Below are positions 1-64,000 of a stretch of 64,000 nucleotides of DNA, one piece after another (position 1 is the first letter of the stretch; every line of letters begins with the position of its first letter). The notes beneath the pieces were generated by a model. That model was not told the DNA's origin. It ran no database searches and saw only the letters and a program-made list of their open reading frames with translations. The translations under genes and the position numbers were made by a program. Source of the DNA: Clostridium brassicae (GTDB taxonomy: Bacteria > Bacillota > Clostridia > Clostridiales > Clostridiaceae); assembly GCF_026738875.1 (NCBI RefSeq), contig NZ_JAPQFJ010000002.1, positions 62,001 through 126,000 on the forward strand. Reading direction: 5' to 3'.

Positions 1-1375
1 AATTAACAGCTTCACTAGATACTGTATATATTTCTCTAGCATCTTCTAACCCTTTTTCAGAAAATATAACAGAATCATTTATTTTTAATTCAGCTAATTC
101 TGTAATATTTTTTGCATGATCACCTATTCTCTCTATGTCACTTACAACATGAAATAGGGAAGACACAAGTTGTGATTGGTTTTGAGATAAGTCAGTGTTT
201 GCCAAAAGAACCATATAATCAGTTATTCCTCTTTGCAGGAAGTTAATAAGATTCTCTTGTTCTAGTACAGAACTTATTAATTGTTCATTTCCTGTAAAAA
301 ATGCTTCCATAGAATTATCTAGATTTCTAGAGGAAATTTTACCCATTCTCACAATTTCTTTTACCAATTGACCACAAGCTATTGATGGAGTTTCTAAAAG
401 ACGCTTGTCAAGATACTCTAAATGATGTACATTATCTACTTTATCTTCTCCAGGTACTAATTTATTAACAAATTTAACTAGTAAAGGAATAAAAGGTACT
501 TGAATTAATACATTAGCAATATTAAATAAAGTATGAGTATTTGCTATTTGTCTTTGGATGTCTCCTCCGAGCATAGGTATAATTTTTAGAACAACATTTA
601 GAAGTAACATAAATACAATTGTTCCTATCCCATTAAAGGTTAAATGTATAAGCGATGCCCTTTTGGCGTTTTTAGTAGTTCCTATACTAGCTAAAAGAGC
701 TGTAACACATGTACCCATATTATCACCAAAAAGTATTGGTAGTGCTGCATCTAAGGTAATTGCATTAGTTCCAGCTAAAGCCATGAGGATACCAATAGTA
801 GCACTACTACTTTGTACTGTTGCAGTCATACATAAACCAACAAGAACTCCTAGTATTGGATGTTTGCCCAAAGTAATCACTAAGTTTTTGAAACTTTCCA
901 TTTCTCCTAAGGGCTCCATAGAAGTCTTCATTATTTCCATTCCTACAAACAAAATACCAAAACCAAGAACTATATCTCCAATATCACGTGTTTTCTTTTT
1001 CTTACCGAATAAGACCATAGCTGCACCTATTGCTAAAACTAAAGGAGCAATATCAGATAATTTAAAAGCTATAAGTTGAGCAGTCATAGTTGTACCTATG
1101 TTTGCTCCCATAATAATTCCTGCAGCTTGAAATAAATTCATAAGACCAGCATTAACAAATCCTACAGTCATTACTGTTGTAGCACTACTACTTTGAATTA
1201 TTGCAGTAACACCGGCACCAACAAGTACAGCAAAAATTCGATTGCTTGTTAGTACCTCAAGAATTTTCTTTAGTTTTTCTCCTGCAGCTTTTTGAAGACC
1301 ATCTCCCATAAGTTTCATTCCATAAACAAATAGTCCCAATCCACCTAATAACTGAAAAAACATTATGTAGTTCAT
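1..1375 (-). CDS. Na+/phosphate cotransporter, NptA/PhoU-tail type (3' end outside window)
   Basis: This gene reads leftward off the window edge. About 458 codons are visible from an ATG at 1373-1375, preceded by a GGGAG ribosome site. The N-terminal half has two Na_Pi_cotrans repeats, each with the family's QSSSAT motif (IIQSSSATT and TVQSSSATI), between hydrophobic segments. The C-terminal part is soluble and helical, with a PhoU-like pattern (SDIERIGDHAKNI). Known family members import phosphate with sodium, and the PhoU-like tail is thought to regulate this. The stop codon is not seen, so the exact length is unknown. It faces the neighbouring sigma-54 regulator tail to head, with about 165 bp between them. 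Confidence 0.9.
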   Translation of the reverse strand, partial: MNYIMFFQLLGGLGLFVYGMKLMGDGLQKAAGEKLKKILEVLTSNRIFAVLVGAGVTAIIQSSSATTVMTVGFVNAGLMNLFQAAGIIMGANIGTTMTAQLIAFKLSDIAPLVLAIGAAMVLFGKKKKTRDIGDIVLGFGILFVGMEIMKTSMEPLGEMESFKNLVITLGKHPILGVLVGLCMTATVQSSSATIGILMALAGTNAITLDAALPILFGDNMGTCVTALLASIGTTKNAKRASLIHLTFNGIGTIVFMLLLNVVLKIIPMLGGDIQRQIANTHTLFNIANVLIQVPFIPLLVKFVNKLVPGEDKVDNVHHLEYLDKRLLETPSIACGQLVKEIVRMGKISSRNLDNSMEAFFTGNEQLISSVLEQENLINFLQRGITDYMVLLANTDLSQNQSQLVSSLFHVVSDIERIGDHAKNITELAELKINDSVIFSEKGLEDAREIYTVSSEAVN

Positions 1376-1540
1376 ACCAACTCTCCCATGTAAATATTAA
1401 ATTTATGTTAAGTACTTTAAGAATTCTATCACACAAATGTTAAATCTATATTAAGTTATAAAAATAAATTATGTTTATATATTTTTTTTAAAAACAAATA
1501 AATATTTGATAGAAATTAAGAATAAGTAAGTTAATAATAT

Positions 1541-3550
1541 TTACGAATTATCTGTATTTATTCCATATTTTTTACATTTTAGTGATACAGTTCTATGGGT
1601 TAATCCTAATGCTTTTCCGGCTTTATTATAGCTTTTATATTTTTTCATGGCTAATCTTATAATTTCCTTCTCATATTCTTCCATAGGTAAAATTTCTTCA
1701 TCTACTAAGTTTATTAAGTTATTACTTTTCGAAAAATTATTTGTTATATAAAAAGGCAAATCCTTACTAGTTAAGACCTCGCCATCACACATATTAATGG
1801 CTCTTTCTATTATGTTTTCAAGTTCACGTATATTACCTGGCCAATGATAACTTTGAATATAGGTTAAAGCATCTGGATTTATACCAATGATTTTCTTATT
1901 CATTTTAGAACTAATTTTTTTCATAAAATGTTCTACTAAAGAATTAATATCTTCTTTTCTATCTCTTAAAGGTGGTAAATATATACTTATTACATTTAGT
2001 CTATAATATAAGTCTTCCCTAAACTCCTCTTTTTGCATCATTTCTTCTAGATTTTTATTTGTAGCAGCTAGGATTCTCACATCCACTTTTTTTGTATTAA
2101 TACCTCCTATACTTTCAAATTCTTTCTCTTGAATAACTCTAAGTAGTTTTACTTGCATAGAAGGAGGTATATCTCCGATTTCATCTAAGAATATAGTTCC
2201 ACCATTAGCTATAAGAAATTTACCAGGTTTGCTTTTTAATGCTCCTGTAAATGCACCTTTTTCGTATCCAAACAATTCACTTTCCAAAAGATTTTCCGGT
2301 ATAGCTGCACAATTAACTCTTACAAAAGGTTTATTTTTTCTACGACTATTATTATGAATTGCTTTTGCAATAAGCTCTTTTCCAGTACCACTTTCGCCAC
2401 GTATTAAAACAGTAGAAGAAGATCTAGAAGCTTTATCAGCAATTACTAAGCATTCTTTTAAGCTAGTGCTATGTCCTATAATATTACTGAAAGAACTATT
2501 TAAAGAAGTGTGTCTTTTTAACTCTTCTTTATAATAGTTTAGTTCCTCTTCAAAATTTTCTAATTTTTTCATAAGAGATTTAATTTCGTCTACAGGTTTA
2601 GAAATAGAAATAACACCTTTAAAAGAATTATCTATAAACAAAGGCTGTACTGTAGAAATAATATTTACATCTTTTTTTTGATGAACTATATCCTGTAGTT
2701 TTATTTTAGAATTATATACTTTCATTCTTAGTCCATTAAATGATATATCCATTAAGTCTTTACCAAGTATACTTTCACTATCAATATCAAAATATTTCTC
2801 ATAGGAAGGGTTTATATAGCTAATCTTACGATTTTCATCTACGAAACAGATTAATTCATGAGATGTTTCTAATATCTTTTTAAATTTTTCATTTAACTCC
2901 TTCATGCCAACAAGTTCAGATATATCTTGAAAAATACCTACTGCGCCTAGAACTTTATTATCTGATATTATAGGTGAACGATTTACAATTACAATATTAT
3001 TATATATATGCTGTATTTTACCATATTGATTTTCTTTACTGTGTATTATATATGGTAAATCAGAAGTTGGTATAATATCTTTTACAAACATGCCAATTAC
3101 ATTTTTGGGTTCTTTGTTTATTAGGTTAAGAGCATATTTATTCATAGTTGTGATTTTACAATTAGTATCAATTACTATAACACCAACAGGTATACTTTCT
3201 ATAATTTGTTTATTTGCGATAGTATTTTCTTCTAAAATAGCATCAATTTTTGTCATAGAAAAATTAACAGGTTTTAGTTCTTTAGAAATAAAGCTACATA
3301 ATTCATCGACAGCTTTTTTGCCTTTTGCACTTGAGTCTAAACAAGAAACTTCAATTTCTTCATTTTCTTCAACTTTTAAAGAAATTAAAGCTAACATACT
3401 TACAGCTATAGATTCATGAGTATTTAATTTTTTTATATGTAATTCTACATTATATTTTGCTTTTAATTCAGATGCTTTATGAACTATTGTAGCTGCTACA
3501 CGAGTATGTATTCCATTTTTAATATTAATTTTAATATTTCTTTTATACAT
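1541..3550 (-). CDS. Sigma-54 activator with N-terminal HPr domain (HPr-PAS-PAS-AAA+-Fis)
   Basis: The protein has 669 residues. Residues 1-92 form an HPr-like domain that keeps the phosphoryl-accepting histidine in GIHTR (H15, R17) and a serine at the HPr Ser46 place (S47). Two PAS-like domains follow (about 110-215 and 225-330). The AAA+ sigma-54 interaction domain carries Walker A GESGTGKE and the GAFTGA loop that contacts sigma-54. A Fis-type helix-turn-helix ends the protein. It is divergent from ptsI, whose leader has a -24/-12 promoter and three palindromes. I infer that it senses PTS phosphorylation flux and activates ptsI, and perhaps itself. Family and domains are certain; the target is inferred. 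Confidence 0.93.
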
Positions 3551-3565
3551 AAATACCTCTTTTCT

Positions 3566-3580
3566 TGATAAAAATTATCA
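3566..3580. promoter_or_regulatory. Palindrome 1, probable activator site (UAS)
   Basis: TGATAAAAATTATCA is a perfect inverted repeat (TGATAA, AAA, TTATCA), extended by flanking T/A to 17 bp. It is the first of three similar palindromes between the sigma-54 activator gene and ptsI. It lies 15 bp before the activator's start codon, so it could also serve autoregulation. Confidence 0.6.
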
Positions 3581-3596
3581 AATTATTAAAAAATAT

Positions 3597-3611
3597 TGAT
3601 AAAAAATATCA
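3597..3611. promoter_or_regulatory. Palindrome 2, probable activator site (UAS)
   Basis: TGATAAAAAATATCA has arms TGATA/TATCA plus flanking T/A, and is centred 31 bp from palindrome 1 (about three helical turns). Same-face spacing is typical of paired enhancer sites. Confidence 0.55.
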
Positions 3612-3697
3612 ATTATATTTTAACCCAGATAAATTAAGCAGTCTAGTGGAATTATATAGATTTTATAGGATTATAATAAATTATAACGCTAAATACC

Positions 3698-3712
3698 TGA
3701 TAAAATTTATCA
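3698..3712. promoter_or_regulatory. Palindrome 3, probable activator site (UAS)
   Basis: TGATAAAATTTATCA is a perfect palindrome with a single central base. It lies about 250 bp upstream of the -24 element of ptsI, a normal distance for sigma-54 enhancers. Confidence 0.6.
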
Positions 3713-3948
3713 AGTTAAAGTTTCAAATTATATGAAAAATTTTTAATTTTATTATTTTAGAATAAATATAATATATTAATCTATTAATATTATATAAATA
3801 GAATTTTTAGCTTAAGTAAAAATGTTAGGCCTAAAATCAGATTTATCAACTGCTGACAAGAATAGTAGGTTTAATTATTTCCAATAAATATATAAACATA
3901 ATATTAGATAGAGTAGATATTGAATAAGTAAGAAATATTTTAAAATAA

Positions 3949-3965
3949 TTGGCATCAATTTTGCT
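3949..3965 (+). promoter_or_regulatory. Sigma-54 (-24/-12) promoter of ptsI
   Basis: TTGGCATCAATTTTGCT has the invariant GG and GC exactly 12 bp apart and matches the consensus TTGGCAC-N5-TTGC(A/T) closely. Transcription would begin near 3976, giving a leader of about 90 nt before the ptsI ATG. Together with the divergent sigma-54 activator gene this is a strong regulatory call. Confidence 0.82.
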
Positions 3966-4066
3966 AAATATAGAATTATGGTATAGTTTTTTATATAGAT
4001 AGGGACATAATAAATTATAAATAGACATCGGATAAACTAAAGAAATTAATTTTGGGAGGAAAAGTA

Positions 4067-5686
4067 ATGAGAAAAAAAGGGATTGCTGCATCAAAAGGGT
4101 ATGCAATAGGACATGTTGTAATTAAAGAGGACAGTGAAGTAAAAATAGTAGAGACAATAATAGCAGATATAGAAGCTGAAAAAGGAAGATTGAAAGAGGC
4201 AGTTATAAATTCAAAGGAACAATTAGAAAAAATAAAGGAAAAGGCAGAAAAAGATCTTGGTGCAGAAAAAGCAGCTGTTTTTGAAAGTCATATGATGCTT
4301 TTGGAAGATCCAGAGTTTACTGGAGCAGTTGAAATGAATATTGAATCATCTAAAATAAATGCAGAGAAGGCATTAATGGATGTAGTATCTATGTATATGG
4401 GTATCTTTGCTTCTATGGAAGATGAGTATATGAGAGAAAGAGCAGCTGATGTAAAAGATGTTGGAAATAGAATACTTGCTAATCTTACAGGAAATATAGG
4501 AGCAGGTTTAGATAACTTAAATGAAAATACAATAATAGTTGCGCATGATTTAACTCCTTCTGATACAGCTCAACTTGATAAAAATAAAGTTATTGGATTT
4601 TTAACTAACATAGGAGGAAGAACTTCCCACAGTGCTATTATGGCAAGAACTTTAGAAATACCAGCTGTTGTAGGACTAAAGGATATAACTAAGTGTATCA
4701 AAAACGGAGATCTTGTTATATTAGATGGAGAAGAGGGCATAGCAATAATAAACCCTGATGAAACATTAATAAGTGAATATAAACAAAAAAAGGAAGTTTA
4801 TGAAAAAGAGAAGGAAGAGTTGAAAAAGCTTATTAATATTGAAACAGTAACAAAATCAGGAAAACGTATAGAGGTTTGTGGAAATATAGGTAAAGCAGAA
4901 GACATACACCAAGTTCTTGAAAATGGTGGAGATGGTGTAGGTTTATTTAGAACAGAGTTTTTGTACATGGATAGAGAGGAAATGCCTACTGAAGAAGAGC
5001 AATTTGAATCATATAAATATGTAGCTGAGAAATCTAATCCAAAACCTATAGTTATAAGAACACTTGATATAGGGGGAGATAAAAAATTACCATATCTTCC
5101 GTTGCCAGAAGAAATGAATCCTTTCTTAGGATATAGAGCAATAAGACTTTGTCTTGATAAAAAAGATATATTCAAGATACAATTAAGAGCATTACTTAGA
5201 GCATCAGCTTATGGAAACATTAAAATAATGTTCCCTATGATTTCTTCATTAGAAGAATTTTTAGCTGCTAAAGAAGTACTTAGTGAATGTATGGAAGAAT
5301 TAAAAGAAGAAGGAAAAGAATTTAATAAAGATTTAGAAGTTGGAATGATGGTAGAAATACCTGCAGCAGCAATTTGTGCTGATGAGCTTGCAAAATATGT
5401 TGATTTCTTTAGTATAGGTACTAACGACTTAATTCAGTATACATTAGCTGCAGATAGAATGAATGAAAAAGTTTCATATTTATATAAACCAAATCATCCA
5501 GCAGTTTTAAGACTAATTAAGATGACGATAGATGCAGCCCATAAAGAAGGAAAATGGTGTGGAATGTGTGGAGAAGTAGCTGGTGACGAATCAATGATTC
5601 CTATACTTGTAGAATACGGGTTAGATGAATTTTCAATGAGTGCTACATCTATATTAAAAGCAAAGCAAATTATAATGAATAATTAA
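4067..5686 (+). CDS. ptsI: PTS enzyme I (phosphoenolpyruvate-protein phosphotransferase)
   Basis: Enzyme I takes phosphate from phosphoenolpyruvate and passes it to HPr, the first step of sugar uptake by the PTS. The 539-residue protein has the usual length and contains GGRTSHSAIMAR with the phosphorylated histidine (H188), plus the PEP-binding barrel with IVIRTLDIGGD and the cysteine-bearing GMCGEVAGDE near the C-terminus. The start at 4067 is chosen because GGGAGG (4054-4059) lies 7 bp upstream. A TTG 15 bp earlier would overlap that site. No ptsH lies alongside; the nearest HPr fold is the one fused to the divergent sigma-54 activator. Confidence 0.97.
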   Translation: MRKKGIAASKGYAIGHVVIKEDSEVKIVETIIADIEAEKGRLKEAVINSKEQLEKIKEKAEKDLGAEKAAVFESHMMLLEDPEFTGAVEMNIESSKINAEKALMDVVSMYMGIFASMEDEYMRERAADVKDVGNRILANLTGNIGAGLDNLNENTIIVAHDLTPSDTAQLDKNKVIGFLTNIGGRTSHSAIMARTLEIPAVVGLKDITKCIKNGDLVILDGEEGIAIINPDETLISEYKQKKEVYEKEKEELKKLINIETVTKSGKRIEVCGNIGKAEDIHQVLENGGDGVGLFRTEFLYMDREEMPTEEEQFESYKYVAEKSNPKPIVIRTLDIGGDKKLPYLPLPEEMNPFLGYRAIRLCLDKKDIFKIQLRALLRASAYGNIKIMFPMISSLEEFLAAKEVLSECMEELKEEGKEFNKDLEVGMMVEIPAAAICADELAKYVDFFSIGTNDLIQYTLAADRMNEKVSYLYKPNHPAVLRLIKMTIDAAHKEGKWCGMCGEVAGDESMIPILVEYGLDEFSMSATSILKAKQIIMNN

Positions 5687-5762
5687 ATAGTATTTTAATC
5701 ATTAATTACGAAGAAACTTAATTTGTATAATAATTAAAATAATCACAACCTTTAGAGTATGA

Positions 5763-5800
5763 GGGCCATATCACTTAATGTGTATAGGCCCTTTTGTTAT
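5763..5800 (+). terminator. Rho-independent terminator of ptsI
   Basis: GGGCC at 5763 pairs with GGCCC at 5787-5791, with TCAC/GTG pairs inside. A T-rich tract follows. Confidence 0.8.
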
Positions 5801-5907
5801 ATTAATAATTAAAAATTACCTAATTAATAGTAAAAATTATATGATACATATAGTTTCAATGATATAATAAATAATAAAACATTATAAAAAGGTTAGGGGG
5901 AATTTTC

Positions 5908-6675
5908 ATGAAAAATCATAGTGCTTTTAGATATAATAAAGTTTTAAGTTTTATAGTATGTTTAATTCTAACAGGGAATATTGCAATGCTTACTGGGTGC
6001 TCTAAAAATAAAGACAAAGTTGAAAACAATACAGTTGCTTCACAAAGTGATACTCCTAAAAATAATGAAGTTGCGGTAGAAAATTCTGAAAAAGAAGTTA
6101 AAAATAATAATGAAGATAGTAAAAAAGAGACTGAGAAAAGTGAAGTCAATAAAAAAGCAATGGTAAGTAAGCAAGGTGAAAACAAAAATGATTTTAGCTT
6201 TGTTAAGAATAAATTAGATAAAAATAAAGAACCAGAATTTTCAACAGAATGGAAAAAATCTATTAATGGTAAATTAAGTGCATGCATAGAAGGTAAAGGA
6301 CCTGATGGAAATGAAGAGGGAGTAGGAAAGATATATGTAAAGGACTTATCAAATAATGAAAAATGGTTTTTGGAACTTATAACTAAAGATAAACAAAGTT
6401 CTCCAAAGATAAATTTAGAATGGTTAGATGATGAGAATATAGCAATTATAGTGGGAATGGCATATGGAACAGTGGGAGTAGGAGGAAATGTGTATAAAGT
6501 TAATCTTAAAACAGGTAAATCAGGAATTTTGTATAATACAAATGGTACAAAAAAGCAAGTTACATCTATAAAAAAGGCTAATAATAATTTAGAACTTCAA
6601 TTATTAGTATATGATGATGATAATTTTGAAAATAGTCATACTGAAAAGAAAATAATGAATTTAGGGGGAAAATAG
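5908..6675 (+). CDS. Putative lipoprotein of unknown function
   Basis: The 255-residue protein starts with a lipoprotein signal peptide. A hydrophobic stretch ends in the lipobox AMLTGC, so the mature protein would begin at C31 with lipid on the outer face of the membrane. Residues 32-95 are a lysine/glutamate/asparagine-rich linker. Residues 95-255 look like a small beta-rich domain. I recognise no family. A GGGGG ribosome site precedes the ATG. The TPR membrane-protein gene starts 9 bp after its stop, so the two are probably one operon and may act together at the cell surface. Confidence 0.75.
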   Translation: MKNHSAFRYNKVLSFIVCLILTGNIAMLTGCSKNKDKVENNTVASQSDTPKNNEVAVENSEKEVKNNNEDSKKETEKSEVNKKAMVSKQGENKNDFSFVKNKLDKNKEPEFSTEWKKSINGKLSACIEGKGPDGNEEGVGKIYVKDLSNNEKWFLELITKDKQSSPKINLEWLDDENIAIIVGMAYGTVGVGGNVYKVNLKTGKSGILYNTNGTKKQVTSIKKANNNLELQLLVYDDDNFENSHTEKKIMNLGGK

Positions 6676-6684
6676 TTATTACAG

Positions 6685-7950
6685 ATGGATAAGTCAAATA
6701 AGCTATATGGAAAGGCTTTAAACCAATATGAGAATGGATATATTGATAATGCAATAGCAACATGTGAACAAAGTATTTCGATAAATATAAAGAATAGAGC
6801 ATCTATAAACTTAAAGGGATTATTATACTATTTTAAAGGTGATATAGAAGGTGCTAGAGCTCTTTGGAAACTAAATTCTCAGGTAAACAATGATGAAGTA
6901 TCTAAAAAATATTTGCAAAGTTTGAATAAGGATGAAAAAAATTTAAGTGCATATACTAAAGCAGTAAACTATATTAAGCAACTTAAAATACAAGAGGCGC
7001 TAACATTACTTATGGAATGTAGTGAAAGTGATTATAATTGTATAAACGTTAGTAATGCAATAGCTACTTGCTATATAAAACTAGGTCAATATGATAAATC
7101 AATTAGTTATATAAATAAGGTTATAAAAATAGACAAAAAAAATGAAATAGCATTACAAAATAAAAAAGAAATTATTAAATATGGGATCAGTAGAAAAAAA
7201 TTAGAATCTACTCAATCCAATAGTTTAATTAAAAGGTTAACTATAGTAGTAATTTTTATACTGATTGTTATATTCATAGGAAAATTTAATTTAAAAGGAA
7301 TTAAGGATATTGCAAGTAGTTTCAAAAAAACAAAAACTAATACTAACATTAATTTAAATAATAAAAAGCAACAAATAGATAAAGTTGCCGATACAAGTAA
7401 TAAGCAAAAGAATAGTATAGAAACCAAACAAGAAAAGTTTCCGTATGATGATTTTAAAAAGTGTTTAGATCAAAAAGATTATAATAAACTTTTCAATTAT
7501 GTTTCTAAATGGAAAAATAAAAATTTAAGTATAAATGATAAGAGCTTATTTGCTAAAGGTGAGGAACTATTAAAGAATGAAGGGGTAAAATATTTTTATA
7601 CTAATGGTAAAGATGAATTATTACTGCGTAAAGACTATAAAAAAGCTATAGATAATCTGTTGAAAGCTTATTCTTTTGGAGCAAGTAGTTATTTATATCA
7701 AGATATCATCTATATGATAGGTGTTTCTTATCATAATCTAGGAGATGTAGAAAACGCTTTGAAATATTTCAATCAATATGATATTAATTATTCTAAGGGT
7801 AGCTATGAGGAAGAAGTGTTGTATAGGCTTGTTGTATTAAATAAAAATATAAATTTAAAAAAATCTAAAGAGTATGCTCAAAAATTAGTTAGTAATTATC
7901 CAAACTCTGATTATAATAATTCTTTAGTTAAGGGCCTATTAAGCAATTAA
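6685..7950 (+). CDS. Membrane-anchored TPR-repeat protein
   Basis: This is a 421-residue protein with tetratricopeptide-like helix pairs before residue 170 (for example KALNQYENGYIDNAIATCEQ and CYIKLGQYDKSISYINKVI). A single membrane segment follows at about 189-206, then a polar linker, then a second TPR-like block from about 245 to the end. TPR domains bind other proteins; the partner is unknown. It follows the lipoprotein gene by 9 bp. The nearest purine-rich site lies about 17 bp upstream of the ATG, farther than usual, so translation may be coupled to the upstream gene. Confidence 0.75.
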   Translation: MDKSNKLYGKALNQYENGYIDNAIATCEQSISINIKNRASINLKGLLYYFKGDIEGARALWKLNSQVNNDEVSKKYLQSLNKDEKNLSAYTKAVNYIKQLKIQEALTLLMECSESDYNCINVSNAIATCYIKLGQYDKSISYINKVIKIDKKNEIALQNKKEIIKYGISRKKLESTQSNSLIKRLTIVVIFILIVIFIGKFNLKGIKDIASSFKKTKTNTNINLNNKKQQIDKVADTSNKQKNSIETKQEKFPYDDFKKCLDQKDYNKLFNYVSKWKNKNLSINDKSLFAKGEELLKNEGVKYFYTNGKDELLLRKDYKKAIDNLLKAYSFGASSYLYQDIIYMIGVSYHNLGDVENALKYFNQYDINYSKGSYEEEVLYRLVVLNKNINLKKSKEYAQKLVSNYPNSDYNNSLVKGLLSN

Positions 7951-8138
7951 TTCATATAATATAAAATGAAGGCTTAAAAATGAACATTATAGGGTAAAAT
8001 AGATATATTAATAAAATATATCTATAAAAATCGGTAACTTTAAATACTATTATAATTAACTAGACAACAATTAAATAAAATATTTCATGAAGAAATGATT
8101 CTAATTACAAATCGTTATTAATTAATAAAAATTAACTC

Positions 8139-8167
8139 TTGACTTATGTATAAAATAGCGATATATT
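8139..8167 (+). promoter_or_regulatory. Promoter of trxA
   Basis: A -35 box TTGACT (8139-8144), a 17-bp spacer and a -10 box TATATT (8162-8167) form a near-consensus sigma-A promoter. Transcription would start around 8174, at the edge of the palindrome at 8180-8196. Confidence 0.75.
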
Positions 8168-8179
8168 ATAAGTATGAAG

Positions 8180-8196
8180 ATACCCTATGAGGGTAT
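8180..8196. promoter_or_regulatory. Palindromic operator upstream of trxA, CsoR/CstR-like
   Basis: ATACCCTATGAGGGTAT is a perfect inverted repeat (7-bp arms, 3-bp centre) just after the -10 box, a position that suits a repressor. Its pattern resembles operators of the CsoR/CstR/FrmR family. No such repressor gene is in this window, so the family is an inference. Confidence 0.55.
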
Positions 8197-8221
8197 ATGA
8201 ATGAAATGGAGGTATTGTATT

Positions 8222-8539
8222 ATGGTAAGAGAAATCGGAGGTTCAAATTTTATACAAGAAGTTATAAATTCTGAAATACCAGCTGTTGTTGATTTTTGGG
8301 CACCATGGTGTGGACCTTGCAGAATGTTAGGACCAGTTATGGATGAAGTTGCTGAAGAAATAGGTAATAAAGCTAAGTTTTTTAAGATGAATGTAGACCA
8401 GAATACAGCAGTAGCTCAAAAATATAAAATTTCTAGTATACCATGTGTTATGATTTTTAAAGGTGGAGAAGTGGTAGAGACTATAGTAGGATTTAGACCT
8501 AAGCAAGACATAGAAAGATTAATTGCAGCGAACCTATAA
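8222..8539 (+). CDS. trxA: Thioredoxin
   Basis: This 105-residue thioredoxin has the full WCGPC active site (C30, C33) and the cis-proline loop (SIPCVM). It reduces protein disulfides in the cytoplasm and is recharged by thioredoxin reductase, encoded 64 bp downstream. The start at 8222 is preferred because GGAGG (8208-8212) is 9 bp upstream. An upstream ATG at 8201 would place that site inside the gene. One extra cysteine sits next to the cis-proline (IPCV), which is unusual but not unknown. The promoter and palindrome upstream suggest control by thiol or sulfur stress. Confidence 0.95.
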   Translation: MVREIGGSNFIQEVINSEIPAVVDFWAPWCGPCRMLGPVMDEVAEEIGNKAKFFKMNVDQNTAVAQKYKISSIPCVMIFKGGEVVETIVGFRPKQDIERLIAANL

Positions 8540-8546
8540 AAAACAG

Positions 8547-8584
8547 GCCCACCAATGCTTTTATAAGTATTGTGGGCTTTTATA
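8547..8584 (+). terminator. Terminator or attenuator between trxA and trxB
   Basis: The stem GCCCAC...GTGGGC (8547-8577) has AAT/ATT pairs inside and is followed by TTTTAT. It lies inside the trx operon, so it would reduce rather than abolish expression of the reductase, unless that gene has its own promoter. Confidence 0.75.
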
Positions 8585-8603
8585 ATATTTAGGAGGATAA
8601 GTT

Positions 8604-9452
8604 ATGAGTGAAAGGTATGATATAGCTATTGTAGGTTCTGGACCTGCAGGTCTTGAAGCTGCTATAAATGCCAAAATAAGAAATAAAAATATAATTATTT
8701 TTGGTAATAAAGATTTAAGTTCTAAATTAATGAAAGCTCCAAAAATAAATAACTATTTAGGGTTTTATAACATTACAGGAATTGAGCTTAAAAAACATTA
8801 TGAAGAACATATAAAGAGTATGGGAATAGAGATAACAGAGGAAAGAATTAATGCTATATATGCTATGGGAGATTATTTTGCTCTAATGGTAAATGAAAAA
8901 ACTTATGAGGCTAAAGCGATTATATTAGCTACAGGGGTAGAATATGGTAAACCTATGAAGGGTGAAGAAGAGTTTTTAGGTAGGGGGGTAGGGTATTGTG
9001 CTACTTGTGATGCTCCGCTATATAAAGATAAAATAGTTACAGTAGTAGGATATAATAAAGAAGCAGAAGAAGAAGCTAACTATGTAAGTGAACTTGCATC
9101 TACATTGTACTATATTCCTATGTATAGGGGTGAATATAATCTAAGTGATAAGGTTATAGTTATGGAAGATAAACCATTAGAAATTGCAGGAGACGATAGA
9201 GTTAACAAAGTTGTTCTTCAAAATAGTGATTTAAAAACAGATGGTGTATTTATATTGAAAGATAGTATATCTCCGAATCAACTAGTCCCTGGCTTAGAAA
9301 TGGAAAATGAGCATATAAAGGTAAATAGAAGAATGGAAACTAATATAAAAAATTGTTATGCAGCGGGAGATTGTACTGGAAAGCCGTATCAGTATATGAA
9401 AGCAGCTGGAGAAGGCCAAATAGCTGCTCTATCTGCAGTAGAAGGAATGTAA
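8604..9452 (+). CDS. trxB: Thioredoxin reductase, probably the ferredoxin-dependent flavin type (FFTR-like)
   Basis: The 282-residue flavoprotein has the FAD motif GSGPAGLEAA (11-20), the redox site CATC (C132, C135) and the C-terminal FAD motif YAAGDC. In NADPH enzymes the next segment is GGGDSA followed by HRRxxxR. Here it reads VVGYNKEAEEEA and the arginine motif is absent. Ferredoxin-linked thioredoxin reductases described in clostridia lack the same pyridine-nucleotide motifs, so I infer electrons come from ferredoxin rather than NADPH. It follows trxA, its likely substrate. The AGGAGG-like ribosome site is clear. Confidence 0.9.
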   Translation: MSERYDIAIVGSGPAGLEAAINAKIRNKNIIIFGNKDLSSKLMKAPKINNYLGFYNITGIELKKHYEEHIKSMGIEITEERINAIYAMGDYFALMVNEKTYEAKAIILATGVEYGKPMKGEEEFLGRGVGYCATCDAPLYKDKIVTVVGYNKEAEEEANYVSELASTLYYIPMYRGEYNLSDKVIVMEDKPLEIAGDDRVNKVVLQNSDLKTDGVFILKDSISPNQLVPGLEMENEHIKVNRRMETNIKNCYAAGDCTGKPYQYMKAAGEGQIAALSAVEGM

Positions 9453-9473
9453 AATGATTTTTGTAACTAAAAA

Positions 9474-9508
9474 AGCAGCTTATAATATGAAATTATAAGC
9501 TGCTTTTG
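9474..9508. terminator. Terminator after trxB
   Basis: A 13-bp perfect stem, AGCAGCTTATAAT (9474-9486) with ATTATAAGCTGCT (9492-9504), carries T on one side and A on the other. It probably serves trxB and the convergent hydrolase gene. Confidence 0.85.
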
Positions 9509-9555
9509 TATGTTTTTATGGCATATTAAAATATGCATGTGTAAGCTTAAATTAG

Positions 9556-10086
9556 TTACTGAACTATGAAAAACACGTGATTACCAATTTTTTTAACGTT
9601 TGATTTATTTATATTTTTCATCCACTTGGATGTAGCTATCTTTGGATTGTAAAAGTAAATTGCATTATTTGTTGGATCATTACCCTTTAGAGCTTCTTTT
9701 ACAGCACGGTAACAATTTTCATCAGGAGTTACGGTTATATTTCCATTTCTAACACAAGAAAAAGCTGATTTTTGTTTTACAACCCCTTCAACATTATTAG
9801 GGAACCTACCATCACGAAGTCTATTTAGTATTACAGAGGCCACGGCAATCTTACCTTCATAAGGTTCTGCACAACTTTCTGCATATACCACTTGAGCCAT
9901 TAAATGTATATCTGAATTGGTTAAATAAAAATTTTGTCCTTTAGTGTTAAAAACAGTTACTACTTGAGCTTCCTCCTTATATAAATTCTTTGTGTCTGTA
10001 TCTCTTATAACTTGAGCGTTGGCATAATTAAATAAAGAAAAAGTTAAAACAATTAACATAATTATGCTAACAAATGTTTTTTTCAT
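9556..10086 (-). CDS. Secreted SleB/CwlJ-type cell-wall hydrolase
   Basis: The protein has 176 residues. A signal peptide (about 1-24, ending ANA) is followed by a Hydrolase_2 (SleB) domain beginning DIHLMAQVVYAESCAEPYEGKIAVASVILNR, the family hallmark with its catalytic glutamate, and ending in TNNAIYFYNP and GNHVFF. Such enzymes are lytic transglycosylases acting on spore cortex or vegetative peptidoglycan. It lacks the N-terminal peptidoglycan-binding domain of full SleB, so it is the short type. AAGGAGAGG lies upstream of the ATG. It supports a spore-forming host. Confidence 0.9.
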   Translation of the reverse strand: MKKTFVSIIMLIVLTFSLFNYANAQVIRDTDTKNLYKEEAQVVTVFNTKGQNFYLTNSDIHLMAQVVYAESCAEPYEGKIAVASVILNRLRDGRFPNNVEGVVKQKSAFSCVRNGNITVTPDENCYRAVKEALKGNDPTNNAIYFYNPKIATSKWMKNINKSNVKKIGNHVFFIVQ

Positions 10087-10205
10087 TTACTGTATCCTCT
10101 CCTTATAAAATTTAATCAGTGAGAATAAGTAGGCTATTCATATTGTTCCCCTTTTAAAAAAAATAATTCAAATATATTAAAAATTTCATAAAATAAATAA
10201 AAAAG

Positions 10206-11216
10206 TTATTGTGGCAAGAATTTATTTTTTAAGTTGTTATATTCTTTCATAAAATTATTATAATCATCAGTAAATATATAATATTTATTATTTGAACCTT
10301 CGTATAACTTATCTATAGATGTATTGTTTTGTTCGGGTAAAGGGGTTAACATTTCTGTTTTTACTGCGTATTTTAAGTCTTCTATGTATGAACTATAATC
10401 ATCCAAAGTTTTTGTAAAAAGATTATATACGTTTATAGAACTTTGAGGTACTGTTACATTTGAAGCTTTGCTTTTAATTTTATCAATAGTGTATTTAGTA
10501 TTTGTTATCTTGTTTAGTAGTTCATTATATAAACTACTGTCTTGCCTAGCGTTATCAATATCTTTAGAAAAATTTTTATTTATAGAATTAAGATTATCTA
10601 AAAGAGTTGTAAGAGAATTAAAAAATTCTTTATTTTGACTATTTGCTATTTCATTATCAATATTTTGACGTATCTGTTTTTCAACAAAGAATACAGTATT
10701 ATTTATAAAATCTAGACATTCTTTAGGAAGCGTTATCTTTAATCTTTTTATGGACACTAAAGAGTATTCGTTCATACAGTTATCTCTAAATTTGTTAATT
10801 AAATTTAGAGTGTTTTTTAAGGTTTTACTCTTGGGATTTTTACAAACTAAATATATTTGTTCATAAAGAGATATATTATCTTTTAGACCTTTAATAAGAT
10901 TTTCGTGGTCAGATTTATATTTATCCATAACTACAAATCCTTTTGAGTTTTCCTCTGATGTTTTTAATGAAGATATTAAAGAAGGAAGTTCACTCAATAT
11001 TTTTTCATTGTCGATAGTTTGACCTTTAATAAATTTAGGGGTTGATTCATTTATATTATTTATAGTGCGTATCTCTGAGTGTATATTTTTTTCATAGGTA
11101 GATAAAGATTTTTTAGTGAAAAAGTAGTATGTTCCATAGAAAGCAACTAATCCTAGTAATATAAATACCAAAGCAAAAACTAAAGTTTTTTGGCTTTCCT
11201 TATCTTGCAAATTCAA
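10206..11216 (-). CDS. Membrane-anchored helical protein of unknown function
   Basis: About 336 residues. One membrane segment lies near the N-terminus (TLVFALVFILLGLVAFYG), followed by a long helical, asparagine/lysine-rich extracellular part with coiled-coil spacing and no motif I recognise. The start is uncertain. A GTG at 11225 overlaps the GGAG ribosome site, whereas a TTG at 11216 sits 8 bp from it, so I chose the TTG. It is divergent from the cdaA leader region. Confidence 0.65.
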   Translation of the reverse strand: MNLQDKESQKTLVFALVFILLGLVAFYGTYYFFTKKSLSTYEKNIHSEIRTINNINESTPKFIKGQTIDNEKILSELPSLISSLKTSEENSKGFVVMDKYKSDHENLIKGLKDNISLYEQIYLVCKNPKSKTLKNTLNLINKFRDNCMNEYSLVSIKRLKITLPKECLDFINNTVFFVEKQIRQNIDNEIANSQNKEFFNSLTTLLDNLNSINKNFSKDIDNARQDSSLYNELLNKITNTKYTIDKIKSKASNVTVPQSSINVYNLFTKTLDDYSSYIEDLKYAVKTEMLTPLPEQNNTSIDKLYEGSNNKYYIFTDDYNNFMKEYNNLKNKFLPQ

Positions 11217-11283
11217 ATGACTCACTCCTTTGCAATAATATATTTACTATATCTCAAGAAATTGCTTATTTCCTGATTTAATT

Positions 11284-11402
11284 TGATGTCTAAACATTCT
11301 AATGAAACCATCTTCTTTAAAGAGGGAATAAAGAATGTATCGACTAGAGGTTCCTACATTTTAAATGGAGTAAAAATTTTAATGAAACAAGAACCCTATT
11401 TA
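11284..11402 (+). ncRNA. Candidate structured RNA, partial copy of the glmM leader motif
   Basis: This stretch shares ordered sequence blocks with the glmM leader at 20041-20245: GATGTCTA, CTTTAAA, TAAAGAATG, CGA, GGTT(C/T)CTAC, ATGGAGTAAAAA, then AAGAA(C/G)CCT(A/G)TTTAT. The parts between them differ, as in structured RNAs with variable loops. CATTCT/AGAATG and GGTTC/GAACC can pair. It lies about 490 bp before cdaA in the same orientation, so it may be a long leader or a free small RNA. I cannot name a known class. Confidence 0.45.
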
Positions 11403-11887
11403 TATTTTAATATTAACATATAAAGGATATTATTCTAGTATATCATAAAATCTTTTTTATTTAATATGTATATTAAGTAGATAGTAAATAAAAAATTATG
11501 TCTTAATAAACTGTTGAATTTACGTAATATTTAAGTTGTGAATTATTATGATATGAATAAATTGTTATATAGTACTAGGTTATTTATTTATATTTTAGAG
11601 TAATATAAATAAATAACATTATTCTAAAATATAACTAAATAAAAGAAATTTTATACTTGAATATTAGAGTTTATTTAATTAATTAATAAAAATTATAAAA
11701 TTTTATGAATTTGTTTACTTTTTGCTATTAATAAGAAAACTATAGTGTATAATTATATTTAGGTATAGGGCAATTTCATAAATGTATATTCTAAGATAAT
11801 AAGCAATGAAATTTAGGAGAAATTATATACATTTTATTAATAATTATGTGATTTCTTATTTACATATTATTATGAGGGGTGAAATAA
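11403..11887. other. AT-rich intergenic region before cdaA
   Basis: No open frame of note. A possible -10 box TATAAT near 11748 lacks a clear -35 partner. GAGGGGTGA at 11872-11880 is the cdaA ribosome site. Confidence 0.4.
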
Positions 11888-12733
11888 GTGGATGTAATAA
11901 ACGTGATTATAAATACAGTGCAAAATATTAGTATAACTTCTATATTAGATATTATTGTGGTTTCATATATTTTTTATAAAATATATATGTTAATGAATGA
12001 AACAAGGGCTGAACAATTGTTAAAAGGAATTCTTTTAATTATATTACTTATTCCAATAAGTAGTTTATTACATTTGACCACATTGAATTGGATACTAAAT
12101 AAAACATTAACAATAGGGGTTCTTTCTTTTGTCATAATCTTTCAGCCAGAAATAAGAAAAGCACTTGAGCATATTGGAAGAAGTGCTTTTACTGATAAGC
12201 ATATATTTGAAGATGAAGAAAAAGCTGATAAAATAATAACTGAGATTGTAAATGCAGTAGAAAATTTATCTAAAAGTAGGACAGGAGCACTTATTGTAAT
12301 TGAGCAAGCGACAGGACTTGGGGATGTAATTGCAACAGGTAATCACTTAGATTCGGCTATTTCGGCGGCATTGTTAGAGAATATATTTGTTGTTAACACA
12401 CCTCTTCACGATGGTGCTACAATTATTAGAAATGATAGAATTGCAGCGGCAGGATGTTTTTTACCATTAACAAATAATAACGATATAAATAAACAACTTG
12501 GAACAAGGCATAGAGCTGCTATAGGAATATCCGAAATATCGGATGCTTTAACTATAGTGGTATCTGAGGAAACAGGAATAATCTCTTTAGCTGTAAGTGG
12601 TAATCTCACTAGATATTATACTAAAGATAAGTTAAAAGATGTGTTAATTAAAATTATTGAATCTAGAAACAGCAAGAAAGAGACATATAAGGAGAAGGTG
12701 AAGTCATGGTTAAGAAAAGCAGACAACAATTAA
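11888..12733 (+). CDS. cdaA: Membrane diadenylate cyclase (c-di-AMP synthase)
   Basis: CdaA joins two ATP into c-di-AMP, which controls potassium and wall homeostasis. The 281-residue protein has three N-terminal membrane segments (about 20-85) and a DAC domain with the catalytic DGA (175-177, in LHDGATII) and RHR (207-209, in GTRHRAAIG) motifs. It starts with GTG after GAGGGGTGA. It overlaps cdaR by 28 bp. In many Firmicutes cdaA-cdaR-glmM form one operon; here glmM is 6 kb away, beyond several unrelated genes, so the cluster has been split. Confidence 0.96.
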   Translation: MDVINVIINTVQNISITSILDIIVVSYIFYKIYMLMNETRAEQLLKGILLIILLIPISSLLHLTTLNWILNKTLTIGVLSFVIIFQPEIRKALEHIGRSAFTDKHIFEDEEKADKIITEIVNAVENLSKSRTGALIVIEQATGLGDVIATGNHLDSAISAALLENIFVVNTPLHDGATIIRNDRIAAAGCFLPLTNNNDINKQLGTRHRAAIGISEISDALTIVVSEETGIISLAVSGNLTRYYTKDKLKDVLIKIIESRNSKKETYKEKVKSWLRKADNN

Positions 12734-14010
12734 TAATAAAGATATGCTGTTTTATAGCTGCTTTTGTTTTGTGGCTTTACACATCTAATGATGAAGCTAC
12801 AAGTAAAACATATAAAATCTCTAATATAGCAGTTGAAATAGTTAATGAGGATGTATTAACTCAATCTGGGCTTACACTATCTCCTAATCAAAATTTCACT
12901 ACTTCCTTAAAGATAACAGGAATGCCTTCAGAACTTTATTCTGTAAAGGCTGATGAGTTTAAAATTACTGCAGATGTTGGAGCTTATGCTTTAAAAAAAG
13001 GAAGCAATAGAATTCCAATTAATATTGTTAAAAGACCTAATAAAAATATAAATATAATAAATGATGGTTCTATGTGGATGACTATACAGGTAGATGATTA
13101 TGTTGAAAAATCCTTTCAAGTAAAATCAAGGTTTAATGGAGATTCTAAAAATGGATTCTATAAAGAACCTCCTATAATAACTCCTGATAATGTTGTTGTT
13201 AGCGGTGCTAAGCAATATGTAGATAAAGTTGATGGGGTTTTTGCAGAAATTAAGATAGATAACTCAGACAAAAATATTAATATGTTAGCGCCATTAAAAG
13301 CACTAGATAAAACGGGAAGAGAGATACCAGAAGTTCAAATATCGCCTAAATTTGTAGATGTTGTTGTTCCTATTCAAAAAACAAAGCAGGTAGGACTAAA
13401 TATAAAGACAAAAGGTAAATTAAAATCGGGGTTAACACTAAAGGCTATTAAGCCTAAATATGATAAAGTCGTAATTACTGGTGATCCAAAAGATTTGGTT
13501 GCAATAGAAAAAATTGATACTGAACCAATAGACTTAAGCCATATAACTCCAGATAAATCTTATGTTAAATTAAACTTAATTATTCCATCAGGAATAAAGC
13601 TTATAAAAGAGGAACAATCTATTAGTGCTCAAGTTGTTTTGGATACAACTACTGAAAAAAATATAGGACTTAAGATAGAAGTTAAAAATGTAAAAAAAGG
13701 TTTTATTGCAAAGTTAGATAATTATAATTTATCTTTGAAAATTTCGGGAACAAAAACTTTAGTAGATAGTATAAAGAATAGTGATATACAATGTTTTGTT
13801 AATTTAGAATCTCTTGAAGAAGGAGAGTATACAATTCCTGTAAATATAAAATTACCATCAGGAATTAATAAAGTATCTCAGAGTATTGAATTTGCAAAAG
13901 TTGTAATATCCAAAGAAGTTACAACATCAAAGCCAGAGGATGGAAATGGTAATTCTAATACAAATTCTAATGGCGAAGGTACAACAAATACAAAACCTAC
14001 TAGTAATTAA
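12706..14010 (+). CDS. cdaR: CdaA regulator with YbbR repeats
   Basis: The 434-residue protein has one N-terminal membrane segment (about 10-25) and a long extracellular part made of consecutive YbbR-like repeats, each with a beta-rich pattern around P..V.V.G. The C-terminal tail after about 405 is a low-complexity Asn/Thr/Ser stretch. CdaR binds CdaA at the membrane and modulates c-di-AMP production. The start codon lies inside the 3' end of cdaA, with AAGGAGAAGGTGAAG before it, indicating translational coupling. Confidence 0.93.
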   Translation: MVKKSRQQLIIKICCFIAAFVLWLYTSNDEATSKTYKISNIAVEIVNEDVLTQSGLTLSPNQNFTTSLKITGMPSELYSVKADEFKITADVGAYALKKGSNRIPINIVKRPNKNINIINDGSMWMTIQVDDYVEKSFQVKSRFNGDSKNGFYKEPPIITPDNVVVSGAKQYVDKVDGVFAEIKIDNSDKNINMLAPLKALDKTGREIPEVQISPKFVDVVVPIQKTKQVGLNIKTKGKLKSGLTLKAIKPKYDKVVITGDPKDLVAIEKIDTEPIDLSHITPDKSYVKLNLIIPSGIKLIKEEQSISAQVVLDTTTEKNIGLKIEVKNVKKGFIAKLDNYNLSLKISGTKTLVDSIKNSDIQCFVNLESLEEGEYTIPVNIKLPSGINKVSQSIEFAKVVISKEVTTSKPEDGNGNSNTNSNGEGTTNTKPTSN

Positions 14011-14056
14011 ATTAAAAATAGATAAAATGTAAATTTAAATATCTTGGAGGCTATAA

Positions 14057-15658
14057 ATGACAATAAGAATAAGCAATTTAACACTAGATATAGATGAAGA
14101 CATTGAACTATTAAGAAAGAAAGTATGTAAAAAATTAAGAATTAAGGATAAAGATATAAAGAGTTTTAAAATTTTAAGAGAATCTATTGATGCAAGAAAA
14201 AAGAATTCTATAAAATTCAACTATAGTTTAGAGGTAGAGTGTGAAAATGAATCTAGATTAGTGGCTTTAGCTAGAGATAAAGATATAAAGATTGAAGAAG
14301 TTAAATATGATTCAGAATTTCAACTTGGGAATAAACAACTAGATAATAGACCAGTTGTAGTAGGAATGGGTCCTGCGGGGATGTTTGCAGCATTACTTTT
14401 AGCGGAAAAAGGATATAAACCTATAGTTTTTGAGCGAGGAGAAAAGGTAGAGGAAAGAACAAGAACGGTAGAAGGTTTCTGGAATGGAGATAAATTAAAT
14501 TTAAATTCAAATGTACAATTTGGTGAAGGCGGAGCAGGTACTTTTTCTGATGGTAAATTAACTACTAGAATAAAGGATTCTAGATGTGATTTTGTTTTAG
14601 AAAAGTTTGTAGAGTCTGGTGCTCCAGAAGAAATTAAGTATAAAGGTAAGCCACATATAGGAACGGATATACTTAAAACTGTTGTTAAGAATATAAGAGA
14701 AAAAATTATAAGCTTAGGTGGAGAAGTTAGATTTAATAGTAAGCTTGAAGACTTAAAATATAATGATAATAATAAATTGTGTGCAATTGTAGTAAATGAA
14801 GAAGAAATCCCTTGTGATGTTTTAATTCTTGCATTAGGACATAGTTCTAGAGACACGTATGAAATGTTATATAAAAGAGGAGTTTTTATGTCACCCAAAC
14901 CTTTTGCCATTGGAGTAAGAATTGAGCATTCGCAAGAATTAATAAATCAAACTCAATATGGTAAATTTGCAAAACACAAAAAACTTAAAGCTGCAGATTA
15001 TAAGTTGACATATACAAGTAAAAATACAAATAGAGCAGTTTATAGCTTTTGTATGTGTCCAGGGGGAGAAGTTGTTGCAGCATCTTCAGAAGAAGGAAGG
15101 CTTGTAACTAATGGTATGAGTTTTTATAGACGAGATAAAGAAAATGCAAATGCAGCTATTGTAGTTACTGTTGGAGAAAGTGATTTTGTAGGAGAAACTC
15201 CTCTTAAGGGAATGGAATTCCAAAGAAAATATGAAAGCTTAGCTTTTAAACTAGGTGGAGGAAACTATAATGCACCTATTCAGTTAGTCGGTGATTTTTT
15301 AGAAGATAGAGTAAGTAAAAGATTAGGAAGTATAAAGCCCACATATAAACCAGGATATACTTTTGCCAATTTAAAAGACTGCTTACCTAATGAAGTTGTA
15401 GAGACTTTAAAAGAAGGATTGGTAGCTTTTGATAAAAAAATAAAAGGATTTGCTGAGAAGGATGCTGTTTTAACAGGAATAGAAACAAGAACATCTGCAC
15501 CAGTAAAAATACAGAGAAATGAGAAATTGCAAAGTATTTCTGTAAATGGACTATATCCAGCAGGAGAAGGTGCAGGATATGCTGGTGGGATTATGTCCGC
15601 AGCTGTTGATGGGTTAAAATGTGCTGAGAGTATAATGAAGGAATATGCACAATTATAA
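14057..15658 (+). CDS. FAD-dependent dehydrogenase (COG2509-like)
   Basis: The 533-residue flavoprotein begins with a small alpha/beta domain (1-95), then a dinucleotide-binding motif VVVGMGPAGMFAALLLAEKGY near 101-121, the signature FGEGGAGTFSDGKLTTR, and a C-terminal FAD motif LYPAGEGAGYAGGIMSAAVDG. This layout defines a widespread family of uncharacterised FAD dehydrogenases; its substrate is not established. GGAGG lies upstream of the ATG. It follows cdaR by about 45 bp and could be read from the same transcript. Confidence 0.9.
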   Translation: MTIRISNLTLDIDEDIELLRKKVCKKLRIKDKDIKSFKILRESIDARKKNSIKFNYSLEVECENESRLVALARDKDIKIEEVKYDSEFQLGNKQLDNRPVVVGMGPAGMFAALLLAEKGYKPIVFERGEKVEERTRTVEGFWNGDKLNLNSNVQFGEGGAGTFSDGKLTTRIKDSRCDFVLEKFVESGAPEEIKYKGKPHIGTDILKTVVKNIREKIISLGGEVRFNSKLEDLKYNDNNKLCAIVVNEEEIPCDVLILALGHSSRDTYEMLYKRGVFMSPKPFAIGVRIEHSQELINQTQYGKFAKHKKLKAADYKLTYTSKNTNRAVYSFCMCPGGEVVAASSEEGRLVTNGMSFYRRDKENANAAIVVTVGESDFVGETPLKGMEFQRKYESLAFKLGGGNYNAPIQLVGDFLEDRVSKRLGSIKPTYKPGYTFANLKDCLPNEVVETLKEGLVAFDKKIKGFAEKDAVLTGIETRTSAPVKIQRNEKLQSISVNGLYPAGEGAGYAGGIMSAAVDGLKCAESIMKEYAQL

Positions 15659-15700
15659 TAATTGATTATATTAAAAAAGGATCCTTAAAATATATTTTAG

Positions 15701-15757
15701 GTACTATACATTGATATTTTAATCTTAGAATAATCAATATATAGTACTATTTTTTAT
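15701..15757 (+). terminator. Terminator after the FAD dehydrogenase
   Basis: GTACTATACATTGAT (15701-15715) pairs with ATCAATATATAGTAC (15733-15747) with one mismatch and is followed by TATTTTTTAT. The rest of the gap to 15971 is AT-rich and holds only the ribosome site GGAGG of the next gene. Confidence 0.75.
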
Positions 15758-15971
15758 GATTTGAGATGGTTCTTTTTTATGTTTATTTTTAATTATAGAT
15801 TAATATATAGGACTATATTATAATTCTTAAATGGCGAAAATTAAACGTTTACATAAAATAGAAATTTATTTTACAATAGAAATATATTAATAGGTATAAT
15901 ATGCTATAATTAAAAATAGTTATATTATAATTCATATTTTATTAATAATTATTATTTGGAGGAAGGTAGAT

Positions 15972-17150
15972 ATGAAAAAAAAGCATGATATGAATCTAAT
16001 AGTAAAAATGCTTATAGGCATTGCAATTGGTATAATACTTGGATTGGTTGCTAATGAAAAATTTATGCAGGTTATACTTACTATTAAGGAAATTTTAGGT
16101 TCTATAATATTTTTCACTGTACCATTAGTTATATTTGGATTTATAACCCCTGCTATAACAAGTTTGAAGGATAATGCCAGTAAAATGTTAGGTACTATGC
16201 TAGGAATGAGTTATTTATCTGCTGTATGTGCAGCAACTATGTCAGCTGTTGCAGGGTATATTATAATACCTCATTTAAATATTTCTAGTCAAGTTGCTCA
16301 GTTACAAAAACTCCCAGAAATAGTTTTTAAGTTAAAAATAGATCCTATTATGCCAGTTATGACAGCTTTAGTTTTAGCTATATTCACAGGTGTATCAGTA
16401 ATATGGACAAAAGCTGAAGCAGTAGACAAACTATTAGGTGAAATACAGCAGATGGTAATGGCTATAATTACTAGAATAATAGTACCAATTTTACCTATTT
16501 TTATTGCTACTACATTTAGTGAATTGTCATATACAGGAAGTTTAACAAAACAGCTTCCAGTATTCTTAGAAGTAATAATCATAGTTCTTATAGGACATTT
16601 TATATGGCTTACAGTTTTATATTCAATAGCTGGAGCAATTTCTAAACAGAATCCATGGGAGGTAGTAAAACATTACTTACCTGCATATTTAACAGCAGTT
16701 GGCACAATGTCTAGTGCGGCTACATTACCAGTATCATTAAAATGTGCACATAAATCAAAAGCTTTATTACCAGAAGTTGTTGATTTTGCTATACCTTTGG
16801 GAGCAACTACACATCTTTGCGGATCTGTATTAACGGAAATGTTCTTTTGTTTAACAATATCAAAGATATTGTATGGTTCGTTGCCGCATGTAGGAACAGT
16901 AGTTTTATTTATAATTTTATTTGGTATATTTGCAGTAGGTGCTCCAGGGGTTCCAGGAGGAACTGTTATGGCATCACTTGCAATTGTAACGGGAGTGCTA
17001 GGATTTGAAGCATCAGGAGTAGGATTATTAATGGCAATATTTGCTCTTCAGGATAGTTTTGGTACAGCTTGCAACATTACTGGAGATGGCGCTTTAGCAT
17101 TAGCTCTTAGGGGAATATTCTATGATAAAGATGGAAATTTAAAAAAATAA
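15972..17150 (+). CDS. Dicarboxylate/amino acid:cation symporter (DAACS family)
   Basis: This 392-residue membrane protein has the glutamate-transporter fold, with about eight membrane segments and two re-entrant loops. Visible family signatures are VGTMSSAATLPVSLKCA (serine-rich hairpin 1), PLGATTHLCGS and the C-terminal ALQDSFGTACNITGDGALAL, in place of the NMDGT/DRxxT regions. It should import an acidic or small amino acid or dicarboxylate with H+ or Na+. The substrate cannot be read from sequence. It appears to be a single-gene unit between terminators. Confidence 0.92.
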   Translation: MKKKHDMNLIVKMLIGIAIGIILGLVANEKFMQVILTIKEILGSIIFFTVPLVIFGFITPAITSLKDNASKMLGTMLGMSYLSAVCAATMSAVAGYIIIPHLNISSQVAQLQKLPEIVFKLKIDPIMPVMTALVLAIFTGVSVIWTKAEAVDKLLGEIQQMVMAIITRIIVPILPIFIATTFSELSYTGSLTKQLPVFLEVIIIVLIGHFIWLTVLYSIAGAISKQNPWEVVKHYLPAYLTAVGTMSSAATLPVSLKCAHKSKALLPEVVDFAIPLGATTHLCGSVLTEMFFCLTISKILYGSLPHVGTVVLFIILFGIFAVGAPGVPGGTVMASLAIVTGVLGFEASGVGLLMAIFALQDSFGTACNITGDGALALALRGIFYDKDGNLKK

Positions 17151-17204
17151 ATATATAAAAGGTTTTAGATAAAAATAGTATAAAATTACTATAATAGTGA
17201 TCAG

Positions 17205-17233
17205 AACCCTATGCAAATGCATAGGGTTTTTAC
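17205..17233 (+). terminator. Terminator after the symporter
   Basis: AACCCTATGCA (17205-17215) pairs perfectly with TGCATAGGGTT (17218-17228) and a T tract follows. Confidence 0.88.
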
Positions 17234-17318
17234 TATATTAAAAAGTATTAAATGGATTTGTAAGCTTGATATCTTTAAAAATTAATATATTTAATATAAT
17301 TATGATATATATTAATAT

Positions 17319-17371
17319 AAAATATTAAAAAAATTAATTTTTATAAAAATAATATTAAAAAAATTAATTTT
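17319..17371. repeat. Short AT-rich direct repeat
   Basis: AATATTAAAAAAATTAATTTTT occurs twice, about 29 bp apart, upstream of the MFS gene. Each copy contains a small palindrome (AAAAATTAATTTTT), which makes the tract bendable or hairpin-forming. Function unknown. Confidence 0.5.
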
Positions 17372-17450
17372 TCTATTGAAAAATATTAGGATAATATATA
17401 TAATTTAAGTAATAAAAATAAATGGAAAAAATTAATTGGGGGTGAATATA

Positions 17451-18746
17451 GTGGAATATGAAAAGAAAGTGAATCCACAAAAAAATTATAAATTATTAAA
17501 AAATATGTCTTTGTTATTATTTGGAAGATTAATATCTTTATTTGGAAGTCAAATATATACTTTTGCAATAGGATTATATGTATTAAAGACTACAGGTTCT
17601 GGGATTGCTTTTTCTGGAACATTAATTTTTGCAACTATACCTAGAGTCATATTCGGTCCAATAGCTGGTGTTATATCAGATAGATTAGATAGAAAGAAAA
17701 TGGTTGTAGGTATGGATATACTAAGTGGATTAGTTGTTTTAGCACTTGTAATTGTTTCAAGTGTTAATGGTTTTAAGTTGTCATATATTTATGCCGCTAA
17801 TTTATTTTTAAATACCTTTAATACATTCTTTGATATACCTTTTACTGCATCTATACCTAATATTGTAGATGATAAAAGTTTAATGAGGACAAATTCTTTT
17901 AATCAATCAATAACTTCTATAGCTCAAATAGGAGGGCCTTTTGTAGGAGGAATTGTATTTGCTTTTGTAAATATGAAAATATTTTTAATTATAAATGCTG
18001 TTTCTTTTATATTCTCAGGTATCTCAGAAATGTTTATAGATTTTAATTATAATAAAGTTTCTAAACCTGAGAGTCAGGAAAAAAATGAGATTGACAATAA
18101 AAATATATTGGAAATCCTTTGGTGTGATTTTAGAGAGGGATTCTTATTTTTAAGAAGTCAAAATGCTTTGTTTATGTTATGTATATTTTCAGTATTTTTA
18201 AATTTTTTTGTGTGCTTTGGAATTACAGTGCCATATCCATATATAATTAATAATGTAATTAAACTATCTTCAAAACAATTTGGGATTTTAGAGGGAATAT
18301 TTCCTTTAGGTATGTTAGTAGGGGCTCTTATAATGGGATATTTGCCAGAAAAACAAAAAAAATATAAATCATTAATTTTAGGAATCGTGACTATGGATAT
18401 ATTGATAATTATGATAGGTATTCCTATAGTCCCTAGGTTTATGATTTTTAATAAAACTAGCTACTTTATTTATTTTATAATAATCTTGTTCATATCTGGA
18501 ATATCCAATGTTTATATTAATCTACCAATAGGAGTTATTATACAAAGAGAAGTACCAGATAATTTAAGAGGAAGGGTATTTGGTATGCTTGAGACAATAT
18601 GTATGGCTATAATTCCTTTAGGCCTGATATTGTCAGGTATTATAATAGATAAAGTGGATGTTTGGATATTACCTGTTATATCAGGAATAATCCTATTAGT
18701 AGTAACATTTATAATGACATTAAATAGCGATATTAGAAAAATATAA
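17451..18746 (+). CDS. MFS transporter, probable efflux pump
   Basis: A 431-residue major facilitator with about 12 membrane segments and the motif A-like loop GVISDRLDRKKMV between segments 2 and 3. It resembles the MFS_3/enterobactin-exporter-like group common in Firmicutes (macrolide or antibiotic efflux relatives), but the substrate is unknown. The GTG at 17451 is chosen because GGGGGTGA lies 5-10 bp upstream; an earlier TTG would swallow that site. The downstream DUF2089 gene follows by about 30 bp and may be co-transcribed. Confidence 0.9.
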   Translation: MEYEKKVNPQKNYKLLKNMSLLLFGRLISLFGSQIYTFAIGLYVLKTTGSGIAFSGTLIFATIPRVIFGPIAGVISDRLDRKKMVVGMDILSGLVVLALVIVSSVNGFKLSYIYAANLFLNTFNTFFDIPFTASIPNIVDDKSLMRTNSFNQSITSIAQIGGPFVGGIVFAFVNMKIFLIINAVSFIFSGISEMFIDFNYNKVSKPESQEKNEIDNKNILEILWCDFREGFLFLRSQNALFMLCIFSVFLNFFVCFGITVPYPYIINNVIKLSSKQFGILEGIFPLGMLVGALIMGYLPEKQKKYKSLILGIVTMDILIIMIGIPIVPRFMIFNKTSYFIYFIIILFISGISNVYINLPIGVIIQREVPDNLRGRVFGMLETICMAIIPLGLILSGIIIDKVDVWILPVISGIILLVVTFIMTLNSDIRKI

Positions 18747-18775
18747 TTTTAGAATATACAAAAGGTGGTGAGATA

Positions 18776-19147
18776 ATGACATACAAAGTTTTAAGTAATT
18801 GTCCTGTTTGTAGCTCAAAATTAAGAATAACAAGACTCAAGTGTTCAACATGTGGAACAGTTATAGAAAATGAATTTGAATTATCTAAATTTGCATACCT
18901 TACAAATGAACAATTAGGGTTTGTAGAAGTGTTTTTAAAATGTAGAGGAAGTATAAAAGATGTGGAAAAGGAGCTTGGAATTTCATATCCCACTGTGAGA
19001 TCAAAATTAGATGAAGTTATAGAGGCATTGGGATATAAAGCTATTAAAAAACCAAAAGTAAATAGTAAAGATATTTTGGATATGTTAGAAAATGGAGAAA
19101 TATCTGCTGATGAAGCAGTAAAGGCATTAAAGGATGGAGAGTTTTAA
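18776..19147 (+). CDS. DUF2089-type zinc-ribbon/HTH protein
   Basis: The 123-residue protein has an N-terminal zinc ribbon (CPVC and CSTC pairs, residues 10-25), a sigma-region-4-like helix-turn-helix (KDVEKELGISYPTVRSKLDEVIE, about 60-85) and a short C-terminal helix pair of the SHOCT type (LDMLENGEISADEAVKAL). This is the DUF2089 layout, thought to be a transcriptional regulator. AGGTGGTGAG precedes the ATG. Probably co-transcribed with the two small genes after it, which it may regulate. Confidence 0.85.
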   Translation: MTYKVLSNCPVCSSKLRITRLKCSTCGTVIENEFELSKFAYLTNEQLGFVEVFLKCRGSIKDVEKELGISYPTVRSKLDEVIEALGYKAIKKPKVNSKDILDMLENGEISADEAVKALKDGEF

Positions 19148-19256
19148 AATGAAAGCTATAAATATTAATAATATCAAATTAATAATAATTTAGTAAGAAA
19201 AATAAAAATTTGAGCAAGTTATTAAATTACAAAATAATATGTATGGGGGTATAAAA

Positions 19257-19634
19257 ATGAAAGAAGAAATATCAAGAATTTTAAAAATGCTAGATGATGG
19301 TAAAATCGATTCTGAAAAAGCGGCTGAACTAATTTCAGCGATAAAAGGGGGAGAAAAATTAGAACAGCCTATTAATTTATCTAAATCATCAGAGCAAGAG
19401 AAGATGTTAAAGATTAAAGTAAAATCAAAAAATGGTGATAATGTGGATATTAAATTATCTATAGCTTTTGTAAAAGGTATGTTAGGGATTGCTGGTAAAA
19501 TACCTGGAATTAATAAAAATAATATAAATATAGATCCTGAAATTATTCTGAATGCTATAGATAACAATATGCAGGGAAAAATTGTAGATGTTCATAGTTC
19601 TGATGGGGATATTGTGGAGGTTGTTATAGAATAG
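19257..19634 (+). CDS. Small SHOCT-like/YvlB-N-like protein
   Basis: A 125-residue protein. Residues 1-30 form the same helix pair as the end of the DUF2089 protein (EEISRILKMLDDGKIDSEKAAELISAI), a motif found at the N-terminus of envelope-stress proteins such as YvlB. The rest is a small beta domain ending DIVEVVIE. The start at 19257 lies 6-8 bp after GGGGG; an upstream in-frame ATG would overlap that site. Function unknown; possibly a membrane-stress partner of the DUF2089 regulator. Confidence 0.75.
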   Translation: MKEEISRILKMLDDGKIDSEKAAELISAIKGGEKLEQPINLSKSSEQEKMLKIKVKSKNGDNVDIKLSIAFVKGMLGIAGKIPGINKNNINIDPEIILNAIDNNMQGKIVDVHSSDGDIVEVVIE

Positions 19635-19638
19635 AATT

Positions 19639-19893
19639 ATGAAAATATATATTAAACAAAAAGGCCGAAGAAGTTTATTTATCCCAGTACCATTTTTGAT
19701 TTTAAAAATTATTCTTAATAATAGGTTGAAAAAGTTTGTGTTGAGATATACTAAAGGTGAATATGTGAAATATATGGAGTCTATAGATTTTAGAGAAATA
19801 TATAATGTTTTAAAGATACTAAGATCTTATAAAGGACTTGAAATGGTTAATGTTAAAGATAAAGAACAAAATATAGTAAAGATAGTTATCTAA
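19639..19893 (+). CDS. Small protein of unknown function
   Basis: 84 residues, basic at the start and hydrophobic at about 13-27, then a mixed charged region ending NIVKIVI. The start lies 4 bp after the preceding stop, so translation is probably coupled. No family is recognised. Its end (VNVKDKEQNIVKIVI) resembles in style the end of the preceding protein (VHSSDGDIVEVVIE), suggesting a related small domain. Confidence 0.6.
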   Translation: MKIYIKQKGRRSLFIPVPFLILKIILNNRLKKFVLRYTKGEYVKYMESIDFREIYNVLKILRSYKGLEMVNVKDKEQNIVKIVI

Positions 19894-19905
19894 AGGTGTT
19901 TAAGA

Positions 19906-19952
19906 AAGGTTTAAAATAATACAGAAAATAGTGTTATTTTAAACCTTAGTTT
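19906..19952 (+). terminator. Terminator after the small-gene cluster
   Basis: AAGGTTTAAAATAAT (19906-19920) pairs with TTATTTTAAACCTT (19934-19947), followed by AGTTTTATT. Confidence 0.75.
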
Positions 19953-19978
19953 TATTATAAAATGGAAAATTGCTCATA

Positions 19979-20007
19979 TTGTTATATTGCAAAATATGTA
20001 ATATAAT
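19979..20007 (+). promoter_or_regulatory. Promoter of glmM
   Basis: TTGTTA, 17 bp, TATAAT (20002-20007). A start near 20014 gives a leader of about 280 nt, which contains the structured element below. Confidence 0.6.
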
Positions 20008-20030
20008 AAAAGTTGTATGTAAAAATTTTG

Positions 20031-20245
20031 TTGAAGATTTATCCGATGTCTATCCATTTTGATACTCATATTTTCTTTAAAATGTGAGTAAAGAATGGCA
20101 CGATCCTGGATAACGGTTTCTACTGAAGGATAACGACTTCTAAGGGGTAAAACTCCTAAGAATTCTGTTAATAATTTTCAGATGGAGTAAAAACTCTACC
20201 TGAGACTAAGAAGCCTGTTTATTCTAAAATAGGACAAACCTTCAA
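20031..20245 (+). ncRNA. Candidate structured leader RNA of glmM
   Basis: The region is closed by TTGAAG (20031-20036) with CTTCAA (20240-20245), then TGTC/GACA and TAT/ATA pairs. Inside are a long hairpin (CCATT...AATGG enclosing ACTCATATTTT/AAAATGTGAGT), the helix GGTTTC/GAAGCC, and the hairpin TCAG-TGGAGT / ACTCTACCTGA. A related element lies before cdaA at 11284-11402 with the same ordered blocks. No terminator follows before the glmM start, so any control would act on translation. I do not recognise it as one of the common riboswitch classes. Confidence 0.55.
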
Positions 20246-20293
20246 AGAAATAATTTGAAAATAATAATGTGAAAAATAAAGTGAGGTAACAAT

Positions 20294-21640
20294 ATGAGTA
20301 GATTATTCGGAACAGATGGAGTTAGAGGAATAGCCAATAAAGAGTTAACAGCAGACCTTGCATATAAACTAGGAAGAGCAGGAGCATTTGTGCTTACAGA
20401 AGGGGCTCATAAGCCTAAAATATTAGTAGGTATGGATACAAGAGTATCAGGAGATATGTTAGAGTCAGCTCTTGTAGCAGGAATATTATCAGTAGGTGCA
20501 GAAGCAATTTGTGTTGGGATTGTTCCAACACCGGCTATAGCTTATCTTACAAGAAAGTATAAGGCAGATGCAGGTGTTGTTATATCTGCTTCACATAATC
20601 CAGTAGAATATAATGGGATAAAATTTTTTAATAGTCAAGGATATAAACTTAAGGATGAACTAGAAGATAGAATTCAAAGTGTAATAGAAAGTGATTTTAA
20701 GGGGGTTCCATCACCTATAGGGGAGGAACTTGGCAGAAAAGTAATTGAAGATGGAGCAATAGAGGACTATATAGAATTTGCAAAATCTACAATAGATGTA
20801 GATTTAAAGGGCCTTAAGGTTGCTCTTGATTGCGCAAATGGAGCATCTTATGAAACATCTGTTGAAACTTTTAGAGAGCTTGGTGCAGAGGTCGTAGTTA
20901 TAAATAATGACCCAGATGGAGTAAACATTAATAAAAATTGTGGATCAACTCATCCAGAAGAGTTAATGGATTATGTAGTTAAAAAAGGTTGTGATTTAGG
21001 ACTTGCCTTCGATGGAGATGCAGATAGATGTCTTGCAGTAGATGAAAAAGGAAATCTTATAGATGGTGATTTTATAATTGCAATATGTGCAAAACATTTA
21101 AAAGAAGAAGGTAAGCTTAAAGATAATATGGCAGTTGTAACTGTAATGAGTAATTTAGGACTTGATATTGCTTTTAAAAAAGAAGGAATATCAACAATAA
21201 AAACTAAAGTAGGGGACAGATATGTTCTTGAAGAGATGGTGAAAGATGGGTATGTACTGGGCGGAGAACAATCAGGACATGTAATATTCTTAGACTTTAA
21301 TACAACAGGAGATGGACTTGTAACTGGCTTACAGGTTGCCTCAATTGTAAAGAAAAGCGGAAAGAAATTATCAGATTTAGCTTCAATTATGACAAAGCTT
21401 CCACAAGTTTTAGTAAATGCAAAAATACCTAATGATAAAAAAGATATACATGAAAAAGACGAAGAGATTATAGCAGAAATAAAGAAAATGGAAGCCAAAT
21501 TAGATGGTTGTGGAAGAGTGCTGATAAGACCTTCAGGGACAGAACCATTAGTTAGAGTTATGCTTGAAGGGAAAAATCAAGAAGAATTAGATACTATGGC
21601 ACATGCTCTTGCAGAGTTAATTGAGAAAAAAGCAAATTAA
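20294..21640 (+). CDS. glmM: Phosphoglucosamine mutase
   Basis: GlmM converts glucosamine-6-phosphate to glucosamine-1-phosphate for UDP-GlcNAc and peptidoglycan synthesis. The 448-residue protein has the usual length and starts [12 protein letters not shown]. Its phosphoserine loop is ISASHNP (S100), the magnesium site is FDGDADR (about 240) and the sugar-phosphate loop is RPSGTEP near the end. GTGAGG precedes the ATG. It lies upstream of glmS, which makes its substrate, but a terminator and a new promoter separate them. Confidence 0.97.
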
Positions 21641-21652
21641 TAATATAAATTA

Positions 21653-21704
21653 ATCAAAATACAGTAAATGGTAATCATATTGATTTCATTTACTGTATTT
21701 TGAT
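21653..21704 (+). terminator. Terminator of glmM
   Basis: An 18-bp stem: ATCAAAATACAGTAAATG (21653-21670) pairs with CATTTACTGTATTTTGAT (21687-21704). The T-rich 3' arm itself supplies the U tract. Confidence 0.8.
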
Positions 21705-21772
21705 ATAAAGTTATAAATTGTTTTTATAATGTTTAATATTTATGAATTAATTATGAAACAAAATTAATTTTA

Positions 21773-21801
21773 TTGACGTATAATATATTGTCAAATATAA
21801 T
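21773..21801 (+). promoter_or_regulatory. Promoter of glmS
   Basis: TTGACG (21773-21778), a 17-bp spacer and TATAAT (21796-21801) form a near-perfect sigma-A promoter. The start would be near 21808, about 55 nt before the ribozyme cleavage site. Confidence 0.82.
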
Positions 21802-21861
21802 ATTAAGGAAGCTTGTAAGTAATATACTTTTAGTCGAAAGGGGGACAGGTAGTTACAATAA

Positions 21862-22316
21862 AAGCGCCAGAACTTAAGTAGAGTCAATAAAATCAATTCT
21901 GTTTAGGTTAACGCCTGGCTGAGTTGGTATTGGTTAAAAGGAAACTCAAGTTAACACTTGAGTAAGTTCGTCTAACCAAATCATAGATTTTTAGGAAAAT
22001 AAAGGAACTCCACAGCATAGCTGAGGAGTAAGCGACCATTACAAAATCAAAGATTTAGAGGAATAAAGGAAACTCAAGTTAACACTTGAGTAAGTTCGTC
22101 TAACCAAATCACAGATTTGGAGAGGAAAAAGGAAACTCAAGTTAATACTTGAGTAAGTTCGTCTAACCAAATCATAGATTTGGAGACTCACTTAAGTTGA
22201 CGAGGTTGGGGAGTATCGAGGATTCGGCGGATGCCCTACGGTAAGGTACTACCGTTAGAGACTAGTAAAGCTGAAAAGTGATTTTTAGTACAAATCTAGT
22301 TGGGTACTGTATGTAT
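21862..22316 (+). ncRNA. glmS ribozyme with a repeat-filled P1 helix
   Basis: The conserved core is clear. AAGCGCCAGAAC begins the ribozyme, with cleavage expected between A21863 and G21864. P1 is formed by AACTTAAGT and GAGTC (21871-21885) pairing with GACTC and ACTTAAGTT (22185-22198). TGACGAGG, TATCGAGG, TTCGGCGGATGCCCT, the P3 stem CGGTA/TACCG and the P4 arm with GTAAA...GTGA follow. It senses glucosamine-6-phosphate and cuts its own mRNA, lowering GlmS. Unusually, about 300 nt lie inside P1, mostly four tandem 64-bp repeats. The 3' boundary is approximate. Confidence 0.93.
21937..22190 (+). repeat. Four tandem 64-bp hairpin repeats inside ribozyme P1
   Basis: Units begin AAAGGAA(A)CTC at 21937, 22001, 22065 and 22128 (spacing 64, 64, 63). 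Units 1, 3 and 4 are almost identical, each with hairpin ACTCAAGT-TAAC-ACTTGAGT (TAAT loop in unit 4), a linker GTTCGTCTAACC and hairpin CCAAATC/GATTTGG (partly opened in unit 1). Unit 2 has a different first stem, CTCC..AGC/GCT..GGAG, yet the same shape, indicating selection on structure. Confidence 0.85.
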
Positions 22317-22504
22317 GATTAAATATAAGCTTCTTTTTAATAAACAGGAATCTAGGCTTAAGATGATATTTTTATTTCATTTGAAGGCTAGAATCCATTA
22401 TCCAGGGTCGTAGCCATCTTAACTTAAACTTTTAAATAAGATTGGAGTTTTAGGGTGGGGAGACATTGGATAAATTCTATGATTACTAAAAGGAGAGCAT
22501 GATT
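22317..22504 (+). other. Leader between ribozyme and glmS
   Basis: This part holds a hairpin of GGAATCTAG (from 22348) with CTAGAATCC (to about 22397) but no U tract, and then the AGGAG ribosome site at 22491-22495. After ribozyme cleavage this leader would remain on the mRNA. Confidence 0.4.
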
Positions 22505-24331
22505 ATGTGTGGAATAGTAGGATATTTAGGAAAAAATAGAGCAGCAGATATTTTAATAGATGGTTTATCAAAGTTAGAGTATAGAGGATATGATTCGGCT
22601 GGAGTAGCTATTATTGAAAACAGTGATATAGATGTTAACAAGTGTAAGGGAAGACTTGCAAATTTACAAGAGAAGCTTAAAGAACATGTTTTAGATGGAA
22701 AGATAGGTATAGGTCATACAAGATGGGCAACTCATGGTGAACCATCTGATGTAAATTCTCATCCTCATACTAATGAAAGTGGTACTATAGCTGTAGTACA
22801 CAATGGGATTATTGAAAATTATCTTGTTTTAAGAGAATGGTTGTCATCAGAAGGATATAAATTTGTTTCAGAAACAGACACAGAAGTTATACCTCATCTT
22901 GTAGACTATTATTATGAAGGTGACCTTTTAGATGCTGTAATGAAAGCAGTTAAAAGAATGGAAGGTAGTTATGCTATAGGTGTAATTTGCAAAGATGAAC
23001 CAAATAAACTTATAGCTGTTAGAAAAGATAGTCCATTAATTGTAGGTGTAGGTAAGGATGAAAGCTTTATAGCTTCAGATATACCAGCAGTTTTAAATTA
23101 CACAAGAGATGTATATTTACTTGAAGATAATGAATTTGTACTTATCGAAGATAAGGGAATAACTATATTAGATGAAAATAAGAAAAAGGTAGAAAAAGAA
23201 ATTTATCATGTAACATGGAATGCAGATGCTGCTGAAAAAGGTGGATATGAACACTTTATGTTAAAAGAAATTCATGAGCAGCCAAAAGCTATAAAAGATA
23301 CTTTAACTTCAAGAGTTGTTAAAGGACAAAAAATAAATTTAGATAGCATCAATATAACAAAAGAACAAATTCAAGATATAGATAAGATATATATAGTTGC
23401 ATGTGGAACTGCATATCATGCAGGATTAGTAGGAAAAACTGCTATAGAGAAGTTGGCTAAAGTACCAGTTGAAGTTGAAGTTGCTTCAGAATTTAGATAT
23501 AGAGAACCATTGATTAACGAAAGAACTTTAATGATTGTTATAAGCCAATCAGGAGAAACAGCAGATACTCTTGCTGCATTAAGATTAGCTAAAGCTGAAA
23601 ATGCTAGAGTTATAGCTGTTACAAATGTAGTTGGAAGTTCAGTTTCAAGAGAAGCAGATGATGTTTTATACACATGGGCAGGACCAGAAATTGCAGTAGC
23701 TTCAACTAAAGCTTATGTAACTCAGCTTATAGCAATGTATATAATAGCTTTATACTTTGCGGAAAATAAAGGGTCTATTAGACAATCAGAAATAGATAAG
23801 ATTAAATGCGGATTATTAAATCTTTCAGAAGAAGCTGCAGAAGTATTAAATCAAAAAGATATTATAAAAGACTTTGCGAAGAAAATTTGTAACGATAAGG
23901 ATATGTATTTCTTAGGAAGAGGGCTTGACTATGCTGTTGCTTTGGAAGGTTCATTAAAGCTTAAGGAGATATCTTATATACATTCAGAGGCATATGCAGG
24001 TGGAGAATTAAAACATGGACCAATTGCTTTAATAGAAAAAGGAACAAAGGTAATAGCACTTGCAACTCAAGAACATTTATTTGACAAGATGTTAAGTAAT
24101 ATAAAAGAAGTTAAAACAAGAGGTGCTAATGTTATAGCTATTGCTATGGAAGGACATGATGTAATAGAGAAAACAGTTGATTCAGCAATATATATACCAA
24201 GAGTTAAATCTTTATTAGCTCCAATACTTTCAGTTATTCCTCTTCAATTGTTATCTTATTATGTTTCAATTGAAAAAGGATGCGACGTAGATAAACCAAG
24301 GAATTTAGCAAAATCAGTAACGGTTGAATAA
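22505..24331 (+). CDS. glmS: Glutamine-fructose-6-phosphate aminotransferase
   Basis: GlmS makes glucosamine-6-phosphate from fructose-6-phosphate and glutamine, the first step of UDP-GlcNAc synthesis. The start at 22505 gives MCGIVGYLG, so that after loss of Met the catalytic cysteine is N-terminal, as the mechanism requires; an ATG two codons earlier would add MI. Length is 608 residues. The glutaminase domain (GHTRWATHG) is followed by two SIS domains (SQSGETADT; the C-terminal end reads DKPRNLAKSVTVE). A glmS ribozyme controls it. The 3' end is the attachment site for the Tn7-like element 20 bp beyond the stop. Confidence 0.98.
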   Translation: MCGIVGYLGKNRAADILIDGLSKLEYRGYDSAGVAIIENSDIDVNKCKGRLANLQEKLKEHVLDGKIGIGHTRWATHGEPSDVNSHPHTNESGTIAVVHNGIIENYLVLREWLSSEGYKFVSETDTEVIPHLVDYYYEGDLLDAVMKAVKRMEGSYAIGVICKDEPNKLIAVRKDSPLIVGVGKDESFIASDIPAVLNYTRDVYLLEDNEFVLIEDKGITILDENKKKVEKEIYHVTWNADAAEKGGYEHFMLKEIHEQPKAIKDTLTSRVVKGQKINLDSINITKEQIQDIDKIYIVACGTAYHAGLVGKTAIEKLAKVPVEVEVASEFRYREPLINERTLMIVISQSGETADTLAALRLAKAENARVIAVTNVVGSSVSREADDVLYTWAGPEIAVASTKAYVTQLIAMYIIALYFAENKGSIRQSEIDKIKCGLLNLSEEAAEVLNQKDIIKDFAKKICNDKDMYFLGRGLDYAVALEGSLKLKEISYIHSEAYAGGELKHGPIALIEKGTKVIALATQEHLFDKMLSNIKEVKTRGANVIAIAMEGHDVIEKTVDSAIYIPRVKSLLAPILSVIPLQLLSYYVSIEKGCDVDKPRNLAKSVTVE

Positions 24332-24350
24332 AAAAATTAGTATAATAAAG

Positions 24351-24355
24351 TTATC
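24351..24355 (+). repeat. Target-site duplication TTATC, glmS side
   Basis: TTATC directly precedes the TGT end of the transposon and is repeated directly after the far ACA end (39417-39421). Five base pairs is the Tn7-family duplication length. It lies 20-24 bp after the glmS stop, the attTn7 position. Confidence 0.95.
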
Positions 24356-24360
24356 TGTTG

Positions 24361-24440
24361 GTTTGAAAAAAAGTTAAACTATTTGAAAAAAAGTCAAACC
24401 GTTTGGAAAAAAGTTAAATCATTTGTAAAAAAGTTGAATC
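24361..24440 (+). repeat. Right-end TnsB sites: four abutting 20-bp repeats
   Basis: The 20-bp units at 24361, 24381, 24401 and 24421 follow (A/G)TTTGNAAAAAAGT(T/C)(A/G)A(A)(C/T). The first and second are closest to the terminal inverted repeat. In Tn7 the right end likewise has four overlapping TnsB sites. Confidence 0.9.
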
Positions 24441-24463
24441 AAAATAATAATTAGATATATACT
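24434..24463 (+). promoter_or_regulatory. Possible tnsA promoter overlapping the fourth TnsB site
   Basis: TTGAAT (24434-24439, inside TnsB site 4), an 18-bp spacer and TATACT (24458-24463). If real, TnsB bound to the end would repress its own operon, as known for Tn7. An imperfect palindrome (24457-24467 with 24476-24486, 10 of 11 pairs) covers the -10 box. Confidence 0.45.
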
Positions 24464-24511
24464 ATACCTAGAGAAGTATAGTGTATAAATAATAAAAGAA
24501 TATAAAAGTAC

Positions 24512-24563
24512 AAAGACTATGCACTCTCATTTATTTAGAGATTGTGTAGTCTTTATTTTTTAG
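24512..24563 (+). terminator. Terminator between glmS and tnsA
   Basis: AAAGACTATGCA...CTCT (24512-24527) pairs with AGAG...TGTGTAGTCTTT (24537-24554), followed by ATTTTTTA and then directly by the tnsA ribosome site. It would stop read-through from glmS, whose own terminator was displaced by the insertion; it may also attenuate tns expression. Confidence 0.75.
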
Positions 24564-24575
24564 GGGTGTATTAAA

Positions 24576-25412
24576 ATGGCTAAAAGAAAAAGAAGTATAA
24601 ATATAGATAAAATGATTAAAGAAGGACGAGGACAGGGTAGTGGATCAGAATATAAGCCTTGGATTAAGATACAAGATGTACCATCATTGGGTAGAGTCAC
24701 AAGATTAAAAGGCATAAAAACGAAAAGACAACATGAGTTTTTATCAGATATGGAAAGAAACTACTTTTATTTTTTGGAATTTTCAGATTCAGTAGCAGAC
24801 ATAAGGGAACAATTCCCATTATTACCATTAGAAGACACTATCCTTATAGCAGAAGAATTAGGATTAGAGCATCCTAAAAACCCTACAACTGGTGAATTTA
24901 TAGTTATAACTACAGATTTTTTTATAAATATAAAAAATAATAATGAATTTTATGAGGTTGCAAGAACAATAAAAGCAAAAGATGAGCTTATGAATAGAAG
25001 GATATTAGAAAAGTTTGAAATTGAGAGAATGTATTGGAAAAAGAGAAATATAGATTGGGGTATAGTTACAGAAAATGAAATAGATAAAATTATAGCTAAT
25101 AATATAAGCTTTGTTCATGCTTATAATGATATAACACATTTAGATTGTTTTAATGAAATAAATAAAATAGATCTTCAAGATTTAGTATATGAGTTTATAA
25201 AAAGAATATTAGATAGTAACAGGGGTATGAGAACTATTTGTAGTCAGTTTGATAATGATATGAGTTTAGAAAAGGGAAGTGGATTAAGTATTTTTAAATA
25301 TTTAATCATTAATAAAATTATCAATATAGATATAACTGAAAAAATAGATATTAATAATATAGTTCCAGTTAGCGTAAAGGAAGAATCGATTAAAAAGGTG
25401 GGAGTAATATGA
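24576..25412 (+). CDS. tnsA: TnsA, transposon 5'-end endonuclease
   Basis: TnsA cuts the 5' ends of the element so that, with TnsB, it leaves by cut-and-paste. The 278-residue protein matches Tn7 TnsA in length and in the nuclease motifs: E60 in DMERNYFYFLEF, the IREQFPLLP strand, D114 in TTDFF, K133 in TIKAKD, and E150 in EKFEIERMYW. The C-terminal half is the winged-helix region. The stop overlaps the tnsB start by 4 bp. Preceded by AGGGGTG. Confidence 0.95.
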   Translation: MAKRKRSINIDKMIKEGRGQGSGSEYKPWIKIQDVPSLGRVTRLKGIKTKRQHEFLSDMERNYFYFLEFSDSVADIREQFPLLPLEDTILIAEELGLEHPKNPTTGEFIVITTDFFINIKNNNEFYEVARTIKAKDELMNRRILEKFEIERMYWKKRNIDWGIVTENEIDKIIANNISFVHAYNDITHLDCFNEINKIDLQDLVYEFIKRILDSNRGMRTICSQFDNDMSLEKGSGLSIFKYLIINKIINIDITEKIDINNIVPVSVKEESIKKVGVI

Positions 25413-27562
25413 TAGCAATTAATTCTGTGTTTAAGTGTATAGGGGATAAACGAATCAGAATTATAGATATTATAAATGAGTTTGTGTATGTAGTAGATAT
25501 AGATGCTTCTACATCAATGCCACAAAAAGAACTTATAAAAACAATTGAAGAAGAAATGGATTGTGAAAAATTAATTTTAATTAAAGATCCTTTTGCAAAA
25601 ATAATTGATGAAGCTACTCTGTCAAAGGTTCAGACTTACAAGAGAGAAGAGGATTGGGATTTTATTTTAAAGTACTTAGAAGTAAATAAACGAAAACTTT
25701 TAGAAAAGAGTACAAGAAATGATACTCTTAAAGAAATAGCTGATTCAAGTGGCTTAAGTTTAAGTAAAGTTAAGAAAGTATTTAGTAGGTATTGGCAAAG
25801 AGGGATGAATAAAAATTCTTTGCTACCTGATTATAAAAATTCGGGTGGAAAGGGAAAAGATAAGAGTTTATCAAAAAATAAGGTTGGTAGACCTAAAAGA
25901 GTGAATTATAATGGTGAAATTATTGAAGGTATAAATATAACTGACGATGTTAAAACACATTTTCAAATTGTCATAAATAAATATTATAGAAATAAAAAGA
26001 AAATATCTTTAAAAGAAACCTATACCCTGATGTTAAGAGATTTTTATTCAGATAGCTATATAGAAGATAATGAAATAAAGCACAAAGTATGGGATGAATC
26101 AAGAATCCCAACTTATGATCAATTCTACTATTGGTTTAAAAAGTTAGAAGATCCTAAAAAGGATATTATTTTAAGAAACAGTTCAAAGGAATTTGAATTA
26201 AAGAACAGGCCAATACTAAGTAATTCTACAATAGAAACTAATGGACCTGGTACAAGATTTCAAATAGATGCAACTATAGCAGATATATATATAGTAAGTT
26301 CTTTAAACAGAAACAGGATAATTGGAAGACCGGTAGTATATGCAATTATAGATGTTTTTTCAAGATTAATTACAGGAATTTATGTAGGATTAGAAGGACC
26401 TTCTTGGATTGGAGCTATGATGGCTTTAGATAATATGATATCAGATAAAGTTGAGTTTTGTAAAAAATATAATGTTGAAATAACGGAAGAACAATGGCCT
26501 TCAAAACATTTGCCAGAAATAATTATTGCTGATAGAGGAGAATTTGAAGGATATTCTGTAGAAAATTTAATTAATAATTTGAATGTAAAAATAGAGAACA
26601 CATCTCCATACAGAGGAGATCTAAAAGGAATAGTGGAAAGAAATTTTAGAACAATTAATACAAAGATAAAGCATAAAGCCCCTGGAGCCATACAAAAGGA
26701 ATTTAGAGAAAGAGGAGATAGAGATTATAGATTAGATGCAACTCTTACTTTAGAGGAATTTACAACTATAGTTATAAAAATGGTAATCTATCATAATAAC
26801 AAAATGATAGATAAATATCCTATGGAAAAAGAAATGATTAAAGATGAGGTAACGCCAATACCTATAAAACTTTGGAGTTGGGGAATAGAAAATAAGAAAG
26901 GAAGATTAAGAGTTGTTGATTCAGAAAAATTTAGATTAAATATATTACCAAAAGGAAAAGGGAGCGTATCAAGAGCTGGAATAAGATTTAAAAATTTATA
27001 CTATGGTTCTAAGAAAGCTATAGAAGAACAATGGTTTATAAAATCAAAAGTTAGAAGTATAGAGATAGTTTATGACCCAAGAAATATGAATCAAATATAT
27101 ATTCCTTATGGGAATGGGATGGACTACGAAAAGTGTTATCTTTTAGAAGGCAGTACGCAATATAAGGATTGTATATTAGAAGAAATTATATTTAATGAAG
27201 AATTATCTTCGGAGCTAAAGGAACGGGAAAAAAATAAGCAAACTCAAATTAATATAGATTTAGATAAAGAAATAGAAAAAATAGTTAAAAAGGCTCAAAA
27301 GGAAAAACAGAAGTTTGTAAGTTATGATGAAAGTAAAAATAAAAAGTTAAAGGGAATAAGGAATAATAAAGCAGTTGAAAAGGAGATAAATAGGGTAGCT
27401 GAGTCATTTGATTTAGGAGAAGATAAGAAAGAATATAAAGAAAAGAATACAGTAATTGAATTACCTATAAATAAAGATAAACATAAATCTAATGAACTCA
27501 CTGGAAAGGCTAGGTTAATGGAAAAGTTAAGACAGAAAAGAGATGAGAAGCGTGAAAAATAA
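25409..27562 (+). CDS. tnsB: TnsB, DDE transposase
   Basis: TnsB binds the end repeats, cuts the 3' ends and joins them to target DNA. The 717-residue protein has D287 (FQIDATIADIY), D375 (IIADRGEFEG) and E410 (LKGIVERNFR). The intervals of 88 and 35 residues equal those of Tn7 TnsB (D273, D361, E396). An N-terminal helix-turn-helix part (about 85-135) and a basic C-terminal tail that would contact TnsC are visible. It overlaps tnsA by 4 bp and tnsC by 20 bp. Confidence 0.97.
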   Translation: MIAINSVFKCIGDKRIRIIDIINEFVYVVDIDASTSMPQKELIKTIEEEMDCEKLILIKDPFAKIIDEATLSKVQTYKREEDWDFILKYLEVNKRKLLEKSTRNDTLKEIADSSGLSLSKVKKVFSRYWQRGMNKNSLLPDYKNSGGKGKDKSLSKNKVGRPKRVNYNGEIIEGINITDDVKTHFQIVINKYYRNKKKISLKETYTLMLRDFYSDSYIEDNEIKHKVWDESRIPTYDQFYYWFKKLEDPKKDIILRNSSKEFELKNRPILSNSTIETNGPGTRFQIDATIADIYIVSSLNRNRIIGRPVVYAIIDVFSRLITGIYVGLEGPSWIGAMMALDNMISDKVEFCKKYNVEITEEQWPSKHLPEIIIADRGEFEGYSVENLINNLNVKIENTSPYRGDLKGIVERNFRTINTKIKHKAPGAIQKEFRERGDRDYRLDATLTLEEFTTIVIKMVIYHNNKMIDKYPMEKEMIKDEVTPIPIKLWSWGIENKKGRLRVVDSEKFRLNILPKGKGSVSRAGIRFKNLYYGSKKAIEEQWFIKSKVRSIEIVYDPRNMNQIYIPYGNGMDYEKCYLLEGSTQYKDCILEEIIFNEELSSELKEREKNKQTQINIDLDKEIEKIVKKAQKEKQKFVSYDESKNKKLKGIRNNKAVEKEINRVAESFDLGEDKKEYKEKNTVIELPINKDKHKSNELTGKARLMEKLRQKRDEKREK

Positions 27563-29243
27563 TGAAAATATTATAATTCTTAAAGGGGATACAGAAAAAG
27601 CAAATTATAAAACACAGATTATACAGGAATATTCAAATAATCCATTTATAGAAGCATTACCTAATATATTTTCTGAAGATGATGTTATCGATAGATTTAG
27701 TGTTATACCACGAATTGATGAAAAAGATAGGAACATGGAATCTAATTTAAGATATCACATAATAAAAAGAGCTAAAAACTTTGTTCAACCATTACCAGTA
27801 CATTTCACTGTAGAAAGGAGGTTGTCAGCACTTATTAGAAGGGGATACTTGGCTAGAAATCCTTTAAATAAAAGTTATTTTGAAAGATTAAGGATATTAA
27901 ACGAACTTAGAGATGATAAAGTATATGACAATACCTTATTAGAAGAAAGAATGAGTAATATACGCTCTACTGCAGACAGTTTAGCTATAATAGGTATTTC
28001 AGGTATAGGAAAAACCACAGCTATAGAAAGATTGTTGGTTATGTATCCTCAAATAATAAAACATGAAGAGTATAACGGAGAAAATTTTAGTAGAACCCAA
28101 ATAGTATGGTTAAAAATAGATTGTCCCTACGATGGTAGCTTATCTACTTTATGTAAAAGTTTTTTTAAAGCTATTGATGATTTACTTGGAACTAGGTATT
28201 TAGAGAAGTTTGGATATGCTAATAGAGTAACATCAACTATGATGCTACATATGACTTCACTTGCTAGTATTTATGGTATAGGAGTTTTAGTTATAGATGA
28301 AATACAACATTTACTAAATTCTAAAAATGATATGGAAGAAATGCTAAACTTTTTTGTTACATTAAGTAATACAGTAGGAGTACCAACAGTACTAATTGGA
28401 ACATCCAAAGCACAAAAAATATTTAAAGGCAATTTTAGACAAGCAAGAAGAGCAGCCAGTGAAGGTGCAATAATGTGGGATAGAATGGATAAAGAAAGTG
28501 ATGAATGGAATTTCTTTTTAGAAACATTGTGGGATTTTCAATGTTTGAAAGAAAACACAGTATTAACAGATGAAATAAAAAATGCTTTCTATGATGAATG
28601 CCAAGGGATAACAGCAGTGGCAGTAAATTTATTTATACTTGCTCAGGAAAGAGCTTTAAGTGAAGAAAGAGAAAAGATAACCGTGAACATCTTAAGAACT
28701 ACAGCCAAAGAAGATCTACACATGATTCAACCTATGATAAAGGCTCTTAGAAATAATAATATGGTTGAAGTTATGAAATATGAGGATATATCAATAAATT
28801 TAGATGATATATCAATTAATTATAAGAAAGATATTGAGTTAATAGGAAGATTAGAAAAATCTTTTAAAGAGAGAAATAATACCATTGAACTTAAAAGAAG
28901 AAATACTGTAGAGAACTTAGTTATGGATTTATCTTCAATAGGTATATTTGAAGAACTAGATAATATTGAAATTAAAAAATTAGCCGAAAAGCTAGCAGAA
29001 AAGGTAGCAGTAGATCAAGATTATAATTTAATAAAAACTATGGCTATAAAGACAGCAATGGAGATTAATGAAAAGAAAAAAATAGATAGAAAAATAAAAG
29101 AGAATAAAGAAAATAAAAAACAAAATGAAGGATTGTTAGCTTTATTTGAAATAGCAAAAAAGAATAAAAAACATCCATATGAAGTATTAAAAAAAGAAGG
29201 ATATATTAAGAATCCAATCGATGAATTTTTAATGGCAAAATAA
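27543..29243 (+). CDS. tnsC: TnsC, AAA+ regulator of transposition
   Basis: TnsC is the ATP-dependent adaptor that links the target selector (TnsD or TnsE) to the TnsAB transposase and provides target immunity. The 566-residue protein has Walker A GISGIGKTT (151-159), Walker B VLVIDEIQHL (D252, E253) and a sensor strand VLIGTSKA. Its C-terminal 150 residues are helical and lysine-rich, matching the TnsAB-binding tail. The start codon is within the 3' end of tnsB, so translation is coupled. Confidence 0.95.
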   Translation: MRSVKNNENIIILKGDTEKANYKTQIIQEYSNNPFIEALPNIFSEDDVIDRFSVIPRIDEKDRNMESNLRYHIIKRAKNFVQPLPVHFTVERRLSALIRRGYLARNPLNKSYFERLRILNELRDDKVYDNTLLEERMSNIRSTADSLAIIGISGIGKTTAIERLLVMYPQIIKHEEYNGENFSRTQIVWLKIDCPYDGSLSTLCKSFFKAIDDLLGTRYLEKFGYANRVTSTMMLHMTSLASIYGIGVLVIDEIQHLLNSKNDMEEMLNFFVTLSNTVGVPTVLIGTSKAQKIFKGNFRQARRAASEGAIMWDRMDKESDEWNFFLETLWDFQCLKENTVLTDEIKNAFYDECQGITAVAVNLFILAQERALSEEREKITVNILRTTAKEDLHMIQPMIKALRNNNMVEVMKYEDISINLDDISINYKKDIELIGRLEKSFKERNNTIELKRRNTVENLVMDLSSIGIFEELDNIEIKKLAEKLAEKVAVDQDYNLIKTMAIKTAMEINEKKKIDRKIKENKENKKQNEGLLALFEIAKKNKKHPYEVLKKEGYIKNPIDEFLMAK

Positions 29244-29300
29244 ATAAAATTAATGGGGAATGGGCGGTTTAAAAATGTATTTTAAAAGGAGAGCAATATA

Positions 29301-31199
29301 ATGATACATTTTTTTACTGACCCTTATAAAGACGAACTTATATATTCTGCAATAGCAAGATATCATTATTATACAGGCAACGTAGATTATAAAGATACAT
29401 TACAAGAATTGTTTGGAAAAAGGAGTATTATACCTAGTTTGGAGATAGGAAGTAATATTGATATTTTAGCTAAAAATTTAGGGGATAGATATACAGCAGA
29501 AAATATAATAAAAAATCATACTATATTCCCATTTTATAGTCCATTTTTACCTAAGGATAGAAAGAAGGAGCTTTTAAAAGAAATTAAATATCAGGATGGT
29601 GGTGGACTTTACACTAAATTAGGAATGGTAGCAGGCAGCATATGTAAAAAGGATGCTATATATTATTGTGCTTGTTGTGCAAAGAAGGAAATACAGGAGT
29701 ATGGAGAGCCATACATTCATAGAGAACATCAATTGCAAGGAGTGTTTATTTGTCCACATGATGCAGCAGAATTAAAAAAATATCCTTTGGATAAAAGCAA
29801 TTGCAGTAGGATAGAGTTCATAAGATTAGATAAAAAATTATTAGATTTGAGAAATATAAGATTAGTAGATGATAAATATTATGATAAATTATACAAAATA
29901 TCAAAGGATGCATATTATTTACTTCAAACAGATTTAAATAATATATATAAAGAAAAAATACTTGATAGATATAAGAACTTACTATATGAAAAAGAATTAA
30001 CTACTACAAGTAAGAGGATAAAACAAAGAGAGTTATATGAAGAATTTATAAGTTTTTATGATAAGGGATTTTTGGAACTAATGGAATCTAATATAGATAA
30101 TGATGATGAATATAATTGGCTTAGAGTAGTAACAAGAAATTTAAAAAGAACAGTACATCCCATAAGACATTTATTATTGATAAATTTTTTATCAGGTAAT
30201 ATAGAAAATTTTTTTAACGAGATAAATAATGAATATAATCCATTTGGTAAAGGACCATGGACTTGTTTAAATAGTGCTGCGGAGCATTATAAACTGAATG
30301 TAGTAAAAAAATTAAAAATAACGGAAGATTATAAAAGTAGATTACCAGTTGGTACCTTTAGTTGTGAGTGTGGTTTTGTATATTCTAGAAAAGGACCTGA
30401 TAAGTTAGAAGAAGATAAATACAAGATAGGTAGAATAAAGAAATTTGGTAAGGTGTGGGAAAATAAGTTAAGAGAATATTTGAGAGAAGAAAAATATGGA
30501 CTTAGAGAGTTAGCAAGACTTATGAATTGTGATCCAAAAACTATATTAAAGTTTGATACATTATTATCCACAAACTATTTGAAAAGACACAATAATACTA
30601 TAAAAGCTGAAGAAAAAGTAGTTGAAAGTAAGATAGGAACAATATATAAAGAGCACATTTTAAATACTAGAGTAACTAATCCCACAGCAACAAGAACTGA
30701 AATAAGGAATATGTGTAAAAAAGAATATATGTACTTATATAGGAATGATAAAAAGTGGCTAGAGGATAATTTACCACTAAAAAGTAAAAGTATTAATCGT
30801 AATAAAAAGGTAGATTGGGATAAAAGAGATATAGAATTTGTGGCTTTGATAAAAGTTAAATATAAAGAACTGTTAAGTAAAGATTCTCCTATTAGAATAA
30901 CAAAGTCTAGTATAGGAAAATCAGCAGGAATACTTGTTACTTTAGAAAAAAATATCAACAAGTTACCTAAAACAAAAAAGTATTTAAATCAAATAATAGA
31001 GACTGTGGAAGAGTTCCAAATAAGAAGATGCAAAAAGATAATAGATACTATGTATGAAAAAGATGAATGTATAAGGCTTTGGGAAATACAGAGAAGTGCA
31101 GGCATTAGAAGTAAGGACTTTGAAAAAATAAAAAGCTATATAATACATTATGTAAATAAAAAAGATAAGAGGGATATGTATGGGAAAAAAGGGAGTTGA
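29301..31199 (+). CDS. tnsD: TnsD, TniQ-family selector for attTn7
   Basis: TnsD recognises the 3' end of glmS and directs insertion just downstream, which is where this element sits. The 632-residue protein has an N-terminal TniQ domain (FFTDPYKDELIYSAIARYHYYTGN) with a zinc cluster (C123-x2-C126 ... HREH ... CPH near 151-153). A long C-terminal part with helix-turn-helix segments (YGLRELARLMNCDPKTILKF, about 395-415) should bind DNA. AAAAGGAG precedes the ATG. It overlaps tnsE by 20 bp. Confidence 0.94.
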   Translation: MIHFFTDPYKDELIYSAIARYHYYTGNVDYKDTLQELFGKRSIIPSLEIGSNIDILAKNLGDRYTAENIIKNHTIFPFYSPFLPKDRKKELLKEIKYQDGGGLYTKLGMVAGSICKKDAIYYCACCAKKEIQEYGEPYIHREHQLQGVFICPHDAAELKKYPLDKSNCSRIEFIRLDKKLLDLRNIRLVDDKYYDKLYKISKDAYYLLQTDLNNIYKEKILDRYKNLLYEKELTTTSKRIKQRELYEEFISFYDKGFLELMESNIDNDDEYNWLRVVTRNLKRTVHPIRHLLLINFLSGNIENFFNEINNEYNPFGKGPWTCLNSAAEHYKLNVVKKLKITEDYKSRLPVGTFSCECGFVYSRKGPDKLEEDKYKIGRIKKFGKVWENKLREYLREEKYGLRELARLMNCDPKTILKFDTLLSTNYLKRHNNTIKAEEKVVESKIGTIYKEHILNTRVTNPTATRTEIRNMCKKEYMYLYRNDKKWLEDNLPLKSKSINRNKKVDWDKRDIEFVALIKVKYKELLSKDSPIRITKSSIGKSAGILVTLEKNINKLPKTKKYLNQIIETVEEFQIRRCKKIIDTMYEKDECIRLWEIQRSAGIRSKDFEKIKSYIIHYVNKKDKRDMYGKKGS

Positions 31200-32709
31200 A
31201 ATAGTAAAATGGCCTTTTCAAAAAGGGGAAAAGGCTAAATTAATATGGATTGGAGAACCATTTAAGCAAAATAATAAATGGATGGTTAATACATATTTTA
31301 AAGGGGGAAAAGCTACAAAGAAAATCACATTAGATTGGGCTGATATACATTTTTTATCAGTAGATAAATACTATACAGATGGAAATCTAAACAACGGGGC
31401 AATTTTAGAAAATAAAAATATGATGGATATAAATTTGAATGGTGTTAAAGCAGAATATAATGAAAGAGATTGGGAAATTTGGGGAAGTGGATTTAAAGAT
31501 AAAACAAAATCAAAGACATTTAATTTTTTTAAAAACCGTATTCTATACACAATACCTGTAATTGAAATAATAAGAGCTGTTTTAGCACCAGATAGATTTA
31601 TGCTAAATAGGATATTGGAAATGGATACATTAGAAAATTACTTTACTTATGAAATAGAAGGAAGTGAACTAAGTATCCATTTTACTTCACAGTATGAACA
31701 AAATCTATTAAAAAATGAAAAGATAAGTCATTTAGCATGGTTACTTACAAATCCTAAAGTATTTAAAATGTTTAATAGTATAGGAGCAAATATGTGGGGA
31801 GTAGAAGAATTAAAATGTGAATTTCTATTTGAAAGATTTAACATAAAGGCAAGAGTTCAGAAAAAGGAGAAATATATTAGAGTATTAGAGATAGTATCTC
31901 TTAAAAAGAAAAGAATTAATGCTGAAGAAATAAATATATATCATACAAGTTTAGAAGAATCAGAAACAACAAATGAAACTAAAAAAAGGAAGTACGTTAA
32001 TAAGAACAGAATAAATGATAGGGAATTAGATTCAGAAGCAGATGGATCAACAAAGACTTCGGAAGAATTAAATACTTTCTTAATTAGTCATGAATACGAA
32101 AAGGTTCCTAAAATAAATAGGGTAAAAAGTGGTAGAAAAGTTAAAAGAAAAAGAGAAGATGAAAATACAAAAAAATATATTTTGGAAAATGGACAACTAA
32201 GAACTACAGCAGATGAAGGTGGAGAAAAGCTAATTAGAGGATTAGAATTTACTAGTATAGCAAATGTAGAAGAAAAAGGAGAATTAGAGGAATTTATAGA
32301 TATATTAAAGCTGTTAGAGAAGAGACATAATATAAAATCAGTAGAAGTAATAATTGGAGACTTACCTGAAGGAAGAAAAGGTAAAAGATTTTCAAGATTA
32401 AGCGATGGAATAACAAAGAGAAAATATGCTATTGGGAAAATAACTATGATGGATAGTAGAGTTTGTAGTTTGATAGAGGTAGAAAGAGAAGATAAAGCGT
32501 TGTCGATGTTACTGTTGAAAGGTAATATATTGATGAATTGGAAAATGATTTATAGTATAATATTATTGGGATTAGTTGATGAAAGTGGTAAGTGGAGTAA
32601 TTATGCTATGGATAAGATATCACAAATGGGAATTGATATTTATAGAAATAAACATATTAAAAGAAGTGTTAATGATAAAGAAACTTATATTTACAATAAA
32701 TTGATATAA
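31180..32709 (+). CDS. tnsE: TnsE, selector for replicating or conjugating DNA
   Basis: TnsE directs Tn7 into lagging-strand DNA of mobile plasmids and replication forks. The 509-residue protein has the layout of Tn7 TnsE (538 residues). An N-terminal beta-rich part has IPVIEIIRAVLAPDRFMLNR, aligned with IPQLELARSLFL of Tn7. A variable, highly charged middle follows (about 255-335). The conserved C-terminal domain (EFIDILKLLEKR ... SLIEVEREDKALSMLLLKG ... WSNYAMDKISQMG) matches the Tn7 order. The call rests on this remembered alignment and on gene position. The start lies inside tnsD. Confidence 0.85.
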   Translation: MGKKGVEIVKWPFQKGEKAKLIWIGEPFKQNNKWMVNTYFKGGKATKKITLDWADIHFLSVDKYYTDGNLNNGAILENKNMMDINLNGVKAEYNERDWEIWGSGFKDKTKSKTFNFFKNRILYTIPVIEIIRAVLAPDRFMLNRILEMDTLENYFTYEIEGSELSIHFTSQYEQNLLKNEKISHLAWLLTNPKVFKMFNSIGANMWGVEELKCEFLFERFNIKARVQKKEKYIRVLEIVSLKKKRINAEEINIYHTSLEESETTNETKKRKYVNKNRINDRELDSEADGSTKTSEELNTFLISHEYEKVPKINRVKSGRKVKRKREDENTKKYILENGQLRTTADEGGEKLIRGLEFTSIANVEEKGELEEFIDILKLLEKRHNIKSVEVIIGDLPEGRKGKRFSRLSDGITKRKYAIGKITMMDSRVCSLIEVEREDKALSMLLLKGNILMNWKMIYSIILLGLVDESGKWSNYAMDKISQMGIDIYRNKHIKRSVNDKETYIYNKLI

Positions 32710-32733
32710 ATTTTGCATAGAGGGGGATAAAAT

Positions 32734-34263
32734 ATGAGTAAGAGCACATATAGTTGTTTAGCTGCAAATGATAATTATGCACAAAGAATAGAGGAAGAAG
32801 ACAAACATCCTATAAGAAGTAAATTTGAGAGAGATAGGGATAGAATAATGTATTCAAAAGCATTTAGGAGATTGAGTGGTAAGACACAAGTGTTTTTAGC
32901 AGGAAATGATGATCATGCTAGAACAAGACTAACACATACTTTGGAAGTTGCACAGATAGCGAGGACTATAACAAAAGCTTTAGAATTAAATGAAGAATTA
33001 GCGGAATCGATTGCATTAGGGCATGATATAGGACATACACCATTTGGACATGTAGGAGAAAGAATGCTTAATAGTATAATGAGTGGTTGTTATGAAATAA
33101 GAGATTTCAATGAGTTAAGTGATATTGAAAAAATGAAAGGATTTAAACATAACTGGCAATCTATTAGAGTAGCAGCTGAATTAGAGTCTAGTATGAATTT
33201 AACTAATTATACTTTATGGGGAATGTTAAATCATAGTAAAATGAAGTATAAAAAATGCAAAATGGAAGATAAGAACAATAAATGCCTTTTTAGACATGAA
33301 AAAGACAAAGAATGTAATGTAAAGTTAGAAGAAGAGGCTTCATTAAGTTTTTATAGAAATATGAAGATAAAAAATATTAATTTATATGAACAGATAAAGG
33401 AAGAATGGAGCTTTGAAGGTTTGATAGTTGCATTGGCAGATGAAGTAGCACAAAGACATCATGATATTGAAGATGCATTAGAATATAATATAATAGATAA
33501 AAATGAATTATATGAACAATTAGGTAAAATATTTAATTTTAATGGATATAGGGAAAATGTTCAGAAAAAAAATTTAAATGGTTTGCAAGAACTATTAGAA
33601 TCTATAGAAGATCATAAAAGAAATTTTAAAGATATAAAAAAATCTATAGATAAGGGTTCTGTAGACTTATATAAACCTAAGTTCTCAAAATTTATTGTAA
33701 ATGTATTGACTACAGATATTATTTATAATACAAAAAATAATTTTAGAAAATTTGTTGAATATTATAATATCAAAAACAATGAAGACTTTTATAATATCAA
33801 AAATAAAGTGAAAAATTATAAAGATATAGTTGCATATAGTGACTTTATGAAAGAAACAGATAAGAAATTAGAAGAATTTTTAAGAAATAGAATATTAAAT
33901 TCACATAAGGCACAGACAATGGATGCAGTAGGACAACATATAATAAAAGAACTATTTAAAGCATATCTTATAAGCCCTCAGCAATTACCAGATAAGACTA
34001 TAGTTAAATTGTTTGAAAATTTATATAAAGAAGATAAAAAGAATTTAGAGAGGCGTAAATATGAAAATTCTAGTGAATATAATGTAGGTAAATTAAGAAA
34101 TATATTATCAGAGTATCATTTTAATAGGGGGCAAGATGAAGAAGACAAAATTCAATATATAAATTATAAAATTGAGTTATTAAGAACAATATGTGATTAT
34201 ATAGCAGGTATGACAGATAAGTATGCTATAGAACAACATAGAAAGTTATACAATATAGTATAG
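32734..34263 (+). CDS. HD-domain dNTP triphosphohydrolase (dGTPase-like), cargo
   Basis: Such enzymes split dNTPs to nucleoside and triphosphate; some defend against phage by draining dNTPs. The 509-residue protein has RDRDRIMYSKAFRRLSGKTQVF (the family start), then the metal ligands H68, H97-D98 (GHDIGHTPFGHVGE) and D236 (LADEVAQRHHDIEDAL). An insertion at about 175-194 has C175, C184, H188 and C194, which could bind zinc and is unusual. It starts only 24 bp after tnsE with its own AGAGGGGG site, and the OLD nuclease follows by 38 bp, so it probably acts in the same defence island. Confidence 0.9.
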   Translation: MSKSTYSCLAANDNYAQRIEEEDKHPIRSKFERDRDRIMYSKAFRRLSGKTQVFLAGNDDHARTRLTHTLEVAQIARTITKALELNEELAESIALGHDIGHTPFGHVGERMLNSIMSGCYEIRDFNELSDIEKMKGFKHNWQSIRVAAELESSMNLTNYTLWGMLNHSKMKYKKCKMEDKNNKCLFRHEKDKECNVKLEEEASLSFYRNMKIKNINLYEQIKEEWSFEGLIVALADEVAQRHHDIEDALEYNIIDKNELYEQLGKIFNFNGYRENVQKKNLNGLQELLESIEDHKRNFKDIKKSIDKGSVDLYKPKFSKFIVNVLTTDIIYNTKNNFRKFVEYYNIKNNEDFYNIKNKVKNYKDIVAYSDFMKETDKKLEEFLRNRILNSHKAQTMDAVGQHIIKELFKAYLISPQQLPDKTIVKLFENLYKEDKKNLERRKYENSSEYNVGKLRNILSEYHFNRGQDEEDKIQYINYKIELLRTICDYIAGMTDKYAIEQHRKLYNIV

Positions 34264-34301
34264 CTAAAAAATATGTAAATACAAAAAAAAGGAGTAGTTA
34301 G

Positions 34302-35900
34302 GTGATTATTGAAAAAATAGTTATAGAAAATTATAAGTCTTTTGAACATTTTGAATTAAGTTTTTCAAATGATATTTCAATAATTGTTGGAGATAATGAA
34401 GTTGGAAAAACAACTTTATTAGAAGCTATTAATTTAGGACTTACTAATCGAATTAATGATAGAAATAGTATATATGAGCTCACACCATATTTATTTAATA
34501 CTAAAGTGGTAGATAATTATATAGAATCATTAAAAAATGGCAAAAAAATTCCATTACCTAAGATTGTAATTGAATTATATTTAAAAGAGACAGAAGATGT
34601 ACAAGCGTTAAGAGGTAGCAATAACATAAAGAAAGAAAATAGTCCAGGAATTCATTTATCTATTCAATTTAATGAAGCATATGTAGATGAATATGAAAAA
34701 TACATTGAAGATCCAAATGAGATAAAAACTATACCTATAGAATATTATGAAGTTAAATGGTATTCATTTGCATATAATTCAATAACGAATAGAAGTATTC
34801 CTATAAATTGTACATATATAGATACGTCAGCTATTAAGTTAACAAATAGTACGGACAAATACATTTCTAAGATTATAAATGATATTTTAGAAGACAAAGA
34901 AAAAGCACAATTATCATTGAGTTATAGAAAATTGAAAGAATCTTTTGTAGCAGAAGAGTCAATTTCAAGTATAAATAAAAGGCTAAATATGATAAAAGGA
35001 AATATAACTAACAAAGAATTAGCAGTAGCTGTAGATATATCTGCAAAAACAAATTGGGAATCAGCATTAACATCATATTTGGACGAAGTACCCTTTAATT
35101 ATGCTGGTCAAGGAGAACAAAGTTCTATAAAAATGAGATTAGCATTAGAAACTCAAGCACAAGATTCAAGTGTTATTCTTATAGAAGAACCAGAAAATCA
35201 TTTGTCATTTTCTAATATGAATAAATTAATAGAAGGCATAAGTTCTAAATGTAGTGGTAAACAATTAATTCTAACAACTCATAGTACATATGTAGTCAAT
35301 AAATTGGGGTTAGAAAATTTAATTTTATTTAATAAAAATAAGAAAACCATGGAATTATCATTATTGAAAAAAGATACACAAAAGTATTTTAAAAAATTGC
35401 CAGGATATGATACTTTAAGAATGCTATTATCACAAAATCCAATCCTATGTGAAGGACCATCAGATGAGCTAATAATACAAAAAGCATATCTTAATCAATA
35501 TGGAAAACTACCAATAGAAGATGGAACAGACGTAATAACGGTTAAAGGATTATCATTTAAAAGATTTTTAGAAATAGCTAAACTATTAGGTAAACCAATT
35601 AAAGTGGTTACTGATAATGATGGAAATATAGAGGCTTTAAAAGAAAAATATAAAGAGTATGAAGAGATTAATAATATAAATATATTTTATGATATCGATA
35701 CAAAATATAAAACACTAGAACCTCAAATCTATAAAGTTAACAATTTAAAAATCCTGAATAAAGTATTTGGAATAAACAAAACTTCAGAAGATGACATGAT
35801 CCATTATATGACTACAAATAAGACTGAATGTGCATTAAAAATATTTGAAAGTAAAGAAGATATAAAGATACCGGAGTATATACAAGATGCAATTAAATAA
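34302..35900 (+). CDS. Gabija-like OLD-family ATPase/TOPRIM nuclease (GajA-like)
   Basis: The 532-residue protein joins an SMC/ABC-type ATPase (Walker A GDNEVGKTTLLEAI at 30-43; signature YAGQGEQSSIKMRLAL; Walker B VILIEEPENHLS) to a C-terminal TOPRIM domain (LCEGPSDELIIQKAY with its glutamate, then VVTDNDGN). This is the class 2 OLD layout, which pairs with a UvrD-type helicase to form the Gabija anti-phage system. GajA nicks DNA when nucleotides fall. It starts with GTG after AAAAGGAG. The 3' end overlaps the helicase gene by 14 bp. Confidence 0.88.
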   Translation: MIIEKIVIENYKSFEHFELSFSNDISIIVGDNEVGKTTLLEAINLGLTNRINDRNSIYELTPYLFNTKVVDNYIESLKNGKKIPLPKIVIELYLKETEDVQALRGSNNIKKENSPGIHLSIQFNEAYVDEYEKYIEDPNEIKTIPIEYYEVKWYSFAYNSITNRSIPINCTYIDTSAIKLTNSTDKYISKIINDILEDKEKAQLSLSYRKLKESFVAEESISSINKRLNMIKGNITNKELAVAVDISAKTNWESALTSYLDEVPFNYAGQGEQSSIKMRLALETQAQDSSVILIEEPENHLSFSNMNKLIEGISSKCSGKQLILTTHSTYVVNKLGLENLILFNKNKKTMELSLLKKDTQKYFKKLPGYDTLRMLLSQNPILCEGPSDELIIQKAYLNQYGKLPIEDGTDVITVKGLSFKRFLEIAKLLGKPIKVVTDNDGNIEALKEKYKEYEEINNINIFYDIDTKYKTLEPQIYKVNNLKILNKVFGINKTSEDDMIHYMTTNKTECALKIFESKEDIKIPEYIQDAIK

Positions 35901-36975
35901 TAAGGTGATTATTTCAGCTGCTGGTTCAGGTAAAACAACTTTTATAGCAAATGATTCTTTGAGTAAAAAAAATGAAAAAATATTAATATTGACTTATACA
36001 ATTGATAATCTTAATGAAATAAAGAAAAAAATTATAAAAATACATGGAGTTATTCCTAACAATGTAAAGATTCAGAGTTGGTTTTCTTTTTTGTTAAGTG
36101 AGGGTGTAAGACCATATCAAAATTATTTATATGAAAAGAAAAGAATTAAAACAATATTTTTTACTAATAAAACATCAACTCGATTTGTAAAAAAGGAAAA
36201 TGTAGAAAAATATTATTTTAAACATGGGGAAGAAATTTATACAGATAAGATATCTTTGTTTGTTAAAGAATGTAATGAAAAAGCAAATGGAGCAGTAATA
36301 AATAGATTAGAACTAATGTATGATAGGATTTACATAGATGAAGTGCAAGATTTAGCAGGTTATGATTTTGATATATTAAAATTGTTATTTAAATCAAGAA
36401 TAAATATTAGATTAGTAGGAGATCTTAGACAAGCGACATATTCAACAAATAATTCTTGTAAAAATAAAAAGTATAAGGGAAGCAATATATATGATTTATT
36501 TATAAAATGGAAGAATAACAATATGTGTACTATTTATCATAAAAATGAGTGCTTTAGATCTAATCAGATAATTTGCGATTTAGCTGATTCTTTATATCCT
36601 GAAATGGAAAAAACAATTTCTAAAAATTATAAAATTACAGGGCACGATGGAGTATTTATTATAAATAAAAAAGATGCAGATAAGTATATAAAAAAGTTTA
36701 ATCCTCAATTGCTAAGGTTTGATAGAAGAAGTAAATTTAATAGTGAAAATATTTTAAACTTTGGAGCTTCAAAAGGGCTTACCTTTGAAAGAGTGCTCAT
36801 AATTCCTAATGGACCAATGAAGAAATTTTTAAAAACTGGAGACTACTCAAATTTAGAAGCATCTAAAGCAAAATATTATGTAGCATTTACAAGAGCTAGA
36901 TATAGTATTGGAATTTTATATGATGAAGTATGTAGAGTACAGGGAATTAATAGGTTTAATGTAAATGATATATAG
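35887..36975 (+). CDS. UvrD/Rep-type superfamily 1 helicase (GajB-like, short)
   Basis: The 362-residue protein has Walker A AAGSGKTTF at about residue 11, Walker B IYIDEVQDLAG, motif III (LVGDLRQATY), motif V (NFGASKGLTFERVLI) and motif VI (YVAFTRARY), so the two RecA-like cores are complete. It is shorter than well-studied GajB (about 490 residues), mostly by smaller insertion domains. The overlap with the OLD nuclease gene indicates coupled, stoichiometric production, which fits a two-protein Gabija complex. Defence function is inferred from family and neighbourhood. Confidence 0.85.
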   Translation: MQLNNKVIISAAGSGKTTFIANDSLSKKNEKILILTYTIDNLNEIKKKIIKIHGVIPNNVKIQSWFSFLLSEGVRPYQNYLYEKKRIKTIFFTNKTSTRFVKKENVEKYYFKHGEEIYTDKISLFVKECNEKANGAVINRLELMYDRIYIDEVQDLAGYDFDILKLLFKSRINIRLVGDLRQATYSTNNSCKNKKYKGSNIYDLFIKWKNNNMCTIYHKNECFRSNQIICDLADSLYPEMEKTISKNYKITGHDGVFIINKKDADKYIKKFNPQLLRFDRRSKFNSENILNFGASKGLTFERVLIIPNGPMKKFLKTGDYSNLEASKAKYYVAFTRARYSIGILYDEVCRVQGINRFNVNDI

Positions 36976-37480
36976 CATAGCGAATATATATGATAAAAGA
37001 TTATGAAAGTATTGATTTTAAGAATAACAATGATTAGTATGAGCTAATACCTATAATTCATAAATAAAAACTAACTGAACAATTAATAGTTTATGTTAAA
37101 TATAGTTTTTCTGTAAATATTAAGGAAGAAATTCTGCATAATCTAATTTTTTAAGAGCAAGGACACATGGTATTTAATACAATTAAAGACTTATGTGAAG
37201 AAATAGAATTTGATTATGATAAACCAGAATTTGAGAAATTAAGCATTAAAACATTAAATGAAGAAATAACTAAATTGTTGATGAAGGATTAGTATATATA
37301 AAGAAGTTTTCTAGCTGATATTAATATTTATGCAAATAGATAGTAGAAGTATATTTTTATTATTAGTGAATTTAACAAGTTAGATTATATAAATAAATTT
37401 TTATTCATTTAGTAATATTAAGTTGTCTATATTTAAATAAAGGTATTATGATTTTACATTAAGAGTTATGGGGGATATTA
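36976..37480. other. 505-bp gap with probable gene remnants
   Basis: AT-rich sequence between cargo genes. A 41-codon frame (37167-37292, starting MVFNTIKDLCEEIEF, with AAGGA only 3 bp upstream) and a short stretch upstream in another frame (SVNIKEEILHNLIF, before 37155) look like leftovers of a decayed coding region. The last 40 bp hold the GGGGGA ribosome site of the next gene. No terminator hairpin is evident after the helicase gene. Confidence 0.4.
37167..37292 (+). pseudogene. Small frame, probable gene remnant
   Basis: 41 residues, acidic, beginning MVFNTIKDLCEEIEF and ending NEEITKLLMKD. The ribosome site spacing is poor and no family is recognised. It could be a real small protein, but the disrupted frames around it favour a remnant of an earlier cargo gene. 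Confidence 0.25.
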
Positions 37481-39226
37481 ATGGATATAAGTAAGTACAT
37501 ACAGGAGTATGATTTTTATAACTATTTTGAAAAAATAAAAAAGGAATTCAAACAACAAGTAAATATCCAAAAGTATTTAGAAAACAATTCAGAGGAGAAT
37601 TTTGTGAAATTTTCACAAGAGTTTTGGGAAAATACCAACATATCGGTTAACAAATTAAAGGAAAAATATAATGTATCTAAACAAATAGCATTTAGCGATA
37701 TAATTAAGGCATATCCCACTGATAAATATATAAAACTTTTAAAAATGTATTACAATAACTCTCCTATAGAAAATTTAATAAGTGAATTTGCCATACCTTA
37801 TAATAGGATTGAAAAAATAATAGTTTCTATTGTAATTGATAGTTTAGAAAATTATTGTCCTAAATGTTTTAATGATTCTTTTGAAATTGAAAGTGATTTA
37901 GAGGGGAGATTTATATTCAAGTGTCAGCAATGTAATAAAAAAGTAAGTAAATCAGATTTATTAACAATAGAACAAGCAAAGATGGAAATGGAGAGAATTA
38001 CTGAACAAAAAATAAGATTTGAAGAAAAAATAGAAGAAATTGAAAAAGATTTAAATAATATAAAATGTCCTAAATGTCAGGAAAAACTTTACCTTAAAAA
38101 GAATAATGATACTTTTAGCTATGAAATTAAATGTGATAAATGCAATTATATTAGTAATGATATAGAGAATACTATTAAAGATTTTAAAGAATGGAAACAA
38201 AGAGCTGCAATGATGATTGCTATTAAAGCTAAGGAACAAGAATTGATTGAAAAAGCTTTAGAAATCAAAAAAGAGCAAGATGTATTATTTACTAAAGAAA
38301 ATATTATAACAAGTTTAGAAAATAGTGATACGTTAGATTTTTTAAATCACGTATTAGAAATGGATAATATGGTAGTATGGAGTGAATTATTTAAAAGGAT
38401 AAAAGCATGTAATAGATTAGAGAAAATGATGTTAAGTAAAATAATTGAATTAGCTAAAGAGAGTGGGGAAAAAAGTACATATAGGTTTAAAGATAAAGAA
38501 ATTATTATGTATGGATATATACCTCAAGAACCTATAATTTATGATTTAATAAATAAAACAAAAATACTAGTTGCTAGGCAAATAATAAGAAAATTAATGA
38601 AGCAAAACTTCGTATTATTGTCTGAAGAGCAAAATTATATTTTTGTGCCTGAAATATTGATTAATAATTTGGAAACTATAAATAATTTAATGGTAGTTAA
38701 AGATATTAATTCTAGCATTAGATATTTAGTTTTTCAAAGACAAAGCTATACATGTATGACTTGTGGAGAAACAGGAAGACCACTAAAAATTGCTTATATG
38801 ACTTCTGATAAAAATATAAATAATTTAAATAATTTAATTGCTTTGTGTGACAACTGTTATGATATTATGACAAAAAATCAAATATTAATTGATGGAACTA
38901 TAACATTTGAAGTTGACTATTTAGACAATAATAATTTGAAAAGTTTTGAATTTTTAACTTATTATTATCCAGAATTGAAGACTGATGAGACTATAAGAAA
39001 AACATTATACGATTGGGAAAATTATTTTAGTTTAACTGATATTATAAAAGCGTTAACTATTACTATTGATAAAATTAAAAGGAATAAGATGGATGGAACT
39101 GTGAATACTTTGTTTAGTTACACTAATGCAATATTAAAAAACAATAATGAAGCAGGCACACATGTTAATGTATATGATAGCTTAAAGGAACAGTATAATT
39201 TAGAAAAATGGATTGAAGATATATAA
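37481..39226 (+). CDS. Unknown cargo protein with two zinc ribbons and an HNH-like cluster
   Basis: 581 residues. Two helix-turn-helix-like segments near the start (VNKLKEKYNVSKQIAF; ENLISEFAIPYNRIEK) are followed by zinc ribbon 1 (C126, C129, C148, C151), a coiled-coil stretch and zinc ribbon 2 (C196, C199, C218, C221). A C-terminal cluster (C425, C428, C456, C459) has the frame of an HNH nuclease: YTCMTCG, then NNLNNLIALCDNC. The histidines of HNH enzymes are missing (KIAYM in place of xHHI; CY in place of CH). It may bind DNA or act as an inactive or unusual nuclease. Its position in the cargo suggests defence, but I do not recognise the family. Confidence 0.75.
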   Translation: MDISKYIQEYDFYNYFEKIKKEFKQQVNIQKYLENNSEENFVKFSQEFWENTNISVNKLKEKYNVSKQIAFSDIIKAYPTDKYIKLLKMYYNNSPIENLISEFAIPYNRIEKIIVSIVIDSLENYCPKCFNDSFEIESDLEGRFIFKCQQCNKKVSKSDLLTIEQAKMEMERITEQKIRFEEKIEEIEKDLNNIKCPKCQEKLYLKKNNDTFSYEIKCDKCNYISNDIENTIKDFKEWKQRAAMMIAIKAKEQELIEKALEIKKEQDVLFTKENIITSLENSDTLDFLNHVLEMDNMVVWSELFKRIKACNRLEKMMLSKIIELAKESGEKSTYRFKDKEIIMYGYIPQEPIIYDLINKTKILVARQIIRKLMKQNFVLLSEEQNYIFVPEILINNLETINNLMVVKDINSSIRYLVFQRQSYTCMTCGETGRPLKIAYMTSDKNINNLNNLIALCDNCYDIMTKNQILIDGTITFEVDYLDNNNLKSFEFLTYYYPELKTDETIRKTLYDWENYFSLTDIIKALTITIDKIKRNKMDGTVNTLFSYTNAILKNNNEAGTHVNVYDSLKEQYNLEKWIEDI

Positions 39227-39269
39227 TAGATTAATTGATAAATAAATTTTTGTATTAGTTATTAAAAAT

Positions 39270-39289
39270 GATCAAACTTTTTTACAAAA
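39270..39289 (-). repeat. Left-end TnsB site 3 (innermost)
   Basis: GATCAAACTTTTTTACAAAA is the inverted form of the right-end unit, 127 bp inside the left end. Confidence 0.85.
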
Positions 39290-39309
39290 ATAAATTAACA
39301 TAAAAAATT

Positions 39310-39358
39310 AAAGAACTAAATTTTGATCAAACTTTTTTTCAAAATTAGTTCTTTTTAT
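39310..39358 (+). terminator. Terminator of the last cargo gene, enclosing a TnsB site
   Basis: AAAGAACTAAATTTTGA (39310-39326) pairs with TCAAAATTAGTTCTTT (39339-39354) with one bulged A; T residues follow. The middle TnsB site lies in the hairpin. Confidence 0.6.
39325..39344 (-). repeat. Left-end TnsB site 2
   Basis: GATCAAACTTTTTTTCAAAA, 55 bp from site 3. It is identical to site 1 over 19 of 20 bases. Confidence 0.88.
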
Positions 39359-39391
39359 TTACACAAAATCAACGGTTATAGGTAATATTTT

Positions 39392-39411
39392 GATCAAACT
39401 TTTTTTCAAAC
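39392..39411 (-). repeat. Left-end TnsB site 1 (terminal)
   Basis: GATCAAACTTTTTTTCAAAC, 67 bp from site 2 and 5 bp from the transposon end. Three spaced sites over about 150 bp is the Tn7 left-end pattern. Confidence 0.9.
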
Positions 39412-39416
39412 CAACA

Positions 39417-39421
39417 TTATC
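39417..39421 (+). repeat. Target-site duplication TTATC, distal side
   Basis: Second copy of the 5-bp duplication, directly after the terminal ACA. Confidence 0.95.
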
Positions 39422-39462
39422 CACATCTGTGCATAAAATTTATGCAGGATGTGGATTTTTTA
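39419..39462 (+). terminator. Original glmS terminator, displaced by the transposon
   Basis: ATCCACATC (39419-39427) pairs with GATGTGGAT (39448-39456), with TGCATAAA/TATGCA inside and a T tract after. Joining the two flanks would place it about 20 bp after the glmS stop, so it is the native terminator. The insertion entered at the base of its 5' arm. It may also serve the convergent histidine kinase gene weakly. Confidence 0.8.
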
Positions 39463-39661
39463 TTTGATAAAACTTAAAGAAAAATAGAGTCAAGTTCTAG
39501 GTACTAGTATTGTTCCGAAATACATGAATTAGCGTTTCAATATAAATGCCAACTTATAAAATAGAGGGCTTATGTGAATAGAATTTGAACATAAAGCTGT
39601 TCCTATGAATTCATATTATTAGAATATTTTAATTTATATTTTTTACAAAGATACAAAGAGT

Positions 39662-41173
39662 TTATTCAGATATATTCAGCGTGAAGAAGAATTTTACTCC
39701 TGTTTGTGTGTTTTCTACACCAAAATTACTTTTATGAAGAGAGAGTATATTTTTGCATATTGCAAGTCCAAGACCTGTTCCACCAAGTTTTTTATCTCTT
39801 GATTTTTCAATTCGATAAAATTTCTCCCAAATCCTAGATAATTCTTCATTAGCAATATGTTCACCTTCATTTTCAAATTCTACCATTATCTCATTAGAAA
39901 ATCTGTATGTAGTTATTTTTATAATATGATTTTCAGATGTATAACTAATTGCATTAGTTAAAAAGTTTGTAATTACCCCTTCGATTCTAAACTCATCACC
40001 AAAAACAAGTAAGTTTTTTAATATGTCTATTTCTAATATAATATTTTTTTGTTCAATGAGATCAATATGTTTATTTAATATTTTTTCAATTAAATAATCT
40101 AGATAAAATGTTTCAATATTAAGACCAATTTTCCCAAACTCTAATTTTGAAAGGTCTAGCATTTCATTAACTAGGATATTCATTTTATCACATTCGTCAA
40201 TTATTATATCTAAGTAATTATCTTGTTTGTTTCCTTTAGCTATTCCATCCTTGATTCCTTCAGAGTAACCTTTTATTAAGGAGATTGGAGTTTTTAATTC
40301 ATGGGAAGCATCTGCAACAAATTCCTTGCGCATATTTTCAAGTTCTCTTTCCTTATCAATATCTTGTTGAAGTTTTTCATTAGCTAATTTAAGACTAGTA
40401 AGTGCAGTATCTAGATTTTCTGAAAGAAAATTCAAAGAATTTCCTAAAGCCCCTAGCTCATCATCATTTGATTTAATTTTACATTTAGTCTTAAAGTTTA
40501 ATTTAGACATTTTTGATGCAACAGTATTTAACTCTAAGAGGGGGCGAGAAATTAGTTTAGAATATATAAAAGATATACTTATAATTATAATAATTGCTAT
40601 GGCATAAATAATTAAATAGTATTCCTTTGATATTGACATAACTTCTGAAATAGGTTGCAATGGATGGACTACAGCCAAGTAATGGGGTCCTTTTGGAGCA
40701 GAGACTGATTTAACTATAACAAAAAACTCAGTTTTAACATCTCCCAAACTTGTGATTTTTATAGAAATATAAGGATAACCAACAGGAGTTAGTATTGAAG
40801 GATTCTTCAGATTTGACTTAAGTTTATTTTTTAAGTCATCTGCACCATATTTTCCAAATTTAGCATGAAATGATGGAGATTCAAACTGTATATTTTTAAG
40901 ATTATCTCCTAGTACACATATATATACATCATTAGATTTTTCGTATTTGTCTACTCTATATTTAAATAGTACGTCACTACCATAATTAGAACATATGTAA
41001 TTGCCATAAGTATCTTGAATTATATCTAAATTTTTTCCAATAAATCTTTCCTTGGTAAGCACATAAAATCTTTTGAAAAATAACCCTTGAACCAACAATA
41101 TTAGGGTTATAGTGAAGATGAATGTTAATAATGTAATTTTAAATAGTTTATATGTAATTCCTTTACGATTCAT
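39662..41173 (-). CDS. Membrane sensor histidine kinase
   Basis: 503 residues. Two membrane segments (about 10-30 and 185-205) flank an extracellular sensor of about 150 residues. Then come HAMP (SRPLLELNTVASKMSKLNF), the phospho-acceptor H box (ASHELKTPISLIKGYSEG) and an ATPase domain with N, G1 (SRIWEKFYRIEKSRDKKLGGTGLGLAICK) and G2 motifs. It should phosphorylate the response regulator encoded directly upstream, whose gene it overlaps by 11 bp. The signal is unknown. The divergent secreted peptidase gene is a plausible target of the pair. Confidence 0.95.
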   Translation of the reverse strand: MNRKGITYKLFKITLLTFIFTITLILLVQGLFFKRFYVLTKERFIGKNLDIIQDTYGNYICSNYGSDVLFKYRVDKYEKSNDVYICVLGDNLKNIQFESPSFHAKFGKYGADDLKNKLKSNLKNPSILTPVGYPYISIKITSLGDVKTEFFVIVKSVSAPKGPHYLAVVHPLQPISEVMSISKEYYLIIYAIAIIIIISISFIYSKLISRPLLELNTVASKMSKLNFKTKCKIKSNDDELGALGNSLNFLSENLDTALTSLKLANEKLQQDIDKERELENMRKEFVADASHELKTPISLIKGYSEGIKDGIAKGNKQDNYLDIIIDECDKMNILVNEMLDLSKLEFGKIGLNIETFYLDYLIEKILNKHIDLIEQKNIILEIDILKNLLVFGDEFRIEGVITNFLTNAISYTSENHIIKITTYRFSNEIMVEFENEGEHIANEELSRIWEKFYRIEKSRDKKLGGTGLGLAICKNILSLHKSNFGVENTQTGVKFFFTLNISE

Positions 41174-41849
41174 GTTTTACCTCTATGATATAACCTTTAC
41201 CTCTTACAGTAGAAATGATGTTTCCATTAACACCAAGTTTTTCTCTGAGCCTTTTAATTTGAGTATCTACAGCTCTTAAATCGCCATCATATTCTGCACC
41301 CCAAACATTAAGTAAAATAGTATCTCTAGATAATACAATTCCTTTGTTTTTCATCATGTATAAAAGAAGATCATATTCTTTTGGAGATAGATTTATTTCT
41401 TTGTTATTTATATAGACTTGACATGATAAAAGGTTCATTGAGATATTACCAATACTAATAATTTGGCTTCCCTTTGTAATTGCACCATCAATTCTTCTCA
41501 GATGAGCTTTAATTTTTGCTACAAGAACTTTTGGGCTAAATGGTTTTGTAACATATTCATCTGCTCCTAAATCGTATCCTTTTAATTTATCATCTTCATC
41601 AGATCTAGCAGTAAGTATTATTATAGGAACATCTGAATAGGAGCGTACCTCTTTACAAACTTTCCATCCATCAATATAAGGAATCATTATATCTAATATT
41701 ATAAGATGAATTTTTTCTAGTTTAAATTCTTTTAGTGCTTCTTCGCCATTTATAGCTTCAATAATTCTAAAGCCTTCGCTTTTTAAGTAATCGGCAATTA
41801 AGTCTCTCATCCTATCTTTATCTTCAACAATAAGAATAGTTTTGTTCAT
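41163..41849 (-). CDS. OmpR/PhoB-type response regulator
   Basis: 228 residues. The receiver domain has the acidic pocket (E9, D10), phospho-acceptor D53 (LIILDIMIPY), the conserved T (LTAR) and K (VTKPF). A winged-helix DNA-binding domain follows (LSPKEYDLLLYMMKNKG ... VRGKGYII). It is encoded ahead of the histidine kinase and overlaps it, and the two form one operon. It is divergent from the M16C peptidase gene, with 221 bp between them, so it may regulate both directions. Confidence 0.95.
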   Translation of the reverse strand: MNKTILIVEDKDRMRDLIADYLKSEGFRIIEAINGEEALKEFKLEKIHLIILDIMIPYIDGWKVCKEVRSYSDVPIIILTARSDEDDKLKGYDLGADEYVTKPFSPKVLVAKIKAHLRRIDGAITKGSQIISIGNISMNLLSCQVYINNKEINLSPKEYDLLLYMMKNKGIVLSRDTILLNVWGAEYDGDLRAVDTQIKRLREKLGVNGNIISTVRGKGYIIEVKHES

Positions 41850-42070
41850 GATTTATCACCTCGATTGAAATTATAGCATAAAAAATGCTTAAGTATGTAA
41901 GTAAAGGAAAAAGTTTTTAACTGTATGACACCAAACTGCCATAAATCATGTGTATACTATTAATTGGAAGATATATCTGTTTAATCCAAAACAATCTAGA
42001 ATATTTCATTTTAAAAATTTCTATGTATGTACAGATATAGAATAATATGTTTTAGAAAGGAATGCAATGT

Positions 42071-45034
42071 ATGAAGAAAAAATTTAAAGTTCCAATTGTG
42101 ATTATATCAATAATTGCTTATTTTTTTGGAATGAGTCAATTGGGAGTTAATTCTTTAACTGCATTGGCTAAAGAAGCTAAAACAGAATTTACAGTTTCAA
42201 AGTTGTATTCAGGATTTAAACTATTGAATAAAAAATATGTTCAAGATGTGGATTCTACAGTTTATGAATTTGAACATGAAAAAACAGGAGGAAAATTAGT
42301 TTGTCTTCAGAATAATGATAATAATAAGGTTTTTGGAATTACATTTAAAACATTATGCAATGACAATACGGGTGTAAATCATATTATTGAACATGGGGTT
42401 TTAGAAGAATCAAATACAAAATCAGGTAATCCTTATACTGGATCAGAGTTTACGCAATATTACATTTTAGCTAAAAAAGAAGATGATTTTCAAGATGAGA
42501 TGGGAAAGTGTTTAAATGATGTGTTTTTCCCTAAACTTAGTAAAATGGTTTTTATGAAACATGGATGGCGCTATGAAATAGATTCACCTAATGAAGAAAT
42601 GAAAATTAACGGGATAGTATATAATGAAATGAAAGGAAAAGATTCACCTATACAAAAACTAATTAAAACTATGAATAAGTCATTATTGCCAAACACAATA
42701 TATAAATTTAATTCAGGTGGAGATCCAGCTGATATACCGAAACTTAGTTATGGAAAGTTCTTAGAAACTTATAATAAAAATTACACTCCATCAAACAGTT
42801 TAATTTATCTTTATGGAAATATGAATATTGAAAAGTCACTTCAGAATATAAATAATAAATATTTAAGTAAATTTAATAAGGCACATTTTCATAATGAAAT
42901 AAATGAAGAAAAACCATTTGACAAAATGAAATATGTAGAAGATTATTACCCATCACCAGTAGGAAGCAATACAAAAAATTCAACTTATTTATCATTAAAT
43001 TATGCAACATGTAAATATACAGATTATGAAACAAAAATGGGATTATGTATACTAAGTAGGTTAATTATGGCAGAAGGATCACCTTTAAAAAAAGCATTTT
43101 TAGATAATAAAATAGAAGGAAATGTTTTTGATTTTCTTAATGATACTTTACAAATGCAATATGGCATAATGCTTATGAACTCAAATGAATCACAAAAAGA
43201 AAAATTTGTTAAGGTGGTTAATGATTCATTAAATGATATAGTAAAAAAAGGTTTTGATAAACAACTTATAAATTCAGTAATTAATTCATTTGAAATGGGA
43301 ATTCGTAACGATGATATATCACCAAATAGAGGACAAGATTATATGGAAGAGGTACGAAGTGCATGGCTATATAAAGGGGACATATTAGGAACTATTAATA
43401 AAAATTCACAAATTAAGAAAATTAGGGGGAAAGCTAAAAATCGATATTTTGAAAAATTAATTGAAAAATATATATTGAATAACAATCATTCATCACTTGT
43501 AGTTTTAAAACCAAAACCAGGTTTAGAAGAAGAAAATGCAAAGAAGTTAAAAAGCCAACTTGCCAAATATAAATCAAGCTTATCTAAGAAAGAATTAAAT
43601 AATATAATAAATGAAAATAGAGAATTAAAGAAATGGCAGGAAGAATCTTCAAAGTCAAAGGGGTCTAAGGAAGAGACACTTACTTTAGAAGATATAAGTA
43701 AAAAATCAGAAGAAATACCAACGGAAGTAAAAAATATTAAAGATACAACAGTATTAAAACATCTAATGTATACAAATGGACTTCAATATATAAATTTATA
43801 TTATGATACAAATAAGGTTCCACAAAATAAGTTAATGTATTTAATGCTGTTAACTAATATTTTAGGAAAAGTGGATACTGAAAATTATAATAGAAGTAAA
43901 TTAGTCAGTGATATAAATACATATACTGGAGGAATTTCAATTAGTGCAGATGCTTATAAAAGTAGTAAGAACAAAGATGAGTATTATCCAAAGTTAAAAT
44001 TATCATTTACTTCATTAAATAATAATTTAGATAATGCTTTTGTATTATTGGATGAGATAACTAACAAAAGTAAGTTTGAAGATAAAAATAATTTAAGAAA
44101 TTTAATTAAGCAGATAAGAGCGAATATTGAATTTGATATAGAAGGAGATATCTTTAAATATGTTAGAGAACAGGCACAATCATATACCTCGGATTTTCAG
44201 AAATATAATAGTTTAAAATGCATACCTTTCTATCAATTTATATGTGAATTAGATAAAAATTTTGATAAAAAATCAGATGAGATCATTAAAAATCTTAATG
44301 AAGTAAAAAGTATAGCATTTGATAAAGAAAACTTAATTGTTAGTTATACTGGTGATGAATCCAAGTATAATAATTTTGAAAAATCCATAAGTAATTTTTT
44401 AGATAAAGTAAAACATAGTACTTTTCCAGTGCAGAAATATAAATTTGATTATTCAGTGAAAAGAGAAGGATTTGCAATACCATCAAAAGTACAGTATATA
44501 GCAAAGGCTGGAGATTTTGAAAAGTTAGGTTATGAAGATAGTGGTAAATTGGATGTACTTAAGCAAGTTTTATCTAGGTATTTGACTATGGAGATTAGAG
44601 CAAAGAGTGGGGCCTATGGAGCTGGTGCTATAAAAGATGACTCATCTATAGTATTGTATTCATATAGAGATCCGAAATTAAAGGAAACTATAAATACATT
44701 TAATAATATGGGAAATTTCTTAAAAAATTTTACTGCAGATAAAAATGAAATGATAACACATATTACAAGAGCAATATATGTGATAGATTTTCCTAAAGGA
44801 CCTATGGGCAAGGGAGCCGAGGGAGATGAAATGTATATAACAGGAAGAACACAACAAGATGTACAAAAATATCGTGACGAAATTTTATCAACTACAGTAG
44901 AAGATATAAGAAGTTATGCAGGTATGATAGATGATATTATTAAGCAGAATAACCTATGTGCTGCTGGTAATGAGGAAAAGCTTAAATCCGAAAAAGATTT
45001 GTTTCAAGTTATAAAAAATTTAGTTATAGATTAA
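42071..45034 (+). CDS. Secreted M16C (presequence-protease-like) metallopeptidase
   Basis: 987 residues with a signal peptide or membrane anchor (about 8-35). The inverted zinc motif HIIEH appears in GVNHIIEHGVLEES, with the third ligand glutamate in GIVYNEMKG, so the catalytic site is intact. The segment after HxxEH is shorter than in standard PreP/M16C enzymes (the usual NAFTYPD stretch is missing). The second half contains the inactive M16-like repeats. The start at 42071 puts AAAGGA 10 bp upstream; an ATG three codons earlier would overlap it. It probably degrades extracellular peptides and may be controlled by the divergent two-component system. Confidence 0.85.
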   Translation: MKKKFKVPIVIISIIAYFFGMSQLGVNSLTALAKEAKTEFTVSKLYSGFKLLNKKYVQDVDSTVYEFEHEKTGGKLVCLQNNDNNKVFGITFKTLCNDNTGVNHIIEHGVLEESNTKSGNPYTGSEFTQYYILAKKEDDFQDEMGKCLNDVFFPKLSKMVFMKHGWRYEIDSPNEEMKINGIVYNEMKGKDSPIQKLIKTMNKSLLPNTIYKFNSGGDPADIPKLSYGKFLETYNKNYTPSNSLIYLYGNMNIEKSLQNINNKYLSKFNKAHFHNEINEEKPFDKMKYVEDYYPSPVGSNTKNSTYLSLNYATCKYTDYETKMGLCILSRLIMAEGSPLKKAFLDNKIEGNVFDFLNDTLQMQYGIMLMNSNESQKEKFVKVVNDSLNDIVKKGFDKQLINSVINSFEMGIRNDDISPNRGQDYMEEVRSAWLYKGDILGTINKNSQIKKIRGKAKNRYFEKLIEKYILNNNHSSLVVLKPKPGLEEENAKKLKSQLAKYKSSLSKKELNNIINENRELKKWQEESSKSKGSKEETLTLEDISKKSEEIPTEVKNIKDTTVLKHLMYTNGLQYINLYYDTNKVPQNKLMYLMLLTNILGKVDTENYNRSKLVSDINTYTGGISISADAYKSSKNKDEYYPKLKLSFTSLNNNLDNAFVLLDEITNKSKFEDKNNLRNLIKQIRANIEFDIEGDIFKYVREQAQSYTSDFQKYNSLKCIPFYQFICELDKNFDKKSDEIIKNLNEVKSIAFDKENLIVSYTGDESKYNNFEKSISNFLDKVKHSTFPVQKYKFDYSVKREGFAIPSKVQYIAKAGDFEKLGYEDSGKLDVLKQVLSRYLTMEIRAKSGAYGAGAIKDDSSIVLYSYRDPKLKETINTFNNMGNFLKNFTADKNEMITHITRAIYVIDFPKGPMGKGAEGDEMYITGRTQQDVQKYRDEILSTTVEDIRSYAGMIDDIIKQNNLCAAGNEEKLKSEKDLFQVIKNLVID

Positions 45035-45444
45035 TTTTAAAAACTTATTGAATGCAAATTAAGAACTAATCTAATTTGATAAATTTTTCATTAATTATAT
45101 AAAATTATAAATAATTAGTTATATTATGTATAATACTTAAAGTTCTAGCTGGATGTGTATATTTCTTTTGATATAATATATATGAAAAGGAATTGGTTAG
45201 TAGAAGAGTGATATATTTACAATACACATAAAAAGTAGTTGTTATATAAAAAAGCATTGTTAAAATAAGGATTTTTATAAAATATAGATAAATTCTCTAT
45301 ATTTTTAGTCCTCTTAGTACTAAGTAAAATTAGTTTTAAGAGGATTTGTTTATGGGATATATAAATTCACAAATCTTAAATACACATACAGTGAAGTGAT
45401 TGATTTATAATCCGGATAATATATTGAAAAGGAGTGATAGGTTA
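45035..45444. other. Intergenic region before the Crp/Fnr gene
   Basis: AT-rich. A hairpin TCCTCTTA.ACTAA / TTAGT.TAAGAGGA (about 45309-45344) followed by TTTGTTT lies 100 bp before the regulator start and may be a terminator or leader element. No other coding signal is seen. Confidence 0.4.
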
Positions 45445-46119
45445 ATGTATGCTCCACGATATTATTTTAGTGATAATTTTAAAAAATATGAATCTTTATT
45501 TTATAGTGAGGAACATGAAGTACAACACTATAAAAAAGGAGAATATCTTTGCGGTATAAACGATAGTATGGATACTATATTTTATATTGTATCCGGAACG
45601 GCAAAATTATCTATCTTACATCAAAGTGGACATGAGAAAAATTTTTCTTTTCATGGTACTGGAACCATACAACCGTTGTATTATCCTATTGACTTTAGTT
45701 TAGAGCATTCAGTGTTAATTTTAGCAATTTCAGATGTGGAAGTTTTGGCTTTTAAGAAAAAATATTTTTCAAAAATCGTAAAAGAAAATCCAGAAATGTA
45801 TGAAACTCTTTTAGAAGGGTTTGTGAGAATGGTGGATTTATTGATGTATGATACTGCTAACCTTCTTTTTAATGATGGTTTAGTTAAAATTTGTAATTTT
45901 TTATATTCATATTTAGTAACTGGTGGGTGTGATGATGGAGTAATTAGATTGTCTCAAAATGATTTAGCATCTATGATAGGTATGAATCGAACCAATACAG
46001 CTAAATACTTGAAAACTCTTCGAGAAAAAAAGATTATTAAAACATACCGAAATCATATAACTATAATAGATAAAGATAGGCTTTTAGATGAATGCTCTAG
46101 TGAATTGAGGGAAATATAG
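45445..46119 (+). CDS. Crp/Fnr-family transcriptional regulator
   Basis: 224 residues: an N-terminal cyclic-nucleotide-binding-like beta barrel (about 10-125), a dimerisation helix and a C-terminal winged helix (LSQNDLASMIGMNRTNTAKYLKTLREKKII). There is no N-terminal cysteine cluster, so it is not an Fnr-type oxygen sensor; the ligand is unknown. The start at 45445 is chosen because AAAAGGAG lies just upstream of this ATG; a TTG 45 bp earlier lacks a site. Confidence 0.88.
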   Translation: MYAPRYYFSDNFKKYESLFYSEEHEVQHYKKGEYLCGINDSMDTIFYIVSGTAKLSILHQSGHEKNFSFHGTGTIQPLYYPIDFSLEHSVLILAISDVEVLAFKKKYFSKIVKENPEMYETLLEGFVRMVDLLMYDTANLLFNDGLVKICNFLYSYLVTGGCDDGVIRLSQNDLASMIGMNRTNTAKYLKTLREKKIIKTYRNHITIIDKDRLLDECSSELREI

Positions 46120-46219
46120 ATCTTATGTATTTAAAAGTACATATTTTTTTCTCAAAGTGTGTTAACATCAATAGGATATTAAATTAAGTATCCTGTTTCA
46201 ATTAGACAATACTCAAAAG

Positions 46220-46262
46220 AGTGTGTTGGATACAATCATTTTGTGCCAACATACTTTTTTAT
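46220..46262 (+). terminator. Terminator after the Crp/Fnr gene
   Basis: AGTGTGTTGG (from 46220) pairs with CCAACATACTT (46246-46256), with ACAA/TTGT inside; T tract to 46262. Confidence 0.75.
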
Positions 46263-46269
46263 TATTAAT

Positions 46270-46289
46270 ATAGTACGAAACAGTACTAT
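46270..46289. promoter_or_regulatory. Palindromic operator before the MarR gene
   Basis: ATAGTACGAAACAGTACTAT has perfect 7-bp arms and lies 34 bp before the MarR start codon. It is a good candidate for autoregulation by the MarR protein. Confidence 0.55.
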
Positions 46290-46322
46290 TTAATATTGAG
46301 AATTCATCTAAGGAGGTGTTTT

Positions 46323-46754
46323 ATGCGAAGTAGTATAGAATACAATGAACATATTCTTTTGAGTAAACTGGAATCTAGAATTTATTATGAATGGTGTAGA
46401 AAAAATGGAATTTCTTATTCTCTACTTCAAGTATTAGATGTGCTTTACCAACAGCCTGAAGGTATAGATGCAAAATACATTTGTGATACTATGTTTATTT
46501 ATAAACAAACACTAACTGGATTAATAAAACAATTAGAGTCATCTAAATATATTCAAATTAAAAAAGATAGTATAGATAAACGTAGAAAGCTTATTATTCT
46601 TACTAAGACCGGCTTTGATTATGTAGAAGGTATTCTTACTAGATTGTATGAAAAGGAGGATATTACATTTAATTGTTTAAGCGATCAGGAAAAAAAGATA
46701 TTTAATAGGCTGTACAGAAAAGTAGTACAGACTTTACAGAAAGAGTTAGGATGA
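46323..46754 (+). CDS. MarR-family regulator
   Basis: 143 residues with a winged helix-turn-helix (IDAKYICDTMFIYKQTLTGLIKQLESSKYI) and the wing DKRRKLIILTKTG. MarR proteins usually repress a neighbouring efflux gene until a ligand binds. The start at 46323 follows AAGGAGGTG; an in-frame TTG farther up would enclose that site. It overlaps the MATE gene by 4 bp. Confidence 0.92.
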   Translation: MRSSIEYNEHILLSKLESRIYYEWCRKNGISYSLLQVLDVLYQQPEGIDAKYICDTMFIYKQTLTGLIKQLESSKYIQIKKDSIDKRRKLIILTKTGFDYVEGILTRLYEKEDITFNCLSDQEKKIFNRLYRKVVQTLQKELG

Positions 46755-48115
46755 TAGAAATGAAAAGTAATTTTGATTTAGTAAAAGATAATGAAAAAAA
46801 ATTATATTTAAAATATTTAGCCCCTGGTATATTTGGAATGATGATGCTAGCGGGCTATGTATTTGTAGATGCATTATGTGTCGGCAGGGCTTTAGGGGGA
46901 CCAGGATTAGCAGCGCTAAATGTAAGTACACCTACTGTTTCACTGATGTATGCAACAGGTTTTCTTTTTGCAACAGGCTCATCAACACTTTATTCTATAT
47001 TTAAGGGAAAAAATGAAGGTGATAATGCAAGAAAGGTGTATAGCTTGGGATTTATTAGTGCTTTATGCGTTGGAGTTATTTATGCCATTTTAGGAATTAT
47101 TTTTATTGATAAAATAGCATATTTTCTTGGAGCAACAAGTAATACTATTCATATGACAAAGCAATATATGTTAACTATTTTAGGATTTGCTCCATTTTTT
47201 ATATTAGATATTTTTATGAATGTTTCTGCAAGAAATGATAAAGCTCCTCATATTGCAATGTGTGCAACTATTGCATGTTGTTCTATAAATATTATATTAG
47301 ATGTACTATTCGTTTTTGGATTTAACTGGGGTATATTTGGTGCAGGGATTGCTACAGCAATTTCAACTGTAATAAGTTTTATAATAACATTTAGTTATTC
47401 GTTGAGTAAGAAATCGGGGCTTAAGCTAATGAAGTTTGTACCAAACATTAAAGACTTTTTAAGAATTTTAACTAATGGTATTAGTAGTTTTATTAGTGAA
47501 ATGTCAGTAGGTATTGTAACTATAGCTTTTAATAAAGTTATTTTAATGCAAATAGGTGAGATTGGAGTAGCGGCATACGGTATTATTGCCAATATTAACT
47601 TAATATTCTTCTCAATTTTTATGGGTAATTCCCAAGCAATGCAGCCTTTAGTGAGTATAAGCTATGGAGCAAATAAGTTTAAAAGAACTTTTAATTTTTT
47701 TAAGCTTGGATCAATTTTTGCTGTTACTGTAGGCGCAATATTTACATGTATTTGTATATTCTTTTCTTATCCACTATGTTCACTATTTGTAAATGATACA
47801 CACATTATAGCTGTTACTGCCTCAGCATTGAAAATACATGGTTTAGCATATGCTATTATGGGAATGAATTTATTATTTGACGCTTTTTTCTATTCGGTTG
47901 AAAGACCTAAATTTGCAGTAAGCATTTCTTTATCTCGTGCACTAATTATCGTTTTAAGTATGTTGTTTATACTTTCTAATTTATTTGGAAGTATTGGTAT
48001 TTGGATGACTGTACCAGTTACAGAGGTAACTACATTATTTATAGGATTTATACTATTTGTTAGATACAAAAATAAACAATTAGCATTAAACTTAGAAAAC
48101 AAACAAGCTGCATAA
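46751..48115 (+). CDS. MATE-family multidrug efflux transporter
   Basis: 454 residues and 12 membrane segments in two related halves. The first half has the MATE pattern (ALCVGRALGGPGLAALNVSTP ... LFATGSSTLYS), the second NSQAMQPLVSISYGANKF. It exports cationic drugs or metabolites using a Na+ or H+ gradient. It starts inside the MarR gene (ATGA overlap), so the two are translationally coupled. Confidence 0.93.
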   Translation: MIEMKSNFDLVKDNEKKLYLKYLAPGIFGMMMLAGYVFVDALCVGRALGGPGLAALNVSTPTVSLMYATGFLFATGSSTLYSIFKGKNEGDNARKVYSLGFISALCVGVIYAILGIIFIDKIAYFLGATSNTIHMTKQYMLTILGFAPFFILDIFMNVSARNDKAPHIAMCATIACCSINIILDVLFVFGFNWGIFGAGIATAISTVISFIITFSYSLSKKSGLKLMKFVPNIKDFLRILTNGISSFISEMSVGIVTIAFNKVILMQIGEIGVAAYGIIANINLIFFSIFMGNSQAMQPLVSISYGANKFKRTFNFFKLGSIFAVTVGAIFTCICIFFSYPLCSLFVNDTHIIAVTASALKIHGLAYAIMGMNLLFDAFFYSVERPKFAVSISLSRALIIVLSMLFILSNLFGSIGIWMTVPVTEVTTLFIGFILFVRYKNKQLALNLENKQAA

Positions 48116-48120
48116 AAAAG

Positions 48121-48172
48121 ATTCTAGACTTTAGACAGAAATTTTACTGTACTAGAGTTTAGAATTTTTTTT
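48121..48172 (+). terminator. Terminator after the MATE gene
   Basis: ATTCTAGACTTTAG (48121-48134) pairs with CTAGAGTTTAGAAT (48152-48165), with seven or more T after. Confidence 0.75.
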
Positions 48173-48285
48173 ATTATATTATAAAGATTAGAAGAATCTT
48201 TTCATATCTAAAGTAATTTAATTAATAAATTTATTTACAAATTAATTTTACAATGCTATTCTATATATAGAATAGGAGGATAAAT

Positions 48286-48810
48286 ATGACTCAAATAGAA
48301 ATAATCTTATTGTTACTTTTACATGACAAAGATTATTATGCATATGAAATTGAATCTATTATAGAACAAAGAAATATGCGGGAGTGGACAGAGGTAGGAT
48401 TTTCTTCAATTTACAATTCGCTGAATAAGCTTGAAAGAAAAAATTTAATAGACTCAAGATATGAAAAAGAATATGGCTCCCCTAAGAGAAAAGTATATTT
48501 TATAAAAGATGCAACAAGAGAAATTGTTAAAAAATATATTATAAAAATGTTAAGTGAGTATAAGCGTGATCCAGGCGAATTTGATATAGGAATGGCATTT
48601 TCCTATTTAATTACAAAAGAGGAATTGTATGCAGCATTAATAAATCGTAAAGAAAATTTAATAGAGAGAAAGAGTTTTATAGCTAAAAAATATGATAATC
48701 ATCCAACAGCTAAGCAAAGACCTCATATAAAAGCTTTATTTGAAAGACCTATAGCATGTATAGAGAGCGAAATAATTTGGATAGATGAGTTTATTAAAGA
48801 AGCTTTTTAA
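48286..48810 (+). CDS. PadR-family regulator
   Basis: 174 residues. The N-terminal winged helix (ILLLLLHDKDYYAYEIESII ... SSIYNSLNKLERKNLIDSRYE ... PKRKVYFI) is typical PadR, followed by a helical C-terminal domain (AadA-like/VirR-type) for dimerisation. AGGAGG precedes the ATG. The CMD-family gene 75 bp downstream may be under its control. Confidence 0.9.
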   Translation: MTQIEIILLLLLHDKDYYAYEIESIIEQRNMREWTEVGFSSIYNSLNKLERKNLIDSRYEKEYGSPKRKVYFIKDATREIVKKYIIKMLSEYKRDPGEFDIGMAFSYLITKEELYAALINRKENLIERKSFIAKKYDNHPTAKQRPHIKALFERPIACIESEIIWIDEFIKEAF

Positions 48811-48885
48811 AAATATATTTTTTACATGAAATATACAAAAACAATAAATAGAAAAATAATCTTATTATAAGGAGATGTTTTAAGG

Positions 48886-49203
48886 ATGAATAAACCTTTA
48901 GTTAGTAATGCATTCCAAACTTTTATGAATGAAGCACCAGAACATGCAAAAGTATGGATGGAAGTTGTACAAAAATTGGGTAATGTGAGTGGGCTTGATA
49001 AAAAAACAGAGGAACTTGCTTATATAGCTGTTTTAGCAGCAACAAGAATGGAAAGTGGTATACCATTTCATGTAAAGCAAGCAAAGGAAAAGGGAGCGAG
49101 TAGAGAAGAAATAATAAGTGCTATATTAGTAGGCTTACCTGCTGTAGGAAATATAGTAACCACATCACTTCCAATAGCATTAGAAAGCTATGATAATAAA
49201 TAA
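48886..49203 (+). CDS. Carboxymuconolactone decarboxylase-family protein without the CxxC site
   Basis: 105 residues with the AhpD/CMD helical fold (KTEELAYIAVLAATRMESGIPFHVKQAKEKGASREEIISAIL). In redox-active AhpD members the segment before HxxxA reads CxxC; here it is ESGIPFHVKQA, with no cysteine at all. So a peroxide-reducing role is unlikely and the activity is unknown. Preceded by AAGGAG. Confidence 0.85.
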   Translation: MNKPLVSNAFQTFMNEAPEHAKVWMEVVQKLGNVSGLDKKTEELAYIAVLAATRMESGIPFHVKQAKEKGASREEIISAILVGLPAVGNIVTTSLPIALESYDNK

Positions 49204-49603
49204 AGAATTTAAATAAGAGTTTTGAATTAAAATAGAAAAAATTTTTATAAAATAACAGGTACTAAAATTATTCTTTGTAATATAATAATATAGAAACAAT
49301 AAGTACTTTCTTAATTAGTATTACAATAATTAAACAATAATTAAGAAGCTATAGGGCTAAAAGGCATATATGTATAATGAATACAATATTAGGACAACCA
49401 TGAATTATATGAATTTAAAAGATAATTTTATACATCAATAAGAATCTATATTCCTATGATTTTCATTGTTGCTTAAATATTACAGAATATAGTAAATGTG
49501 TATTGAATGTTAGAGATTTGACTACATAGATAATTACTTTTCTATCGATACATAAAGATACTATATCTAGATGTAATATTTTTGAGTAAAGGAGCAAAAT
49601 ACA
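49204..49603. other. 400-bp intergenic region before a chemoreceptor gene
   Basis: AT-rich with no reading frame or strong hairpin. Only the AAAGGAG ribosome site of the next gene is clear. I looked for a SigD-type motility promoter (TAAA...CGATA) and found none with correct spacing. Confidence 0.4.
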
Positions 49604-51316
49604 ATGAAATTTCTTAGGAATATTAAGGTTAGAACGAAGTTATTAGGTGGGTTTACAATTCTAGCTTTTCTAGTCGTTCTAATAAGTTCAATAAGTATAG
49701 TAAGTTTAAAAACTTTAAATGATAATGCAGAAAAGATGTATAGTTATAATTTATATAGTGTAGATCAATTACATTTAATAAAAGAAAATTTACTTGAAAC
49801 TCGTTCTGAGATAATACAGTTAATATACGATAGAAATGTAGAAAACATAAGTAAAAGAATTAATAATATTGATAACTTAAAAAATAAAAATATAAAGCTT
49901 ATTGATACCTATGAAAAACTACCTCTTTCTACAGAGGCAAGAGAGATGTGGGATGAAGTTGAGAAACAAGTAGATTTATATACGGAAAGTAGGAACAAAT
50001 TAATCAAATTTGTTCAAGATGGTAAGTATGTGGAAGCAGAAAGTTATTTAATTGAAGCTACAAATATAAGAATAAAGATGTCAGATTCTTTGGACGAGCT
50101 AATAGTTAAAAATCAAAATATGGCAAAATTAGCTTATGAATCTAATAAAAAATCTTATTTAATGGTTACTAGAAGCATGTATTTAACTAGCATAATAGCA
50201 TTTATAATTGCATTCAGTATGGGAATTTCTATATCAAAATATATTTCAAATTCATTAAATAAAAGCGTAAAATTTGCTGAAGCCATAGGAAATGGAGATT
50301 TAACTGAAGAAGTAGATTTACAGAATAAAGATGAATTAGGTCAATTAGCTAATGCTTTAAATAAATCAAGAGATAGTATAAAATCTATAATTGAATCTAT
50401 TGTGGAACATTCAGAAAATATTAGTTCTGGAAGTGAACAATTATCAGCTACAGTAGAAGAGTTAACTTCAAAAATGTTAGAAGTAAATAAAAATACAAAA
50501 AAAATAGTAAAAGGAACAGAAGATGCTAGTGCAACAACAGAAGAAATATCCGCATCTATCCAACAAGTTACTTCAGGAATGGGTGAGTTAGCAGAAAAAG
50601 CATCAGATGGAAGTTTGAAAGCCTCAAGCATTAAAGAAAAAGCTTTAGATGTTAAAGAAAACGGATGTAAAGCCCAATATTATGCTAATAACATTTATGA
50701 AGAAAATCATAAAAACGTATTAAATGCAATAGAGGAAGGTAAAGTTGTAGAAGAAGTAAAAGTAATAGCAGAGTCTATATCAAATATATCTAAGCAAACA
50801 AACCTATTAGCATTGAATGCAGCTATAGAAGCAGCTAAAGCAGGCGAACAAGGAAAGGGATTTGCAGTTGTAGCTGATGCTATAAGAAAACTTGCAGAAG
50901 AATCTTCAGAGAATGTAAACAATATTAAAAATATAATTAACAAGGTTCAAAAATCTTTTAATAATCTTTCTGATAATGCAGAAAAATTATTAAGTTTTAT
51001 CAATAATAATGTAAAAGTAGACTATCAATTGTTAATAGATACAGGTAGTTCATATGAGAAAGATTCAGTATTTGTCAATGAAATGTCTCAAAATATTGCA
51101 TCAATGTCTGAAGAGATAAGTGCCACAATGGATGAAATATCAAAGGTTATAGTGGAAATAGCTTTAGCATCTCAAAGTGCAGCTTCTAGCTCTAACAATA
51201 TAATGATTTCTATTGATGAGGCTACAAAAGCATTAGAGCAAATAGCAATGGCATCAGAAGATCAAGCCAATATTGCAGAAAAATTAAATAATATTGTTCA
51301 AAAATTTAAGTTATAG
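49604..51316 (+). CDS. Methyl-accepting chemotaxis protein, four-helix-bundle sensor
   Basis: 570 residues: membrane segment 1 (about 12-32), an extracellular helical bundle of the 4HB_MCP type (33-185), membrane segment 2 (about 188-206), HAMP and a signalling domain whose hairpin tip is [38 protein letters not shown]. It relays ligand binding to CheA. No ligand can be read from sequence. The gene stands alone between terminators. Confidence 0.95.
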
Positions 51317-51324
51317 AGAAAAAT

Positions 51325-51374
51325 AATCCACATTCTAGATAAAGATAGACTAGAAATGTGGATTATTTTTTTAG
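51325..51374 (+). terminator. Terminator after the chemoreceptor
   Basis: AATCCACATTCTAG (51325-51338) pairs with CTAGAAATGTGGATT (51350-51364), then ATTTTTTT. Confidence 0.85.
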
Positions 51375-51624
51375 GAGATGATGTGCTATTATAAATCGAT
51401 ATTTTATGTTATATAAAAATCACCTTTATTTAGATGATAAGATATAAATTTTATAGTTGAATCTAGGGTGGTGCGGTTTTATTTTCATTTATAGTGATAA
51501 TTTATATGTGAATTTATGTAAAAACTAAATCATTATTGATTTAATGAAATAAGCATACCTATAATAGAAAATTTATACAAAATGTGATAATATAATATTT
51601 GAATTATAGGAAGGTGACGAATCT

Positions 51625-51975
51625 ATGAAGAGTAAAATAGAGAGTACAAAGAAAGCAGAAATAAATATGCATTTTTCAGAGTTTGAAGTGCCTCCAATGC
51701 AAGATGTATTAATAGTGGGGAAAAGAGCAGCAATTGGACCAGAGGCGGCAAGAAGAATGGTAGATATACTTTCTCCAGAGCAATATGAAATAATTAGAAT
51801 TGAACATGAATACATAGAGGCAATAGTAGTAAGAAAGTCTCTATTAAATATGATTTCCGAAGATAAATTTATTCCAATGATAATAGAGGAAGGAGGAAGT
51901 ATTGCTAACGAATCTATGATAATAAGAGCTCAGATAAATATAACTCTTCATGTTAGCAAATCTATAGACTTATGA
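51625..51975 (+). CDS. Small protein of unknown function coupled to a diguanylate cyclase
   Basis: 116 residues, soluble, mixed alpha/beta, with a conserved-looking core (VPPMQDVLIVGKRAAIGPEAARRMVDILSPEQYEIIRIEHEYIEAIVVRKS). No family is recognised. The stop overlaps the start of the CBS-GGDEF gene (ATGA), so the two proteins are probably made together and may interact. GGAAGGTGA precedes the ATG. Confidence 0.75.
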   Translation: MKSKIESTKKAEINMHFSEFEVPPMQDVLIVGKRAAIGPEAARRMVDILSPEQYEIIRIEHEYIEAIVVRKSLLNMISEDKFIPMIIEEGGSIANESMIIRAQINITLHVSKSIDL

Positions 51976-52823
51976 TACAAAGAATTGGAGAGATAGCAAA
52001 TAAAAGTTTTATGAAAGTTGACATTTTAAATGGAGTAAGAACGGCTCAAAAGTTTTTTTATGAAAAAGATATAGAGTGCTTCCCTGCTTATGAGGATGGC
52101 AAGCTGGTTGGGTTGGTTACAAAAAAAGAGCTAGTTGCTGCCCATCCCAATAGGATAATTATTGATGTTATGTCTCGTAAATATAAATGTGTAGATTATA
52201 ATACATATGTGTGGAAAGTTAGGGAAATATTCGATTTAAATAAAGATATAAATGTTATATTTGTAGAAGAGAATAATGATATTATAGGGTTTGTAACAAA
52301 TACAACATTAAGGATAGAATTAGGAAAACATATTGATTTGCTTACGGGACTATATAAGAAAGAGTACATGGTATATAATGCATATAATTTAATAAAAAGT
52401 GGACAAGACATGGCTATAATTTTTATAGATTTGAATAATTTTGGTTATATAGATAAAAAGTATGGTCATATAAATGGAGACAGGATACTAAAAGATATAG
52501 CGGAAATATTAAAAGAGAATACTCCTCTAGAAGCCTATTTGTGCAGATATGCAGGAGACGAATTTGCAATATTAACTCCTTATTGTATAAGTGATAGTAA
52601 AGAACTAGCAGAGGAAATAATAAACAGTATAAATAAGTTTGAATTTCCAAATAATATACCAGTTTCAGCATCAATAGGGATTACAGGTTGCAGATTCAAT
52701 AATAAAAAAACAGCAAATATACAGAAATTAATAAATCAATTAGTAAATGTTTCTAGCTTAGCATCTACAAAAGCAAAGAAGAATAATTGCTCAATTATTA
52801 TTGAAAATATGGATATAGCTTAG
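51972..52823 (+). CDS. CBS-pair diguanylate cyclase (GGDEF)
   Basis: 283 residues. Residues 1-115 form two CBS motifs, which bind adenine nucleotides. Residues 120-283 are a GGDEF domain with LTGLYKKEYM, IFIDLNNFGYIDKKYGHINGDRIL and the active loop RYAGDEF. A in place of the first G is tolerated in active cyclases. The inhibitory RxxD site upstream of the loop is absent, so product feedback is unlikely. It should make c-di-GMP in response to nucleotide level. Overlaps the preceding gene by 4 bp. Confidence 0.9.
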   Translation: MIQRIGEIANKSFMKVDILNGVRTAQKFFYEKDIECFPAYEDGKLVGLVTKKELVAAHPNRIIIDVMSRKYKCVDYNTYVWKVREIFDLNKDINVIFVEENNDIIGFVTNTTLRIELGKHIDLLTGLYKKEYMVYNAYNLIKSGQDMAIIFIDLNNFGYIDKKYGHINGDRILKDIAEILKENTPLEAYLCRYAGDEFAILTPYCISDSKELAEEIINSINKFEFPNNIPVSASIGITGCRFNNKKTANIQKLINQLVNVSSLASTKAKKNNCSIIIENMDIA

Positions 52824-52883
52824 ATTTGTTAATGGGTTATAATTACTATTAAACTGAATATAATAAAAATTTATTTGAGTCTG

Positions 52884-52915
52884 CCCAAAATTTTGATTTT
52901 GGGAGTTTTTTATTT
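52884..52915 (+). terminator. Terminator after the GGDEF gene
   Basis: CCCAAAAT (52884-52891) pairs with ATTTTGGG (52896-52903), then a T tract. Confidence 0.8.
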
Positions 52916-53039
52916 ATATATTTTTATTAAAATTTAAGATTATTTAGGTAATATGAGTGTTAAATTTAAAAGTGTAATGACTTATATGCATAGGCATTTT
53001 TGATTAATTTATGATATCATTGAAGTAATTTATATTTGA

Positions 53040-53163
53040 CTATGTTTTAAGAAATTGTAGATTTTCATTATAATGAACTCAACAATTTGAAACATAGAAT
53101 TAAGACTACTAAAGGAAGTTCTAAAAGAGTGTAAAAGACAACACTCTTTTAGAACTGAACCTT
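53040..53163 (+). repeat. Two-hairpin intergenic repeat, copy 1 (before the M42 gene)
   Basis: Hairpin 1 runs from CTATGTTT (53040) to AAACATAG (53097) with TTCATTATAATGAA at its tip. Hairpin 2 is a perfect 15-bp stem, GTTCTAAAAGAGTGT (53118-53132) with ACACTCTTTTAGAAC (53141-53155). Between them is the conserved TACTAAAGGAAGTT. It ends 22 bp before the M42 start. Other copies are at 55333 and 59702. Confidence 0.85.
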
Positions 53164-53185
53164 AAAACTAAGTGGAGGTAGAGGG

Positions 53186-54241
53186 ATGAGAGTAGAGTCA
53201 AAACAATTTTTAGAGGAATTATTAACAACGTCATCACCATCAGGAAATGAAGTTGAGATACAGAAAAAATGGATGACATATGTAAAGAATTTTGCACATG
53301 AAGTTGAAACTGATATAGCAGGTAATGTTATAGCAATTGTTAATAAAGACAAACCATTTAAAGTTATGTTAGCAGGACATTGTGATGAAATAGCTTTTAT
53401 GGTTAATTATATTGATAGCAATGGTTATTTATATCTTACAAAAGCAGGAGGAATTAGTCCCAAACTAGCTTTAGGAATGAGAGTAAAGGTGCTAGGTAAA
53501 AATAGGGTTATAAAAGGAGTTGTGGGAGTTAAGGCAGAGCATCAAGGTGGTGCTAAAGATGAAATTAAAATAGAAGATATCTTTATAGATTGTGGTGCAA
53601 ATAGTGAAGAAGATATTAAGAAACATGTAGAGATAGGTGACTATGTTATTTATGATTTAGATTATGAATATACACTTAATAATAATTTAATTGGAAGAGG
53701 GCTTGATAATAGAACAGGTGCTTTTATTGTAGCAGAGGTTTTAAGAAGAGTTTCAGAGATAAATGCAAATGTTTCAGTTTATGCTGTTAGTACTGTAAAC
53801 GAGGAAACAAATATGGGAGGAGCATATTTTGCAGGAAGCAATATACAGCCAACAATGGCAATAGCTTGCGATGTTTCATTTGCAACAGATTATCCAACTA
53901 TAGATAATAGGAGAGATGGTAACGTTAAGCTAGGGAAAGGACCTATTTTATCAAAGGGAGCACCAATTAATAAAAAAATCAATCACTTATTAGAAAATGC
54001 TGCGAAAGAAAATAATATACCTATTCAGTATGAGTTAACTCCAAGATTAACAGGAACAGATGCTGATAAAATCAGATTTAGTGGAAAAGGAGTGCCAGTA
54101 GCATTAGTATCCTTGCCTTTAAGATATATGCATTCACCTTCAGAGATTGTAAATTTAACTGATATTGAAAATGAGATTGAACTATTAGTTGCTACTATTC
54201 TTAAATTAAAAGGAAATGAAAGCTTAAAGCCTTTAGAATAG
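53186..54241 (+). CDS. M42-family aminopeptidase
   Basis: 351 residues. Metal ligands of the M42 family are visible: H in AGHCDEIAF, D in GRGLDNRTG, catalytic EE in VNEETNMGG, D in ACDVSFATDYP and H in RYMHSPSE. These enzymes form tetrahedral twelve-subunit particles that trim small peptides in the cytoplasm, often with cobalt or zinc. TGGAGGTAGAGGG precedes the ATG. The intergenic repeat copy 1 lies in its leader. Confidence 0.93.
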   Translation: MRVESKQFLEELLTTSSPSGNEVEIQKKWMTYVKNFAHEVETDIAGNVIAIVNKDKPFKVMLAGHCDEIAFMVNYIDSNGYLYLTKAGGISPKLALGMRVKVLGKNRVIKGVVGVKAEHQGGAKDEIKIEDIFIDCGANSEEDIKKHVEIGDYVIYDLDYEYTLNNNLIGRGLDNRTGAFIVAEVLRRVSEINANVSVYAVSTVNEETNMGGAYFAGSNIQPTMAIACDVSFATDYPTIDNRRDGNVKLGKGPILSKGAPINKKINHLLENAAKENNIPIQYELTPRLTGTDADKIRFSGKGVPVALVSLPLRYMHSPSEIVNLTDIENEIELLVATILKLKGNESLKPLE

Positions 54242-54310
54242 CTTAATATATAGATAGAACCCACAGATTATTAAGTACAATCATAAATGTTGAAAAGGAG
54301 CAATTAACTT

Positions 54311-55243
54311 ATGACGGGAATACTTTCAAATGTAATCCCCATAATATTATTAATTTTCTTAGGATATGTAATAAGAAGTAAAGAAATGTTAAGGGAAAGC
54401 ACATTAGAAGATATAAAAAAATTGGTTATAAATATATCGCTACCGGCTATATTATTTATGACTTTTGTAAATATGAAATTTAAAGAAGAATATTTTTTAA
54501 TAATGGTTGTAACTTTTGTTATGCTGGGAGTTTTTTATTTTGGAGGGTGTTTGGTTAATAAAATAAAAATTTTAGAGCATCCACTAAATCCATTTATGAC
54601 AACAACCTTTTGTTTTGGATTATTGGGAGTACCATTATATGGAACTGTTTTCGGTGTTGAAAATCTTGACAAGATATCTATATTTGGTGTTGGACATGAA
54701 TTGTTTATATGGTTAATTTATTATAATGTTTTAAAAATGAAGTTTAAAAATGAAAAGATTTCATTAAAAGTAATAAAAGATCTATTTAAATCACCTCTTT
54801 TATTAAGTGTATTTTTAGGAATTATTTTAAACTTATTAGGAGTGGGAATTTATCTTCAACAAAATCCAGTATTAAAAGGGATAAACAGTACAATTCAATA
54901 TATAGCAAATTTAGGGACACCATTAATTTTAATAATAATAGGATTTGATTTGAAATTTAATAAAAAATATATGAAACAGAGTACAATTTTTGTAGTTACA
55001 AGAATGTTTATAATATTAACATTAGGTTATGCTTTTAAATATTTAATAATAGACAAGCTTGTTAATCCAGAACCATTATTTAATTATGCATATTTTACAT
55101 TTTTAATTTTGCCTATTCCATTTTCGCTACCTATATTTGTGGGAGAATATTGTGATGAGTATAAGGAACTTGTTAATAATTCGGTAGTGTTATCTACAGT
55201 GCTATGCATAATAATATTTATAGCATTTATATTATTAATATAG
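54311..55243 (+). CDS. AEC-family (auxin efflux carrier-like) transporter
   Basis: 310 residues with about ten membrane segments in two five-segment halves. The pattern of small residues (LVINISLPAILFMTFVN; FGLLGVPLYGTVFG; LGTPLILIIIGFDL) is that of bacterial AEC permeases such as MleP/YfdV. Substrate unknown, possibly an organic acid. AAAAGGAG lies upstream. It follows the M42 gene by 69 bp. Confidence 0.9.
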   Translation: MTGILSNVIPIILLIFLGYVIRSKEMLRESTLEDIKKLVINISLPAILFMTFVNMKFKEEYFLIMVVTFVMLGVFYFGGCLVNKIKILEHPLNPFMTTTFCFGLLGVPLYGTVFGVENLDKISIFGVGHELFIWLIYYNVLKMKFKNEKISLKVIKDLFKSPLLLSVFLGIILNLLGVGIYLQQNPVLKGINSTIQYIANLGTPLILIIIGFDLKFNKKYMKQSTIFVVTRMFIILTLGYAFKYLIIDKLVNPEPLFNYAYFTFLILPIPFSLPIFVGEYCDEYKELVNNSVVLSTVLCIIIFIAFILLI

Positions 55244-55332
55244 TTTGTTTATATTATTTAATAGCTAGGTTATATATTTTAAATACTATAAAATTATAGT
55301 AAATATTATATTAAATGCATCTTTATATTTAG

Positions 55333-55485
55333 CTATGTTTTAATAAATTGTTGAGTTCATTATAATAAAAATGTAAATTTTTATTATAATGAACTCAACA
55401 ATTTAAAACATAGACGTAGGAATACTAAGGGAAGTTTATACTAGACTGGTTACATTCTTTTAAACGGAATCTTATATTTCTATTA
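55333..55485 (+). repeat. Two-hairpin intergenic repeat, copy 2 (before a chemoreceptor)
   Basis: Hairpin 1 (55333-55413) is near-perfect over almost 38 pairs, from CTATGTTTTAA to TTAAAACATAG, and longer than in copy 1. The conserved AGGAATACTAAGGGAAGTT follows, but hairpin 2 is degraded (GTTTA...TAAAC only). Confidence 0.8.
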
Positions 55486-55614
55486 ATATAAAGGTGCATT
55501 TAGTTTATCTGAATTTTTGCAAAATATTGATTTTTTTGAAAAAAGTAAGTATACTAAAGAAAATATATGCTTTATTATAACAAAATTTTACATTAATCTT
55601 CAAAATTCCAAGAA

Positions 55615-55653
55615 AGGAGTAGTTATCAAATAATCGATAACAAATATAGTATG
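55615..55653 (+). promoter_or_regulatory. Ribosome site set off from its start codon by a small hairpin
   Basis: AGGAG (55615-55619) is 31 bp from the ATG at 55651, too far by itself. GTTATC (55622-55627) and GATAAC (55636-55641) can pair and bring it to an effective 11 nt. This would be an unusual start-site layout. Confidence 0.45.
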
Positions 55654-57429
55654 AAAAGTATAAGTTCTAAAATAATTTCAATCATAGTATTATTAACTCT
55701 AACTCTATCATTTGTTTTAGTAGGTACTAGTTTCTATTTTATAAAAACGGCAAGTGATAAAAAAGTGACTCAAATAAGAGAACTTTTAATTAAAGATTAT
55801 GATACTTTAATCAAAGAACAAGTAACATCGCTATTGACTCAACTAGATGCCATAGATGCTAGGATTAAATCTGGTGAACTTACTAAAGAGCAAGGATTGA
55901 GTATAGCTGCTGATTTGATAAGAAAAGGAAGGTATGGAGATAATGGATATTTTTTTGCTGATACACTTGATGGAACTAATGTAGTTCTTCTTGGCAAAAA
56001 AGATGTTGAAGGAAAAAGTAGAATAAATCTCACTGATGTTAATGGATTTAGGATTGTAGAAGATTTTATTAATATAGCTAAAACTAAAAAAGAAGGATAT
56101 AATGAATATTATTTTCCAAAAGAAGATGGAGAAAAACCTCTTCCTAAAAGAGCTTTTGTAAAATTATATGAGCCTTTTGGATGGGTGGTTGGAACAGGTA
56201 ATTACATAGATGACATAGATAAAATAGTTATGGCTGAAAAAGAAAAAGAAAATACAAAATTTAGACAACAAGCAATAGTTTTTTTATTAATAATGGTAAT
56301 ACCTATAATTATTAGCATAATAGTAAGTGTTTTATTCAGTAAAAGTATAGCTAAAAGATTATTAAAAGTTACAAATCTTGTTAAAAAGACTTCTGATCTT
56401 GATCTAAAATACTATGAAGATTTTGAAGAAATAAAACTTTATAAAGATGAAATGGGTATAATAGGAAATGCTGTTGCTGATTTAAGAAGTGTATTAAGAG
56501 ATATAATAAGTAAACTAAAAACTCAATCTGAATTTATAAAAGAATCTTCAGATTTTCTAAAAGATTCAACACAAACGGTAGTAACTTCAATAAATGGAGT
56601 TAATGATGCTATGCTAGAATTAGCAGGAGGCGCTCAAAATCAGGCTAAAGATACTCAACAAGGGTCTATGAGACTAAATGAACTTGCAAATGAAATAGAT
56701 AATCAGGTTAATCTTTCAAAATCAGTAACTGATATATCTAAAGATGTTGAAACAGAAAACAAGACAGGCTCTTTGGCATTAAAAAACTTAATCTCTAATT
56801 TTGACAGTACAACTAAAACTACTGAGGAACTTTTTTATAATGTTGAAAATTTAGCTAACAAATCTGCTACAATAAATGAGATTGTAGTAACTATACAGAC
56901 AATTGCTCAACAAACTAATTTATTATCATTAAATGCTGCTATAGAGGCAGCTCGAGCTGGTGAATCTGGTAAAGGATTTTCAGTTGTAGCTGAACAAATA
57001 GGTAGATTGGCTGAACAAACATTTAATTTTACAGGTAAGATAGAAGAAATGATAGATGAAATTTTAAAGGAAATTTCTAAAACTAAAGAGAATATGTTAG
57101 ATTCTAAAGATGCATTAGAGAATTCTAGTAAAGTTATTTTAGATATGGAAAAAATATTTTTAGCAATAGATACTTCTATAAATAAAACTTTGGATGAACT
57201 TAAAAATTTAGGGGACAGCGTTCAGAGGGTAGATAATAATAAACAGGATGTAGTCAAAGTAATAGATGGAATATCTGCTATTACTGAAGAGTATGCTGCA
57301 TCTTCTGAGGAAGTATCTGCTACTATGGAAACCCAACTTAAGATGATTATTAGTTTAAATGAAAAATCTAAAAAGCTAGAGAATTTATCTAACGAGCTTC
57401 AAGAAATTGTTAATAAATTCAATTTATAA
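55651..57429 (+). CDS. Methyl-accepting chemotaxis protein with Cache sensor
   Basis: 592 residues: membrane segment 1 (about 8-28), an extracellular single-Cache domain (about 35-205; [31 protein letters not shown] and [15 protein letters not shown] are typical sCache_2), membrane segment 2 (about 208-230), HAMP and a signalling domain with tip [38 protein letters not shown]. sCache_2 receptors often bind small carboxylates. The start lacks a normally spaced ribosome site. Confidence 0.94.
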
Positions 57430-57435
57430 TTTATT

Positions 57436-57471
57436 AAAAGCGATGCTAATTATCTATAGCATCGCTTTTAA
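57436..57471. terminator. Bidirectional terminator between chemoreceptor and feoB
   Basis: AAAAGCGATGCTA (57436-57448) pairs perfectly with TAGCATCGCTTTT (57457-57469). Confidence 0.85.
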
Positions 57472-57531
57472 ATTATATAACTTATTTTAAATTTATATCA
57501 TAAATAATCAATTAAACTATTTTATATTAAG

Positions 57532-59649
57532 CTAAAGACTAAAGAGTTTAAAAATACCTGTAGTGCAAAGGCAAACTACGAATGCAACGAATGTAGGTAT
57601 AGCCATGGAAAGAAGAGTCCATTTTACACTCCCAGTTTCTTTTTTTATAGTCCATAACGTAGTAGAACAGGGCCAGTGTAATAAGCTAAATAACATTGTA
57701 TTTAAAGCGGTTAAAGAAGTCCAACCATGTGATATAAGTATTTGTTTAAGAGACTCTATACTTTGAAAATCCGTAAGGCAACCTGTTGATAAGTAGGACA
57801 TTATAAGTACTGGTAACACAATCTCGTTAGCAGGAAGTCCTAAGATAAATGCCATAAGAATAAAACCATCTAGTCCTATTAGTTTAGCTAAAGGATCTAG
57901 AAAGGTTGATGCATGTGTAATTATACTCATGTCTCCTATATATATATTTCCAAGTATCCAAGTTAACGCTCCTGCCGGTGCAGCTACTAATATGGCTCTT
58001 CCAAGAACAAATATAGTTCTATCAATAATAGAAGAATATAAAATTCTACCAAATTGAGGCTTTCTATACGGAGGAAGCTCTAAAGTAAAAGAAGAGGGAA
58101 CTCCTTTCAATAAGGTTTTTGATAAAATATAGGAAACTAACAAAGTGATACTAATTCCAAGTATGACAAGCAAAGTTACTGATAAGGCAGAAATAATACT
58201 AGAAACATATTTATTTGAACTTACAGCAAAAAATACAGTGGAAATTGCAATAAGAGTTGGAAATCTACCATTACAAGGCACAAAGTTATTTGTTATAATT
58301 GCAATTATTCTTTCGCGAGGAGACTCTATTATTCTACAACCAATTACTCCAGCAGCATTACAACCAAATCCCATGCACATAGTAAGACACTGTTTCCCAT
58401 GAGCACAAGCTTTTTTAAATAAATGATCGAGGTTAAATGCTACTCTAGGAAGGTAACCTAAATCTTCTAGCAAGGTGAATATTGGAAAGAATATCGCCAT
58501 AGGAGGAAGCATAACAGAAATTACCCATGCTAAAGTTTTATATAATCCGAGGACTAAAACTCCATGTAACCATGAAGGAGCATTCATTTTTATGAACCAC
58601 TTAGTAAGTATTTCCTCAAAGCTAAATAGTAAATTAGCAAGCAATTCTGAAGGAACATTTGCTCCTTGTATAGTAATCCAGAAGATACCAGCCAGGAGTA
58701 ATAGCATCAATGGAATACCGTATTTTTTTGAGGTGATTATATCATCGATTTTTTGGTCTCGATTAGTTTTATTAATATGTTCTTTAATATAATTATTTTT
58801 TATATACTCTGCTATTTTATAGTTTTCTTCAGTTATATTTTCTCTTATTTTTTCTTTGTTAATATTTATGTTTAAATTTTGGGATAAAGATTTTATATAA
58901 TTTAACAAGTCATTTCCTAAATATTGTTCCATAGAGGTATAAATATGTTCATCTCCATCTATAATTCTTAATGAAAGCCATCTAGAGGATATTCCAGGAA
59001 TTTTGTTTTTAATATTAGGTTCTATTGTATTTATTATAGTTTCTATTTCGTCAGTATATTTTATTATTTTAGGATTGTGTATGCTTTTCTGAGAGATTGT
59101 ATTATTTAGAACTTCTTTTAGATCATCTATACCTATACCACTTCTAGCAGCTGTTAATACAACTGGAATTCCTAGTTCTTCTTCTATGCCTTTTGCATCA
59201 ATAATAATATTTTTTTTCTTTGCTTCATCAATAAGGTTAATACATAATATTACATTACTTGTTAATTCCATGATTTGAAATACCAAATTAAGATTTCTTT
59301 CAAGGCAAGTAGCATCGGTAACAACTATTACTGTATCTGGATTTCCGAAACAAACAAAATCTCTAGCAATTACTTCTTCAACGGAGGTAGCAAAAAGTGA
59401 ATAAGTACCTGGCAAGTCTACTAATATATACTCTTTGTCTTTATAATTAAATTCACCTCTTGCATTTACAACAGTTTTACCTGGCCAATTTCCTGTATGT
59501 TGGTGAAGTCCTGTTAGAGAATTAAAAACTGTGCTTTTGCCGGTATTAGGATTACCGGCTAAAGCAATAACATATTGTGAAGATTTTTTTTCAATATTAA
59601 ACATATCTTTTAATGAATTTTTTTTGGTAGATGTATAGGTTAATCCCAT
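57532..59649 (-). CDS. feoB: Ferrous iron transporter B
   Basis: FeoB imports Fe2+ under anaerobic conditions. The 705-residue protein has an N-terminal GTPase with G1 GNPNTGKSTVFN, G3 VDLPGTYSL and G4 NLIDE, a helical GDI domain, and a membrane part with two Gate motifs (CGFGCNAAGV-type MGFGCNAAGVIGC; PCNGRFPTL). TTAGGAG precedes the ATG. It is separated from feoA by 303 bp that are mostly the third intergenic repeat, so the usual tight feoAB spacing has been broken. Confidence 0.97.
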   Translation of the reverse strand: MGLTYTSTKKNSLKDMFNIEKKSSQYVIALAGNPNTGKSTVFNSLTGLHQHTGNWPGKTVVNARGEFNYKDKEYILVDLPGTYSLFATSVEEVIARDFVCFGNPDTVIVVTDATCLERNLNLVFQIMELTSNVILCINLIDEAKKKNIIIDAKGIEEELGIPVVLTAARSGIGIDDLKEVLNNTISQKSIHNPKIIKYTDEIETIINTIEPNIKNKIPGISSRWLSLRIIDGDEHIYTSMEQYLGNDLLNYIKSLSQNLNININKEKIRENITEENYKIAEYIKNNYIKEHINKTNRDQKIDDIITSKKYGIPLMLLLLAGIFWITIQGANVPSELLANLLFSFEEILTKWFIKMNAPSWLHGVLVLGLYKTLAWVISVMLPPMAIFFPIFTLLEDLGYLPRVAFNLDHLFKKACAHGKQCLTMCMGFGCNAAGVIGCRIIESPRERIIAIITNNFVPCNGRFPTLIAISTVFFAVSSNKYVSSIISALSVTLLVILGISITLLVSYILSKTLLKGVPSSFTLELPPYRKPQFGRILYSSIIDRTIFVLGRAILVAAPAGALTWILGNIYIGDMSIITHASTFLDPLAKLIGLDGFILMAFILGLPANEIVLPVLIMSYLSTGCLTDFQSIESLKQILISHGWTSLTALNTMLFSLLHWPCSTTLWTIKKETGSVKWTLLSMAIPTFVAFVVCLCTTGIFKLFSL

Positions 59650-59701
59650 TAAAACAACTCCTAATTAATTGGTATTTGATTTATGCAATTTTTTAATTTA
59701 A

Positions 59702-59951
59702 GGTTCTGTTTTAAAATAGTGTTGTTTTTTACACTATTTTAAAACTTCCTTTAGTATTCCTAAAGCTATGTTTTTAAATTGTTGAGTTCATTATAATGAA
59801 AATTTACAATTCTTATTTAGTTTAGGTGATTGAGCGTTAAGAAATTTCATTGTTCGAGCTATGCGAGTTAAGAAATTTTAGTGATATTAACTAAACTAAA
59901 TTTAGAATTGTTTTTGAAATTATACGAAATCAACAATTTATTAAAACATAG
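59702..59951 (-). repeat. Two-hairpin intergenic repeat, copy 3, expanded, between feoA and feoB
   Basis: Reading leftward, hairpin 1 runs from CTATGTTTTAA (ends at 59951) to AAACATAG (59766) but is expanded to 186 bp by an inner inverted repeat (AATTCTAAATTTAGTTTAG with CTAAACTAAATAAGAATT). Its loop holds TTAAGAAATTT twice. Hairpin 2 is a perfect 15-bp stem, 59708-59722 with 59731-59745. It begins right after the feoA stop and faces feoB. Confidence 0.85.
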
Positions 59952-59952
59952 T

Positions 59953-60180
59953 CTAATTTAATGAAACATCTATAAGAGATGCTTCCTCATTTCTTAAAGC
60001 AATCATTGCCCCTCTTATTTTATATACAGTAAGATTATTAGCTGGGCCTTTCCTCATAACCTCTACAAAGGCACCTTTGGTTAGCCCTAAAGCTAAAAGT
60101 CTTTCTTTTAATAAGTCTTTAGCTGATAAGTTTTCAACTTTAACAGTTTCACCAGTTTGGATTTCACATAAATTTTTCAC
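59953..60180 (-). CDS. feoA: FeoA-like SH3-domain protein
   Basis: About 75 residues with the FeoA fold (QTGETVKVENLSAKDLLKERLLALGLTKGAFVEVMRKGPANNLTVYKIRGAMIALRNEEASLIDV). FeoA supports FeoB in iron uptake, probably by direct contact. The GTG at 60180 has GAGGTGA at the right distance; a TTG seven codons earlier would contain that site. Confidence 0.93.
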   Translation of the reverse strand: MKNLCEIQTGETVKVENLSAKDLLKERLLALGLTKGAFVEVMRKGPANNLTVYKIRGAMIALRNEEASLIDVSLN

Positions 60181-60205
60181 TAAAGTCACCTCGTTAATCA
60201 ATTTT

Positions 60206-60238
60206 TTAGGTGTGGCTATAAATCTTAACCATATCTAA
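60206..60238. promoter_or_regulatory. Imperfect palindrome between feoA and the metal regulator, probable iron box
   Basis: TTAGGTGTGGCTA (60206-60218) and TAACCATATCTAA (60226-60238) are inverted repeats at 10 of 13 positions. The TTAG...CTAA outline resembles DtxR/IdeR-type boxes. It lies in the divergent promoter region and would suit the regulator encoded next door. Confidence 0.5.
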
Positions 60239-60353
60239 CTTTTTAATTACACTAACATATTATGAGATTCCATATTTGATTGTTACATAGATATAATATT
60301 TTTTTTTATGAATGCATAGTATTTAATATATACTTAATGAAGGAGTAGAGATA

Positions 60354-60833
60354 ATGGCTAAAGAGGAGTTTTATACATTTCGAGAATATATGAATAATGA
60401 AAGAAATAATTTGAGTGCTTGTGAAGAAGATTATATAGAAATGATATATAGGATTTGTATACAAAATAAAGGATATACAAGGGTTAATGATTTGGCTCTA
60501 GCACTTAACGTGAAACCACCTTCTGTAAGTAAAATGATAAAGAAATTAGGAACTAAAGAATTAATAAGGTATAAGAAATACGGAACTATTGAATTAAGTG
60601 AAGGTGGAGAAAAGATAGGAAAGATGCTTTTAGATAGACATAATATCATAGAAGGATTTCTAAGGATATTAAAGATATCTAATAATTTGTTAGAAGAAAC
60701 AGAAAAAATTGAACATACTATTAGCCCTGAGACAGTAAGGTCAATAAAAAGATTGGTAGATTTTTTTGAGGCTAATCCGGATATATTAAATAAATTTTCT
60801 TTATTTATGAAAACATATGATAATGAAAATTAA
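60354..60833 (+). CDS. DtxR/MntR-like metal-dependent regulator
   Basis: 159 residues. An N-terminal winged helix (SACEEDYIEMIYRICIQNKGYTRVNDLALALNVKPPSVSKMIKKLGTKELIRYKKYGTIELSEGG) is followed by a helical domain with DRHNIIEGFLRIL and TEKIEHTISPETVRSIKRLVDF, where H and E metal ligands of the DtxR family lie. There is no SH3 domain, so it is of MntR length. It is divergent from feoAB and probably represses them when iron (or manganese) is plentiful. Confidence 0.9.
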   Translation: MAKEEFYTFREYMNNERNNLSACEEDYIEMIYRICIQNKGYTRVNDLALALNVKPPSVSKMIKKLGTKELIRYKKYGTIELSEGGEKIGKMLLDRHNIIEGFLRILKISNNLLEETEKIEHTISPETVRSIKRLVDFFEANPDILNKFSLFMKTYDNEN

Positions 60834-60845
60834 GCTAATTAAGTA

Positions 60846-60880
60846 TTAAGGCAATATCTAGTTTTTAGATATTGCCTTAA
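60846..60880 (+). terminator. Hairpin after the metal regulator
   Basis: TTAAGGCAATATCTA (60846-60860) pairs perfectly with TAGATATTGCCTTAA (60866-60880). No long U tract follows, so it is a moderate terminator call. Confidence 0.6.
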
Positions 60881-60884
60881 TAAA

Positions 60885-60918
60885 TATAAGTATATAAGTA
60901 TTTACTTATATACTTATA
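60885..60918. promoter_or_regulatory. 34-bp perfect palindrome, operator of the permease operon
   Basis: TATAAGTATATAAGTA, TT, TACTTATATACTTATA. Each arm holds AAGTA twice, which suggests two repressor dimers. It overlaps the -35 of a likely promoter (TTTACT 60901-60906, 17 bp, TATTAT 60924-60929). ArsR-family repressors use similar AT-rich palindromes, and the permease-thioredoxin pair is often under ArsR control; no arsR gene is here. Confidence 0.65.
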
Positions 60919-61057
60919 TAGTGTATTATATTATTATAGAAGTATATACTAATATATAGTTTTAAATATCATCTATTTTTTAAAATTATTCTTAGAAATA
61001 TAAGAATTGAACCTGTTATTTATAAAATAGTTAATTATTGATTTAGGGGGAAAGGAT

Positions 61058-62026
61058 ATGTTTATATGGTTAGATAAATTGATAAGACTTTTAGTAGAGA
61101 AGGTATTAAATATTTCTATGGAAAGTAGATTAGGTTCTAGTGTACATTTCTTTTTCTACGATACAATAAAAATTATAATACTTCTTGGAATAATGATATT
61201 TATAATTTCTTATATAAGAAGTTATTTTCCACCAGAAAGAACTAAAAAAATATTAGAGAAATTTACTGGAGTTAAAGGAAATATTATGGCTTCAATACTT
61301 GGAATTGTTACTCCCTTTTGCTCTTGTTCCTCAGTTCCATTATTTATTGGATTTGTAGAGGCAGGAATACCTCTTGGAGTTACATTTTCTTTTCTTATAA
61401 CTTCACCTATTGTTAACGAAGCAGCTTTTGCTGTATTACTTGCTTCTTTTGGATGGAAAATTGCAGCATTTTATGTGATAACAGGAGTATTTGTAGGTGT
61501 TGTAGGAGGAATAATAATAGGAAAATTGAATATGGAAAAACAAGTAGAAGAGTATGTATATGAAATGCAGATGGGAGAAGTTCAAATAGAAAAATTAACT
61601 ACAAAGGATAGAGTTGATTTTTCTATACAAAATGTAAAAGATATTATAAAAAGAGTTTGGGTATTCCTTTTAATTGGAATTGGAATTGGAGCTTTTATTC
61701 ATGGGTGGGCTCCTGCAGAAGTTCTTTCAAAATATGCAGGAGGAAATAATCCATTTGCAGTTTTGGTTGCTGTAGTAATTGGTATACCATTATATTCTAA
61801 TGCACTTGGAACAATTCCTATAGCAGAAGCACTTATAAATAAAGGGGTAGGAATTGGTACTGCAATGGCGTTTATGATGGCAGTAACTGCTTTATCTTTC
61901 CCAGAAATGATACTTTTAAGAAAGGTTATAAAACCAAAACTTATTGCTGCATTTGTTCTTATAACAGGAATAGCAATAATTATAGTAGGTTATATATTTA
62001 ATATTATGGCTTATATTTTAATTTAA
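61058..62026 (+). CDS. UPF0718/ArsP-type permease
   Basis: 322 residues with about eight membrane segments in two halves. The hallmark TPFCSCSSVPLFIGFVEAGIPLG follows segment 3, and PLYSNALGTIPIAEALINKGVGIGTAMAFMMA marks the second half. Relatives export organoarsenicals or other thiophilic compounds, but the substrate of this group is mostly unknown. AGGGGGAAAGG precedes the ATG. The thioredoxin-like gene 35 bp downstream is its usual partner. Confidence 0.9.
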   Translation: MFIWLDKLIRLLVEKVLNISMESRLGSSVHFFFYDTIKIIILLGIMIFIISYIRSYFPPERTKKILEKFTGVKGNIMASILGIVTPFCSCSSVPLFIGFVEAGIPLGVTFSFLITSPIVNEAAFAVLLASFGWKIAAFYVITGVFVGVVGGIIIGKLNMEKQVEEYVYEMQMGEVQIEKLTTKDRVDFSIQNVKDIIKRVWVFLLIGIGIGAFIHGWAPAEVLSKYAGGNNPFAVLVAVVIGIPLYSNALGTIPIAEALINKGVGIGTAMAFMMAVTALSFPEMILLRKVIKPKLIAAFVLITGIAIIIVGYIFNIMAYILI

Positions 62027-62061
62027 AAAATGTTTTAATAGAATAATAAAGGAGGATTCTT

Positions 62062-62295
62062 ATGGTAATTAAAGTTTTAGGTACAGGATGTGCTAATTGT
62101 AAGAAACTAGAGGCTAATGTAAAAGAGGCTGTAAATGAGTTAGGGTTAGATGCATCTGTAGAAAAAGTAGAAGATATAAAAGATATAATGGCTTATGGAG
62201 TTATGAGAACTCCAGCTATTGTAGTAGACGAAAAAGTAAAGGTAATGGGAAGAGTTGCAAAAGTTGAAGAAATAAAAGAAATGCTAAGAGGTTAA
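62062..62295 (+). CDS. Small thioredoxin-fold protein (redox-active disulfide type)
   Basis: 77 residues with a CxxC active site in GTGCANCKKLEANVKEA, the cis-proline TPAIVVD and a short C-terminal helix (thioredoxin_3 family). It is nearly always linked to UPF0718 permeases, for which it may carry electrons or bind the substrate's thiol group. AAGGAGG precedes the ATG. Confidence 0.92.
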   Translation: MVIKVLGTGCANCKKLEANVKEAVNELGLDASVEKVEDIKDIMAYGVMRTPAIVVDEKVKVMGRVAKVEEIKEMLRG

Positions 62296-62321
62296 TTTTA
62301 ATTTAGAAAATATAAACAATG

Positions 62322-62385
62322 TCCTACTTATAAAAGGTATCTCTGCGGAGAGAAGATTTATGAGTAGGATTATTTTATTATTTAA
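62322..62385 (+). terminator. Terminator of the permease operon
   Basis: TCCTACTTATAAA (62322-62334) pairs with TTTATGAGTAGGA (62357-62369); TCTCT/GGAGAGA pair inside, and a T-rich tract follows. Confidence 0.8.
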
Positions 62386-62462
62386 AAAATCAATTTTGCC
62401 AAATGTAAGGTAATTCAATATGATATAATGTAACTAAATTTATTATACAGGATGGGATTTAG

Positions 62463-63347
62463 ATGAATGTGGGATATTTATTTATAATAATACCTATGCT
62501 TATATGGGGTAGTGTAGGCATATTTGTAAGGTACATTGATCAACCGCCAGAGGTAATAGTATTCTGTAGGGTGTTTATAGCATTTATCATAATGCTTTTA
62601 TTAAGTATTGTAAAGATAAGGGAAAGGGAGTATTCACAAATAAAAACTAGTAAAAAAGACAATGTTTTGCTTTTGTTAAGTGGAGTATTCATTTCTTTTA
62701 ATTGGATGTTTTTTTTTAAAGCGCTTAAGGCTACAACTATAGCGTCAGCTACTCTAAGTTATTACGCAGCGCCAGTTATTGTTACTATACTTTCTATATT
62801 TATATTAAAGGAGAAGATAAATAAGAGAACATTTTTTGCTGTAGGCTTAAGTTTTATAGGCATAATATTTATGACACTCAATGGAAAAGGGACAAGCAAT
62901 AACTTTAGTATAATAGGTGTTATATATGGACTAATAGCAGCATTTTTTTATGCTTTGGTTACAATAAGTGCTAAGAAATTGGAACATATACCCTCATATA
63001 AAATTGTCATGGTTCAGATGGGAGTTGCTTCATTGATTCTTTCACCATCTATTAGGCAGGTTAAAAAATTTGATATTATATCTTTAGTATTTATATTTAT
63101 AATTGGTGTAGTACATAGCTTTTTAGCACTTCAGCTTTATTTTGAAGGTTTAAAAAAAGTTAAAGTTCAACATGTAGGAGTATTATCCTATATAGATCCA
63201 TTAAGTGCTGTGATTCTAGCCTGTATATTTTTTGGCGAGATACCAGGATATGAAACATTAATTGGTGGAGCTATGATCTTGATAGCCACATATATTATTT
63301 TAAATGTTAAAAAACAAGTAAGTATGAGTAGTGATGTAGAAAAATAA
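62463..63347 (+). CDS. DMT-superfamily (EamA) transporter
   Basis: 294 residues with ten membrane segments in two EamA repeats (IPMLIWGSVGIFVRYIDQPPEVIVFCRVFIAF; IIGVIYGLIAAFFYALVTISAKK). EamA proteins export amino acids or metabolites; the substrate here is unknown. The ribosome site (GGGAT near 62455) is weak. Confidence 0.9.
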   Translation: MNVGYLFIIIPMLIWGSVGIFVRYIDQPPEVIVFCRVFIAFIIMLLLSIVKIREREYSQIKTSKKDNVLLLLSGVFISFNWMFFFKALKATTIASATLSYYAAPVIVTILSIFILKEKINKRTFFAVGLSFIGIIFMTLNGKGTSNNFSIIGVIYGLIAAFFYALVTISAKKLEHIPSYKIVMVQMGVASLILSPSIRQVKKFDIISLVFIFIIGVVHSFLALQLYFEGLKKVKVQHVGVLSYIDPLSAVILACIFFGEIPGYETLIGGAMILIATYIILNVKKQVSMSSDVEK

Positions 63348-63674
63348 AGGGTTTTTAGAATCTCTCGGATTAGTATGATTTTTAAAAATGATATTATTAA
63401 TTATAGATTAATTGGGCAAAATAATAATATTAGTGGTGTAACATTTGTTACATATATTATTAATGTTTAATAATATAATTAACTTAAGGCACATTCAAAT
63501 AAATAGCTAGTCAGTATGCTAGCATTTTTGTGAACTACTTCTTCCTTGGAAACTACTAATAGAATAACTATTAGCAGAACCCAAGTCATTGTATTTCACA
63601 AAATATCCGTTGCATCTTTGACTTGTTATTTATTTTCATATGCCTAAAAGGATTACTAAACAGGAGGTTAACTT
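63348..63674. other. Intergenic region before the cupin gene
   Basis: Contains a small GCTAG/CTAGC hairpin (about 63506-63523), the long hairpin at 63526-63603 and the AGGAGG site of the cupin gene (63662-63667). The first 130 bp show nothing of note. Confidence 0.5.
63526..63603 (+). ncRNA. Long three-helix hairpin in the cupin leader
   Basis: Helices TTTTGTGAA (63526-63534)/TTCACAAAA (63595-63603), CTTGG (63545-63549)/CCAAG (63581-63585) and CTAATAG (63556-63562)/CTATTAG (63568-63574) stack with near-symmetric internal loops of 10/9 and 6/6 nt. There is no U tract, so it is not a terminator. It may be a regulatory leader or part of a repeat. Confidence 0.45.
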
Positions 63675-64000
63675 ATGAATAATAAGATGAAAAATATAGA
63701 CGTTTCTAAAGTTTTAGAAATGGAGAAGCTTGTAGATTATAAAGAAGGTCAAGTGGTAAGCAGAACTCTTTCACAAGGAAGAAACTTAAGTGTTACATTA
63801 TTTGCATTCCCAGAAGGAGAGGAAATAAGCTCTCACTCCTCAAGCGGTGATGCTATGGTATATATTATTGATGGAGAAGCAGAAATAACTATAGGAGAAG
63901 AAAAGTTTAATTTAAAAAAAGGGGAAACTATAGTAATGCCTTCAGGAGTGCCTCACGCATTATATGCTTCAAAGAATTTTAAAATGCAACTTATAGTAGT
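63675..64000 (+). CDS. Cupin-domain protein (3' end outside window)
   Basis: About 108 codons are visible from the ATG at 63675 after AGGAGG. The fold is a single cupin: HSSSGDAMVYIIDGEAEITIGEEKF matches motif 1 with one histidine replaced (SHSSSG in place of HxH), and MPSGVPHALYA is motif 2. It may bind a metal or a small ligand. Function unknown. Confidence 0.85.
   Translation, partial: MNNKMKNIDVSKVLEMEKLVDYKEGQVVSRTLSQGRNLSVTLFAFPEGEEISSHSSSGDAMVYIIDGEAEITIGEEKFNLKKGETIVMPSGVPHALYASKNFKMQLIV

Follow-up and report, generated by a model that had tools for sequence, protein, structure and literature searches.

Results

A glmS ribozyme with an interrupted P1 helix in Clostridium brassicae

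We analyzed a window of 64,000 nucleotides from Clostridium brassicae (contig NZ_JAPQFJ010000002.1, positions 62,001 to 126,000 of the forward strand; coordinates refer to its first letter unless another genome or locus is named), in which glmM (20294-21640) is followed by a glmS ribozyme spanning 21863-22312 (Rfam RF00234) and then by glmS (Table 1). The RF00234 covariance model aligned to 22135-22312 with 72.5 bits against a cut-off of 37, the sole match at the gathering threshold in the window, thereby confirming the intact catalytic core claimed in the original prediction. Due to a 299-nt insert, the model mis-threads the 5' strand and places it inside the last repeat, the actual ribozyme 5' strand being located at 21860-21885 (AAAAGCGCC, AG, AACUUAAGU-A-GAGUC). 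This strand carries the AGCGCC expected of a glmS ribozyme, with the cleavage-site motif AAA↓GCGCC positioned at 21863/21864, where we take the exact cleaved bond to be the one known from the glmS literature. P1 is closed by pairing of AACUUAAGU-A-GAGUC with GACUC-ACUUAAGUU, directly 5' of GACGAGG, and the whole lies upstream of glmS, as is typical of these ribozymes, the P1 loop of which is dispensable in vitro. Between 21700 and 22340, no other Rfam family was found at E≤1 beyond glmS and two chance-level matches (E 0.69 and 0.95).

Table 1. Features of the glmS ribozyme region, in coordinates of the window
Feature	Position	Strand	Basis or remark
Sigma-70-type promoter-like site TTGACG-17-TATAAT upstream of the ribozyme	21773..21801	+	11/12 matches, consensus match only
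glmS cleavage-site motif A↓GCGCC and ribozyme start	21863..21870	+	Sequence; relatives carry the same motif
P1 helix 5' strand AACUUAAGU-A-GAGUC, includes CTTAAG	21871..21885	+	
Extra 50-nt hairpin 5' of the array	21885..21935	+	Fold z -2.93; similar sequence in sister genome G006 (L035)
Unit 1: hairpin A (ACTC...GAGT) and hairpin B (AAATC-nnA-GATTT)	21936..21999	+	R1 model, with unit 1 in its training set
Unit 2: divergent, other hairpin A stem	22000..22063	+	
Unit 3	22064..22126	+	
Unit 4: hairpin B arm GACUCACUU merges with the P1 3' strand	22127..22189	+	
P1 helix 3' strand GACUC-ACUUAAGUU, includes CTTAAG	22185..22198	+	
glmS ribozyme core and 3' domains, from GACGAGG	22199..22312	+	RF00234 alignment
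glmS gene, 610 aa, SIS and GATase domains, downstream of the ribozyme	22499..24331	+	

Sigma-70-type consensus matches such as the one listed upstream of the ribozyme number three in the region, against 4.1 expected in shuffles. A predicted helix of ~10 bp between 21808-21817 (GAAGCUUGUA) and 22324-22333 (UAUAAGCUUC), with a U run after it, would link the presumed transcript start to the sequence directly 3' of the ribozyme; comparable GAAGCTTGTA / TACAAGCTTC pairs are present in three other loci (L033, L034 and L029). Directly after glmS, the end of which is the classic Tn7 site, a Tn7-like region (24362-29243) opens with 3.7 copies of a 20-bp repeat (24362-24435), followed by genes for TnsA (N and C domains), a Mu-transposase C-terminal-domain protein in the place of TnsB and an AAA/TniB ATPase in the place of TnsC.

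Four two-hairpin units occupy the tip of P1

P1 had been predicted to be split by about 300 nt holding four two-hairpin units, and the insert (21886-22184, 299 nt) indeed comprises one 50-nt hairpin, which the original prediction had left unmentioned, followed by four units of ~63 nt, detected by Tandem Repeats Finder at 21936-22186 with a period of 63 and 4.0 copies (score 285, the highest among its 17 rows for the window). Each unit consists of a hairpin A (ACTC...GAGT in three of the four) and a hairpin B with the core AAATC-nnA-GATTT. Units 1, 3 and 4 are 89-91% alike, unit 2 reaching 67-69% with the others; in agreement with the earlier remark on a deviating but still pairing first stem in one unit, hairpin A of unit 2 is predicted to fold despite its divergence. 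A 44-nt stretch of unit 2 shares 84% identity with the 16S rRNA leader of this genome. The sequence from 21855 to 22320 (466 nt) folds far better than its shuffles (z -7.9, 0/100). Read in antisense, hairpin A of units 1, 3 and 4 followed by TTTCCTTT would be terminator-like (3 found versus 0.2 expected).

P1 units in the glmS ribozymes of relatives

Using R1, a covariance model built from 24 units, the four of the window included, we followed the unit in related genomes. The comparison of repeat number among relatives, which had been suggested together with the original prediction, revealed that the number of P1 units varies from none to four within one genus. At least one R1 match is present between cleavage site and core in 55/78 Clostridiaceae glmS loci (77 forward and 11 reverse matches), a proportion which is not a family rate since these loci were chosen partly for a long P1 or a nearby R1 match; the assumption that P1 loops of glmS ribozymes are short or modest accordingly fails, at least for the Clostridiaceae. 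Among 175 ribozyme-bearing genomes, at least 55 carry P1 units.

Forward copies adjoin the P1 3' strand (...CACTTAAGTT) and reverse copies the 5' strand (AACTTAAGTG...). The minimal version consists of a lone B hairpin as P1 tip (L230), arrays of the L267 type are made of near-identical units, and the close relative G006 harbors three P1 units with partly other A stems, the last being of the GCGACC...CTGCTT type. P1 itself is kept, with at least eight contiguous pairs in 48/54 ribozymes with units and 36/50 without. CTTAAG is found in the P1 5' strand of 41/54 module-bearing versus 6/35 module-free family ribozymes (CTTAA in 14/35 of the latter) and of 0/15 ribozymes outside the family.

Two further loci showed unusual ribozyme matches. 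A second, sub-threshold glmS match in G006 (3512319-3512450, 26 bits) appears to result from threading of the ribozyme 5' end together with the P1 array and not from a tandem ribozyme. The glmS locus of C. sartagoforme (L271 / L122) lacks the cleavage-site motif in the 520 nt preceding the core; its P1 insert, in which R1 matches were detected in forward (one) and reverse (three) orientation, exceeds all others seen.

The unit is a dispersed structured repeat of the Clostridiaceae

The unit is not private to this ribozyme. A search of its own genome with the insert (E≤0.001) yielded one further place, a 16S rRNA leader, and across eight genomes of the genus (G000 to G007) R1 matches at E≤1 numbered 8, 5, 0, 7, 28, 10, 14 and 42, P1 copies included, so that seven of the eight carry units. 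The covariance search proposed earlier was positive in 106/187 Clostridiaceae genomes and 24/42 genera (E≤0.001), copy numbers in this family survey being lower bounds because 27 candidates at most were scored per genome. In a class-wide draw (E≤1e-4), 13/293 genomes had an R1 match, distributed as 11/16 in the family and 2/277 outside it, and at least 116 stretches were recovered by pattern scanning of named genomes. Among the matches listed, 69/80 loci are titled Clostridium (C. bovifaecis, C. luticellarii, C. beijerinckii, C. simiarum and C. saudiense among them), the other 11 belonging to Bacillota or Clostridiaceae MAGs, Eubacterium multiforme, Inconstantimicrobium porci and one Thermohalobacteraceae MAG.

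These copies are almost always intergenic. In a set of 103 (108 R1 matches minus five partial or cut ones), the midpoint falls inside an open reading frame of at least 100 aa for two copies, compared to 77% of random points. A unit is present upstream of 16S in 9/187 genomes (strict pattern), and copies also lie upstream of 23S and of 5S, as well as at gene ends, where an antisense copy supplies the last codons and the stop in two cases examined. Between genes of the same direction, 41 copies are antisense and 18 sense, with some glmS copies counted. The original prediction had named wide occurrence as DNA repeats unrelated to ribozymes as the outcome that would speak against it, and for the dispersed intergenic and rRNA-spacer copies this is largely what was observed; what stood is its third guess, a small repeat element at a tolerated site, which the dispersed copies and the presence/absence sites described below support.

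Within the 55 of the 80 listed loci submitted to cmscan, units overlap only glmS matches or lie in rRNA operons, and other Rfam RNAs as hosts of the unit are therefore not supported. In L142, a unit lies next to a borderline CRISPR-DR3 match (41.6 bits, cut-off 41, E 0.19). The unit itself has no match in Rfam release 15.

Several copies lie within or beside other repeated sequences. At a similar place within a larger intergenic repeat, copies were seen in several Clostridium genomes (L128, L166, L177, L149, L155 and L139), this repeat being palindromic in L128 and L166 (AATAACAAGTCC...GGACTTGTTATT); others (L132, L146, L157, L165 and L145) lie within another conserved intergenic repeat, CATTTGAAAAT-AGCTGTTGAA ... 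GTTGTTCCA. Two copies (L156 351-424 and L158 6325-6406) occupy the loop of a CTCCCAC...GTGGGAG-like hairpin in similar surrounding sequence, perhaps, judging by resemblance, a TnpB-type guide RNA, for which no Rfam match at gathering score was found. Composite units (L084, at 794707-794793 of G007, L138, L159 and L105) carry a mini-hairpin (ACTC-aca-GAGT or GCTC-aaa-GAGT) after hairpin A and a second B hairpin after the first, as if a unit had inserted in a unit. Finally, ATGGTACGGTTCTCC or close variants are found 3' of copies in L098, L110, L134 and L154, and this sequence could be another repeat frequently located beside the unit.

Occupied and empty sites

Comparison of sites that carry the unit with sites that lack it shows the unit to behave like an insertion. 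At L079, the copy of G007 sits after the gene end ...GAACTTAAG; G002, the genome of the genus without R1 match, aligns on both sides of this copy, and its two flanks meet at ...GAACTTAAGTAG; at this one clean empty site, the two aligned pieces overlap by 2 nt. At L095, the G000 copy sits after ...AAACTTAAG, and the orthologous place is unit-free in 6/7 compared genomes (CTTAAATAA in G001, G002 and G005, CTTAAATAG in G007, CTTCAATAA in G003 and CTTAAACAA in G004), a related copy being present in G006. Similar differences were observed in 16S leaders: of eight read in G007 (taken as C. bovifaecis), three have a unit and five do not; the one readable leader of G000 has a unit, and the three read in G006 are without one. 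The empty site of this G000/G006 leader pair has no CTT.

Directly after the terminal CTT/GCT, AA or AT was found in 44/58 dispersed copies with a readable genomic flank, a count for which rows were sorted by script and by eye (twelve moved between classes by eye) and in which several sites are shared by related genomes and hence non-independent. It excludes 12 rows without a recognised end, 11 copies in glmS P1, 13 followed by another unit and nine followed by a second B hairpin. The exact CTTAAG flank is a minority (12/58). With respect to the hallmarks of a MITE, no terminal inverted repeats were seen by eye in 103 copies, and no clear target duplication was seen among the copies examined. 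The CTTA(A/T) flanks together with the enrichment of CTTAAG in module-bearing P1 stems suggest that P1 serves as a natural target. Against this stand the G000/G006 leader pair, with its empty site devoid of CTT, and the possibilities that the terminal CTT is part of the element and that CTTAAG was fixed in P1 by the units.

Within a genome, dispersed copies resemble each other more closely than they resemble those of other genomes (0.736 versus 0.653; 0/1000 permutations), which suggests spread within each lineage. In 7/8 genomes, the P1 unit is closer to foreign P1 units than to the dispersed copies of its own genome (1 to 13 per genome), suggesting that P1 copies are not fresh arrivals. Accordingly, P1 units seem to represent a long-resident lineage in which P1 pairing has in part preserved the likeness and arrays grow locally, and the family could also have started in P1.

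Both hairpins show covariation

The structural constraint postulated for the units was borne out by strong hairpin covariation, which is not specific to the ribozyme, the hairpins being kept in dispersed copies outside any ribozyme as well. In the model-fitted alignment of P1 copies (A3), 93.0% of cells are paired versus 78.9% in shuffles, with a score of 0.306 versus 0.105 (0/500). A MAFFT alignment made without the model gave 85.5% versus 73.2% and a score of 0.299 versus 0.098 (both 0/500), pairs changed on both sides (102/500) and further pair types (293/500) being not above shuffles. G-U pairs exceed A-C mismatches by 49 to 31 in P1 copies, the corresponding figures being 58 to 71 in a mixed set in which hairpin A is partly misaligned; as evidence for RNA-level constraint, this strand test was too weak and was dropped.

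Search for a mover

Y1 (IS200/IS605-type) transposase matches were detected in 7/10 genomes searched, at 22 loci, ten of them in open frames of 294-354 aa; the other three genomes (G095, G020 and G085) gave no Y1_Tnp match and each have at least 25 scored copies. Within about 1.5 kb of the 22 loci, no full unit above chance was found, the matches there being one half unit (E 0.07) and one at chance level (E 3.9). Beyond this half unit, neither the ten genomes nor the 22 locus flanks provided a link to a Y1/RAYT transposase, and this partner was rejected. The half unit is a lone B hairpin following the tnpB gene of a C. bovifaecis IS605-type element (L282 3624-3664); there, further element sequence with another hairpin comes after the B hairpin, and the IS605 right end was discarded as the source of the unit.

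Discussion

Taken together, these results suggest a model, to which we assign a probability of about 0.7, in which the unit is a REP/REPIN-like insertion element that has here grown into a tandem array in a tolerant P1 helix. The element would be Clostridiaceae-centred, non-coding and ~63-77 bp long, with hairpins A (ACTC...GAGT) and B (AAATC-nnA-GATTT), the latter often closed by AAGY...RCTT. It would insert beside CTTA(A/T), including CTTAAG, in intergenic positions, at the ends of genes and within rRNA spacers. We propose that it settled in P1 because CTTAAG occurs on both strands of many Clostridiaceae P1 stems (AACTTAAGT / ACTTAAGTT), and that the base of P1 would stay paired because the B arm of the element (AAGU...ACUU) equals the distal P1 stem sequence. 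Once in P1, it would be inherited vertically and be multiplied or lost through tandem duplication, the outcome in C. brassicae being a four-unit hairpin domain at the P1 tip that the ribozyme probably tolerates. A tolerated repeat array is the best-supported reading of this domain, as the P1 base is kept, unit number varies from none to four in the genus and the hairpins are kept without a ribozyme; judged from sequence, it is possible that the array tunes cleavage or mRNA decay. As a whole, the observation behind the original prediction is confirmed and its interpretation is partly supported.

The strong covariation of both hairpins in P1 copies, at least one R1 match in 55/78 ribozymes tested and the lineage of their own formed by P1 units could also indicate a functional accessory domain, whose copy number would tune folding, cleavage rate or stability of the 3' cleavage product, or which would bind a protein, and the excess of G-U over A-C in P1 copies is a weak hint in the same direction. 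However, the A3 alignment was fitted to the model, dispersed copies outside ribozymes keep the same hairpins, and the number of units ranges from none to four in one genus, with the three units of the sister genome G006 differing in make-up, which renders a functional domain unlikely. Growth by replication slippage of a hairpin-rich stem in P1, unrelated to a mobile element, would agree with the likeness of units 1, 3 and 4, with the near-identical units of some arrays (e.g. L267) and with the similarity of P1 units across genomes. Slippage accounts for array growth but not for the many copies elsewhere, which occur in both orientations and in some cases at sites that are empty in relatives, and as the origin of the repeats we consider it highly improbable.

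With regard to how the element moves, the unit might be a non-autonomous IS200/IS605- or REP-type element mobilized in trans by a Y1 (HUH) transposase. In this case, the subterminal palindromes would be hairpins A and B, and the target would be CTTA(A/T), which reads ATAAG/TTAAG on the complementary strand. Two hairpins, the lack of an obvious target duplication and a preferred short sequence on one flank are in line with this, as are the Y1 matches in seven of the ten genomes. Yet three genomes rich in copies have no such match, the 22 Y1 loci are not flanked by a full unit, and in C. bovifaecis the lone B hairpin after tnpB stands before more sequence of that element, so that mobilization by Y1 is at present doubtful. 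An extension of the insertion-element model that we regard as quite unlikely would see in the unit a mobile clostridial hairpin element, new to the literature searched, which uses structured RNAs (glmS P1, rRNA leaders and the stretch after IS605 tnpB) as safe harbours; its CTTAAG flank and B arms would match the P1 stem, so that each insertion would rebuild it, and array length would set ribozyme folding or the speed at which cleaved mRNA decays.

These loci form a natural series in which one ribozyme carries from none to four or more copies of one module in one helix in dozens of species, a ready-made test of what a catalytic RNA tolerates and of tuning by tip domains. The series defines a repeat family that is common in the Clostridiaceae, lacks a match in Rfam release 15 and has a preferred short flank, and it suggests that a catalytic RNA can take up a short repeat without losing the pairing at the base of the affected helix. 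Such repeats also disturb riboswitch annotation, as seen in the misplaced 5' strand in the window and in the second, weak glmS match over the G006 array.

Among known repeats, BOX is modular and RUP is IS630-related. Both are short intergenic stem-loop repeats of a Firmicutes species, Streptococcus pneumoniae, listed in a table of a 2008 survey (PMC2267715), and differ from the unit in host, the likeness being one of description. According to the relevant passages of the same survey, clostridia harbor the intergenic stem-loop families Clot-1 (C. tetani, 74 bp, 19 copies) and Clop-1 (C. perfringens, 93 bp, 44 copies), whose size, intergenic place and host fit the unit when compared by description and not by sequence; the unit may be the same as or related to them, although the passages on Clot-1 and Clop-1 do not mention glmS (PMC2267715). 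In the portions of the literature covered by our search, no description of the unit or of glmS P1 arrays was found, and newness is meant within that scope.

The likeness to REP and REPIN sequences, as these are portrayed in PMC3116915 and PMC3733652, lies in a short, hairpin-forming, intergenic repeat with many copies per genome and lineage-specific amplification. In contrast to REP/REPIN, the unit has two unlike hairpins in fixed order and a CTTA(A/T) flank; the GTAG or CGTC tag at the palindrome foot, a REP/REPIN hallmark, is absent from the 24-unit consensus, whose feet are GGAAACTC and GAGTAAG, and an association with TnpA-REP (RAYT) was not seen in the ten genomes and at the 22 Y1 loci. 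Riboswitches in general accept structured insertions at certain sites, as stated in the corresponding passage of PMC2258182. Compared to RF00234 glmS ribozymes, whose core, cleavage-site motif, place before glmS and P1 pairing are all present in C. brassicae, the P1 tip is replaced here by the four-unit, two-hairpin array.
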